64,000 nucleotides of DNA from Labia minor (taxonomy: Eukaryota > Arthropoda > Insecta > Dermaptera > Spongiphoridae), in contig OY720348.1 in assembly GCA_963082975.1 (NCBI GenBank), forward strand, positions 18,033,146 through 18,097,145. Direction: 5' to 3'. Below, piece by piece: positions 1 through 64,000 of this stretch; position 1 is the first letter of the stretch; each line of letters opens with the position of its first letter. A model generated the notes under the pieces. It was given only the letters and a program-made list of their open reading frames with translations, did not search any database and had not been told where the DNA came from. The translations under genes were made by a program, and so were the position numbers.

Positions 1-1608
1 TTCTTTGAAAACAATATTTTTCGTATATCTAATGATCCTTTTTTAGTAATCTGCCTTGAGTTTTCTTTAATTTTTGTTTTGATGTTGTTCTGGTCGTGGA
101 TATTAAAAAATAAAAAAAAACGATCTCTTTTGTCGATATTGACATTTGTTGGTCGCGCTAATCTTTGAGCTGTTACCTGTATACATATAAATATATAATT
201 TAAATAATAATTTTAATATTTATATAAAAATCAAATAATTTAATATTTAACTAAATATTTTATTTTAATAATTATAGTTATATATTATTTATTTTATAAC
301 AAATAAATAAAACTTATATAATATAAGAGTATAATAGTTTATATTAATACATAATATTGAAAAATAAAAATTATCGATTAATATAAAGAACTAATTTATC
401 AACAAATTCAAACACCAAGAAGAAATTGGATTAAAAGAATGAAATATAGGCATATATATACAATACGAAATCTAGTATTAAATTAACATTTTTTTAAAAT
501 ACTTAAAAATAAAATTACCATTTATAGAATAATTTCGTTTTTTTTTTTAAATACCGACGTCGAAAGACGCAATCTAGTGTCTTTGGGGGCAACTTAAGTG
601 GTTAGGTGATGATTAACACATTAGGGCTTTTATATATATAATATAATAATATATCTACATATATTATTAATTCACTTTTAATATAGATAATTTAATTATT
701 TTTAAAAACGTACTATAATTAGAATGATTTCTTAAATGGAATGAATTAGCTTATATTTTTTATTTTTTTTTTATATGTTTTAAAAATATTTATAATTATA
801 TATATTAGGATATTATTTTTATTAAATATTGAACGTTTCAAATTATCACAGAGAAATATAATAGATAAAGCCATTGACATTATGCTTGTTAATTATTTAA
901 GACTAATCTGATGGTCATTAACACTAGCTAAACATGATTTTACCATTATCCAGAAAGTAACGATAATAAACAAACATCACTTAGGTATCTACTAGAGAAA
1001 AGACCGAAATTAATTCACTTGAATTACGTCAAGCAAGATAACATGGAAGAAAAATATTCCATTATAAAACAATCTGTTTAAAGGAATAAATATAAATCGA
1101 AAGTGCAATTAATTAATTCGAAAATAAGAAATAATTTTTTTATAGATAACTATAATAAATTAATTATTATTTTCATTTTTATGCATATTTGAAAATAAAA
1201 GAAACAAAAAAAAAAAAATAATTAATGATTTTTGTTTTATAAATTAAATTCTCTATATATTCCATTCAAAAGTATTGTGGGGGAGACCGTTATAATACTT
1301 TTTAAATAAAACGTAAATCAAGTTTTCTTGTAAAAAACATATACTACTAAATTATTTTTTAACTAATTGAGTGAACACATATTTTCACTTAATTGTAAAA
1401 CTATTTTATATGAAATCTAGTACAATAATTATGTAAAAAGAGAGAGAAAGAGAGAGTATAAAAAAGTGTTTATTTATAAAGTTATTTTATATTTAGTAAA
1501 ATTAAAATAAAACTTACATCTAGTCTTGTTTGTTTATGTTTCAATTTTAACAAAAATTTCACTTTCTATTCTGTACTGTACAATTAATGGATCAAATATA
1601 ACTAAAAA
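1..1608. other. AT-rich stretch without a supported gene
   Basis: Mostly A/T runs and short TA repeats. The first 180 bases are less AT-rich and open in frames on both strands: the plus strand is open for about 56 codons from base 1, and the minus strand is open from an acceptor-like CAG at about 179 to the window edge. Neither translation resembles a family I recognise. If the pyrokinin receptor to the right continues leftward, this is intron of that gene. The TM4 start expected after its E/R/Y exon (IAICHP-like) was not found here. Confidence 0.5.
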
Positions 1609-2106
1609 TCTGGAGTGTCTCCACTCGACTATCTCGCAAATTTGAATTGGATTAATTAATATATATATATATAGTATATTTAAATTAAATTTAATTAATT
1701 AAATTATAAATTAAAATTAATAAATATTTTTTATTAAACCAGTGCGTGTTTGACTCTTTGTTGATGGCACCACGTCACGTGCTGGCGCTTGATTTGCAGT
1801 CAACGTGTTAAAAAATTTAAAAAATTGATTTCGGTACTTTCAGAGACTCAATCAAGCTGAAATTCTACATATAGCAGTTTTATACAATTTTTAATCATGT
1901 GAAAAACTATCAAACATATATCTTTATTTTTATGGCCAGTTTAGAGGGAAAAAAATGAAAACGTGGTAGAGGTAATGGTTCTCTTTCGGATGAACTACAT
2001 TTCTCAAAAGTTGATAGAAAACTACGAATTTTGAATAATGCCCTTATATATAAAATTTCATTATTCTAGCTCAAACCGCTTTTGCGTAATCTTGTCTACA
2101 CACACT

Positions 2107-2138
<32 letters not shown>

Positions 2139-2335
2139 CTAGGGTTGCCAACTGGACTTTTTTGGAAAGGACAGTCCATTTTTAAATACTCTCGACTGCC
2201 CTAAGTGTATTTAATTTTTTAAGGGTGTCCTTTTTTGGAACTTTGTAGAGTTTGCAACCATAATATACACATACACACACACAGACATTTTTCTTAACCT
2301 TAGTGAAAATGACTCAGGGACCATCAAAACATTTA
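1609..2335 (-). mobile_element. Family A HINE-like element, copy A1
   Basis: The left end carries the terminal hairpin (GAGTG/CACTC) followed by CTATCTCGC. The body holds the landmarks shared by all copies: a CACGTCACGTGCTGGCGC block, a TTTCAG..AATCAAGCTGAAATTC segment, a TA/CA microsatellite, and CTTAGTGAAAATGACTCAGG. The palindromic end on the right is missing. A small hAT-like MITE at 2140-2261 interrupts the microsatellite part. The element has no coding capacity and lies in the putative receptor intron. Confidence 0.75.
2140..2261. mobile_element. Small hAT-like MITE nested in copy A1
   Basis: Imperfect terminal inverted repeats: TAGGGTTGCCAACTGGAC on the left, and GTTTGCAACCATA on the right read in reverse. 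A second inverted pair lies inside (GGACTTTTTTGG and CCTTTTTTGGAAC). This type of end, GGGTTGCCA, is common in hAT-derived MITEs. It sits in the TA/CA repeat of the family A element, so it inserted later. Confidence 0.5.
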
Positions 2336-2637
2336 TATTTAGTTTTAATTCTATCAAATAAAATGAATAAGTTTTAATTAAATTATTGATACAATATATG
2401 CAAAATAATGGTGGAATAACCGAAATGTGCATAAAGCAAACCAAACAAATCAATATGAAACTTCACAGTGTGTTTAAATTTATCATATACTTATTTTATG
2501 TTAAGTTACTTCAAGTTTACTTTTATAATTTACTATTATTTATAAGAAGATTGATTGATAAATTTTAAAATACAAGAGGTCATAAAGTAGAAAAAATAGA
2601 ATTAAAGATAATAATTAGAAGTTGAAATGATGTTAAC

Positions 2638-3115
2638 CTTTCAATGGTGAACGCAGTAATGGTGAGTATAGATGCATTGGTGGAAGTTTCGGCTGTTAGT
2701 CCACAAAGTACGCAGAATACTTCACCGAACACATACGGATAATGCGACCAGATTTGATACATTTCCTGTGGTAGTCCCATAACTAGTAAAAGTAAATCGG
2801 ACATGGCCAGACTGAAGAGATAATAATTAGTCGATGTATGCATCCGACGATTGCGAATGATCACCAAACAAGTGACAACATTTCCAATCAATCCCGAAAT
2901 AAAGATCAATGAATAAATGGTGAGAATTGGGATGACAATAGATAGCGGGTCTCGAACGGAACCAGCAACCAACCATGGCTGCGTGGTGTTGTCCACTTCT
3001 GGAAGGGAGGTTGTGCTTGGTATCAAGGCATCGACACCTGGTAAAGTCTCCTGGAGGCTCATTCCTGATGAAGGATTTCAAAACGCTTGCGGTTTAGAAT
3101 CCAGAATTGGCTTCC
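2638..3115 (-). CDS. Pyrokinin/CAPA-type neuropeptide GPCR, first coding exon (partial gene)
   Basis: The exon encodes the start of a class A peptide receptor of the pyrokinin / CAPA / neuromedin-U group, which signals from the plasma membrane through G proteins. An acceptor (tttgtttag) opens the exon at 3115. The ATG is at 3062-3060, and an in-frame TGA just upstream fixes it as the start. The 141 visible codons give a short N-terminus with an N-glycosylation site (N25-T-T), TM1 (about 42-68, with GN at 60-61), TM2 (about 80-103, with the LAMSD Asp89), the conserved Cys117 of extracellular loop 1, and TM3 up to the E of the E/R/Y motif. The donor (GAAAG|GTTAAC) splits that Arg codon. Insect pyrokinin receptors match closely over YLFSLA.SDLLLL, GLPQE, YPYVFGE and TITAFT.ER. 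I did not find the rest of the receptor; it should lie to the left of the window. The 5' UTR is spliced, so a non-coding first exon must exist to the right. Family is well supported; the exact ligand class is not. Confidence 0.88.
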
Positions 3116-3452
3116 CTAAACAAAAATAATTTAAATTAATTAATTGAAATAAACAAATAATATGGAATTAATTGGGAATGGTAATAAAAAGGATTTTTAA
3201 ATAGGTATTATATTAAATAAATAAATTTTTATATTAATCCATAAATCAGGATATTTTTTAGAAAATAAAAATTTTAATTCTTATTAGAAACAATTCTAGT
3301 TTTAATTGGGATTATTAATATATAATATAATATCAACTTAATTTTGATCTTTCAGATTAGGCCTGGGATTTGTTTTTTAAAAAGCAAGGATACTTTAAAT
3401 TTTTTAGTTTAAATTTATAAAATAAATTTTAAAAATTATAAATAGTATATTA

Positions 3453-3826
3453 CAGAGGTTCCCAAACTTTTCGGTATACGGCTCTCATAATACATCGGAT
3501 TTTTTCCGCGGTTCCATTAATTAGGGTGACCATATTTCGAAAACACCAAACCGGGACAAACGGTTTACCTTTTTTTTTTATTAGATGCATATTGAAAAAA
3601 TTTTGAAAAAAGCACGAAATGTTCAAAAGCTAAATCCAGAAAACGTTTGAGCTTCTTTTTTTTAGAATAATATTGAAAAATATTTAAAAATAATCGAAAA
3701 TGTTCAAAAGGTTTCCCCACAAAATCATCTTACCTTTTTTTTTTTAGAACCAAAAAATTTCAAGTATTAGGAAATTTTTTCGCGACTTCCTTATGGGAGC
3801 CGCGGTTCACAGTTTGGGAATCACTG
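3453..3826. mobile_element. hAT-type MITE with 8-bp target duplication
   Basis: Ends CAGAGGTTCCCAAAC and, inverted, GTTTGGGAATCACTG. The flanks are GTATATTA (3445-3452) and GCATATTA (3827-3834), an 8-bp target-site duplication with one difference, as hAT elements make. At about 3522-3570 it contains a piece beginning TTAGGGTGACCATATTTCG, the end of a different hAT family also seen at 30966-31152, so it is probably composite. Non-coding. Confidence 0.75.
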
Positions 3827-4213
3827 GCATATTACTTGAATATAACTAATATGTTTTTCTTAATTCCAAATATAAACAAAAATATTTTATATTATATATT
3901 TTAGTTATAAATAATATAAAATGTAATTTTTATATATTGTTAAATAATTAAGAAATACTTATTAGTAAATAAAATATATAATTTATGTATAAATAACTCC
4001 AAATTATGTTTCCTTGAAAAGTCTTTTTTTCATTTATTCAAAATAAAGTAGAATAAAATATTATTATATAACATTTAAAATTATTTAAAAATGGTTGTTT
4101 AATTCTCTAGTATAGCTAGAAATTAATTACAATCGAAATTATTAATAATTTTTCATGAAAAAAATAAAGGAATAACATAAGTATAATATTGATTAAAATT
4201 TTATTAATAATAT

Positions 4214-5120
4214 GCTGGAGTGTCTCCACTCGACTATCTCGCAAATTTGAATTGGATTAATTAACATATATTATATTGAAATTAAATTTAATTTCATAAT
4301 TATAAATTATCAATTCAAATTAATAAATAATATTTATTAAACCAACGCGTGTTTAGCTCTTTGTTGATGGCACCACGACTCATGCTGGCCCGTGATTTGG
4401 TGCGTTAAAAAATTAATTCCGGTACTTTCAGCTATTTAATCAAGCTGAAATTCTATATATAATAGCAGTTTTATACAATTTTTAATTATGTGAAAAATTA
4501 TCAAACATATCTCTTTATTTTTACGGTCACTTTAGAGGAAAAAAAATCAAAACGTTGTAGGTAATGACCCTCTTCCGAATGAGCTACATTTTCTAAAAGT
4601 TAATTGAAAACTACGAATTTTGAATAATGCCAGTGTAACAAATTTCTTGACTCTAGCTCAAACCGTTTTTGCGTAATCTTGTCTACATACATACACACAT
4701 ATACACACACACACCACGTCACGTGCTGGCGCGTGATTAGCATCAAAAATTTAAAAAATGAATTTCGAAACTTTCAGCGATTTAATCAAGCTAAAATTCT
4801 ATATATAGCAGTTTTATACAATTTTTAATCATGTGGAAAACTATCAAACATATATCTTTATATTTACCGTCACTTTAGAGGAAAAAAACTCAAAACGTTG
4901 TAGGTAATGACCTTCTTCCGGTTGAGCTACATTTCTCAATGATAGAAAACTACGAATTTTGAATAATGCCCGTATACCAAATTTTGCGTAATCTTGTCTA
5001 CATACAGAGACACACACACATACCCACAGATATTTTTCTCAACCTTAGTGAAAATGATTCAGGAACCTTCAAAACGTATAAAAACATCAAAATCTTGAAA
5101 TCGAAAATTTGGCGAGATAT
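4214..5120 (-). mobile_element. Family A HINE-like element, copy A2: two partial copies joined head to tail
   Basis: A copy begins with its hairpin end at 4214 and runs to its CA microsatellite at about 4713. The sequence then jumps back to the CACCACGTCACGTGCTGG block and runs through the second half again to GGCGAGATATTAAAAA at about 5115. The joint falls where the CA repeat meets CACCACG, which suggests recombination or template switching in the microsatellite. Confidence 0.75.
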
Positions 5121-5698
5121 TAAAAATTAATATATATATATATAATATATATATAATATCAATTGCTGTTATATTATTATCACTAATTTTAGATTGATTT
5201 CCTGTCTATTAAATTCACATCGGAACGAATTATAATTAACAAAAGAATATCCAATCAAATTAATAATAAAATTTTTAAATAAGGAAGAGATAAATAAATA
5301 TATAGCTCATTGAAAGTATTCAAAATTCCTATTGAATTAAAAATCATTTCGTGAACCGGATTGATATTATATTTTAATTGATATAATCACATTAAACATT
5401 TCGAATGTTCAATAAATGACCATTTATTATTAACCTTCTCAAGGACATATTAGTAATGTCAAAAATCTACCATATTATGTATGTATAACAATGTTATATG
5501 AAAATTAACATTTTAAATTTGATGAATAATAATAAAAAATATCGAGAAATTAGAAATAAACAAGTATACTTGGTTATACTCAATTAAGAGCAAATAATAA
5601 ATATATATTTTATCAAAATTATGCCTACACGTATAATATTTAAAATTTAAAAAAATAATAAAATACTTATACTAAAATATGTAGACTTAGTGAAATAA
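5121..5698. other. AT-rich spacer, nothing recognised
   Basis: A/T-rich sequence with TA runs and no open frame, repeat terminus or RNA gene that I could recognise. Confidence 0.5.
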
Positions 5699-6315
5699 GC
5701 TGGAGTGTCTCCAATCGACTATCTCGCAATTTGAATTGTATTAAATAACATAATATATTATATTTAAATTAAATTTAATTAATTATAAATTATAAATAAT
5801 AAATATTAAACCAGCGCATGTTTGGTTTTTTATTGATGGCACCATGGCACTTGTTGGCGCGTGAGATTTGCAGTGTTAAAAAATTAATTCTGGTACTTTC
5901 AGCGATTCAATCAAGCTGAAATTCTATATATAACAGTTTTATACAATTATTAATCGTGTGAAAAATTATCAAACATATATCTTTATTTTTACGGTCACTT
6001 TAGAGGAAAAAAAATCAAAACGTTGTAGGTAATGACCCTCTTCCGGTTGAGCTACATTTCTCACAAAAGTTGATAGAAAACTATGAATTTTGAATAATGC
6101 TCATTTACCAAATTGCATCATTCTAGCTCAAACCGTTTTTGCGTAATCTTGTCTACATACATACACACATACACACACACACACACACTCACACAGACAT
6201 TTTTCTCAACCTTAGTGAAAATGATTCAGGAACCTTCAAAACGTATAAAAACATCAAAATCTCAACATCGAAAATTTTCGTGATCGCAATACTATCTCTG
6301 GCGAGATAGTAAAAA
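5699..6315 (-). mobile_element. Family A HINE-like element, copy A3 (near full length)
   Basis: One of the most complete copies, about 615 bp. Left end: CTGGAGTGTCTCC hairpin followed by ACTATCTCGC-like sequence. Right end: the palindrome that reads ACTATCTC-GCCA-GAGATAG on the minus strand, next to AAAAATTA. A CA repeat (6160-6190) is in the body. No open reading frame. Useful as a reference copy for the family. Confidence 0.82.
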
Positions 6316-7767
6316 TTATAGTTTATACATATTAACATAATATACAAATTTAGAACTTGTGTCGTTAAATAATATTTGTAAATATATATTCTTGTTGCGG
6401 TTACTTAAAGGGTTAAATAGAAATTTAAAGATTAGGAAAGAAAATCATGTATATTTGGTTGCATGCATTTAAGGGGAATCAGTCAAAAAATTAATATATA
6501 ATTCAGTTTCCCATATTTCGTATACTAAATAGAAAAATAAAATAAGCAAATTTTTAATATAAAACAATTTTTATATTTTAATATCAGTGTTATTATATTA
6601 TTTATTAATTAAAAAAAAAATTAACTCAATTTTATATTTAATTTTTTAGATTTTTTTTACCTTTACATATTCATAAGTGATTTTTTTTCTATCTCTCTTG
6701 ATATTGATAGGCGTTGTTAAAAATATAAATAATTATAACACAATACTAACAACAAGTTTTTATAGACATATTATTAATAAAGGAATTAAAATTAATAAAT
6801 TAATGGATATAAGCCTGTTAAACGGATGATAGAAAGTAAAATATTGACAGGAATTATAGGAAGTCAACCTATTTAAAGAGAAGGCAAGTAAACAAAAGAT
6901 AACTTCAAAGTTATTTATGTAATATTGTAAATTTTATGATTTTTTTTCAAACAAATATTATACATATATATATAATATATACGAAAAACACAAAAGTTTC
7001 TTCTCTGATGTTTTCACTGATCAATGGGAGGGAACGATCGATTTCGGTATTAATTAAAGGATAGATTTTAATTTATAAACAACCGTAAAAAAATAAAATT
7101 CTGTCAAAAATAACAGCATATTTAAATAGTATAAACAAATTTATTGAATTTCATGGAGTGAGAGGAAGAGGGAGAGTTTGGATTTTATTCAAAAAAAAAA
7201 AAAAAAAAAAAAGAATTTATTGGTGAGTAAAATGAATGATAAGAAAAGAGTTATGTTGGCATAATTAAAAAGAAAAAGTAAAATTAACAGATGTCTTAAT
7301 ATTTTTTTGGCACTCATATGAGAAACATTAAAAAAACAATAAAATTGTTTCATTTGTTTAGACGAATGAAATTGAAATTGTTTTTTATACAATATGAAAA
7401 TGATGATTGTGTGGGTGGTGATAAGATTTCAAGCTTCTAATTAAACTATTTTCTTTAAAAAACTTATATTATCTGAATAAATATACTAAATTCATAGTAA
7501 CTATACATCACATTAAATTTATAGATAAAATAAAATACTATTTAAGCAATTTAAAGGCGTTGCAATGAGATTAAGATTTTTTTTCTTTTATAAAAAATAT
7601 CCGTATTTCTATGAAATTATCAATTGTGTAAACTATACAAAATTAGAAAAATAAAGATTAGAATTAAAAATGACAACTTTAATTTAAACTTATAATTTAA
7701 TAATGACTGACTAAACACACCATTTAAACTGAATCTTTTGTAAGAATTTATATATATATATATATAC
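6316..7767. other. AT-rich spacer without supported features
   Basis: Poly-A/T tracts (a long A run near 7190-7211) and TA repeats, with no gene evidence. Open frames here are low-complexity products of T-rich sequence. Confidence 0.5.
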
Positions 7768-7850
7768 AGTGCCGGATAAAGAGGAGGACAAGGCGGGCGA
7801 TTGCCTGGGCGCCAAATTTTGAAGGGCGCCGAAATAAAAATAAAATATTT
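7768..7850 (+). mobile_element. hAT-like MITE end fragment
   Basis: Begins CAGTGCCGGATAAAG and continues with a GC-rich block containing TTGCCTGGGCGCC and GGGCGCCG, a style of terminus typical of hAT MITEs. No matching opposite end was found nearby. A related GGCGCCCC-rich block lies at about 41248-41305 in the other orientation, and a weaker one at about 50000-50035. Confidence 0.4.
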
Positions 7851-8267
7851 TGTTTCATTCATTATCTTTTTTGATTTTATTAATTAAAATTAATCATTTT
7901 TCATGAGACATCGATTTTTTTTAGCAAGTAATAAATTGTTTTTCTTTAATTAATCAAGTATAGGTCACAATTATTTTATTATTATTAACAGATTAAATAA
8001 TTGTAATATTAGTTATAAGAAAAATATTTGTGTGATCAGAATTCATAATAACTCAAAAAAATAGACAAAAACAAAAATTTACTAATTAAAATAATGAAAC
8101 CTAAGAATTTTTATGACTTTAATCACATAATATTGATGCAGACAAATCCTTTTTAATCATCCAAAAGTTTGTTTGTGTTTACTTTGTAAATGTAATTTGT
8201 ATAAAAGTTCGGCAAATTTTGTTTTGCCAGGGGTGTTCAATACCCTATAACCAGCTCTGTTTATATA

Positions 8268-8848
8268 ATGTATATATATCTTATCTTATTATACTAACAA
8301 AAATTGTATATATATATATATATATATATATTTGTATTTTTGAAATATTAAACCGCTGTAAGGATTTTTTTGAAATTCACACCATAGATAATTTTTATAC
8401 AGAAAAATCGATCTGTATTAGCTTTTCCTCGGGAAAAATCATCTTTATTATTTTTTTCTTAATTTAAAATAGTAATTTTAATAATAAAAAAATGGCGCTG
8501 AGCAACGCCGGACAGCGCTTCCTTAAATACAAAATATTATAAATAAAATAAAATTCAAAATAATTATTTTAATAATACTTTGCAATCAAATTACGAAATA
8601 TATATTATGGTATATCCACAGGTGATACTTTTCTGTCTTTCACTGCATTAATTCGTAAGTTTAAGGGCTGAATGTTTTAGGGCTATTTTTATTTTTTTTT
8701 TTTGTGTTCTTTTAAATTATTTGAAATTGTTTCATATATTTTGTCGTTTATCTATTTTAAATAATAATCTTAATTTTAAATATTCATACTTCATAAGGAA
8801 TAACTTTTTTAAAGTACCGAGCTGCGGCTCGATGAACCAGGTACTTTT
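8268..8848 (+). mobile_element. Family B HINE-like element, copy B1
   Basis: Starts at the conserved TATCTTATCTTATTATAC followed by a TA repeat, and ends with a hairpin (CGAGC-TGCG-GCTCG, 8818-8831) followed by ATGAACCAGGTAC. The middle has landmarks shared by all B copies: AATCGATCTGTATT, the GC-rich GGCGCTGAGCAACGCCGG block, ATATCCACAGG and TTTCTGTCTTTC. Non-coding. The placement of a short hairpin at one end suggests a rolling-circle (Helentron) derivative. Confidence 0.72.
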
Positions 8849-10469
8849 TATATTAAGCTTGATATCAAAGTTTGAAAAATACTATCAAAATACAATTAAT
8901 TAAATTAAGAAATAAAATTCTATATTCAAAGATTATTCGTTATCAAACAAGTATGAGTATTATTTTTTTTTTTTTTAATGAAATTGAGAATGACAAATTT
9001 CTGTAAAAGTAATCAATACAAATAAATATACAAGAAAATTAAAATTTTAAATTTAAACAAAAAAGAAAATAATTAGATAATTATACATAATCTGAAAACA
9101 TAACAGACAAGTGTAAAGAAGATGAATTTTTAAATGCCTAATTTGTGTGTGTTTGAAATAAAAAAAATTATCAATTTAAACTTAATCAACAGATTTTATA
9201 TATTATTGTATATAAAAAATATTAAATCAATATATATTATTTTGATTATAAATTTAAGAAAAAAAATCTATTATCTATCAAATAATAATAGAACTAAATA
9301 AGAAAATTATTATTATTTGATGTACAAGTTTTGGTGCTTAAGCTAACAATAAATGATTTCTATTTTCATTTTTCATAGAAACCACCGGTGGGTACAACAA
9401 ATAGGCAAATTAATAACAATATAATGATTGGAATTAGGTGAGAGTAGAAATTGGATGGAGGTGGATCAGATTAATAATGAATGGACTGGCCAAGTAATTC
9501 CAAGTAACACCATAAATAAATAAGTTATTTTTATGTTCATATTAAATAAATTAGAATTGTAATAAACAATTTATTTTTTAGAAGAATAAATGAAAAAAAT
9601 TAAAATTTCTATTTATTTCAATTTATTTATTCATTTAAAATAAAATATTTAAATCGTATTAATTTTATAGTATCGAATCATAATTTATACAAATTATTAT
9701 TTTATGAATATTATATATAATAAGTAAAGTTGAGAATTAAATATTTATTTTTGATCTTTTATGTGTTATATAACCCTTAAAATTCATTCATTCAATTACC
9801 ATAGGAGATTTTTTTTAAAAAAAAAAAAACTTAAAAGTTAATTCTTTAAATAAATGCCTATTAATACTCTGCTATTTTTCTTTTAATCTCCAACTTGCAC
9901 TAAAAATACTTGAACATGTCATAGCTGGGTATAAATTATGTGTTGGGGGCTCCTTGTAAGGCACTGATTGAATCAAGGTGGGGATCAGGTGAGAATTGAA
10001 CTATCGTTCGATATCATTTAGAAAGTTGTTATTTAAATATATATTTTAATATATTTAAATATGCTATTTTAATAAATAATAAATCAATTATTTTACATTT
10101 TTTTTGTATGTGTCTGATTAAAAAAATATTAAATTATGAATATCTTTAGAATAGAATCTACAAAGAATAATCATAACCATAATATATGGCCCAAAATTAA
10201 CTCAAAATTTAAATTAAATAGAAAAAAACAGTTTTTAATCTTTAGTTTGTTATTTTTTTTTCTTTAATCTTAAAGTAGGCACATAGGAAAGGGTTATTTA
10301 TGGAATTGAATTTATTGCACAAATGAACTCCAAGACTTTGCTGGCACATACACACTCTTTTGGAGAATTTGTTCAAAAATTGTCTGCATAATTGTGGCTT
10401 AATCTCGTTGATGCATCGTTTAATTTCATCTTGTAATATACGGTTGATTGTGATCTTGTTGATCTAGAT
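8849..10469. other. AT-rich spacer
   Basis: No gene recognised. A phrase GAAATTGGATGGAGGTGG near 9450 recurs near 51740, and weakly related purine-rich text appears near 9965 and 41345, possibly remnants of one old repeat. Otherwise plain A/T-rich sequence. Confidence 0.4.
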
Positions 10470-11175
10470 CAGTGATTCTCAACCTTTTTTTACCGACCGA
10501 CGATAGTAAGGGAGGTATTGTTTTCACACCAAATTTCACATGTGGAAATTTTTACATATCTCCACGAATCATGCATTTTCTTAACAGAAAAAAAGTATTT
10601 TTAGCATGATGCCCGTCTGTCCGTCTGTCCATCTGTCCGCCAGTCCATATAGATGTGTACAGCTTGAACGGCTCAACGGATTTTGATGAAATTTGGTATA
10701 TTTACTTAATGCATCAGTCTGATGAATTGATCAACTTTTGATGTATATCCGAAAACCGTAAGTGGTAGTATTAGCGATCGACGATAGTAAGGGAAGGGTT
10801 ATTTTCACACCAAAATTCACATGGGGAGATTTTTCTACATCTCTCCACGAATCATCATGCACTTTGTATTGGTTTTATCCTCTGGAAAATCATCTTCATT
10901 AGTTTTTTCTTAATTTAAAATTATATAACGTCACCCAGCTCTTCATGACGTCACAGCAAGCTCCTACTTATATATTATAAATAAAATAAAATTAAAAATA
11001 TTTATGTTATATCCATATCTATTTTTTATTGCATTAATAGATACATTTAAATTATTTGAAATTGTTTTTGTAGCTGGAAATTAATTTATTTCAAACCGTC
11101 CGTCGGTTCTGCGCCTGGCGAACTTATTTTACCGCGGCACACTTTTAGGGTTTAAAAATTTGGCGGCACACAAAG
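10470..11175 (+). mobile_element. Old hAT-type MITE, split by a family D element
   Basis: Starts CAGTGATTCTCAACC and resumes after the insertion at about 11127 with ACCGCGGCACACTTTTAGGG. Those two phrases are adjacent in hAT ends of this widespread type (CAGTGATTCTCAACCTTTT..ACCGCGGCACAC). The far terminus was not found, so it is truncated. Confidence 0.5.
10487..11126 (+). mobile_element. Family D HINE-like element, copy D1
   Basis: Begins TTTTTTACCGACCGACG. It has a run of GTCCGTCTGTCC repeats (10616-10645), then CTTGAACGGCTCAACGG and ATGAAATTTGGTAT. That combination is also known from Drosophila DINE-1/INE-1 and many insect non-autonomous Helitrons. It ends near CCGTCCGTCGGTTCTGCGCCTGGC, a decayed version of the inverted subterminal repeat plus hairpin. 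Its 3' half (ATATTATAAATAAAAT.., ATATCC.., TTTGAAATTG) is shared with family B. Confidence 0.72.
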
Positions 11176-11280
11176 AAAAAGATAAGTGTAAAAATTATTT
11201 ACTTACCTATAATAGACTGTGTAATAGTTTATGATAATAATTAGGGCTCAATAGTCAAGCACAATTTCTGAAATAATATA

Positions 11281-11370
11281 ACAGGGGTGGGCACACTTGG
11301 TGATAGAGGTAGAGCCATATTGAAAAATCGAAAATGTTTAAGAGCCTGACCGCAAAAACATTTTACCTTT
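11281..11370 (+). mobile_element. hAT-like end fragment
   Basis: CAGGGGTGGGCACACTTGG is a standard hAT-MITE terminus. The following text (AGAGCCATATTGAAAAA, AATGTTTAAGAGCC) resembles interiors of the MITEs at 3.5 and 24.1 kb. No opposite end was found. Confidence 0.45.
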
Positions 11371-12117
11371 TTTTTACATACATATAAAATAAATAAATAC
11401 TTTTCCGAACGAAATTCAGCCAAAATCATGCAGAAAGTTCATGGCAAATTTGACAAAAGAGTATGTATATGCCAGCAAAGCCCTGGAGTACATTTGCCCT
11501 ATTTGTTATTCCATAAATAACCCTATTCTATTATGCTTTATGATTCAATAAAAAATAACAAACTAAAAATTAAAAACTGATTTTTCCATTCAATTCATAT
11601 CTTTTGTTAATTTTGAAACACCCTACAAATCAACAAATATATAACAGTTAATGAATACATATTCAATCTACCATATGAAATTTATTTAGTAAAGTGAAAT
11701 TAGAACTCTTCATTGTAAATATAACTCAAGGGGGCAATTTATCATATACATTAAATTATGTCTTAAAAGGAATATAATCATATAACATTTGTAAATCATT
11801 GATAAGTAATGGTATATTGTATTCATATGAATATATGTATATAATAAAACAGATATCTTATTAAATTACAAAACAAGAGATAATCTCTGAGAAGAATTCA
11901 ATTCACATCACCCGTATTATATTTCAGGCCAATGTCGTACATGATAATGCCAATCATTCCAATATCGTAAACAGAAATGTTTACGTTTCGTTCTGAATTC
12001 ATGTTTTCATTAGTATAATCATGAAATTATTTCATTCATTATAAAACTTTTAGCCATCTTTCAAGGAGATTATGGTGATCAACAACATTTTTACTACTAA
12101 AAGAATTAAAATAAGTT
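11371..12117. other. AT-rich spacer
   Basis: No supported gene, RNA or terminus. Moderately complex sequence at 11880-12060, but no convincing open frame. Confidence 0.45.
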
Positions 12118-12246
12118 GTAGTGTCTCCACTCGACTATCTCGCAATTTGAATTGTATTAAATAACATAATATATTATATTTAAATTAAATTTAATTAATT
12201 ATAAATTAAAATTAATAAATAATATTTATTAAACCAGTGCATGTTG
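12118..12246 (-). mobile_element. Family A fragment A4a (hairpin-end 130 bp)
   Basis: Begins GTAGTGTCTCCACTCGACTA and stops after TTAAACCAGTGCATG, directly before a 50-base segment (12245-12295) that also precedes copy A8 at 39.36 kb. Only the terminal part of the element is present. Confidence 0.7.
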
Positions 12247-12850
12247 TAAATGATACCACATAATTATAGTTTATTGCACTTTTATTAAAAAATCTGGAGT
12301 GTCTCCACTCTACTATCTCGCAACATTGAATTGGATTAATTAACATATATTATATATTTAGATTAAATTTAATTAGTTATAAATTATAAATTTTAAAATA
12401 AATAAATAATATTTATTAAACCAAGCGCGTGTTTGGCTCTTTGTTGATGATACCACGTCACGTGTTGGCGCGTGATTTGCAGTGTTAAAAAATTAATTCC
12501 TGTACTTTCAGCTATTTAATCAAGCTGAAATTCTATATATAGCAGTTTTATACAATCTTTAATCATATGAAAAAATTATCAAACATATATCTTTATTTTG
12601 ACGGTCACTTTAGAGGAAAAAAAATCAAAACGTAGGTAATGACCCTCTTCCGGTTGAGCTACATTTCTCAAAAGTTTTTAGAAAACTACGAATTTTGAAT
12701 AATGTCCGTATACTAAATTTCATGATTCTATGTAAAACCGTTTTTGCGTAATCTTGTCTATACACACACACACACTCACTGACAGACAACCTTAGTGAAA
12801 ATGATTCAGGAACCTTCAAAACTTATAAAAACTTCAAAATCTCATCAACG
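12247..12850 (-). mobile_element. Family A HINE-like element, copy A4b, with a shared flanking segment
   Basis: The element itself starts at about 12294 with CTGGAGTGTCTCC and runs to about 12850, where the palindromic end is lost. The preceding bases (GTTGTAAATGATACC to TTGCACTTTTAT) occur almost unchanged before copy A8 at 39362-39412. The two copies also share the unusual CGCAAC(A/T)TTGAATT just inside the terminus, so they are sister copies that carry the same extra sequence. Confidence 0.72.
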
Positions 12851-12928
12851 AATCTTGGAAAATATCAATGCAGATTAAGGTCAAACCATAACATTAAATT
12901 AAATTAATCTCGCTAAGAGCATTCCATA

Positions 12929-13202
12929 AGAGACGCCACAGGGTGGGAGTTAGCCTAGCTGGCTCTCATTCTCGTGGTCCCGGGTTCAAGCAAGGGATTT
13001 TCTCTAGCTGGGGTCTATGGGATGGAGTCAACCCAGCCTCCGGGATCAAAATTAGGAAGCTACTTGATAAAAAATAACGCCTCCGATCAAGAAAATCAAG
13101 GTAAAGGTTGATAGGACCTGTTCTACTGATCATAGGACGCCTAATTACTAATATAACCGACTTGATAGGCGTTGTCCTTGCGTAGAACGTACAAAAGTCA
13201 GG
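12929..13202 (+). mobile_element. tRNA-derived SINE, copy S1, flanked by a 13-bp target duplication
   Basis: The 274-bp element has tRNA-like internal promoter elements near its left end: an A-box-like GTTAGCCTAGCTGG and a B-box-like CCGGGTTCAAGC. A conserved body follows (TCTAGCTGGGGTCTATGGGA, GATCAAGAAAATCAAGG, GATCATAGGACG) and a 3' end in ACAAAAGTCAG rather than a long A tail. AGAGCATTCCATA flanks it exactly on both sides (12916-12928 and 13203-13215), the mark of target-primed reverse transcription. It would rely on a partner LINE. Confidence 0.85.
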
Positions 13203-13384
13203 AGAGCATTCCATATTTCTGTACATCAATTATTATGACTCACAAGTTAAAATTAAATTATATTTAAATTCCAAAAATAAATATTTGAATTTATTTAAAT
13301 TTTATATGGGGTTGTGGGGAGGCCAAATAAGTTAAAAAAAAGTTAGTTTTTGTTTTATAAATCAAATAAATAAAAATGAAAACA

Positions 13385-13650
13385 GGAGGCAGAGTCCCCT
13401 GTCTTGGCTCGGAGAGCGACGAAGGCGGTCTGAGCAGCTATTATTTAATATAAATGAAACGAAATAAAATATTTATATTTAGCTATCACAAGGCAAAAGA
13501 CAAATCAATCAACACATTTATTTTGATGTATTTACATATTCCTTTTATTTATCACAGGAAAGACATGGACAACCTCGTTGAAAACCACTCACCATCACTT
13601 AACCACGCTCCTCTTTCCCCTTGCAATGTTCTATCTCTAAAAGGTTAGTG
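13385..13650. other. GC-richer, exon-like island of unknown nature
   Basis: Two blocks stand out from the A/T background. At 13385-13438 lies a GC-rich block with CCCCTGTCTTGGCTCGG and GACGAAGGCGGTC. At 13558-13641 lies an 84-base block bounded on the plus strand by TTTATCACAG and AAAAG|GTTAGTGG, open in one frame (KDMDNLVENHSPSLN.. to SLK). The minus strand also offers an acceptor (AACCTTTTAG) and a donor (GATG|GTGAGTGG) around the same block. I recognise no protein family and cannot choose a strand. It could be an exon, an untranslated exon or a decayed repeat. Confidence 0.25.
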
Positions 13651-13963
13651 GATTGGAGAACAATGTATATTAACGCTCGTTGAACATTTGATAAAACTAA
13701 ATAAATCTTGAAAAACAAAAAGACTTCACCGCTAGTAAATTATCATTGGCTGCCGTTATACAAACTACTTGGACAATGAGAATAAAAGCCATTAGCTTTA
13801 TCAATTAATATCAATTGGTGATTTTAACGAGCGGATATTATCGATTTTATTCGAATCAAGTGTTAATTAAATTAATTTAAATGAAAAGGAATTTAATATA
13901 TTCAGATATTCAGATATATAAATTTTGTAATTGAAATTTATAAAATATATAGGGTAAAGTATA

Positions 13964-14303
13964 CAGTCGTTGGCCCCCTTAAGCAATTCCTAGCAGTCTT
14001 TAATGCATATCTGAGAAAATTGCGGAATAACCTGTGTCAAATTATGTTTGCAGAACATACATACTATGAGTATTTTGATGAATAAAAAAAAATCACACTT
14101 TCAATAAGCACGCAAAAATTCTAAAAAATACCGTTATTGGCCCCCTGTTATAGTTATTGGCCTAGGTGTTCTATAGTATTTATACAACCATACAACAAAC
14201 GATTATATAAGCATAATTAATAGCGCCATTTTTAAAATAAAAATCTTTTATTATTTGTATTTTAGTGATAGGGGGCCAATGACTGCCTCGGGGCCAACGA
14301 CTG
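13964..14303. mobile_element. Tc1/mariner-type MITE with GTTGGCCCC ends
   Basis: Perfect inverted termini: TATACAGTCGTTGGCCCC at the left and its complement at the right (14290-14307), including the TA target dinucleotides. Inside each end the motif recurs in degraded form (GTTATTGGCCCCC and GTTATTGGCC near 14133-14162; GGGGGCCAATGAC near 14273). Repeated GTTGGC-type motifs at CAGT..ends are typical of some Tc1-like elements. It has no transposase. Confidence 0.75.
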
Positions 14304-14305
14304 TA

Positions 14306-15338
14306 TAATTGAATAATAAGATTAAGATGCAGAGACTAGTCTAACGATTGAAGGGGTTATTTTCAAATGATCTAGATCAGTCTATTAATTTCAGCTCTAA
14401 TTAAACAAAACAAATAAATGAAATTAATAATTTCACCATCAATAAATTCATTCCAAAATGTTATTATATATATATAACACTCACATAAAACTTTTATTAT
14501 AACCTGAAATTAACTTTTAATATACTAAATTATGATGCTTACAATTATTAGTATAGAAATTAAGATTACCTAAATATCTAAAAGTTAATTACATTTTTAT
14601 TAATATATGATCCGAGATAGAAAAGAGATCAATCAGATAAGAGATAATAATTGATAGTAATAATAATAGTAGTAGTAATAATAATAATAATAATCAATAT
14701 GTGGAGTTGAACTAACTTTATTCATGACCAAGGTCATTGAGAAACAGGAATATCCGTTTTTTTATCAATATATAGAGAGAGTGATTTTTTTCAATATATT
14801 ATTTATTTTCAATTATAATGTTTTTATGATAGTTTAAAGATTATTTATTATTAATTAATTGATCAGTAATGTTATTTTCTTAGAGAAATTATAAAATAAT
14901 GCATTTTCGTTCAAAAATCTTCCATAATAATAATAAATATATGTTATTGTAGCTGGTTGTTTGCCTAATAATGATTTTCCACATTTCGCTGATATTTTAA
15001 ACGCTAATGAAGAAATTCCAAACCTTTACAATTAGTATAATTTGAGCATTAATAAGCTATCTTTTATCCAGATGATCCAAAAACAACTTATAAAAAGATT
15101 ATATTTTTCCAGACACTCTTGTATGGAAATTTAGTGCTTTCTTGTTAAGCGGATATTAAAGTTCATTCAACGGTTGTAAGATGTTGTTTTTGACATAAAT
15201 TCGATTATTGGATAGGAACTAAAAGGAGAAATGTTCAGATAACGTGCTGATTGGCCAAGTTTGTGTTCAGAAAATATATTTGGTAATATCTTCATTTACA
15301 ATGTTAATTTATTTTATTATTCAAAATTTTACCTTTTT
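14306..15338. other. AT-rich spacer
   Basis: A run of TAA/TAG triplet repeats lies at 14657-14692. The segment 15110-15300 is less AT-rich, but I could not tie it to a gene or repeat. Confidence 0.4.
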
Positions 15339-15953
15339 TCTATCTCGCTAGAAAAAGTATTGCGATCTCGAAAATTTTCGACGTCGAGATTTTGATGTTT
15401 TTATACGTTTTGAAGGTTCCTGAATCATTTTCACTAAGGTTGAGAAACATGTCTGTCAGTGTGTGTATTGTGTGTGTGTGTATATAGACAAGATTAAGCA
15501 AAAACGGTTTTAGCTAGAATCATGAAATTTGGTATACGGACATTATTCAAAATTTCTAGTTTTCTATCAACTTTTAAGAAATGTAGTTCATTCGGAAGAG
15601 GACCATTACCTACCAAGTTTTCATTTTTTTTTCCTCTAAACTGACCGTAAAAATAAAGATATATGTCTGACAGTTTTTCACATGATTAAAAATTGTATAA
15701 AACTGCAATATTTAGAATTTCAGCTTGATTGGATCGCTGAAAGTACCGGAATTAATTATTTAGCACGTTAACTCCATCACGCGCCAGCACGTGACGTGGT
15801 GTCCTCAACAAAGAGCCAAACACGTGCTGGTTTAATAAAAATTATTTATTAATTTTAATTTATAATTTAATTAATTAAATTTAATTTAAATATAATCTAT
15901 GTTAAAATTAATCCAATTCAAATTTTCGAGATAGTCAAGTGGAGACACTCCAG
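15339..15953 (+). mobile_element. Family A HINE-like element, copy A5 (near full length)
   Basis: Reads palindrome end first: CTATCTCGCTAGAAAAAGTA, a slightly damaged form of the family palindrome. It passes through a TG repeat and ATGAAATTTGGTATAC, and ends with CGAGATAGTC followed by the hairpin GTGGAGACACTCCAG. About 615 bp, non-coding. Confidence 0.8.
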
Positions 15954-17055
15954 ATTTTTCTAAATGTTTCAAAATTAATACGCGTCATCACCACTTTCTT
16001 ATGCTTGAAGTTAGAATCTACTAAGGACTAATTGAATTACATTAGAACAGTGTTGTTAATTAATGAGGGACCTTCGAAATTATTTTATATGAATAAAGTT
16101 ATTTATATACAACACTTCTAAAAATTTATTCCAAATATATCTATTTTAATTTGAAATGACTCCATTTACTTAAATTAACTCTGTTATTATTAAATGTATT
16201 CAGTAAGTATTTAAAACAGTATATATTTATATATATAGTATTATATAGTTATTATAGTATATAATAATTTTGTTATTTATTTTCAAACATTCGACATAAT
16301 ATTCGTATATTCAAAGTTATTAAACATTTACTTGATCATTATCTATTGAATTACTGATTTTTCATGTCCTTGGGTGACCTTGAATTTCAGTAGGCCTCTG
16401 CATATTAACTGTAGAAAAGACGTTAAAATGTTATATATAGTTTTTTCATAAACTATGTCTCACAAATTCCAATTCTATAACAATATTTTTTGTCATATAA
16501 CATCTCAGGGTTTATTATATATATATATATATCGAAAAAGAGTATATATTATGCTTTAACTTATTTTTATCTTCATTTACCCTTTACTCATCTTTACTCT
16601 CTTATTCTCTCAAACTAGTTTATATATATTTCTAAATAAATGATTGATTATATGTTTATTTTTTAAAAAGAAAAAAAAAACCTCTCCATTAGCCAAAGCA
16701 TCAAATGAAAATAATATATTTCTAATGACTCAACAGATATATATCAAAATGACCGAGAGGAAAAATATTTAGATGATTTTTGTTCCATTTGAAGATGAAG
16801 AATAATCCAGGTAGATTGTGAAATCAAAGAAATAAATTTATTAAAGCATAAAAATAATTCATGTTTTTTTTTTAATTATTGATACTGGATGACATACTGG
16901 AACATTTTTAACATTTTAATCGGTTTAATTAATATTATCTGAAAATAAATGTGAAACTATTTTTTCTATTTTCAGAGATATGAATAATTGTACATACATA
17001 GTTTATGATTAAGCTTTATCGTTCACCAATTGTAGATTCTGATTTAAAAAAAAAT
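15954..17055. other. AT-rich spacer
   Basis: Only A/T-rich sequence and TA repeats. No gene or repeat terminus was recognised. Confidence 0.45.
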
Positions 17056-17604
17056 ATCTGAAGTGTCTCCACTCGTAAATTCTGAATTGAATTAATTAAT
17101 ATATATTATATTTAAATTAAATTTAATTAAAATTATAAATTATAAATTAAAATAAATAAATAATATTTATTAAACCAGCGCGTGTTTGGCTCTTTGTTGA
17201 TGACACCACGTCACGTGCTGGCGCGTGATTAGCAGTCAACGTGTTAAAAAATTTAAAAAATGAATTTCGGTACTTTCAACGATTCAATCAAGGTGAAATT
17301 CTATATATAGCAGTTTTATACTATTTTTAATCATGTGCGAAACTATCAAACATATATTTTTATTTTTACTGTCAGTTTAGAGGGGAAAAAAATGAAAATA
17401 GGTAATGGTCCTCTTCCAAATGAGCTACATTTCTCAAAAGTTGATAAAAAAAACTACGAATTTTGAATAATGTCGGTGTACCAAATTTCATTATTCTAGA
17501 TCAAATCGTTTTGGCGTAATTGACATTTTTCTCAACTTTAGTGAAAATGACTCAGGGACCTTCAAAACGCATAAATACATTAAAATCCGAACATCAAAAA
17601 TTTT
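17056..17604 (-). mobile_element. Family A HINE-like element, copy A6, truncated
   Basis: Hairpin end damaged (TGAAGTGTCTCCACTCG). The body is intact through the CACGTCACGTGCTGGCGC block, and the usual CA repeat is nearly absent. The copy stops at ATCAAAAATTTTCATCC without its palindrome. Confidence 0.7.
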
Positions 17605-17754
17605 CATCCAAAAATAAGTTAGCGCTCTGGAATACTTAAAAGACCTAAGAAAAAAATCCTTAATGTGAAAAAATACATACAAAAGTTTCCAAATTTTAAA
17701 TAAATAAGAATATGTAAAGAATGTATACATTTGGACCTGATGGTACTATATTTT

Positions 17755-17900
17755 TAGAAGATATGTTGACAGAACTACATTAAAAATTAATCAAACATCC
17801 TGCATACTCTCCAGACTTGGCGGCATAAATACCACCTTACACTTCTCATATTAATTACAAAACAAAATATTTAATAATTGATCGACAAACGGATTATATC
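17755..17900 (+). pseudogene. Mariner transposase remnant
   Basis: One frame reads KHPAYSPDLA at about 17798-17829, the box around the third catalytic Asp of mariner transposases, followed by a stop. Short flanking text (DMLTELH upstream) may belong to the same decayed gene. No terminal repeats were seen. A plain DNA transposon fossil, distinct from the other mariners in the window. Confidence 0.45.
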
Positions 17901-18021
17901 AAAGATATTATTTTCGACAATAAAGTACTGTAACTAAGGCATATTTTTTAATAAATCCCTTTTATATTGAATATTTATCGAATACTAACCATTTTCAAAA
18001 ATATTAGATTCCAGTGTATCG

Positions 18022-18058
<37 letters not shown>

Positions 18059-18497
18059 GATATAAAATAATACCATTGATTATTGAGTATGTATTTCAAT
18101 GTGGCTTGAAGAATCCATTCATTTGGAGAAACTTGTTTCATATTCGATGATCCGCGAATAATCATACTACGGATAAAAAAAAAATTGAATTCTATTAATG
18201 TTGTTGGAGTTGTTTAACCAGTTTTTAGGTTAAGGAAATTAATGATTGAGATAGATAAAAGAATTTAGCTAATGTATGAAGTGAATGAAAAATGAATTCA
18301 TAAATATTTATTTATATAGATATTTAATTATATTTAATTTTATATTTTTTAAATTCATTATTAATAAGTGAATTATTAAATTATAGTGAAATTTTATATA
18401 AAATTTTATTAGTATAAAGAAAATTATGCATGTATATAATTAATTTTCTTTATTTTTGCAATTAATTTATCTTAGTTTAGCTTATATAACTATATAT

Positions 18498-19095
18498 ATA
18501 GTACCTGGTTTACCGAGTCACCGCTCGATCATTAAAAAAAAAATTATTCCTTATTATCGGGTTAAGCTGGTAATTTTAAAACATAGTTCACCGAACCACC
18601 GCTCGCTATTTTATAAAAATTATTCTTTATGAACTATGAATATTTAAGATTAAGATTAATATTTAAAATAAATTAACAACAAAATATATGAAACAATTTC
18701 AAATAATTTAAAAGAACATTATTAATAATTAATAAAAAATAGTTATAAAACATACGTATTAATGCACTGAAAGACAGAAAAGTATGGCCTGTGGATATAA
18801 CATAATATATATTTCGTAATTTGATTACCAAATATTATTAAAATAAATATTTTTAATTTTATTTTATTTATAATATTTTGTATTTAAGGAAGCGCTCGTT
18901 GCTCAGCGCCATTTTTGTATTATTAAAATTCCTATTTTAAATTAAGAAAAAACTAACAAAGATGATTTTTTACCGAGGCTGAAACCAATACCAATCGATT
19001 TTACTTTACAAAAATTATCTATGGTGTGAAAAATCCTTAGATATATTTTATACAATTTTTGTTAGTATATTAAGATAAGATATATATATATTTTG
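18498..19095 (-). mobile_element. Family B HINE-like element, copy B2, with a doubled terminus
   Basis: Hairpin end first: GTACCTGGTTTACCGAG..ACCGCTCG at 18500-18530. A second terminus-like stretch, AGTTCACCGAACCACCGCTCG, follows at 18584-18604, so the copy carries two ends in tandem or landed in another B end. The B core follows (GCTCAGCGCC, AATCGATTTT) and the copy finishes at TTAGTATATTAAGATAAGATA. Confidence 0.7.
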
Positions 19096-19104
19096 TACAA
19101 ATTT

Positions 19105-19410
19105 AAAATCGCTAATAAAAAACTTTGTATTCATTCATATAGTTTAAATGCCTTTTTTTATAACTTGTAGTAGATGTTTTGTTAAATATTAATTCATTTA
19201 ATTAATTAATTTTATGTTTAAAATTGTGGAAAAAAATCTTATATAATATATTTAGCAGGAAATTAATTTGTCTCAATGGCAATATTCGTTAGAGCGTCGG
19301 CTTTTCATCCCATCGAATCTTGTCAAAGCATATAATTTTTTTAAATAATTCCTAATACTTCAAATAGATTTTTGGCAATTTTAAGTAGAAATAGATATAA
19401 TTTTTTTTTT
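19105..19410 (+). repeat. Interspersed repeat E, copy 1, with a tRNA-like segment
   Basis: Shares a long, diverged sequence with 24410-24760: TTGTACAAAT at the start, ACTTGTAGT, AATATTTAGCAG and GTCTTGTAATGGC-type text. The segment 19271-19326 (TCAATGGCAATATTCGTTAG, AGCGTCGGCTTTTCATCC) looks like the D-arm and anticodon-arm part of a tRNA, so a SINE head is possible. It directly follows family B copy B2. Confidence 0.45.
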
Positions 19411-19789
19411 ATATAAACTTGTTAATTATTTATTATTAAGTATTTTCTTAAGCATATATTCGAAATATATTCAGAAAAAACAAAATAGGTAAATATATAT
19501 ATATATAATTGAAATTTGAGGGTCCAGGAATCCGAAATAATGATTCAAATGTAATCCTATAGGTATTCTTTTTTTGCCCTTCTCCTTTCCCCTCTTCTCT
19601 TATCAGCGCAGAATAATGACAATAATTATCGTTTAAGCACACAACTGATCACGAGAGATAAGATTATGGCCTGTTTTAATACATCTTTTTTTTTCTTTTA
19701 AATATGTTTATTATTTTAATAAATAACGAATCACTAAATCAAGGAATTAAATAATACAAATTTGGATGACATGAACCTCCCTCAGTGAA

Positions 19790-20625
19790 ATATTTTTTAC
19801 CGACTGACGATAGGAAGGGAATGTATTATTTTCACACTAAATTCCACATGTGGAGATTTTTACATATCTCCACGAATCATACATTTTGTTAATAGAAAAA
19901 GTATTTTTAGCATATATGACCGTCTGTCCGTCCGTCCATTGTGTGTCCTTATAAACGTGTATAGCTTGAACAGCTCAACGGATTTTGATAAAATTTGGTA
20001 TATTTAGTTAATGCATCAGTAACATGAATTCATTCACTTTTGGTGTATATCCGGAAACCGGAAGTTCTAGTTTACAAAGTATTAATTTTATATTCATTGT
20101 CGGAAAGTTTTTTACTTAAAATATAGTAGTAATTAATAATTGAGTAATTAAACAAATAATAAAAACCAAGATAATATAATTTTACAATATCTCCACGAAT
20201 CATGCATTTTGTTAACAGAAAAAAGTATTTTTAGCATCATGTCTGTTCGTCCGTCCGTCTGTCCATTGTGTGCCCGTATAGACAGACCTGTATAGCTTGA
20301 ACGGCTCAACGGATTTTGATAAAATTTGGTATATTTTCTTAATGCATCAGTAGCATGAATTCATTAACTTTTGGCGTAGATCCGGAAACCGGAACTGGTA
20401 GTTTATAAAGTTTTAATTTTATATTCATTGTCAGAAAATATTTCACTTGAAATATAGTAGTAATTAATAATTGAGTAATTAAACTAAAAATAAAAACCAA
20501 GATAATATAAATTAATTCAATTTAAAAAAAAAAAAATTGTATATTTTATATATATATTTATATATATAATGTTGTTTGTAAATTACTTTATTTCAAATCA
20601 TCGGTCGGTTCTGTGCCTGGCCACA
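19790..20625 (+). mobile_element. Family D HINE-like element, copy D3, with a 323-bp internal tandem duplication
   Basis: Begins TTTTTTACCGACTGACGATAG and ends ATCGGTCGGTTCTGTGCCTGGCC-like, matching family D termini. The part from ATCTCCACGAATCAT through GTCCGTCTGTCC, CAACGGATTTTGATAAAATT and CAAGATAATATAA is present twice (about 19866-20188 and 20189-20511). The second half shared with family B is largely missing. Confidence 0.7.
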
Positions 20626-21318
20626 GCTTTTTTTTTGTATTTTTATTAATATTATTATATTAATCATTGATGATAAATACTAAGAGTGTGTAATAATTAT
20701 ATGGTTGTTAAATTAAAGAAAAATCTATGGATTTGTTGTTTATTTATTATTTTTTTATTTTATTTTATATTTTTTTTTTTTGATTACCTTTGTTTTTTAT
20801 TATTTTGTTAAATTATAAAGTTTCTAGAATATCAAAGAAATTAGAAAAAAAAAAATTCCACTAAATATATATAATTAAAATTAATTTTATTTATTTATTT
20901 TTTAACCAACTCATTGAATTTATCCTCTTTTGTTTGAAATCTCTTAAAACTTTTAACATGATTCTTTAATTTATTTTATCAAATCGTTATAATCTTTATT
21001 ACGCATTAAATATACATATTACCATTTATTTACTTCTGTTACCTTGGATTATAGAATTCGGAATTTAATTTCAATCACTAGATTGTAATTTCCCATCCCC
21101 TCAAGACATAATTTCTAGATTCTGTTTAAAAAAAATTGAATTGATTGATTATTTATAAAATCTTTTTATTTTCAATTCATTACATGGAATATAAAAAATT
21201 CTAGAACTAGGAAAAAAAAATTGTGTATTCATTATTTCTTAAAAATTTTAAAATAACCAAGCATCACATTACATTCATTTACAATATCGGACAATATTAA
21301 AAATAATATTTTTATATA
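20626..21318. other. AT-rich spacer
   Basis: Long T and A tracts, with nothing recognised. Confidence 0.45.
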
Positions 21319-22195
21319 CGAGGTCTGTGCAAAAGAAAAGGTGAATTTTGAATTTTCGCAGATTGTGTACATTTGATTATCGAATTTTTTTTTTTTTTTT
21401 TGTTATATTGGTACACATATGTTTCTCATATGTTGGCATTATCAGCCATTTTGAATTAGTAGTTTGTTTTTGACAATTAAAAAAGTTAGTTATGTTTTTG
21501 TATGTTCTTCGATTTTTTTAATTAAAAAAAAATGGATCATAGAATCTGTATTAAATTTTTAGTTAAAAATGGAATAAAGTCTCCAATTCATGTTGACTGT
21601 GGCATTCAGCGAGTCTACTTTGTCTCAAAAAAATGTTTATAATTGGTACAAACGCTTTAAAAAAGTACGCCAAGTTCTATCAAATGTAAAAGTTTTGCTG
21701 ACTGTTTTCTTCGATTACAATGGTATGGTGCATCATGAGTTCCTGCCAACATGTGGTACTGTTCATAAGAAATACCACAAGGAAGTTGTGCAACATTTGC
21801 GTGAAGTAATACGGCTCAAACGGAAAAACAAATCATTCTGCAACACGATAATGCACCAGCTCACACATCATTGCTTGTTCGTGATTTTTTGGCCAAAACA
21901 ACACCGTAATCATGCATCAACCACCGTATTCACCAGATTTGGCTCCCTGCGACTTTTTCCTATTCCAAAAACTGAAGAGACCAATGAAAGTAAAGTGTTT
22001 TGCCACAATTGATATAGTCATACCGAAAAGCGCATTTGAGAAGTGCTTCGACGATTGGAAGAAGCGCTGGCATAAGTGCATTATATCTGAGGGGAATTTC
22101 TTTGAAGGGGACAAAATGAATATTGATGAATATATATATATATATATATATATAAATACTTTTCGAAATAATTCAAAATTCACCTTTTCTTTATA
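21319..22195 (+). mobile_element. Mariner (irritans-like) element, inactive
   Basis: The left end follows a TA and reads CGAGGTCTGTGC, then AAAGAAAAGGTGAATTTTG. The complement of the inner part recurs near 22168-22190, but the outer right end has been replaced by TA repeat. The transposase begins near 21533 (MDHRICIKFLVKNG), shifts frame into LSQKNVYNWYKRF (helix-turn-helix, 21590 on), then jumps straight to TVFFDYNGMVHHEFLP. That loses about 100 residues, including the first catalytic Asp. The second Asp (HDNAPAHT, about 21845) and third Asp (PPYSPDLAPCDFFLF, about 21914-21965) survive in shifted frames, and the C-terminal FDDWKKRWHKCI is readable. Clearly non-autonomous. Confidence 0.85.
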
Positions 22196-23016
22196 TATGA
22201 TATACCTTAAATTTATATACCTAATGAATTTGAATATGGGAAAAAACTTTAAATTATTATATTATTATTTTAATTAATTTATAAAAAAAAAAGATATTTT
22301 CAAAAAACATTACAAAATTGCCCTTTGAGTCGTTCAACTTTAATGAAAATTATAGACAGGTAATAAATTGGTGTCTCTCTCTCTCTCTCAAGGCTTTTAT
22401 TAAATTTTACAAAAATACATTAGACGCTTTTCAGAAAAAAAAATGAATGATAATCATAATAGCAAATCTGACCTTTCTTGTTACCCAATTTTATGAATAT
22501 GATAAAACTTTCTCACATCGCATTGTTTTCGATTATTCGGAAAGCATTTCCATTATTTATTTATTTATTGTATATTGCGAGTTTTGTTTTTAAAGTGATA
22601 ATGAACGATGAAATTCGATAAATTTAATCTTTCATTGATCGCATCGATTGTAATTAACGTGGTTCGTAAATCTCCTGAACAAAATTCTGTAAACCTGTTT
22701 TGTGTGGGACTACCATTTTGTCAATTTATCTTCCTCATAAACATCCGATAACTTATTTCTTGCTTAAGTAACAATTTTATTTTACAATAATAAAATAAAT
22801 AAATTAATTAATTAATTAATTAAAAGTATAATGCTGATTTTGATTTCCATATTTGATTGAGCATCAAAAAAAAAAAAAAACTATCTAGCAAATTTTTTTA
22901 ATGTTGAATTGAATTTAACACAAAATCTACATAATTTAAATTATATTATAAAATTAGTAGTAAAAAATAGTAGTTTATACTCTAGTTTGATTTGTTTGTT
23001 TTTTTTTTATTAGTAA
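22196..23016. other. Spacer with CT microsatellite
   Basis: A short TCTC repeat lies at 22373-22390. The segment 22580-22760 is less AT-rich than its surroundings, but no open frame or family was recognised. Confidence 0.4.
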
Positions 23017-23034
23017 TTTTTATATTATTAATAT

Positions 23035-23306
23035 GGCGCCACAGGGTGGGAGGTAGCGAAGCTGTCCCACATTTTCATGGTCCCGGGCCTGGTAAGGGAA
23101 TTTCTCTAGCTGAGGTCTATGGGATGGAGTCAACCCAGCTTCCGGGACCAAAATTGGGAACCTACTTGATAAAAAGTAGCGCCTCCGATCAAGAAAATCA
23201 AGGTAAAGATTGATAGGACCCGCTCTAGTGATCATAGGACAGTTAATTAATATAACCAACTTGTGATAGGCGTTGCCTTGCGTAGGACATACAAAAGTCA
23301 GAGGTT
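23035..23306 (+). mobile_element. tRNA-derived SINE, copy S2, with an 18-bp target duplication
   Basis: Starts GGCGCCACAGGGTGGGAGG and ends ACAAAAGTCAGAGG, 272 bp. TTTTTATATTATTAATAT flanks it on both sides (23017-23034 and 23307-23324). The B-box region reads TGGTCCCGGGCCTGG. Body landmarks agree with S1 (GTCTATGGGATGGAGTC, CGCCTCCGATCAAG). Low divergence from S1 suggests fairly recent activity. Confidence 0.85.
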
Positions 23307-23324
23307 TTTTTATATTATTAATAT

Positions 23325-24100
23325 ACCTAGTCATATACAATAGAATTTATACTTAAATATAATTAAAAATAGTATGCCAAATATAAACAAGTGCTTTGAA
23401 TTATCAAAAAAAGAGTAAATATGTTAAAAGAAACACAATATTAATAAATGTCATAGTTGCTATAAGAAGAATCTTCCAGGTAGAATTTCTTCATCAGACC
23501 AACCTTGGTAGATTGCTATGTCATGTGAGTTCCAAACTACCTTTCTTGTACTGTCGCAATAAATACACATACAATACAATCATTTGACATTGATTTTTCG
23601 TTGTTTCTGTTCAACCGTTTCAGGAAATGATATAAAATAATTAACATTTAAACATATCCTATTTTTTTTTAAATATATACACTGTTTATACATACTAATA
23701 TTTTGATTTGCTTAATGGTCATAAACTTAAACAAAATGTGTTAATAGAATGTCAATCAATGAAATTGTATTCATTAACAGGTGGAAATATGTATGAAATC
23801 ATAAAAATTTAAATAATTTTATTTTTTATAAAAATAGTTATTTGACAAAATAGAGACGATAGTTATAGTATTTGGTGTTATAACATTTACGTATTTTTCG
23901 ATTCCTACTATTAAATATACACTCTCTATGACAAGAAATTCAAAAAGTCACGGACTTATTGACCTGCCCTCAAAATAAAAATTGTTTATGAAAAAGTCAT
24001 TTAGAATATTTATTATCTATTATAATTATTTATTTTTATTTATATCTTTTAAATAATCTTGAAATCTTTTTTACTAAATACCTACAATATTGTTTAAATA
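23325..24100. other. Spacer with a lone mariner terminus
   Basis: At 23939-23975 the sequence TTCAAAAAGTCACGGACTTA continues to GACCTGCCCTC. It matches the right terminus of the mariner at 42783-43304, but no partner end is present. The rest is A/T-rich, with no gene. Confidence 0.55.
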
Positions 24101-24102
24101 AT

Positions 24103-24362
24103 AGGTTCCCAAACTTTTTTATGTCGTAGACCCCTTAAATTGATTTTGATTTTTTATAAAAAAATTTTACCCTTTTTTTGGAGCCTTATTGAAAAATTAA
24201 AAATGTTTCAAAAGCCATGTCGGAAAAACGATTTAACTTTTTTTTTAGAGCCGGGAAACCACTTGGACCTTTCATAGACCCCCAAATTTTTTATTCGCTG
24301 CCGTGGACCCCCTGGATGTTGAAATAGACCTCCAGGGGTCTATATAGACCACTTTAGGAACA
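24103..24362. mobile_element. hAT-type MITE, degraded
   Basis: Begins GGTTCCCAAACTTTTTTATG and ends near CACTTTAGGAACAT, poorly matched inverted ends. The interior repeats TAGACCCC and GGGGTCTA in opposite senses and includes AGCCTTATTGAAAAATTAAA, as in related MITEs at 3.5 and 11.3 kb. Confidence 0.5.
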
Positions 24363-24409
24363 TATGCTTTACATACTCCTTAGGTGTATATTATTTATTT
24401 ATCTTGTAC

Positions 24410-24760
24410 AAATTTTCAATCGTTTGTAAAATACATTTTATTATTCATCCACTTAAGTTCAAATACATTTTTTGAAACTTGTAGTGAATGAGACTTGATG
24501 CTGTTTTGGAAATATTGATTCATTAATCATCATATTTAATTAATTTTAGTTTTATATGGGGGAGAAAATTTCTCTTATATAAAATATTTAGCAGAGTACA
24601 TATTTGTCTTGTAATGGCAAAGTTGGGTAAATCTTCAGCTTAGAATTTTCATGCCTTCAGGCATACAATTTTTTTATTTAATCTTCAAATAATTTTTAAT
24701 AATTTATATAGAGTGCTTACAGTTTTAAGTAAGAAATGATTTCAAATATTTTTTTTTTTT
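24410..24760 (+). repeat. Interspersed repeat E, copy 2
   Basis: Diverged partner of 19105-19410. Shared phrases are TTGTACAAATTTTCAATCG, AACTTGTAGT, ATAAAATATTTAGCAG and TTGTCTTGTAATGGCAAAG. It ends next to family B copy B3, mirroring the first copy, which abuts B2. Confidence 0.45.
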
Positions 24761-24782
24761 CATTTTACTTATTTGAATATTT

Positions 24783-25340
24783 AGTACCTGGAACACCGAG
24801 CTATCGCTCGACCCTTTAAAAAGTATTAATATACAATTCTTTAATTATTTATTACAATTATTAAATGTTATATCATTGCATCAATTTGATTAAAATGAAT
24901 GGACTTGGGGTCCTCAATAATAATAAATATTAATACTAAATAAATAATATTTTAGTGAAAAAATATTAAAAATTATAAAATTATCTAAAAATTAATTAAT
25001 AAAAAAACAATGAATAAATAAAATGGAATTAGTAATTTAATAAAATATAAATAAATTTTTAAATATTATTAAAATAAATATTTTTAATTTTATTACGAAA
25101 TTAAATAAAAAATTTTAAAATATTTAAATTATTAATACATTTTCAATTAAAAAAGATTGGCAAAAAGTAAATTTAAATTTAAATTTAAATTAAGAAAAAA
25201 CAAATGAACATGATTTTTCTCCAGGCTGAAACCAATACAGATCGATTTGTCTAATTAATAAATTAATTCAAAAATATACAAATATATATATATATATATA
25301 CAATTTTTACTAGTATAATAAGATAATATAAGATTCAATT
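24783..25340 (-). mobile_element. Family B HINE-like element, copy B3
   Basis: Terminus AGTACCTGGAACACCGAGC-TATC-GCTCG (hairpin), then a diverged core containing TCTCCAGGCTGAAACCAATA and CAGATCGATTTG. It ends at ACTAGTATAATAAGATAATA. The GC-rich central block is missing. Confidence 0.65.
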
Positions 25341-25838
25341 TATGAGAAATGATTGTCTACTAATGTGTTACCTATATTAAAAAAGATGGTAATTGAATTT
25401 CATCAATTTTGATCAATGTGTGAAGGTTGGGGGAGGTTCATTAATACTGTAAGTGAATTTGTTAACTCCTTAATTCTATTTATTATAATTGAAAAGTGTA
25501 TGAACTGAATTAAGATAGAGAATCAAAGGAAAAGTTTAATATTATATATTGGAAATCATATTCAGTATAAAGTAAGATCCAAAGTTTTTCATTTATGTTT
25601 TTGATGGTTATAAACAGAGAGCAAGGAGGTAATTGAGAGGTGAAAATTGATCTTAAACGGTTTGGTTAAGGGTGGGGTATGAAATAATAAGAGAGGTAGT
25701 TTTAATAACCGATTTTCCAATACAAACATCAATAATAAAATAAAACGAAAATTGAAAACAAACTTAGGAAAATATTAATTATAAATAATTATAAAATATA
25801 TAAGTAGTCAACTAATTATATGTCTATATATATATCTT
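25341..25838. other. Spacer, nothing recognised
   Basis: A/T-rich, with a G-rich patch at 25425-25440 and 25615-25680. No supported gene. Confidence 0.4.
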
Positions 25839-25839
25839 A

Positions 25840-26376
25840 TTTTATCTTATTATACTAGCAAAAGTTATATATATATATATATAAGGATTTTTTTTTTAAC
25901 TTCACATCATAGATAATTTTATAAAGAAAAATCGATTGGTATTGGTTTCAGCCTCGGGAAAAATGATCTTTTCAATTTTTTCTTAATTTAAAATTGTTAA
26001 TTTAAATGACGTCAACAACTACGTCAGTCCCTCCAGACATCGCTTCCTTAAATACAAAATATTATAAATAAAATAAAATTAAAAATATTTATTTTAATAA
26101 TATTTTGCAATCAAATTTATATTATGTTATATCCACAGGCCATACTTTTCTGTCTTTCAGTACATTACTACGTACATATAACGGCAATATGCTGCATTTT
26201 TTAGGACTATTTTTTTTTAATTTATGTTCTTTTAAATTATTTGAAATTGTTTCATATATTTTGTCGTTTATTTATTTATTTTAAATTAAATAATAATATT
26301 AATCTTAAATATTCATAGTTGATATGAAATAATTTTTTAAAATACCCAGTGGCGGTTCGGTGAACCAGGTACTATA
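25840..26376 (+). mobile_element. Family B HINE-like element, copy B4
   Basis: Starts TTATCTTATTATACTAGCAA and ends in the hairpin region CCAGTGGCGGTTCGG followed by TGAACCAGGTAC. The centre has AATGACGTCAACAACTACGTCA, where the other B copies have GCGCC-rich text, so the central block resembles family D (TGACGTCA) and shows exchange between the families. Confidence 0.7.
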
Positions 26377-27504
26377 TATATATATTAATATTAATAATAA
26401 TAATAATAATAATTTAAGAATGCTTTCAAATCCCCTAATTAATGATTCTCATAATAATAATTAAATATGATATCATATTTTAAAAAAACCAGTGAATATT
26501 TAAATCATAACAAAATAAAATATTAATTATATTAGGATATCCCATGTAGGCGTTATAAATAATTCATAAATAAATAACTTAAGATTAAAAAGATTTCCCA
26601 CAACCTAGATATTGTGTAATTGAATTTAAGTTTATTTTTAGATGAATACATTTAAAAATAATTTCACATATATGATAATTTTCACAATTATTTAATTTGT
26701 TAGGGACCTATTCACTTTTGTTGGTTTCGTTAGGATATGTTCAGAGAATCAAATAATATTCATACATTATACTAGTATATGACAATGGCTGTCATCACAA
26801 TTCATTAAAAGTTTGAAGTAAAAAGGCAGTTTTCAATTTTATCATATTTGTATACTTGACAATAAATACTATATTTAAGATATATAAGATTGTTTGTTTT
26901 CAAATAAACAATAAATTATATATATATATATAAAACTAATTCATATCATTGTCAATTTTACCATTTTAAATATTTTTATGTTATGAATTTTAGACATTTT
27001 AGTTTTTCAAAAATTATTTTTTATTTTTAGTTTATGACTCTAGTTATATAGTTAATATTTTTCAACTTGCATCTATAATAATAATTTCCGTCGTATGTAT
27101 ATGATGTCTGTAACATTATGAAGTTAGTTACAATGTCAATGTAAAATTATTCAGACGATTTGAATGAAATTAATAATTTTATATTTAAACATTGTGTTGT
27201 TTTGTAAGTATTTGAAACACAATTTCCTATAAATTATTATTATTATTATTTTGTTTAACAGAATAATATACTTTAAATATTTAAATCTATAAAAAATAGA
27301 TCCAAATAAGAAAAGATTGAAACATGCCGAGTATATGCGTGAATATAGAAGAAGAAAGCTTGTTATTATACTAAAGTATGATCATTAGTATTCGAAAAAT
27401 ATTGTTTTCAAAGAACTATTTAATTAATATTGCTGCAAACCACGATAAATTAAGTTTAAACTGAAATTGCAAACACCGTTTGCAACGGGTTCGCCTATAC
27501 ATAT
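26377..27504. other. AT-rich spacer with a possible transposon protein fragment
   Basis: At about 27302-27357 one frame reads KKRLKHAEYMREYRRRKL. The R..YM.EYR.RK pattern is common in proteins of arthropod mobile elements, but this stretch is too short to assign. Elsewhere only TA-rich sequence. Confidence 0.3.
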
Positions 27505-27905
27505 ATATATTTTTCCTAAATGAACAGTTCTAAATATTTATTTAAATTTATTTCTGGAATACATTTTATTAATCATTTTAAATAAACGTTTATTGGTTTA
27601 TTTATTTTATTTATTTACTTAATAAGATAGGAGAGGCTTATAGTTTTATTAAATGATTTCTAAAAACAATAATATTATTCTTTTACAAATTTTATCTCTA
27701 ATAGTAATATCAGCTTAGTTTCTAATTATTTTAAAATGATAGATTTTTATTATTATATTAGTTTCCACAAAACTAATTCATATCATTGTTAATTTTACAA
27801 TTTTAAATATATTTTTATATTATAATAATTATACTTGTCACGTAACGAAATTTTTTTTTTAACAGTTAGAAAAAAACTCTACTAAACATGCTTACTACTA
27901 AGTAA
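27505..27905 (+). repeat. Interspersed repeat F, copy 1
   Basis: Matches, in opposite orientation and with gaps, 30285-30605. Landmarks are AATAAACGTTTATT, AAAATGATAGATTTTTATTA, TTATACTTGTCACGTAACG, and an end in CATGCTTACTACTAAGTA. Family unknown. The flanks give no clear target duplication. Confidence 0.55.
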
Positions 27906-28044
27906 CCACTCCTTTTGTCAACTATTTAAAAAAAAATATTTACTTTGATTTTATTTCAATAATTACGCTTTTAGTTAAATATAGCAATGAATTCTTTTGA
28001 TCAAAAATTATTCTTATTAATCATCTCCATGGATGAAGAACAAA

Positions 28045-28672
28045 ATAAGTTGACCTGTGGCCAGGTCCGAACCGACCGACGGTTTGAAGTAAATTAATTT
28101 CCAGCTACAGAAACAATTTCAAATAATTTTAATATATCTATTAATGTAATCAAAAACAGATAGGCATATAACATAAATATTTGTAATTTTATTTTATTTA
28201 TAATATATAGCTGAAGTAGCCGGCGTTACCCGAGGCTGTGACGTCATGAATGGCTGGATGACGTCATATAATTTTAAATTAAGAAAAAACTAATAAAGAT
28301 GAGGATAAAACCAATACAAAGTGCATGATTCGTGGCGATATATAAAAAAATCTCCTCATGTGAAATTTGGTGTGAAAATAACCCTTCCCTTCCTATCGTC
28401 GATCGCTAATACTACCACTTCCGGTTTCCGGATTTGCACCAAAAGTTGATCAATTCTTCTTCTGATGCATTAAGTAAATATACCAAATTTCATCAAAATC
28501 CGTTGAGCCGTTCAAGCTGTACACATCTATACGGACGGACGGACGGACAGACATCATGCTAAAAATCCTTTTTTCTGTTTAGAAAATGCATGATTCGTGG
28601 AGATATGTAAAAATCTCCACATGTGAAATTTGGTGTGAAAACAATACCTCCCTTACTATCGTCGGTCGGTAA
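28045..28672 (-). mobile_element. Family D HINE-like element, copy D2, with a visible empty site
   Basis: The best family D copy. On the plus strand it opens with the hairpin GACCTG-TGGC-CAGGTC (28052-28067) and the repeat ACCGACCGACG (28071-28081), and closes with the inverted CGTCGGTCGGT (28660-28670). Inside lie GACGTCATGAATGGCTGGAT, the GGACGGACGGACGGACAGAC run and the CGTTGAGCCGTTCAAGC motif. The related segment at 58.3 kb lacks this element and reads AAC followed by seven A and GGAAG, which shows insertion into an A/T run with no obvious target duplication, as expected for Helentron-type elements. Confidence 0.82.
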
Positions 28673-28953
28673 AAAAGGAAGTTGCAAAGAAAACATAAAA
28701 GTTTAGGGTAACGGGTAGATGAAGTTTTTATCTACTTCAGGGTGTAGCGACCCTGCCCTTACGTGAGCTCATGATTTCTCCATTCACAATCCTCACTATA
28801 TTTCATTCCAAGATGGAGATTTCATGTCCCATCCCTAGAAATATTTAAACAGGATTTACTTCTTCGTCCATTAGAAAGATAGATTTAATAAAAACTTCAA
28901 ATTTAAATTGAAATAAAAAAAAATTATTTTATCTATCTCTATCTATATTTAAA

Positions 28954-29225
28954 CCTCTGACTTTTTGTACGTCCTACGCAAAGGACAATGCCTATCGTTA
29001 TATCAATGAGGTGTCCTATGATCAGTAGAACGGGTCCTCTCAACCTTTACCTTGATTTTCTTGATCGGAAGCGCTATCAAGTAGCTTTTCCCCAATGTTG
29101 TTCCCGGAGGCTGGGATGTCCGTCCCAGAGAACCCAGCTAGAGAAATGCCCTTGCCAGGCCCGGGACTTGAACCCAGGATCATGAGAATGTGAACCAGTT
29201 TCGCTACCTCCCACCCTGTAGCGCC
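28954..29225 (-). mobile_element. tRNA-derived SINE, copy S3
   Basis: Reverse orientation; its head is at 29225 (GGCGCTACAGGGTGGGAGG on the minus strand) and its 3' end near 28960 (CCTCTGACTTTTTGTAC on the plus strand). B-box: CTGGGTTCAAGTCCCGGG on the minus strand, close to consensus. It is the end part of the duplicated segment. The left side adjoins a TATC repeat. Confidence 0.8.
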
Positions 29226-30284
29226 TTATACTAAGTCACCACTCAGAAACTTTATTGAATTTATTCTGATTTTAAATTTAATTTAAGTTGAAATATTCAA
29301 ATATTATTGTTGTTTTTCCGGGTTTATAAATTGTAATATGCTTCCTGTTTCAGTTCAGTTTTTTAAAATTTGAATTTTCTAGATGTGTAAATATTATTAA
29401 ATTTAAATAAATTGATATTTTTTGTTTAGGGTAACTTACTAATAAATTAGAACATTCGATTGAAAACTTATAAAAGAGAAACCAAAGGAGATAAAAAAAA
29501 TCATTGAATGGTTGGAAAAAATAATAAAACACGGTTATGAATGTATTTTTTAATTGACCAAACTCAATATAGGAAAGAAAGAAAAGCAATTAGAATCATT
29601 ACTAACTTAAAAGAAAGAAAAAAATTTTTTATATTAATTATACAGGAAATGAATAGAATGAGCCACTAAAAAGTATCGATCAAGTCAATAGAATTTAAAA
29701 TATTAAAAATAATATTAAATTATATATAGGTTTATTAATAAATATACTGAATATTTAATAGATTTTTAATTAGATTGGTATTTATTTGAGATAAAAAAAA
29801 ATTAAATACTTTGGACAGATGTCAAAAACATAATTTAAAAATTTCAAAGGAAACTTTTTAGTATAGGGGGAGAATGTTTATTAATTAATTTTCATTAACT
29901 CTTTATCTAAAACTTCTCTTAATTAAATAAACAATCGAACCCATTGCTTGTTGATTTTCATATTGAGAATGAAATATATATTATAAATATATATATATAT
30001 ATCATTCAAATAAAACAAAATCAAAATTATATTCTCTAATGAAATAAATACGAAAGGGACTAGAAACAAATATACTTCATTATGAATTATAAGTTGTAGT
30101 TTATATTAATTCTAATTCAAAATAATAAAGTTGTAATTATAAAAAAGAACAATTTGTCTTTTATTTTTCTTAAAATTAATTATGATTAAAAAAATTTATG
30201 AAAACTAGATTAGTCTTAATTCTTCTAATTTAATTAAATATTTAAATATGGCGCCTTTAAAAAAATACACTAAGTTTCTGTACT
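29226..30284. other. AT-rich spacer
   Basis: T-rich on the minus strand around 29350-29590, giving a hydrophobic low-complexity frame that I do not believe is coding. No other feature. Confidence 0.45.
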
Positions 30285-30605
30285 CAGTAGTAGGCATGTG
30301 TAGTAGAATTTTTTCCTAATAGTAAAAATTTCGTTAAGTAACAAGTATAATTATTATAATAAATACTATATTTTATAATTAATAACCAATATGTTTATAT
30401 ATATAGTTTTATGAAAACAAATATAATAATAAAAATCTATACTTTTGAAATAATTAGAATATCAGTTAGTCTCTAATTATTTCAAAAATAAACCAATTTA
30501 CGTTTATTTAAAATTATTAATAAAATTTATTTCAGAAATAAATTTAAATATAAATAATATTTAAAATAAATACTTAGAAATTCATTTCGGAAAAATTATT
30601 TACTT
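30285..30605 (-). repeat. Interspersed repeat F, copy 2 (inverted)
   Basis: Inverted partner of 27505-27905, with internal gaps: TACTCAGTAGTAGGCATGTG at the left, then TTTCGTTAAGTAACAAGTAT, AATAATAAAAATCTATAC, and TTTACGTTTATTTAAAAT. Confidence 0.55.
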
Positions 30606-30965
30606 ATATCAATCAATAACATTTAATTGTATAATATTTTAAATATAAATATTTATATAATATAAAACAAAAATTCAAATTTAATTCCAGGTGATTTACA
30701 CTCCATAAATTATCTTCTGTATTATTATTATATTGATATGATGATTATCGTGCTGCATTTTTAACATTCGGCGTTTGATACCGGGGAATTCCTCGCATCA
30801 TCTTTCTTAGTTAATTATTAAGTAAATTATTTCTTAAAATTCTGATACAATTATGGAATATTTAGATTATTTACTTTTATGATATATCCTTCAATAACAT
30901 ATATTCCATGACTTTAAGCATATTAACGCGAAAAACATTGTTATACAATATAAAGTATATATATA

Positions 30966-31152
30966 GGGTGACCAAAAGTCCCGTTTTTCAGGGATTGTCC
31001 CGTTTTTAGGAGCTTTGTCCCGGCATCCCGAAAAAGTCTTCGGGACAGCCAATTCTCCCGTTTTTTTAAAAATATTTAGTACATTTTGTACTTTTTTTCA
31101 AAATTTTTTCAATTTGTCCCGGTTTGGCGTTTTCGAAATATGGACTATGGTC
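30966..31152. mobile_element. hAT-like MITE with GTCCCG-rich interior
   Basis: Left end AGGGTGACCAAAAGTCCCG. The right part holds GTCCCGGTTTGGCGTTTTCG followed by AAATATGGACTATGGTCT, the complement of which resembles the MITE piece at 3522-3570. The interior has several inverted GGGAC/GTCCC words. Similar elements occur in many animals. Confidence 0.6.
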
Positions 31153-31450
31153 TAATATATATATATATATATACTCATGATAATCCAATAACAATAATAA
31201 TAGAAAGCACGAGTGATAATAATAAATGTGTCTTTATGGCTATTAATAACTAACATCAATCCATTCTTATACTTGAACCACTTACAATGTCAAGGCCAAT
31301 TGTGAACTGGACACTCAAAGAAATAGAGTTTAGAAAGAATTAATTTTTAAATCATTTTTTATTTTTTTTTCAATGCGTTCATTTCCGGTTTTTAACCTAA
31401 TTAGCGTTCTTTGAAATTGGTTGAGATCAATGTAAACATAATAAAAATGT

Positions 31451-31485
<35 letters not shown>

Positions 31486-32149
31486 ATTTTTAAACTAATG
31501 ATTTTGAAAAATTAGATTCGGATATATAATTTCATATATATATATATAATATTGATAATCACATGAAATAAACGATTATTTATATTTAAAACATCTACAA
31601 ATCTATTTTTTATTTAAGTATAATTCCAAAAATAGGTAAATAAACAGAAAAAGGAAATGTTTTTATTAGAGGTTTTAAAAAATAAATAAATAAATAAAAT
31701 ATATTTTTAGAAAAAATCAATACTTCTTTTCTTTTTTTTTGCAATCTTGATTACTCTGGGATTTCCCCAATTAGTGATTCGGGAGAATTTATTTTATATT
31801 AAGTTCTTGGATATTTCTTATTTTTCTTAATTCTCAATAAAAATTGTAATATTGGCCTTTTTCCAGCGCTCTGGAAATTCCATATTTCAAGGCAATTAGA
31901 AAGTAAGTGGAATAGATTTGATTAATATTATTTATTTATTATTAATTATTTGAATAAGTGGTCATTAGATTTTAAACAATATATATATATATATATATAT
32001 ATATTATTTTCTCATCCTTTAATCTATGCATAAATTAAATGGTAACGATTTATTTATTCAATGTATAAGGTAAACATCAATCTACTAAATGAAATAATTT
32101 GATTTAAATTCCAATTAGTATTATAGTTGTATAAAGATTTATTACTAGG
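31153..32149. other. AT-rich spacer with (AT)n tracts
   Basis: TA dinucleotide tracts at about 31450-31483 and 31979-32003. No gene found. Confidence 0.45.
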
Positions 32150-32400
32150 AAGAGACAAAGAAAAAATTATATCGAAAACTCATAAATTATTAATTAATGT
32201 GTTTTTAAGAATAAATTGAAATTTGAATATAATTAAGAAAATATTATCACATTCTTGATTTAGTAATTCAATTGTCATTTTATTTCAATATATATATATA
32301 TCTTGAAAAGTTATTTTCTGAATATAGAAAATCTCGTTTAATTCTCATTTTTTATTTATTTATTTATTTATTTACTTGAATAGAAATATATTTTCCGATA
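32150..32400 (+). repeat. Repeat G, copy 1 (inverted partner at 34910)
   Basis: AACTCATAAATTATTAATTA, TTTTTAAGAATAAATTGAAA, AGAAAATATTATCACATTCT and TTACTTGAATAGAAATATAT all recur in reverse complement at 34910-35175. Both arms carry a TA repeat at the same point. The two arms lie about 2.5 kb apart. Confidence 0.6.
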
Positions 32401-33284
32401 AATCCTCCACGTGTTTATTTATATAGCCAAGCATCATCAAAAAAATAAAAAAAAAGATGAAAGTTTAGTACTCAGGATGAGGATTAATCCATTTCGAGAT
32501 TAAGGTTTATTATAAAATATTTAGCCTTATATATGGATAATATGGTAATATTCCTAATTATGTATACTTATATTTTAACAGACTTTATATTCTTAAGAAT
32601 ACATAATCAATTTGTTGTAAATTTTTTCATATCATAAAAACATTGGTTATAAGATTAAATAAAATTAAATTCATCAAAAAGATATCATATCATGAATCAA
32701 CATTTCAATTCATATGGCGCAGAAAGAACAAGATGCATGTTAGCATAAAAGCTGTTTTTCAACCTGAATATTATTATTAAATAAAACTAATAAGTCTCAA
32801 CCTTTCTTAATATTAAAAATCTTACAGTATAAAATCTGAATTAAAATTAATTTTTGCAGTTATAAAAATAGCTATATCTGGTACATTTTTTGTGGGAGAG
32901 TTAAAGCTTAAAAATAAGGTCTTTGCTATGCATTCTTTAAATATATCTTTTTAAATATATATGTATATATTATTTTTTACTTTTATTTGATTGCAATTTA
33001 ATATTTAATTTATGAAAAATATGAAATTAAAGTTACACAAATTAATATGTACAGTGAATTTATGAATGAATTACTTTGAATAATTTTTCCCATAAATAAT
33101 ACTCCAAATTATTAATATCTTATTGTATGATGATCATTTTTCTTATAGCTCTACAAGCAAACGATTATGTCGAAATGCTTCATCTAGAAAAGATAAAAAA
33201 ATAATCTAATTTTTATAATTGCTTTCCATTTAGAATTCGTGAATTGAGTTTCTTTCATTTAAATATTATAATATTTTTATATCT
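32401..33284. other. AT-rich spacer
   Basis: No feature recognised. Confidence 0.45.
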
Positions 33285-33285
33285 T

Positions 33286-33834
33286 ATCTTATTATACTAA
33301 CAAAAATTGAATATATATTTTTTTGAGATATTAAACCATTTTAAGGTTTTTTTTGGAATTCACACCATATATAATATTTATAAACAAAAAATCGATCTGT
33401 ATTGGTTTCAGTCGCGGGAAAAATCATCTTTGTAAGTTTTTCTTAATTTAAAATAGGAATTTTAATAATAAAAATGATGGCGCCGAGCAACGCCGGACAG
33501 CGATCGCTTCCTTAAATGTAAAATATTATAAATAAAATAAAATTCAAAATAATTATTTTAATAATATTTTATAATCAAATTACGAAATATATATTATGTT
33601 ATATCCATAGGCCATTCTTTTCTGTCTTTCAGTGCATTAATTAAGTTTAAGGGTTGTATGTTTTATGACTATTTTTTATTAATTATTAATAATTTTCTTT
33701 TAAATTATTTGAAATTATTTCATATATTTTGTCGTTAATTTATTTTAAATAATAATCTTAATCTTAAATATTCATAGTTCACAAGGAATAATTTTTTTAA
33801 AAGACCGAGCGGCCGCTTTGTGAACCAGGTATAT
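33286..33834 (+). mobile_element. Family B HINE-like element, copy B5
   Basis: Complete from ATCTTATCTTATTATACTAA to GACCGAGCGGCCGCTTTG and TGAACCAGGTA. It has the usual centre (GGCGCCGAGCAACGCCGG, 33480-33497) and the AAAAAATCGATCTGTATTGG stretch. With B1 it defines the family consensus. Confidence 0.72.
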
Positions 33835-34314
33835 ATTATCATATTTATTTTCAAAATTTATAGAAATAGAATTGTTTTTCTATGTTCTTATCAGTTTTAC
33901 TTTGATTAAATGACTTTTTTCAAATTTTACTACATTTTCGTTATAATATCCACTTGCAAAAGTCCTTATCCGAAATACAGGGATTTTTTTTTGTGAATTC
34001 ATAATTGACTATATTTAGCTTATCTAGTTAATAATTTTTAAACTTCGTTATTTTTTTTTACCCCCTCTATATTAACGAGTATTTGAAGAGTTTTCTCATT
34101 AGCTCCGTCCACGAATTGAATATCCCTGTCTGAATAATTCGATTTTCATTGTTTTTTTTTCAAAATAACTCCCGGTCATTGTTATGATTCGTTAACTATA
34201 ATTAATAAAATTAAATTAACAATTATTCGCAAATTTTCTTTGTTCGAAACAAATTGAATCTTTTAAACTAATATGAATATTATTCAATTAAGAAATTATT
34301 TTATTTTTTCATGC

Positions 34315-34345
<31 letters not shown>

Positions 34346-34909
34346 GGTTAATAACCTTATTATAATTTAATAAATATTTATAAAGAAAAATCAATGCATG
34401 AATAGATAACAAAAGAGAGAAAAAATTAAATTCTATAATAAAATACATATTGATAAAATACACCTAAAAATGACATTAAAAAAATTATAGAAAAATTGTA
34501 AATAAGTAAAATACACAATTAGACTATATAAACAATTAATATATTATAATTATCTACATATTTGCCAAGCAATACAAATAATTTATTCTATCATTTATAT
34601 ATATATATATATATTTATATTATTTAAATTCTCGACTATAAAATACGATAATATAAATAAATAAAAATAGTAATGAAAAATTTAATTAAAAAAATAATCA
34701 TAAGGTTATAACCTATTATTAGTTATAAATAATACCAACTTATATTTTAAATATATAAGAATTATACTCTTTGTCTTTTATATTTTAGATTTAGATGAAC
34801 GTTTCTCTACATATTATTCAAAATTAGAGATTTACCTTAAAATATGGTATTCTATTTTGACATTTTAAATATTTTGACGATCACAGTAATATATATTAAA
34901 GTTTTATAT
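33835..34909. other. AT-rich spacer
   Basis: TA repeats at about 34315-34341 and 34599-34613; otherwise unremarkable. Confidence 0.45.
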
Positions 34910-35015
34910 GAATGATAATATATTTCTATTCAAGTAAATAAATAAGTAAAGTAAATTAAAAATGAGAATAAAAAGATATTTTCTATTTTCTGAAATTAAC
35001 TTTTCAAATGATAAA

Positions 35016-35047
<32 letters not shown>

Positions 35048-35178
35048 GAAATTAAATGGCAATTACTAAATGAAGAATGTGATAATATTTTCTTGATTAT
35101 ATTAAAATTTCAATTTATTCTTAAAAGCATATAATTAATAATTTATGAGTTTTTAATATAGTTTTTTCCTTCCTAGTT
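34910..35178 (-). repeat. Repeat G, copy 2 (inverted)
   Basis: Reverse complement of 32150-32400, with small differences and a longer TA repeat (about 35015-35042). Confidence 0.6.
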
Positions 35179-37296
35179 ATATATATATATATATATATAT
35201 TATAAGTTTTAAAATAATAAAATAAAATAATTATAATTTTTAAAATTGAATTCAAATAATTATTTTGTAAAATTTTAAAACAAAAAATTAATAAATCTAG
35301 CTTTGAAATGCAGTTGGTCAGTTTTCAAATGTCATCAATCTTTAGTGAACGTAAACCAACCATGATATTGAATAAAAAAATAATATTAAAAGAACTCAAC
35401 ATTTTAAATGTTTAAAATATTAATTATAAAATAAAATATATTCATTAATCAATATTTTTTGAGGGAGGAGAGAGAATTGTCTCTCTCTCTCTCTATATAT
35501 ATATATATTTTAAATATTCAACTTCAAAATTAATGTTTAAATATTCACATTATTATATATCGTAAATTAAATAAATAGTTAGTTGAATTATCAAAATAAC
35601 AAATAACAATATACCATTTATCAATAGGAAACTTATGTTTAGCATTTGGATGTGAAGAAAACTTTAATAATTATAAATATATTAGAAACATTGGTTTAAA
35701 ATGTTTAATTAATTAATTTACCAATTCAATTATGTAGAAATCTATATACATATATTGATATAACAAATCCAGCCGCTCTTCCTATTCATATATGAATCTA
35801 TTTTAATATTTTCTAAAAATAATTAAATATTATATTTCTTGATAGATAATATTTTATAAGAACAAACAATTGTTTTGTTTTTTAATTTAGAATATGATGG
35901 AGCCATAATATTTTATATTTATTAAATTGTTAATTAATTATTTTTTAATTTTATAAAATATTTTTTAGTATGGCTATAAGGGAGATAGCAAGGAAGATTT
36001 TGATAAATTGAAATTGGCAAAGAAAAATTGATGTTTCCCGCATATTTTAACCTCAATTTTTCAACAATAGAGAATTGTTTCTTTGTTATTTGTAGATAAG
36101 ATGATTTAATTTTTCACACACAATGTTTCAAAAAAATAAATCATTTCCAATCAATTAATTCACTTAATGGTAATTTTTATCTTTATTTAAAAAATTCCAA
36201 TTCACATAGAAGTATTAAAATAGATCATGAATAATTAAAATGAATTTATCAAAAGTTTTTTTTTTGTTAAAATCGTATATATAATACATTCATATTATTT
36301 TTTTCATTTATATACAATTTCCTATCATAAATATTCTAAATTAAAACCAATAAAAATTGCAAAATTGCAAGATAAATAAATAATTGAAATAAAATATCAT
36401 AAGAAAATTTTAACTTGGAAAACAATATCTAAACTTAAATTGAATTCCAGGGCGATTTATAAGATAAATGAAATGATTAAATAATATTTTTAAAATTAAC
36501 ATATTAATTTAATATTACTCACTTACAGATGGTATTAAAATTGTTTTATGTTGGAATATTTTTTTTGAATCCAATAATATTAATTGAAAGAGAAATGTCA
36601 TAAATAGACTTTTGTCATGGTGCTATATTAATATATTACTCCAAGGTTTTATATAATATGATTTAAAAATAAAATTATAAAATTTAGTATTATTTGGATT
36701 TTATTATCTTCCATAGGTACTATTAAAAATTGATTGATATTTATATTAGTAGACATATAGTCTTTCAATACAAAATAAAAATAAAGATATGTATTTATTT
36801 TAAGATTAATAGTTAAATTTTTCATGCCAAAGAGTATTAAAATGCGAAGCAAGCGAGTGAAAAAAAAAACAATTCTTTTAAATATTCATATTTAGGTTAA
36901 ACCATTTGTTGAAAGTGAATTTTAAATTATAAATTAATTCTCACATAAAAATTAAAATGATGAGAAAAAAAAGAAGATAAAAAATATTACGCGATAAATG
37001 TTGAATTCCATTTTAAATAAGAAACAAATAATAACAAAAGTAAATAAATTAATTAATAACTTAAAAGAATATAAAAAAAAATATTGCTAAAGAGTATTTA
37101 TTTAAAGTTAAATAAAATTAATAAAATTTTTTTGTATATATTTTAGTTATCCATTATATATTTGGGCTGAGTTTATTATAATGTGATTAAAAATAGATAA
37201 ATATGATTTCATATTATTATAAACATAGTCAAAAAAATCAATAATAATTCTTTCTAGAATTATTGAAAATGTATAATATATGTTTTTATTAATATA

Positions 37297-37328
<32 letters not shown>

Positions 37329-38059
37329 TGCCATTGTTAATAATGACTCCTTGCCAGCCTGAGGACAATTTCTATAAAATGTTTTATTTTTTTCATTCAA
37401 AAAATTGAACCTGTGATTGTTCGATATCTTCTTCATTTTTGAATTTTTGCCCTTCAAATTTTCGTAATAAAAAAAAAGTGATAGAAGAATGATGCTATGT
37501 TTGGGGAATATGGTGAATGTAACAAAATATTCAAGTCTACTTCTGCAATTTTATCATATAAATCTTTTTATTTCTTTCTATTAATTACAATTATAAAAAT
37601 AACATAATGGAAAATTTATTTAACATATTACTTAATATACAATTCATTATATCTCCGTGTAGTTAAATTTACAGAAGCTTACTTACAGAAGAATTAAAAA
37701 CACTCAGGTGGAGGAAGCGGTCAATTGGTTAATCGAGAGATACAGGACCACAAAAGTACAATTTTTCAACTTTAAAAGTTTAAAAAATAAGCAATTATAT
37801 GTAACGAAAAAATTGATTTAAATGGAATGTTGCTTTTGTGCTGGTTTTTGATTGGTATTCAGAAATTAGAAGGGTCAAAAACAAGTTATTTACTTCGCCG
37901 GCGAATTAATTATTTATTAACAAAGATTATTTAAATTTGTTTATCGCAAAAAGTTATTATAAAATGAAGTTAGTGCGAGGTAGAGGGGGGAAGGGTGTGA
38001 TGAAACGTCTATTTAGTTTAATATCTTTTTATTCATTAGCCATTTATTATTAGATTATT
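35179..38059. other. AT-rich spacer with one short unexplained open frame
   Basis: Nearly 3 kb of A/T-rich sequence, with CT and TA microsatellites (35480-35508, 37301-37328). The only coding-like signal is a 52-codon plus-strand frame at 37663-37821, listed separately. Confidence 0.45.
37663..37821 (+). other. Short open frame with coding-like composition, possible exon
   Basis: Open between stops at 37660 and 37819-37821. It includes QVEEAVNWLIERYRTTK and VQFFNFKSLKNKQLYVTKK, a mixed charged/aromatic composition unlike the low-complexity frames around it. A possible acceptor (CTTACTTACAG) lies at 37679-37688. No start codon is required if it is an internal or terminal exon. I recognise no family. 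It may equally be a fossil of a transposon protein. Confidence 0.2.
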
Positions 38060-38560
38060 ATTTATTTATTAGATTAAGATTATTATTTAAAATAAATAAA
38101 CGAAAAAATATATGAAACAATTTCAAATAATTTAAAAGAAAATAATTTAAAAAAATAGTCGTAAAACATACAGCCCTTAAACGTACGTATTAATGCACTG
38201 AAAGATAGAAAAGTATGGCATGTGGATATAACATAATATATATTTTCTAATTTGATTACAAAATATTATTTTATTTTATTTATAATATTTTGTATTTAAG
38301 AAAGCGCTGTTCGGCGTTGCTCGGTGCCATTTTTTTTATTGTTAAAATTCCTATTTTGAATGAAAAAAAACTAACAAATATGATTTTTCCCGCGACTGAA
38401 ACCAATACAGATCGATTTTTTGTTTATAAATATTATCTATGGTGTGAATTTCAAAAAAATCCTTAGAGCGGATTAATATATCAAAAATACAAATATATAT
38501 ATATATATATATTTATACAATTTTTGCTAGTATAATAAGAAAAGATATAAGGTAATGGAC
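38060..38560 (-). mobile_element. Family B HINE-like element, copy B6, hairpin end lost
   Basis: Core of family B in reverse orientation: ACGAAAAAATATATGAAACA, TTCGGCGTTGCTCGGTGCC, CAGATCGATTTTTTG. It ends with TTTGCTAGTATAATAAG. The GTACCTGG hairpin terminus is missing on the left. Confidence 0.65.
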
Positions 38561-38754
38561 TTGTAGCGGACACTATAACTTAATTTTTCAATGTTTTGAT
38601 TCCTAGAATCAAATTCACAATTATGAATAGAGAAACTTATGGTTTTATTTGACGTTCATAGATTAATCTCAACGATAGCAATGAATATTTTACTATTGCT
38701 AGTTCCTTAAAAAAAAATTTTTAATTTTTAAAAAATTGAACTTTCGCACTTAAA

Positions 38755-38826
38755 GGTGATTTTGAATAATGCCCGTGTACCAAATTTCATTAGTCTGACT
38801 CAAACCATTTTAGCGTAATCTTGTCT

Positions 38827-38857
<31 letters not shown>

Positions 38858-38955
38858 CATTTTTCTCAACCTTAGTGAAGATGACTCAGGGACCTTCAAA
38901 ACGTATAAAAACATCAAAATCTCGACATCGAAAATTTGGCGAGAAGGTAAAAATA
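38755..38955 (-). mobile_element. Family A fragment A7 (palindrome-side third)
   Basis: From TTTTGAATAATGCCCGTG through CA/GA repeats (38827-38857), CTTAGTGAAGATGACTC and ATCTCGACATCG to GGCGAGAAGG. The hairpin end is absent. Confidence 0.7.
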
Positions 38956-39294
38956 CATATTAATCAATTAGATAGATTATTTTTAAAATTTAACAAAGGA
39001 AATTATTGTGCTAGTTTGTTTATTTAATATGTAATTTAAATGAACTCAAAAAAACAAAACAAAATCAATAAAAATATAAAAACAATTATTAGATAATATT
39101 TGATATAAATGTATGTAAATATAAGTAAATAAATATCTTAAATATCAGAGAGCGAAATGAAGCACGTCCGCTCAACACAGCCATCTCATTAATTAAATAT
39201 GTAATTGTGGCAATATACATTAAAGTAAATAAATACATATCTTAAAAATTATTAGAAAGAATTTAAATTGTATCAAATATAGTGAGTTGATTAA

Positions 39295-39362
39295 TCCATC
39301 TAAAGGTAAGACGTTACTGAACTCGAAAGTTCTTTGTCCGTAATAACCACATTCGAGTAATG
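39295..39362 (-). mobile_element. LINE 3' fragment
   Basis: TACTGAACTCGAAAGTTC and the following bases match the last codons of the LINE tail at 50537-50777 (reading AKNFRVQ* on the minus strand). It is cut off by the segment that carries copy A8. Confidence 0.5.
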
Positions 39363-39668
39363 TTGTAAATGATACCACATAATTATATTTTATTGCACTT
39401 TTATGAAAAAATCTGGGTGTCTCCACTCGACTATCTCGCAACTTTGAATTGAATTAATTAACACATATATTATATATTTAAATTAAATTTAATTAATTAT
39501 AAATTAAAATTAATAAATAATATTAAACCAGCGCGTGTTTGGCTCTTTGTTGATGACACCACGTCACGTGCTGGCGTGTGATTGGCAGTTAAACGTGTTA
39601 AAAAATTTAAAATATTAATTCCGGTACTTTCAGCGATCCAATTCAATATATAACAGTTTAATACAATT
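39362..39668 (-). mobile_element. Family A copy A8, first part, with the same flanking segment as A4b
   Basis: Bases 39362-39412 repeat the flank seen before A4b (GTTGTAAATGATACC to GCACTTTTAT). The hairpin end follows (TCTGGGTGTCTCCACTCG), then the element body to AGTTTAATACAATTTT, where family C begins. Confidence 0.72.
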
Positions 39669-40058
39669 TTCAACGAACTTTTAGTTCGTTTATAAAATCT
39701 ATATGTCTGTGTGTCTCTCGCCAAAAATTTTCGATTTTTTAAATTTTGATTTTGGATTCGAGTAGAGCTTAAAAAAGTGTAAGTGTAAAGTGGTCTTGGT
39801 TTTGTAAAATTCGGTTGGGAACATGGTCAAATCGGCGGTCAAAGTTGAAAATTTACCATATATTATAACTACTGTAATTAGTGTTATTATAATGTAAAAT
39901 TTTAAAGAAAAAATGTTTAGACATTATTTGGTCTCTACAATATTTATCTAATTCTCCCAATATATTAAGATCATATAAATTGGAATTATTTATGCAATTT
40001 TGTGATAAATATGAATAAAAGTTCGTTGATAGTAATGCTTCCTAGCATTCCCAGATGT
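39669..40058 (+). mobile_element. Family C HINE-like element (single copy, intact ends)
   Basis: The left end is the palindrome AACGAACT-TTT-AGTTCGTT (39672-39690). Its first eleven bases recur inverted as AAAAGTTCGTT at 40017-40027. Immediately beyond lies a six-pair hairpin, AATGCT-TCCT-AGCATT (40034-40049), followed by CCCAGATG. The order (palindrome, inverted arm, terminal hairpin) is the same as in family A, though the sequences are unrelated. About 390 bp, non-coding, and located between two parts of family A sequence. Confidence 0.68.
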
Positions 40059-40437
40059 TTAATCATGTCGGAAATTCTATATATAGCAGTTTTATACAAT
40101 TTTTAATAATGTGAAAAATTATCAAACATAGATCTTTATTTTTAAAGTCAGTTTAGAAGAAAAAAAAATCAATGCGTGCGTGGTTCCAAATGAGCTACAT
40201 TTCTCAAAAGTTAATAAAAAACTACGAATTTTGAATAATGCCTTTGTAACAATTTTCATTATTCTAGCTCAACTCTGTGTAATCTTGTCTACATACACAC
40301 ATACACACACAGACAAACATTTTTCTCAACCTTAGCGAAATGACTCAGGGACCTTCAAAACGTATAAAAACATCAAAATCTCGACATCGAAAATTTTCGT
40401 GATCGCAATACTATCTCTGGCGAGATAGCAAAAACAC
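40059..40437 (-). mobile_element. Family A copy A8b, palindrome-side two thirds
   Basis: Starts TTTAATCATGTCGGAAATTC, that is in a region already covered by the end of the first part (39640-39668), so this is either a second copy or an overlapping remnant rather than a clean continuation. It ends with the intact palindrome CTATCTCTGGCGAGATAG. Confidence 0.7.
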
Positions 40438-41838
40438 CTAAAATACAACGTTTCGATTCCTTTTTTTTCAATCGAAACGATGTATTTGATGTGTTCTATA
40501 ATAAAAATGAATAAAATATAATTATATGATATCATTTACAAAATTCTTTCATTAATAAACATAAACTAAGATTTTAATAATTTAATCTATATTCCACATT
40601 CTTCATCTTCATCCAACATCTATTCCTCCCATCTTCTTCATATCTAGATTTATACTATCAATTAACTTTTAATTTTGTTTTTTTTTTTGTTTTTTGTTTT
40701 TTTTTTTTAATAAAAATTTAACTATTATTACATTCTTTTTTCAGCTGTTTAATTAATATTTATATTTCTTTTTAAATAGACTTAATAAAAAGATAATGAC
40801 ATTTATAAAAAAAAAAAAAATAAATAAAATACCTTAGTTCAATTTTATTTTAATTATAATCATTGAAATTTTTTTATTCCCGATTAATCATTTGATTTAT
40901 TTAACCTCGATAAATAATATTTTCCTTATACATATGTCTTATTATTTATATTAAAATTTGTATTACAATTAAAATAAATATACCTTTTAAATATTGTGAA
41001 AAAAAAAACTAAAATTTATTCAAAAAAGTTGTAAACTTATTAATGGAAATCAATATACAAAATATACAAAAAATATATAAAATTATATAAATACTATATT
41101 TATAAAGTATTCAAGAACCTCTTATTATAAAAATTCGAAAATATTTATATACGATTAAAAATAGAAAACAGGAATAGCCACTATGTGATAAACTTACATT
41201 TCATTTTTAGTTTAAGCAAATTTAAAAATTCCACATCTTTACATCTATGGCGCCCCTTAAGTTACGGCGCCCCAAGGCTGTACCCCAAGCAGCCCATAGA
41301 GTTAGTATAGTCCTGGATATAACCTAGTCAAGGAAGGATAAGATTGAATAGAGATGGATCAGGATAGAGATATTCGGAGAAATGTGGTAACTGCAGTCAA
41401 CTGCAGTTAAATTCCTTACTAATAGATTCAGTTTATAATTTATATCTGTATGTGTGTATACGTATGTAGATAAAATATTCAGGAGACAAATATTGAAATA
41501 TATCTGTAAAATTCAAATATATTTTTTATCACTGTTTTATGTTATGCCTAAATACGTGATTTTCATGTACATAAGCAAAAAAAAAAAAAAAAAACTATAG
41601 GAAAGCTGCGGTATGTAATTTTTGTTAGAATATATGAATGTAAATATTGGATTTTTATATACTAATGCAGTTTATGTGTGATAAATTAAATAATTTAATC
41701 ATATTTTGCTAGAAAATTTAGATATATTTTTCAACAATCTCTGATAATGAATCTGACTATTTTTTCTAGACTACATAAGATATCTTTTATTATTATTAAT
41801 TATTAATTAAAAGTAGTAATTAATATGTTAGATTTTAA
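40438..41838. other. AT-rich spacer with a hAT-like fragment
   Basis: A GC-rich patch at about 41246-41320 (GGCGCCCCTTAAG, CGGCGCCCCAAGG) resembles the GGCGCC-type hAT MITE at 7.8 kb in reverse. At 41345-41410 the phrase ATTCGGAGAAATGTGGTA resembles part of the LINE tail. No gene. Confidence 0.4.
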
Positions 41839-42140
41839 AACGCCAGGCACTTTTGGGGGAAACCAACTACGCTCTTCTTTCAACCTCGTGAACCCGAGTC
41901 CAAGCTCCAGGTCTGTCAAGGGAATTTCTCTATAACTGGGGTCTATGAGAACGAGGTCCAGCCTATGTAACCAAAATTCGGAAGCTAATTGAAATAAAAA
42001 GTAACGGCTAACGATCAACAAAGTCAAAATAAAGATTGATCCGTTGTACTGATCATAAAATACATCTACCCTTCTCTTAGAAGACAACCGACTTGATAGG
42101 CGCTGTCTTTTCATAGAATGTATAAATGTTAGAGGTTTTT
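41839..42140 (+). mobile_element. tRNA-derived SINE, copy S4, old and diverged
   Basis: Recognisable through CAAGGGAATTTCTCTATAAC, GGGGTCTATGAGA, ACGATCAACAAAGTCAAAAT, CGACTTGATAGGCG and ATGTTAGAGG. The B box is corrupted (GTGAACCCGAGTCC). More diverged than S1-S3 and S5. Confidence 0.7.
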
Positions 42141-42780
42141 TTATCTTAGATAAGAGAAGAACATGATACATCGATTATATATAAAAATTAAACAACGTTT
42201 TACAACGAACAAGGATTATTTAAATATAAAACATTGAAGTCGACAGATCAAATTATGTATAAAATTACCGAAAAATTATTTAATTATTTTGAATTGTTTA
42301 TAATAAATTCTAGTTATTATTAATTGATACTTTAATTATAAATTAGTGTCTTCATTTATCATCTCCGTTATTATCCTAAAATTTATTATATACATAAGTA
42401 TATTGCATAAATAATGGTCAATCATTTCAATGTCATGAAAATAATTAACAAAATCAGCAGCAAATCTTTCAATGACAGATTTTAGAGATAAAAAATTAAA
42501 TAATTAATAAAAATGATATGATAATGGTAGGATTTTGATCCAGGATGTTTTAAATTTGTATGAATCGCCTTGGGCCTACTTCTAGTATAATGCCATCAAA
42601 TATTAAATTAATATAGCTAATTTTTATAAATACCTTCTTTTTTTAATGAAAATATTTTTCATTCGAATCATCTATAGGTATAGTTTTTAAATCTGCCATT
42701 AATCTATCATTTGTTGTATTACAATAAAATGTGTTCAAAAATGCTATTAATTGTGTTAAACACAATATTCGATATGTATA
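42141..42780. other. AT-rich spacer
   Basis: Nothing recognised. Confidence 0.45.
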
Positions 42781-42782
42781 TA

Positions 42783-43304
42783 CGAGGGCAGTCAATAAAT
42801 CCGTGACTTTTTGAATTTCCTATCTTTAAAATGAAATGGCAACATTGCATCTGTCAGTAGGCAACTATCAGCTGACTCTTGTCAAAATTTGAACCACCTG
42901 GGTCTTTTAGTTTTTGTATGACATCCATTAATAGCAGAGTACCTTTTGATTTGAGAAGAAAATAGAATAAAGTGAATTTCGTGTGCTCATTAAGCATTAT
43001 TTTTTGTCGAACAAAAACATCACTGTAACCGAGTTTTTGCGCCGTTTCGTAACCCTGTGATGAAACGTGGATCCACCACAACAGACCAGAGACCAAACAG
43101 CAGTTAAAACAGTGGGTTTCTCGGGGTGAATCGGCACCAAAGATGTCCTCAATAAATCTTATTTTTTGGAAGGGATAAAAAAATTGGAGAAAAAATTGGA
43201 CGTAGTAAAAAGAGTTTATAGGAGAGTACGTTAAAAAATAAAATAATTTTCTATCCAAAAAATTGTTTCATTCAAAAAGTCACGGACTTATTGACCTGCC
43301 CTCG
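42783..43304 (+). mobile_element. Mariner deletion derivative, GAGGGCAGTC family
   Basis: Complete ends CGAGGGCAGTCAATAAATCC and its inverted partner (TTATTGACCTGCCCTCG), flanked by TA on both sides (42781-42782, 43305-43306). At about 43065-43180 the plus strand reads TWIHHNRPETKQQLKQWVS then RGESAPK, the block around the first catalytic Asp of mariner transposases. The sequence before and after in the gene has been deleted. At 522 bp it cannot be autonomous. A lone right end of the same family is at 23.94 kb. Confidence 0.85.
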
Positions 43305-43306
43305 TA

Positions 43307-44252
43307 CATTATATATGATGTACTCATATTAGGTGGAGTCAATGAGTGTCGCATTTCGGTTTTATCTTATTTTATTTCAATAATTACATGAATAATATAT
43401 ATATATACTAATTACTTGAAAACCAAAATTCAAAATTCTAAAATAAATATGTTTAGATATTCCATATAATTCTTAAGTGTTATGTAAAGTATAAATATAT
43501 TTATACATATAACGAAATTAATATAAAAGAGAAAAAATCCAAATTAATTAGTTACTAATTTTTATAATTAAAATTTTAGCTTTAGTTAAATGAAGTATAG
43601 CAAAATTTCTTGGCATAAAAGCAAATAATACAATATAAATTATGTATTAGAATAGAATAGGACCGAATTTTACAAAATCAGTCAAAAATATATTGAAATA
43701 ATATTAATATTATTAATAAATGAATTTAAATCGCTGATGGAAGATTCAGTTTAACTTAATAAAGATTTGCAGATATAATATAAAAAAATATTATCGATGG
43801 TTGATGGCTCCTTTACAGTCAACCAGCTCTTGTATAACCTTTATATTGTTTGTTTTATTTTTAAAATTTTTAAGAACAAAGTGTTATTGGAATCAATCAT
43901 ATTAAATATATATCATATATATAATTCGAATTATTCTAAGTCTTATTTCTACTTAACTTGTAATTTATATATTAATATATTTTACCATAATATCTCTTCA
44001 ATTACTTTTCATAAATAATGAAAAATTTTCTATTATATAATATAATTTGAAACTATTTTTTAATCAAAAGACATGAATCAACATTTAAGATAAAATCAAA
44101 TAATATTATTGTCAAATTTGATATTAATTTTCTTAAAATTGAATTTATCTTTTAAATCACTAGTAACTATTATGTAATTTATATTGTCTATGTGTATTAT
44201 CTTTATATAAATTTTATAATTTTAAAAGATACTTCCCCCCAACCTATATATA

Positions 44253-44297
<45 letters not shown>

Positions 44298-44640
44298 AAC
44301 AAATATACTATTTTACCCTAATAATTATAATAATACCAAATTTTTAAAAAAAATATTTTGGTTTTAATATAATTATTTACTAGAAATAGATAATAATTTA
44401 ATATTATTTCAAATATTTTATACTGAAAATATAACAAAAAACTTAACAAAAGCAACTCAACAAAAAAAAAAAAATTTGAAATAAATGTATGTATAGTAAG
44501 TATTCTTAGGCTTGATTCGATCCAGTCAAATAGATCTTGAACATTTAAAGATTAGTTTACTAAACAAATAATTGAATATCATTATAAACAATGATTTAAT
44601 TGAAATTGGAATAAATATCTACAAGTGGTTAGTTTTTTAT
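43307..44640. other. AT-rich spacer
   Basis: TA tract at about 44240-44290. No gene recognised; the plus-strand frame near 43797-44018 is low-complexity Y/I/N/F sequence. Confidence 0.45.
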
Positions 44641-44645
44641 CTTTT

Positions 44646-45222
44646 TACTATCTCGCCAGAGATAGTATTGCGATCATTGAAATTTTCGATGTCGAGATTT
44701 TGATTTTTATAGGTTTTGAAGATTCCTGAATCATTTTCACTAAGGTTGAAAAATCTCTCTCTCTCTCTCTCTTTGTGTTGTGTGTGTGTAGACAAGATTA
44801 CGCAAAAACGGTTTGAGCTAGAATAATGAAATTTGGTACATGGGCATTATTCAAAATTCGTAGTTTTCTATCAAATTTTAAGAAATGTAGCTCATTCGGA
44901 AGAGGACCATTACTTATTTTCATTTTTTTTCCTCTAAACTGATCGTAAAAATAAAGATGTATGTTTGATAATTTTTCACATGATTAAAAATTGTATAAAA
45001 CTGCTATATATAGAATTTCAGCTTGATTGAATCGCTGAAAGTACCGGAATTAATTTTTTAACACTGCAAATCACGCGCCAACACGTGACTTGTTGCCATC
45101 ATCAAAGAGCCAAACACCCGCTGGTTTAATAAATATTTTTTATTAATTTTAATTAATAATTTATAATTAATTAAATTTAATTTAAATATCATATATTTTA
45201 TTCAAATTGCGAGATACACTCC
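44646..45222 (+). mobile_element. Family A copy A9
   Basis: Palindrome intact at the left (ACTATCTCGCCAGAGATAGT, 44647-44666), with a CT/TG repeat in place of CA. It ends in GCGAGATACACTCCATC, a terminus that has lost part of the hairpin. A second partial copy follows directly. Confidence 0.8.
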
Positions 45223-45543
45223 ATCTTATTTTCCTCTAAAGTGACCGTAAAAATAAAGATATATGTTTGATAGTTTTTCACATGATTAAAAATTGTATAA
45301 AACTGCTAGATATAGAGTTTGAATCGCTGAAAGTACCGGGATTAAATTTTAAAATTTTTTAACATCTTGACTGCCAATCCCACGCCAGGGCGTGACGTGG
45401 TGCCATCAAGACTCAAACACCCGCTGGTTTAATAAATATTATTTATTAATTTTAATTTATAATTAATTACATTTAATTTAAATATAATATATATTAATTA
45501 ATCCAATTCAAATTTGCGAGATAGTCGAGTGGAGTCACTCCAG
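45223..45543 (+). mobile_element. Family A partial copy A9b, joined tail-to-middle to A9
   Basis: Starts in mid-element at TTATTTTCCTCTAAAGTGACC and runs to an intact hairpin end (GAGTGGAGTCACTCCAG). A poly-T tract (45547-45576) follows. Same orientation as A9, so the two form a head-to-tail array. Confidence 0.75.
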
Positions 45544-46177
45544 ATTTATTTTTTTTTTTTTTTTTTTTTTTTTTTATTTATTTAGGTACTGTCTTATTTA
45601 TTTTTGTATCTCCACTTTCGTTAAAATAACTCAATAATTTATAATATAAATAAATGTAAAGGTGTGGATGTGTCTCATGTGAATTATATTGAAGATGAAA
45701 TATGTTATGCATTCAATTATTTATTTATTTTTTTTTATCAAATAACTATCCAACAATTCCGGCTTATTAAATCGACTTAATTAATCTAGAATTTTATAAC
45801 AACACCTAGCAGAAATGATGAACATCCTGCAAGAAATTTATTTATTCAAATGTTCAATAAGAAGTGAACACTTAACTTATAATAATAATGACATTGTAAA
45901 ATATAATAAAAAATACAAGCATATTTGAATTTAGGACCAATCCCAATTAGATAATTAATTTTGAATTACCAAAAAGGAAATAATTAATGAATCGTTCATA
46001 TTTTATAAAAGCAATTAGGATTTATTCAAAAAAAAAGAAAAGATTTTGTTTATTATATATATTTAAATGACATTTGTTTAATTTGAATTATTTAATTAGT
46101 TACTTATTTAATTTAATTTTTTTGTATATTTTAAGTTGCCTTAATGAAATTTATATTATTATATTATTACTATTACT
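45544..46177. other. Spacer with a long poly-T tract
   Basis: About 30 T at the start, then A/T-rich sequence with no gene. Confidence 0.45.
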
Positions 46178-46777
46178 CTCGCGCCAGAGATAGTATTGCG
46201 ATCACGAAAATTTTCGATGTTGAGATTTTGATGTTTTTATACGTTTTGAAGGTTCCTGAATCATTTTCACTAAGGTTGAGAAAAATGTCTCTCTGTGTGT
46301 ATGTCTGTATGTATGTAGACAAGATTACGCAAAAACGGTTTGAGCTAGAATCATGAAATTTGGTACATGGGCATTATTCAAAATTCGTAGTTTTCTATCA
46401 ACTTTTGAGAAATGTAGCTCAACCGGAAGAGGACCATTACCTACAACGTTTTCATTTTTTTTTCCTCTAAACTGACCGTAAAAATAAAGATATATGTTTG
46501 ATAATTTTTCACATGATTAAAAATTGTATAAAACTGCTATATATATAATTTCAGCTTGATTGATTCGCTGAAAGTACCGGAAATAATTTTTTAATACTGC
46601 CAATCACGCGCCAGCACGTGACGTGGTGCCATCACCAAAGACTCAAACATCGCGCTGGTTTAATAAATATTATTTATTTATTTTAATTTATAATTAATTA
46701 AATTTAATTTAAATATATAATATATTTGTTAATTAAACCAATTCAAATTGCGAGATAGTTGAGTGGAGACACTCCAA
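46178..46777 (+). mobile_element. Family A copy A10 (near full length)
   Basis: CGCGCCAGAGATAGTATTGC at the palindrome end, body complete, GCGAGATAGTTGAGTGGAGA and CACTCCA at the hairpin end. The short frame through its start (46144-46356) is element sequence, not a gene. Confidence 0.8.
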
Positions 46778-47268
46778 CTAATTATAATATGATATAAATT
46801 TTTCTTTTCGTAGAAAATTCATTCTAATATTAGAAATATTTTAATATTCAGTTTTGTTATATTGTATTTCATTGATAAAACAAATAACTATAATAATCGA
46901 TTGATATATATATTTTTATTATATATTATTATTATTATACATATATTTTAAAGGAAACCTCTCTAAGGTGGTCTCTTGTTTGAATTGGGTAGAAAAAGGA
47001 ATAGACACCCCACAGAGCGTAACATGTACTGACATTCAATAAGATAAAAATGGCAATTGATTAGTTGTTATTTATGAGTTGGTAATTCATTTATCAATTC
47101 GTTTCAAATGCTTTAATTAACGCTTGGATGATGAAGAAGTGCCAAGCGATTAGGTGCCACTAGATAAACATGGACAATTCGCTAAAGGAATAAATTGATA
47201 AGAAAGGATTATTAGTAAAAAATCAAGATTAGAATATGTCTAGAATTTGGTCAATAATCCCATTTTTT
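46778..47268. other. Spacer, moderately complex, no gene recognised
   Basis: The 46960-47200 part is less AT-rich (CTCTAAGGTGGTCTC, ACACCCCACAGAGCG, GATGAAGAAGTGCC) and might hold a decayed repeat or regulatory sequence. No frame or family supports a gene. Confidence 0.3.
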
Positions 47269-47871
47269 TTACTATCTTGCCAGTGATAATATTGTGATCA
47301 CGAAAATTTTCGATGTTCAGATTTTGATGTTTTTATACGTTTTGAAGGTCCCTGAGTCATTTTCACTAACAATAAGGTTGAGAAAAATGTCTCTGTGTGT
47401 GTATGAGTATGTAGACAAGATAACACAAAAACGGTTTGAGCTAGAATAATGAAATTTGGTACATGGGCATTATTCAAAATTCGTAGTTTTCTACAACTTT
47501 TGAGAAATTTAGCTCATTCGGAAGAGGACTATTACCTACCCACGTTTTCATGTTTTTTTCCTCTAAACTGACCGTAAAAATAAAGATATATGTTTGATAA
47601 TTTTTCACATGATTAAAAATTGTATAAAACTGCTATATATAGAATTTCAGCTTGATTGAATCGCTGAAAGTACCGGAATTAATTTTTAAACACTGCAAAT
47701 CACGCGCAGGCACGTGACGTGGTGCCATCAACAAAGAACCAAACACGCGGTGGTTTAATAAATATTATTTATTAATTTTTTTTTATAATTAATTAAATTT
47801 ATTTAAATATAATATATGAGTTAATTAATATAATTCAAATTTACAAAAGATAGTCGAGAGGAGACACTTCA
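47269..47871 (+). mobile_element. Family A copy A11
   Basis: Slightly diverged palindrome (ACTATCTTGCCAGTGATAAT) and hairpin end (GAGAGGAGACACTTC), with the full body between. Confidence 0.78.
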
Positions 47872-48118
47872 TATTTTTTGTTTATATATTTATATATATA
47901 TATATATATATTCATATGTTTATTTTATCTGTATTATTGCCTACCTTAAATAAATTAATATTAAATAATAATAATTAATTGAGTATAAATAATTTAAAAA
48001 ACGAAAATCTATTTATCAATATAAATGTTTCAATATTATAATTAGCCATTCCTTGAAGATCCAAAAAATTTATTTTTTTTATGAATTTTTCTATCTAGAA
48101 ATATATATAATCTATCTA

Positions 48119-48579
48119 CGAGGAACATTCAATAAGTAAAGAGACAAATGGCTACAGCTCAAAAACAGTTTATTTGAATCTTACAAAATTCAGATTATTT
48201 TTCAACATAATCACCTCCCCCCTCCAGTTATGGACTTTTCTGTAGCTTCCTAAGCTTCTGCATGATAAGCTTCAAAAATTGAATAGGGAGGTCTTACCTC
48301 ATCCTGCCTACAGTCCCGATCTCGCTCCATTTGATTTTTAACTGTTTGGACCACTCACGTGGAAAAAGATTTCCTAACAATAAGGAAGAAAGCGGTGCAA
48401 AAGTCGCTTCGGGGTAAATCGAAAGAATTCTTTGCCAAGGGAATTAGGAAGGTGCAATAAAATTGAGACAAGTGTAACTGTGGGTGATTATGTTGAAAAG
48501 TAGCCTGAATTTTGTAAGAATCAAATAAACTGTTTTTGAGCTGTAGCCATTTGTCTCTTTACTTATTGAATGACCCTAA
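48119..48579 (+). mobile_element. Mariner deletion derivative with about 100-bp inverted ends
   Basis: TA-flanked (48117-48118, 48580-48581). The left 100 or so bases (CATTCAATAAGTAAAGAGAC, TGGCTACAGCTCAAAAACAG, TTTTCAACATAATCACC) recur inverted at the right. The centre reads LPHPAYSPDLAPFDF then LFGPLTWKK, the third catalytic Asp box and what follows in mariner transposases, with further downstream pieces (KSKEFFAKGI and DKC). Several stops interrupt it. The long inverted ends include former coding or UTR sequence. Confidence 0.82.
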
Positions 48580-48741
48580 TATATATATAATATATATATA
48601 TATATTTATTAAAAAATTTTAAATAAACCACCTTTCCATTCACTAATATAAGTTTTTGGTTAAGTATTATTGGTATGCTAAAAATTATTGGTAGGGATAA
48701 ACAAAACAATTCTGGTCAAATTTAACAAACCAAGGACAATA

Positions 48742-48771
<30 letters not shown>

Positions 48772-48772
<1 letters not shown>

Positions 48773-48902
48773 TTAACAAGACAATATTTACAAGAGTTGT
48801 TCTTCCTCAGCAAGCAATATTATATATATATATATTCAAAATAACTGATTTTTATATTGCTTGCTGAGAAAGAACAACTCTTGTAAATATTGTCTTGTTA
48901 AA
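48772..48902. repeat. Near-perfect inverted repeat: 49-bp arms, 33-base loop
   Basis: Arms 48772-48820 and 48854-48902 are complementary over 49 positions with a single mismatch (C opposite A on plus-strand RNA, but G opposite U if transcribed from the minus strand, so fully paired there). The arms contain AACAAGACAATATTTACAAG and AGCAAGCAATAT; the loop is TA-rich. It could be a fold-back element, a young inverted duplication, or the source of a hairpin RNA. It does not match the other repeats in the window. Confidence 0.75.
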
Positions 48903-49042
48903 GATATTATATGATTTAAGAATTAATTTAATGGCTCCTTCATTTCGCTCTTTAGATATTATTAAGTACCCTTGAAGAAAACAATATTAGTGCTTAAAAA
49001 AATAAATCCTATCAAAGATAATAGGCCATCGAAGAAAAGAAA

Positions 49043-49074
<32 letters not shown>

Positions 49075-49159
49075 AATGATAGGAAAGTATTTTGAAATTT
49101 TGAGAAGAATATATTAAAAAGATGATTAAAAAATTTAATTTAATTGTGATTTTTTCCTG

Positions 49160-49245
49160 TTTTTACTATATCGATGTCGAGATTTTGATGTTTTTATACG
49201 TTTTGAAGGTTCCTGAATCATTTTCACTAAGGTTGAGAACAATGG

Positions 49246-49314
<69 letters not shown>

Positions 49315-49774
49315 CAAGATTACGCAAAAACGGTTTGAGCTATAATAATGAAATTTGGCACACGGGCATTATTCAAAATTCGTATTTTCTATCAACTTTT
49401 GAGAAATGTAAATCATCCGGAAGAGGACTATTACCTACCACGTTTTAATTTTTTTTTTTCCTTTAAACTGACCGAAAAAATAAAGATATATGTTTGATAG
49501 TTTTTCACATGATTAAAAATTGTATAAAACTGCTATATATAGAATTTCAGCTTGATTGAATCGCTGAATGTACCAGAATTAATTTTTTAACACTGCAAAT
49601 CTCACGCGCCAACACGTGATGTGGTGCCATCAACAAAGAGCCAAACATGCGCTGATTTAATAAATATTATTTATTAATTTTAATTTATAATTAATTAAAT
49701 TTAATTTAAATATAATATATGTTAATTAATCCAATTCAAATTTGCGAGATAGTCGAGTGGAGACACTCTCCAGC
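49160..49774 (+). mobile_element. Family A copy A12, with an expanded (TG)32
   Basis: Starts at ATCGATGTCGAGATTTTGAT, having lost the palindrome, and ends GTGGAGACACTCTCCAG, where a two-base insertion disturbs the hairpin. The TG repeat at 49247-49310 is the longest in the window and sits at the position of the family's usual microsatellite. Confidence 0.8.
49247..49310. repeat. (TG)32 microsatellite
   Basis: Uninterrupted TG dinucleotide over 64 bases inside copy A12. It is likely polymorphic. Confidence 0.95.
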
Positions 49775-50535
49775 TTATTCTATAAAAGATCTCCATTTAA
49801 TATATTTGTCTCATTTTTTTTTAATAAAACGAAAAACAACAACAACAAAAAAATGAATAATATTTTATTGATTTTTTTTTATTAAATATTACTATAATTC
49901 AATCATAGTGTGTGTGTGTGTATTTATGTTGATTTGTCAATTATAATTTATTAATTAATATATGAAATATTAACAAATCAACTTCAGAGAGCCCAGTTCA
50001 AGGTAAAAAATGCCCCTTGGGCACCAAATTAAATGGCACCCATAAATAAAAAAAAGAAAAATTGAAAATGATTTAGTCAATATTTATTAAACTCATAATC
50101 GATTTCTTGTAAATCTTTCATATTAATAAATTTTTAAAAAAAATATCAAATAAAAATTTAATTATATATATAATTGATAAATATTGCCAATGTAGTTATT
50201 ATTAATGGAATATCTAATATTTCCTAAGCTAAGGGTGTATAAAATATTAATCTCTATTCTCTCGTTACATTCCACAATATTTGATTAATTATTAATATTT
50301 TTCATTTGATATAAAAAAAATATAATCAAATTCTTTACATTCCTTTTTATAAGATATGTATGTAGAACAAACAAAACAAATAAACAAAATAATCAAAATT
50401 TCCATTCTTCCACAAAACCAAAGTTGTTAGAAAAAGTAAACAATTTAATAAAAAATAATAAACTAAAAAAACAAAAAATATTTTATTGAATAACATTCCT
50501 TTTTTCAAATAATCATAGGAATGTGAATATATCTA
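49775..50535. other. AT-rich spacer
   Basis: A GGCACC-containing patch (50000-50040) may be a decayed hAT end. Otherwise nothing. Confidence 0.4.
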
Positions 50536-50536
50536 T

Positions 50537-50777
50537 TTACCTCTACTGAACTCGAAAGTTCTTGGCCGCAACAACCACATTTCTCCAAATGTCCTTATTC
50601 TAAGCTACACCCATCCAACTGCTACTTTCTCCCATCTCTCTTAAGTCCATTCCTACATTATCTGCCCACCTGGTCCTTGGCCTTCCAACTGGACTTTTCC
50701 CAATCGGTCTCCCCAAAAATAGACTTTTCGCCACTCTTTCGTCACCCATTCTAGCCACGTGCCCTGCCCATCGCAAT
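50537..50777 (-). pseudogene. LINE (non-LTR retrotransposon) C-terminal tail, broken
   Basis: The minus strand encodes RWAGHVARMGDERVAKSLFL, GRPIGKSPVGRPRTRW, DNVGMDLREMGES, a stop, then DIWRNVVVAAKNFRVQ and a terminal stop. The W.GHV.RM.D.R..K.L and GRPR.RW pattern is the hallmark of the region after the reverse transcriptase in many insect LINEs. The 5' bulk of the element is absent, as is usual for truncated copies. It could be the partner that mobilised the SINE, but no shared tail was seen. Confidence 0.75.
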
Positions 50778-51140
50778 TTTCACGATTTTAATACTTTTTA
50801 TCAGGAGATGCATAAAGGTCATGCATATAAATATATAGAATTTTTATTAAGATTATAAAAATTATATATAAAATTACACTTTCTCTCATCTCTCTTAAGT
50901 CCATTCCTACATTATCTGCCCACCTGGTCCTTGGCCTTCCAACTGGACTTTTCACAATCGGTCTCCCCAAAAATAGACTTTTCGCCACTCTTTCGTCTCC
51001 CATTCTAGCCACGTGCCCTTCCCATCACAATCTTCTCGACTTTAATACTTAATGTTTGGAGATGCATAAAGGTCATGCATATATATATAAATATATATAT
51101 ATATATAGTATTTTTATTAAGATTATAAAAATTATATATA
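50633..51140. repeat. Tandem duplication, period about 254 bp, of the LINE tail and its flank
   Basis: CATCTCTCTTAAGTCCATTCC through GGTCATGCATATAAATA and the following TTTTTATTAAGATTATAAA.. unit occurs twice, starting at 50633 and 50887. The second unit differs at only a few positions. It again carries the frame for GDERVAKSLFLGRPI and GRPRTRW on the minus strand (50788-51012). The duplication includes non-LINE flanking sequence, so it arose after insertion. Confidence 0.8.
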
Positions 51141-51960
51141 AAATTACACATAAACTAAGTAAATTTAATTTATATATAAAAAAAATAAAATAAAATACAA
51201 ATCAATATTTTCTTTATATTAAAATCTTCAATCATATAAATATAAATATATTAATATACATATATTTATATACATATATTTATATAATTATATTAAATGA
51301 ACGAGAATGGAACAAGGACAAGAGACAATGGGAATTATATTACGTATTTATCCAGGTATATAGATGTTTATATATCCATGGAGATGTAGAATTGTTATGA
51401 TATTATTATATGATTATTTAGACATTTTTTTTTTCGGCTTAAGCCATGCAGAAACAGAATGGAACTTAAAAACGACGCTCACGATGTTTCGGCAATTATT
51501 CAGCCGTAATCGGACTCAAAAAGTTCCATTCAAGATTCTGATATTTAATATATTAATATTATATTTTTACTCATATAATATAAGGATTGTGATTTATATT
51601 AAAAAAAAAAAAAAAAAAAATTATGAATATAATTTGTTGTGTAGATATTATATTAATATGTATATAATAAAGAATTTATTTATTTTAATATGGATTGTTA
51701 AAATATAAATGTATAAACGAATAAGGAGAGAATTGAAATTGGATGGAGGTGGTTTAGGCTAAAAATTTTCGAATTATAAGTAGTTAATGTACTTATAGAG
51801 ATAGATTAAAATAAATTTAAAAAAATTTGTTTAAATTTACTTTTAATAATAGTTTTGTTTATTTAAAAAAAAAATGGGAAAATTTGGTAAAAAAAAAAAA
51901 AAAAAAAATATTATGATTGATAATATATCTATAATATTTATATATGTATATAATTATTTA
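51141..51960. other. AT-rich spacer with a small inverted repeat
   Basis: At 51436-51542 an imperfect inverted pair (AGAATGGAACTTAAAA and AAAAAGTTCCATTCAAG) encloses CGACGCTCACGATGTTTCGG and CAGCCGTAATCGGAC. On the minus strand the GCCGAAACATCGTGA phrase is of a kind seen in many animal retroelement tails. Too short to classify. Confidence 0.3.
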
Positions 51961-51989
51961 ATTCAATGTATTTTTTTATGCTGAATTTT

Positions 51990-52200
51990 GGACTGGGTAG
52001 TTGGTTGGTGGATACTTACAGGTGTCGTGGCGTGTGTCCCCCGGTGGCCGGCCGCATCGTGACTGAACCGTCGCCGATCAACGCTGACGGAAGTCCCGTC
52101 TCTGCGCACTCCCCACTTACCAAAAACGTTTCCAGCTCCATTAGCATCTTCTTCATCATCCCCTCCACCATCCACCCACATACACATCCATTCATCCACT
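51990..52200 (-). other. CpG-rich, exon-like island with a strong minus-strand splice donor
   Basis: This is the most GC- and CpG-rich block of the window (for example CCGGTGGCCGGCCGCATCG). On the minus strand it ends in GACACCT|GTAAGTAT (junction 52020/52019), and a second donor-like GGTAAGTGG lies at 52121-52114. A minus-strand frame is open across it (GDDEEDANGAGNVF and so on), but its sequence does not look like a known protein, so an untranslated first exon is more likely than a coding one. The plus strand could instead use an acceptor at TACTTACAG. No other gene part is recognisable next to it. Confidence 0.35.
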
Positions 52201-52329
52201 AAATGTAACACCCATTTCTTTCTTTTACTATATACTCATCCATCCATAAGCCATTTTTATTTTTTTCACTTCGAGGCATTCAATTTTCTCATCTTATCTT
52301 CTTCTGTCATAATCAATAAGAAAAATCAA

Positions 52330-53078
52330 ACATTCAATCTCCCTGATTAATAGCTTAAGTGAGTAGAAATTCTACTAGAACACCAAAATAAATAAATAAA
52401 TTAACACTTATTATCTACTAGTACTCCCCACTTTTATTTACAAAATACAAAAATAATGATAAGAAGAAAGTATCATACTCATGATACTTTCATTTAAAAT
52501 AACGGATAATAATACATACAATTAAATGTTTATTTATAATTGATTTTAATATCAAAATATTATATTTTTAATTTTATTATGAGAAGTTAATAAAAATAAA
52601 AGATACAATATTATATATATTCGTTTTTTTTTTTTATTTTATTTGAAAAAATTAATAAATTATTATTATTATTATTATTATTAATGATTATTTTTTTTTT
52701 AAATAAAAAAAATGTCAAAAAAAAATTATAATTCGAAGGTTTAAGAAAGTGATTGAACTTGAATTGTAAATTAGTTTAATTGAATTAAAATGCGTATATA
52801 TAAATAAAAATGAAAAGTTTATAGACATAGATTGGTGAAATATTTGTATTTTATTTTATAAGCAAATGTACAATGATTTAATCTATATACGAACATACAA
52901 AATATTTTGTTCTATACTTTCATTGACTATGTCTACTCCTATCATTTTTTTTCATAAAAAATCAAGGATATTATAAAAAAAAACTAGATATTTTTTTTTT
53001 AAATCTTAAATAAGAATCTGAAACCCAGAAGCGCATAATCCATCGGTCTATACAGAAAATAATAAAATACTTTAAAAA
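52330..53078. other. AT-rich spacer
   Basis: TTA triplet repeat at 52660-52682. Nothing else. Confidence 0.45.
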
Positions 53079-53079
53079 A

Positions 53080-53690
53080 TCTGGAGTGTCTCCACTCGAC
53101 TATCTCGCAATTAGAATTGGATTAAATAACATGTATTATATTTAAATTAAATTTAATTAATTATAAATTATTAATTAAATAAATAATATTTATTAAACCA
53201 GCGCGTGTTTGAGTCTTTGTTGATAGCACCACGTCACGTCCTGGCGCGTGATTTGCAGTATTAAAAAATTAATTCCGGTACTTTCAGAGAATCAATCAAG
53301 CTGAAATTTTACATATAGCAGTTTTATACAATCTTTAATCATATGAAAAATTATCAAACATATATCTTTATTTTTACGGTCAGTTTAGAGGAAAAAAAAT
53401 TCAAACGTAGTAGGTAATGGTCCTCTCCCAGATGAGCTACATTTCTCAAAAGTTAATAGAAAACTACGAATTTTGAATAATGCCCATGTACCAAATTTCA
53501 TTATTCTAGCTCAAACCGTTTTTACGTGATCTTGTCTACATACATACATACACACACATACATTTTTTTCAACCTCACAATTAGTGAAAATGTCTCAGGG
53601 ACCTTCAAAACGTATAAAAACATCAAAATCTCGACATCAAAAATCTTCGTGATGGCAATACTATCTCGGGCAAAATAGTAATAATAGTTT
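53080..53690 (-). mobile_element. Family A copy A13 (near full length)
   Basis: CTGGAGTGTCTCCACTCGAC at the left, full body, and a diverged palindrome (ACTATCTCGGGCAAAATAGT) at the right. Confidence 0.8.
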
Positions 53691-54656
53691 TTGAATTAAT
53701 TATATGGTTTAAAAAATATTTTTAAAATTTTAAATATTAAAAGTAATTATTTTAATTCACTTTTAAATAAAAAAAAAGAATATTGTCTCCATAATAAATA
53801 ATCATTAATTATTATGTAATTAGAAGATTTTTTAACTTATCATGAAAATATTTTGAAATTATTAACATTTGTAAAAAAAAAGTAAATTAATTCTTAAAAT
53901 ATTTAATTTATGATCCAGTCAGGCTATCTTTTTATTCTTTACTAAATTCTTTAATGTTTTGATGTTTATAAACATTCATCAATATATATCTACATATATC
54001 CTATTTATATATTTATGATCTTCGGGTAATTCAAAGTTTATATATCTGTTCATCAAAAAAATGGATAAATATATAAATTAACGTCTAATCTTTTGACAAA
54101 GATGAGAATGTGATTAAACTGTGAGATTGTACGTTGTTGCTGAATTTAAGCGTTATAATTAATTAATTACTAATTAAAAACTTGTAAAGTTAATGCGCCA
54201 TCTATCATTTGAAAAGTTAACTGTCAAGTTTTTAAAGAGAGTAATTAAACAAAACTGCTACAATTTAAAAAAGTATAATAATATTTATTATTTAGATAAT
54301 AAAATTTTCAACATTTAATTATATAATAATAATATAAATAATCAATTTTCAAATAAATATAAATTTTGAAAATAACAATTTAATAAATAAAAAAAAAAAT
54401 AATATTTATTACAATATAACACATATTTCAAAAAAATTATCAATTTTATTTACATAATCAGTTTCATTTCTCGCTCTAAAGAAATTACTGCAAAATTTAA
54501 TTTTTCTACTTAATCAATTAACTTAGTCTAAATTTTATATTTATAATATATTCAATATTTTAAAAATAATTTGTGATACATCAAAATGATTAAGTCGTAA
54601 TTAAATCTCATTTATTATTTTTTTCTTTAAAGAAAACGCCATATATTTTATAGATT

Positions 54657-54690
<34 letters not shown>

Positions 54691-54920
54691 GCGCCTTGTA
54701 TGAGTTTTAAAACTTAATCGAACTAAACCGAGAGGCTTATTAAATGCTTTCACGTCTAATTTAGATACCTATTAAAAGCAAGCGTTTAAGATTTACACTT
54801 CGGCTGAATTCGTAATTACTCGACAACTCTCGCACTTGATTCATTTGAGAATATAGAATGTGAGATAGAAATTGTTAAATGAAATACAATATTTACGAAT
54901 CAATTACAAAACAAATATAA
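53691..54920. other. AT-rich spacer
   Basis: TA tract at about 54659-54688. The 54690-54860 part is less AT-rich, but no gene was recognised. Confidence 0.4.
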
Positions 54921-54922
54921 TA

Positions 54923-55704
54923 CACCTGTCCCTCGTTTTACACGGTACTTTTTTTACACGATTTCGATTTTATACGGTTTATAAATTAACGGATTTCAAA
55001 TAAGTTGGAGAGTCTCCACTCGACTATCTCGCAATTTGAATTGGATTAAATAACATATATTATATTTAAATTAAATTTAATAAATTATAAATTTTAAATT
55101 AAATTTAATAAATTATAAATTTTAAATTAAAATTAATAAATAATATTTATAATATTTACCTCTTTGTTGATGGCCCCATGTCACGCTGGCGCGTGATCTG
55201 CAGTGTTAAAAGATTAATTTCGGTACTTTCAGCGAATCTGAATTTGGAATAATGCCCGTATACCAAATTTCATGATTTTAACTCAAACCGTTTTTGCATA
55301 ATCTTGTGTACATTCACATACACACACACACACAGACATTTTTCTCAACCTTAGTGAAAATGATTCAGGAACCTTCAAAACGTATAAAAACATCAAAATC
55401 TCGACATCTAAAATTTTCGTGATCGTAATACTATCTCTGGCAAGATATTAAAAACTGATTAAAATGTATATTCGGCTGCATACACGCATTTATATTCTTA
55501 TATTTTTTATTCCTAATATAGAATGAATTAAATTCTGAATTATGTGTACTTGCATATACTACCTAATAAGATAATAAAAGAATTAAAATATGATTGAATT
55601 ATCCACATTTTTCGTTTTACATGGATTTAACATAGAAAATTTAAGATTTCGATTTACACGGTTTTGTTCGGAACCAATCTTCCGTGTAAAACTGGGGAGA
55701 GGTG
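54923..55704. mobile_element. pogo/Tigger-like MITE, split by family A copy A14
   Basis: TA-flanked ends CACCTGTCCCTCGTTTTACA and, inverted, CACCTCTCCCCAGTTTTACA. Both are followed by CACGG and a TACACGGTTT-like subterminal word. The CTCGTTTTACACGG motif is the familiar pogo/Tigger type. The element consists of two non-coding pieces (54923-55003 and about 55454-55704) on either side of A14. Confidence 0.72.
55004..55453 (-). mobile_element. Family A copy A14, nested and internally deleted
   Basis: Hairpin end TTGGAGAGTCTCCACTCG and palindrome end CTATCTCTGGCAAGATATT are both present. About 150 bases are missing from the middle, between TTTCAGCGAATC and TTTGGAATAATGCCCG. Insertion in the pogo-like MITE makes it younger than that element. 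Confidence 0.8.
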
Positions 55705-55706
55705 TA

Positions 55707-56313
55707 TAACTATTTAATACTATTGTTTTTTAATATAATTAACTAAAATTTTAATATATGCAGATAATAGATTAAAATTGATTGGTAGAAAGTAATTTTT
55801 ATTGTTTATATAGGTAAATTAGAGATAAAGTAAAAAATATATATAAATATGTATTATTATATTGAAATAGAAGTTTTCTAGATTTGACTAATAACTAGAC
55901 TTATTATTAACTAAATTAATAAAAATGTTTGGATAACTTTAATTATCCCTTTCAATTGGTATTATAAGATAAACAATTATTTTCTCAAACAGTAAATGAT
56001 TATAAATAACATCTGATCATTATAAAATGAACATTAAATTTTATAAACAACCGTTGGTTATATCATATATATATATATATATATATATATAATCAAGTAT
56101 AAAAGTATTTTATTTAAATCGAATTTTTTATTTCATTTAAACAATTAATCATGAAATTATATTTTGAAAAGTTATTAGTATATCTTAAAAAATATAGAAA
56201 ATTATATTATTAATAATTATTTGAACTCATAATTTATTCTTGAATGACATTATGTTTCTCAATTACAAGTGAACTATTTGTCAATCAATCTAATTGATAA
56301 TCTTAGGCTTTGG
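55707..56313. other. AT-rich spacer
   Basis: TA tract at about 56064-56091. No gene. Confidence 0.45.
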
Positions 56314-56321
56314 ATGTATAC

Positions 56322-56609
56322 CAGTGATTCTCAAAGTGGGCGCTGGAGCGATCCAGGAGGGCGGTGGTGGCCACAGGTGCATTTAGGGAAAATTACTTGT
56401 ATATTACTTTTCTATTCTAAGATCAATCAATAGATACATAAATTCAATGTTTCTAATTTACACCTTTATTTATAATATTTTGCAAATAGGTATATTTATC
56501 TTTCTGATTAATTGTTAATAAAATTAAAATAAGTTAATTCCCAAGGGGGTGCTGAGTAAATTTTTTTCTGGAAAGGGGGCGCTTGGCCAAATAAGTTTGG
56601 GAACCACTG
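56322..56609. mobile_element. hAT-type MITE with perfect 8-bp target duplication
   Basis: Ends CAGTGATTCTCAAAGTGGGC and, inverted, CAGTGGTTCCCAAACTTATT. ATGTATAC flanks it exactly (56314-56321 and 56610-56617). 288 bp, non-coding, with GGGGGTGCTGAG / GGGGGCGCTTGG near the right end. Confidence 0.88.
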
Positions 56610-56981
56610 ATGTATACCCTTAAGAACTTATTAAATTATTATACTCACTGATTATTAATAAAAGACAACAAATACAATTATCAATTTTATTGAAATTCTT
56701 AATAGTTTATTAAAATATTAAGAAAACGATTGATTTTATTTTCATCTGTTTTTAAAAATCATTTATGATATATGATTATATTATTTTCTCTTGTTAATTG
56801 AAAAATTATTATAATTTGTTCTTTTTTCTTAAATAATTGAATTTATATACATATAAATATTAATTAAAAAAATGAAAGAAAAAAAAAGGTTCAAAGAAAG
56901 ATAGAGTTTTGTTTAAAAGGTGACAAAATATAGAAATAACTTAGATAAAAAATATATTGATTAAAAATTAGAAAATAGTTT

Positions 56982-57051
56982 TATTGGTAATAAATTATGT
57001 AAAATATTATAAATTGTATATTATTAAATATATTTCTTGACTAAAAATAAA
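56982..57051 (-). promoter_or_regulatory. Probable 3' UTR and poly(A) signal of TRMU
   Basis: AATAAA on the minus strand (plus TTTATT at 56980-56985) lies about 67 bases beyond the TRMU stop codon. It is the only well-placed signal seen, but A/T-rich sequence makes chance matches easy. Confidence 0.4.
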
Positions 57052-61067
<4,016 letters not shown>

Positions 61068-62047
61068 TTATAAATTTAACAACTTCTTGAATTTTTCTGT
61101 TTTTATATTTATTAAATTTTTTTGGTGGACTTTATATTTTATTCAATGTTTAAAAAAAATAGTTCTATTTTATTTTCAAATATTATATAACTTTTAAAAT
61201 AATTTAATAACTAAATAAAGTGTTTTTCAATCCTTAAATTGAAAAAATAGCAAAGATTATTTTTATATATACATATTTAAAGTAAACATTTTCTCTTTTT
61301 TAACGTCTGTCATATAATTTTATAACCCAAAAATATTTTAAAACATGCGCTTTTAGATTATCTAAATTGAATCAATTTCAAAATTTATATCAAATTATAA
61401 ATAAAATATTAATTTAAAACTGTTTTATTTTAAATAATCATATTTTAATCAAAAAAATAATTATATTAATTTAATTCAAATTTAAATAAATTTACTGTAA
61501 AAATTAAATATACAAGTATATTAAATATATATATTATTATTATAATTTTATCTAGAATTATTTGTTAAAATATAGTGAATAGGTTTACATAATTTATAGT
61601 ATATAGTTTATTTATATATATGGATGAAATATTCATTATAGATAAAAAGTTTAAAATAAGAATATGTTGATTTATATAGGCGCTTTATTTAAAAGCCCAT
61701 TTTCTATTTACTTTTTTATAAGTTTATTTTATTTTATTTGTAATTATCCATTACGTTTTCACCTTCAAAAAAACTTAAAAATATTAAATTTAACGAAAGC
61801 ATAATAAATCTAAATCTAAAGAGAATGTACTAAGTACATTTTCAAAACTTCTATATCGATTAAATGTTCAATTATCATTTAATCATAATTAAATAATTTT
61901 GTATAATCTAATGAAAGATTATGTGAAAGATTTGGGTAATGCGTTTAGAGAAGAGGTATCACCTCAAAGAGTTAAAAATAACGCTGATTTTAAATGAGTT
62001 TATGTCTCCTCCTACACATTTAAAAGTTTATCAAAAACATTTTACAA

Positions 62048-62082
<35 letters not shown>

Positions 62083-62736
62083 AATTTATTAAATATCGAG
62101 TTAGACAAAAGGCTTTTAAGTAGTTGTAATGTACATATGATATAAATACTTGTTTCAAAAATATTCCAATTAAAAATTTATAATAATTGCTGAAAAATTA
62201 ATAAAAATAAGTAAAGAATAAATAGTTATGTGATAATATCTTATAAAAATAAATTAATAATATCAAATATTATTTTAAATCAGGTAAAATTAAAGAAAAA
62301 GTTAACAAATATAATGTGGCAATAAATTAAAAATGTAGTTTATTGAAATTTAATATTTTATAGTTGTAGTCTAACAATTATCTGTATTCACAAAAAAATT
62401 CAATATTTATATATATAATATATACACATTCTATTCAATTTATTTATAGCCTAAATACTTTACATAAAAAAATATACCAGTATGTAATTTAATAGTATAC
62501 AATAATTAAAAAAAAATTACTTGAATTTTAAATTATTAATATCATATTAATAATAATTAATATTTAAACATTTAATAGTAACTTTATTTCACAAATTTTA
62601 TTTAATAAAATTTTTTTAATTAATTACATTTTTTCATAAAATGTTAAAAACAAATCAAATAGTAAAATTGAAGAAAAAATTTGGAACTATATTTATTTTA
62701 TATAAATTAATAGAAATATATATAAAATTTTTAACT
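61068..62736. other. Intergenic region between NKAP and TRMU
   Basis: Very A/T-rich, about 1.7 kb, with TA tracts (62049-62079). It should contain the TRMU promoter and the NKAP 3' end; a minus-strand AATAAA (plus TTTATT at 62692-62697) lies about 40 bases beyond the NKAP stop codon. No coding frame is credible here. Confidence 0.5.
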
Positions 62737-63640
<904 letters not shown>

Positions 63641-64000
63641 CTAATAATAAATGAAAAATATGATATTGACAAATAATAAACAATAAATTATAGATATAAG
63701 AAATGATGAAAAAAAAAGTTAAAGCGAAACTCTAGATAGAAATAGAAATATTATTAATAGAATAAAAGACTAGAAAACAATTAAATAATAGAGATAGAAG
63801 AAGCATAATAACATGTGAATTTTCATCTGAATCAATGCACCTTGTATAGTAAAGATATAACATAATTCATAAATTTTAATTGTGAAATATTTTTATTTAT
63901 TTGTATTTAGTTAAAAAATATAAAATTAAAATTACTTTTATCATTCAAAAAAGAAACATAATTGATTCATTTTAATAAATTAATGTATTCCTTCATTAAT
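63641..64000 (-). other. NKAP intron, running off the window
   Basis: Starts (on the minus strand side) at the acceptor TTATTATTAG before 63640. A/T-rich, no further exon seen. Confidence 0.6.

Follow-up and report, generated by a model that had tools for sequence, protein, structure and literature searches.

Probable HINE-type rolling-circle elements of unrelated sequence and similar end structure in Labia minor

The family C element and its copies

The window, i.e., the whole stretch of DNA analysed, comprises 64,000 nucleotides at C10:18033146-18097145 of the 604,477,936-bp Labia minor assembly. It contains a short non-autonomous element of family C, nested in a copy of a second family, A. 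C proper spans 39671-40057 and is bounded by T runs; the original prediction, which had placed it at 39669-40058, was thus right to within the T run. Its features are as follows:

39671-40057, plus strand: non-autonomous element of family C inside an A copy; 3' end position common to the 20 fetched copies, 5' end position to 15 of them
39672-39690, plus strand: 5' palindrome AACGAACT-TTT-AGTTCGTT with 8-bp arms
39670-39683, plus strand: 5' asymmetric (subterminal) inverted repeat TCAACGAACTTTTA, 14 bp, the longest stretch matching the reverse-complemented 3' end
40016-40029, plus strand: 3' inverted repeat TAAAAGTTCGTTGA, 14 bp
40034-40049, plus strand: 3' hairpin AATGCT-TCCT-AGCATT with a 6-bp stem and a 4-nt loop

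The layout predicted for C—a leading palindrome, an inverted copy of its first bases toward the other end, and a 3' hairpin—is confirmed in the window and in most of the copies read. The 3' repeat lies approximately 28 bp from the 3' end, and a GTCY-like microsatellite is present in C, as it is in family D.

A DNA search of the genome with C yielded 56 matched stretches (40 scored of 1,686 candidates). From the 40 scored of 1,686, 20 copies chosen for a match reaching query base 388-390 were read with their flanks. The 3' end has the identical position in all 20—partly by choice, since the copies were selected for reaching it—and 15 share the 5' end of the window copy. The 5' end is truncated or rearranged in L010, L011, L017, L019, and L024, of which L011 retains TTCAACGAACTTTTA and has lost the second palindrome arm; in L020, a 9-base deletion has taken away some of the 3' hairpin. 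Conservation over 16 of the 21 rows (the window copy counted) reaches 98% and 95% in the two palindrome arms and 92% in the 20 bases that follow. On the 3' side, the excess in conservation is slight: with all 21 rows used, the 3' repeat stands at 97% and the 3' hairpin at 96%, as against 95% for the preceding 40 bases and 90% for the body. With up to three mismatches allowed, the genome contains 624 C 3' ends (reversed-pattern control, 0). A match confined to the first 260 bases of C, at C6:46549185, belongs to a further short copy of this family.

Families A, D, and B

The other elements of the window considered here are the following:

39413-40429, minus strand: A copy hosting C; 5' palindrome at 40410-40429, 3' inverted repeat and hairpin at approximately 39413-39441
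44647-45543, plus strand: A copy with a perfect 5' palindrome and two internal repeat units of approximately 300 bp
53081-53679, minus strand: A copy
28046-28670, minus strand: D element; 5' repeat at 28660-28670, 3' repeat at 28071-28081, hairpin at 28052-28067
58270-58345, unstranded: paralogous empty site of the window D insertion, T7 against the filled T6-element-T4 (minus-strand reading)
8264-8853, plus strand: B copy with a 3' hairpin, without a visible subterminal inverted repeat; unsupported as a member of the group

Family A features the same layout as C in unrelated sequence, as had been claimed, the two giving no significant match. Its 5' palindrome, ACTATCTC-GCCA-GAGATAGT, is followed toward the other end by a 10-bp inverted copy, approximately 19 bp from the 3' end, and then by the hairpin GAGTG-GAGA-CACTC. 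The 4-base loop is one of two options here because the fold program prefers an overlapping hairpin, TGGAG-ACA-CTCCA, with 5 bp and a 3-nt loop. The description of a 5- to 6-bp hairpin with a 4-base loop fits C, with its 6 bp, and is one of two folds in A. The inverted copy of 10 to 11 bp described for A and C fits A (10 bp) and falls short for C (14 bp).

The A ends in the window read TTTTT-ACTATCTCGCCAGAGATAGT on the 5' side and GCGAGATAGTCGAGTGGAGACACTCCAG-(A/C)TT on the 3' side; at up to seven mismatches, 8 five-prime and 12 three-prime ends are found there. The same threshold adds 5 five-prime and 10 three-prime ends in 86 partly overlapping genome loci (281,982 bases, each sequence counted once), and the arms of these five 5' ends keep 8, 8, 6, 8, and 5 of 8 pairs. 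Genome-wide, the A 3' end is found 35,011 times at up to two mismatches (17,283 and 17,728 on the two strands; reversed-pattern control, 0). Among the matches listed, exact A 3' ends are of mixed strand up to C1:2485870 and all on the plus strand at C1:2569470-5382366. This run is probably an artefact of the listing—genome totals are balanced, and the window is mixed; if real, it would mean an orientation bias on the megabase scale.

Family D features the predicted 11-bp inverted subterminal repeat, approximately 25 bp from the 3' end, and the 3' hairpin GACCTG/CAGGTC. No clear start palindrome or 5' hairpin was found in D: the fold program gives only -2.2 kcal/mol, compared with -6.7 kcal/mol for the 5' hairpin of A and -6.5 kcal/mol for that of C. 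Hence, the start palindrome is not universal among these families; palindrome and inverted arm occur together in A and C and not in D. In the genome, all 40 scored candidates (40 of 2,908) match D. The exact end AACTTATT is present at 26 of the 30 loci read, a reading that mixes neighbouring copies at a few of them, e.g., L034 and L058. As a side observation, positions 19858-20510 of the window hold a copy related to D that includes a GTCC microsatellite and a 331-bp tandem duplication. The motif GATAGTA stands beside the end structure in the A 5' end GAGATAGTA, the D 5' end CGATAGTA, and the C 3' end TGATAGTA, which may be chance.

The hairpin attributed to family B is present and recognisable by eye in four of the six aligned window stretches; no subterminal inverted repeat was seen by eye in this alignment. 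B and D have internal sequence in common (32 bp at 97%, E 1e-10; 163 bp at 72%), so that the prediction of four unrelated families stands for A against C and fails for B and D. B is not grouped with A, C, and D, its membership not being supported.

Insertion sites and alternative readings of the ends

The C-bearing A copy reads ACAATTTT-element-TTTAATCATG, and six other A units of the window read ACAATTTTTAATCATG (reverse complement) at the place of insertion. The filled site is accordingly T4-element-T3 in place of T5, and only T's are duplicated. D is preceded by at least five T's at all 30 loci read, the window copy included, and its paralogous empty site shows no duplication beyond T. Flanking repeats other than T's were counted in 44 insertions (14 of 21 C plus 30 D) and compared with shuffled partners: repeats of at least 4 bp occur in 12 of 44 against 8.9, and of at least 6 bp in 2 of 44 against 2.3. 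These counts are approximate since the ends were set by text patterns, some visibly mis-set (e.g., C_L018). There is no sign of target-site duplication in the C and D insertions. Insertion into T-rich or TT sites without target-site modification is thus seen in C and D; for A, only T runs are seen.

An origin of A, C, and D as non-autonomous canonical Helitron1 elements, with 5' TC and 3' CTRR, is improbable. The genome does contain other Helitron Rep genes—nine loci that are 95-100% identical among themselves, of which seven have open frames of 1,651-1,655 aa and two have shorter ones—and a hairpin near the 3' end would suit such elements. However, CTRR is missing from the ends of A, C, and D, a subterminal inverted repeat is present there, and the insertions lie in T runs. 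The 5' TC/3' CTRR pattern being absent, this identity was rejected. Still less probable are MITEs of TIR transposons with misplaced ends. The inverted repeats of 10-14 bp found on either side agree with them, but their placement is asymmetric, the 3' copy being followed by a hairpin and lying 19-28 bp from the end, the excess of flanking duplications (12 of 44) is not clear, and the D empty site lacks a duplication beyond T; for want of target-site duplications in C and D, a TIR/MITE identity was likewise rejected. Neither true ends lying elsewhere nor duplications of TIR type—the two results named in advance as telling against the original prediction—appeared where examined, which for duplications means C and D.

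The frequency of the combined layout was estimated from 1,000,000 first-order Markov pseudo-elements, with 8-bp arms, a 10-bp distal copy, and a 6-bp stem with a 4-nt loop, values that fit C (the A stem has 5 bp). Per 1,000,000, the start palindrome alone occurs 4,032 times and the distal inverted copy 2,907 times; palindrome and distal copy together occur 42 times. A common layout of A, C, and D arising by convergent chance in AT-rich repeats is extremely unlikely: 3' hairpins by themselves are common (27,965 of 1,000,000 random ends for the 6-bp, 4-loop form), but the full C design with all three features appears in only 3 of 1,000,000, and the ends are conserved across copies.

Relation to published elements, Rep genes, and proposed mechanism

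In Helitron2, the 5' repeat folds into a 5' hairpin with the bases downstream of it, and an inverted copy lies directly upstream of the 3' hairpin, approximately 20-30 bp from the end (Bao & Jurka 2013, PMC3627910). In the model proposed by these authors, the 5' hairpin is lost when the two repeats pair, which fixes the endpoint of replication; the proposal is accompanied by compensatory mutations in two related elements. Helitron-1N1_CRe has a T-rich target without duplication, and some Helitron2 (CRe-1, 2, 3) have target-site duplications (PMC3627910). The present families resemble Helitron2 in the 5' hairpin, which includes the 5' asymmetric terminal inverted repeat (ATIR) in A and C, in the 3' copy preceding the 3' hairpin—its distances of approximately 19 bp (A), 28 bp (C), and 25 bp (D) compare with the published 20-30 bp—and in the unduplicated T-rich target. 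They differ in their end sequences, in that no autonomous partner is linked here, and in D, which lacks the 5' hairpin.

HINE families are defined by subterminal inverted repeats (subTIRs) of at least 11 bp (Thomas et al. 2014, PMC4067079). C has 14 bp and D 11 bp; A, with 10 bp, is one short. The subTIRs measure 12-15 bp in the mite and 13 bp in DINE-1 and are palindromic in the mite, Culex, and some Drosophila families; HINE/DINE-1 elements further feature a 3' palindrome, a TT target, terminal T's that vary in number, a centre with repeats or a microsatellite, and high copy number (PMC4067079). The elements of L. minor have the following in common with them: subTIRs, a palindromic start (in A and C), a short palindrome near the 3' end (in A, C, and D), the TT target, variable T's, central repeats or a microsatellite, and copy number. 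Unlike in mite HINEs, where the distance is approximately 38-60 bp, the 3' repeat lies 19-28 bp from the end; unlike for HINE/DINE-1, an endonuclease-bearing partner was not found here in the stretches analysed. For the oyster Cg_HINE, a 5' subTIR with its complementary inverted repeat (IR) is listed among typical HINE substructures (PMC7492417). Common to both are the 5' subTIR with IR, the microsatellite (GTCY in several), and the 3' subTIR with palindrome, whereas the satellite-like arrays of Cg_HINE set it apart from the present families (PMC7492417). Some fungal elements carry hairpins at both ends together with ATIRs (Fusarium paper, PMC5148889).

A, C, and D are thus new families of a known type, with a layout already published. 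The suggestion that the origin of the subterminal repeat from a leading palindrome was undescribed is wrong: the palindrome corresponds to the 5' hairpin/ATIR of Helitron2 (PMC3627910), to the palindromic subTIR of HINEs (PMC4067079), and to the subTIR and IR of Cg_HINE (PMC7492417). In A, C, and D, the end structure and the insertion into T runs support the proposed HINE/DINE-1-like nature, as do the lack of excess flanking duplications (C, D) and the paralogous empty site (D); it is not supported for B. A, C, and D are very probably non-autonomous rolling-circle elements (HINEs) of the Helentron/Helitron2 branch.

Helitron Rep and PIF1 domains are present in the genome, some in long open frames; Helitron_like_N gives 104 matched stretches and DUF6570 46. 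In 36 partly overlapping Rep-gene loci (133,908 bases), most of which lie inside open frames and stop short of element ends, the only end of A, C, or D is one D 3' end upstream of a degenerate Rep. Exact C 3' ends among the matches listed (100 of 624; C1, C2, C4) include none close to Rep coordinates, as judged by eye. Locus L090 carries a 1,785-aa open frame with DUF6570, Helitron_like_N, and PIF1 (Pfam), and three further loci are 99.7-99.9% identical to it over the compared stretches. The element start of this type, TTTTTAGTTATACGAGG, is found in two copies; its inverted 3' copy is absent at 0-2 mismatches in L090-L092, and four 12-base matches at three mismatches in L090 are taken as chance. 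By coordinates, C1:85855789 and 85857376 belong to a 1,754-aa open frame with DUF6570 and Helitron_like_N, whose two fetched end regions share only one 9-base inverted match, judged to be chance. Locus L089 carries a 2,039-aa open frame with Helitron_like_N and PIF1 (Pfam), which we take to be of the canonical Helitron type. No endonuclease family is reported in the L089 or L090 frames (Pfam, E up to 0.01). An autonomous partner of Helentron type would carry an endonuclease besides its Rep and helicase, and one of Helitron2 type a RepHel lacking it.

Several side observations concern these genes. Seven Rep genes (C9:43365333, C9:45506044, C10:14925745, C1:82181971, C2:51174103, C5:81088381, and C9:43358460) are 99.8-100% identical over 1,186 aa, with uninterrupted frames of 1,537-1,652 aa, and look recently active. 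DUF6570 recurs at 12 places with 92.1 bits in frames of 351-408 aa (e.g., C1:6952500-6952880), with no Rep match nearby by eye; these equal-score copies may derive from a Helentron-type element, with the long form at C1:85855789, and retain part of its coding sequence. In L093, upstream of the 1,754-aa open frame, a hairpin-ended repeat ending in CTAG (reverse complement, approximately 800-1312) adjoins an apparent reversed B copy; by its CTAG end, it is presumably a canonical Helitron1 derivative.

For the HINE-type families A, C, and D, a mechanism modelled on the proposal of Bao & Jurka can be outlined. A Rep-helicase supplied in trans would nick at the T-flanked 5' end, after which a single strand of the element would be displaced. 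The 3' inverted repeat and the 3' hairpin would define where the element ends: on base-pairing with its 5' counterpart, the 3' repeat would cause the 5' hairpin to open, which would mark the endpoint. Integration would be into T-T, with the target not duplicated. That one Rep-helicase mobilises all three families, reading the hairpin/inverted-repeat geometry instead of their unrelated end sequences, is an improbable proposition.

The main value of these results lies in annotation. With 35,011 three-prime ends, A is a major repeat, which would amount to roughly 3% of the genome if a copy measures approximately 0.5 kb. Unrelated ends that keep one structure within one genome lend themselves, in addition, to tests of the published hairpin-switch model for the point at which rolling-circle copying ends.
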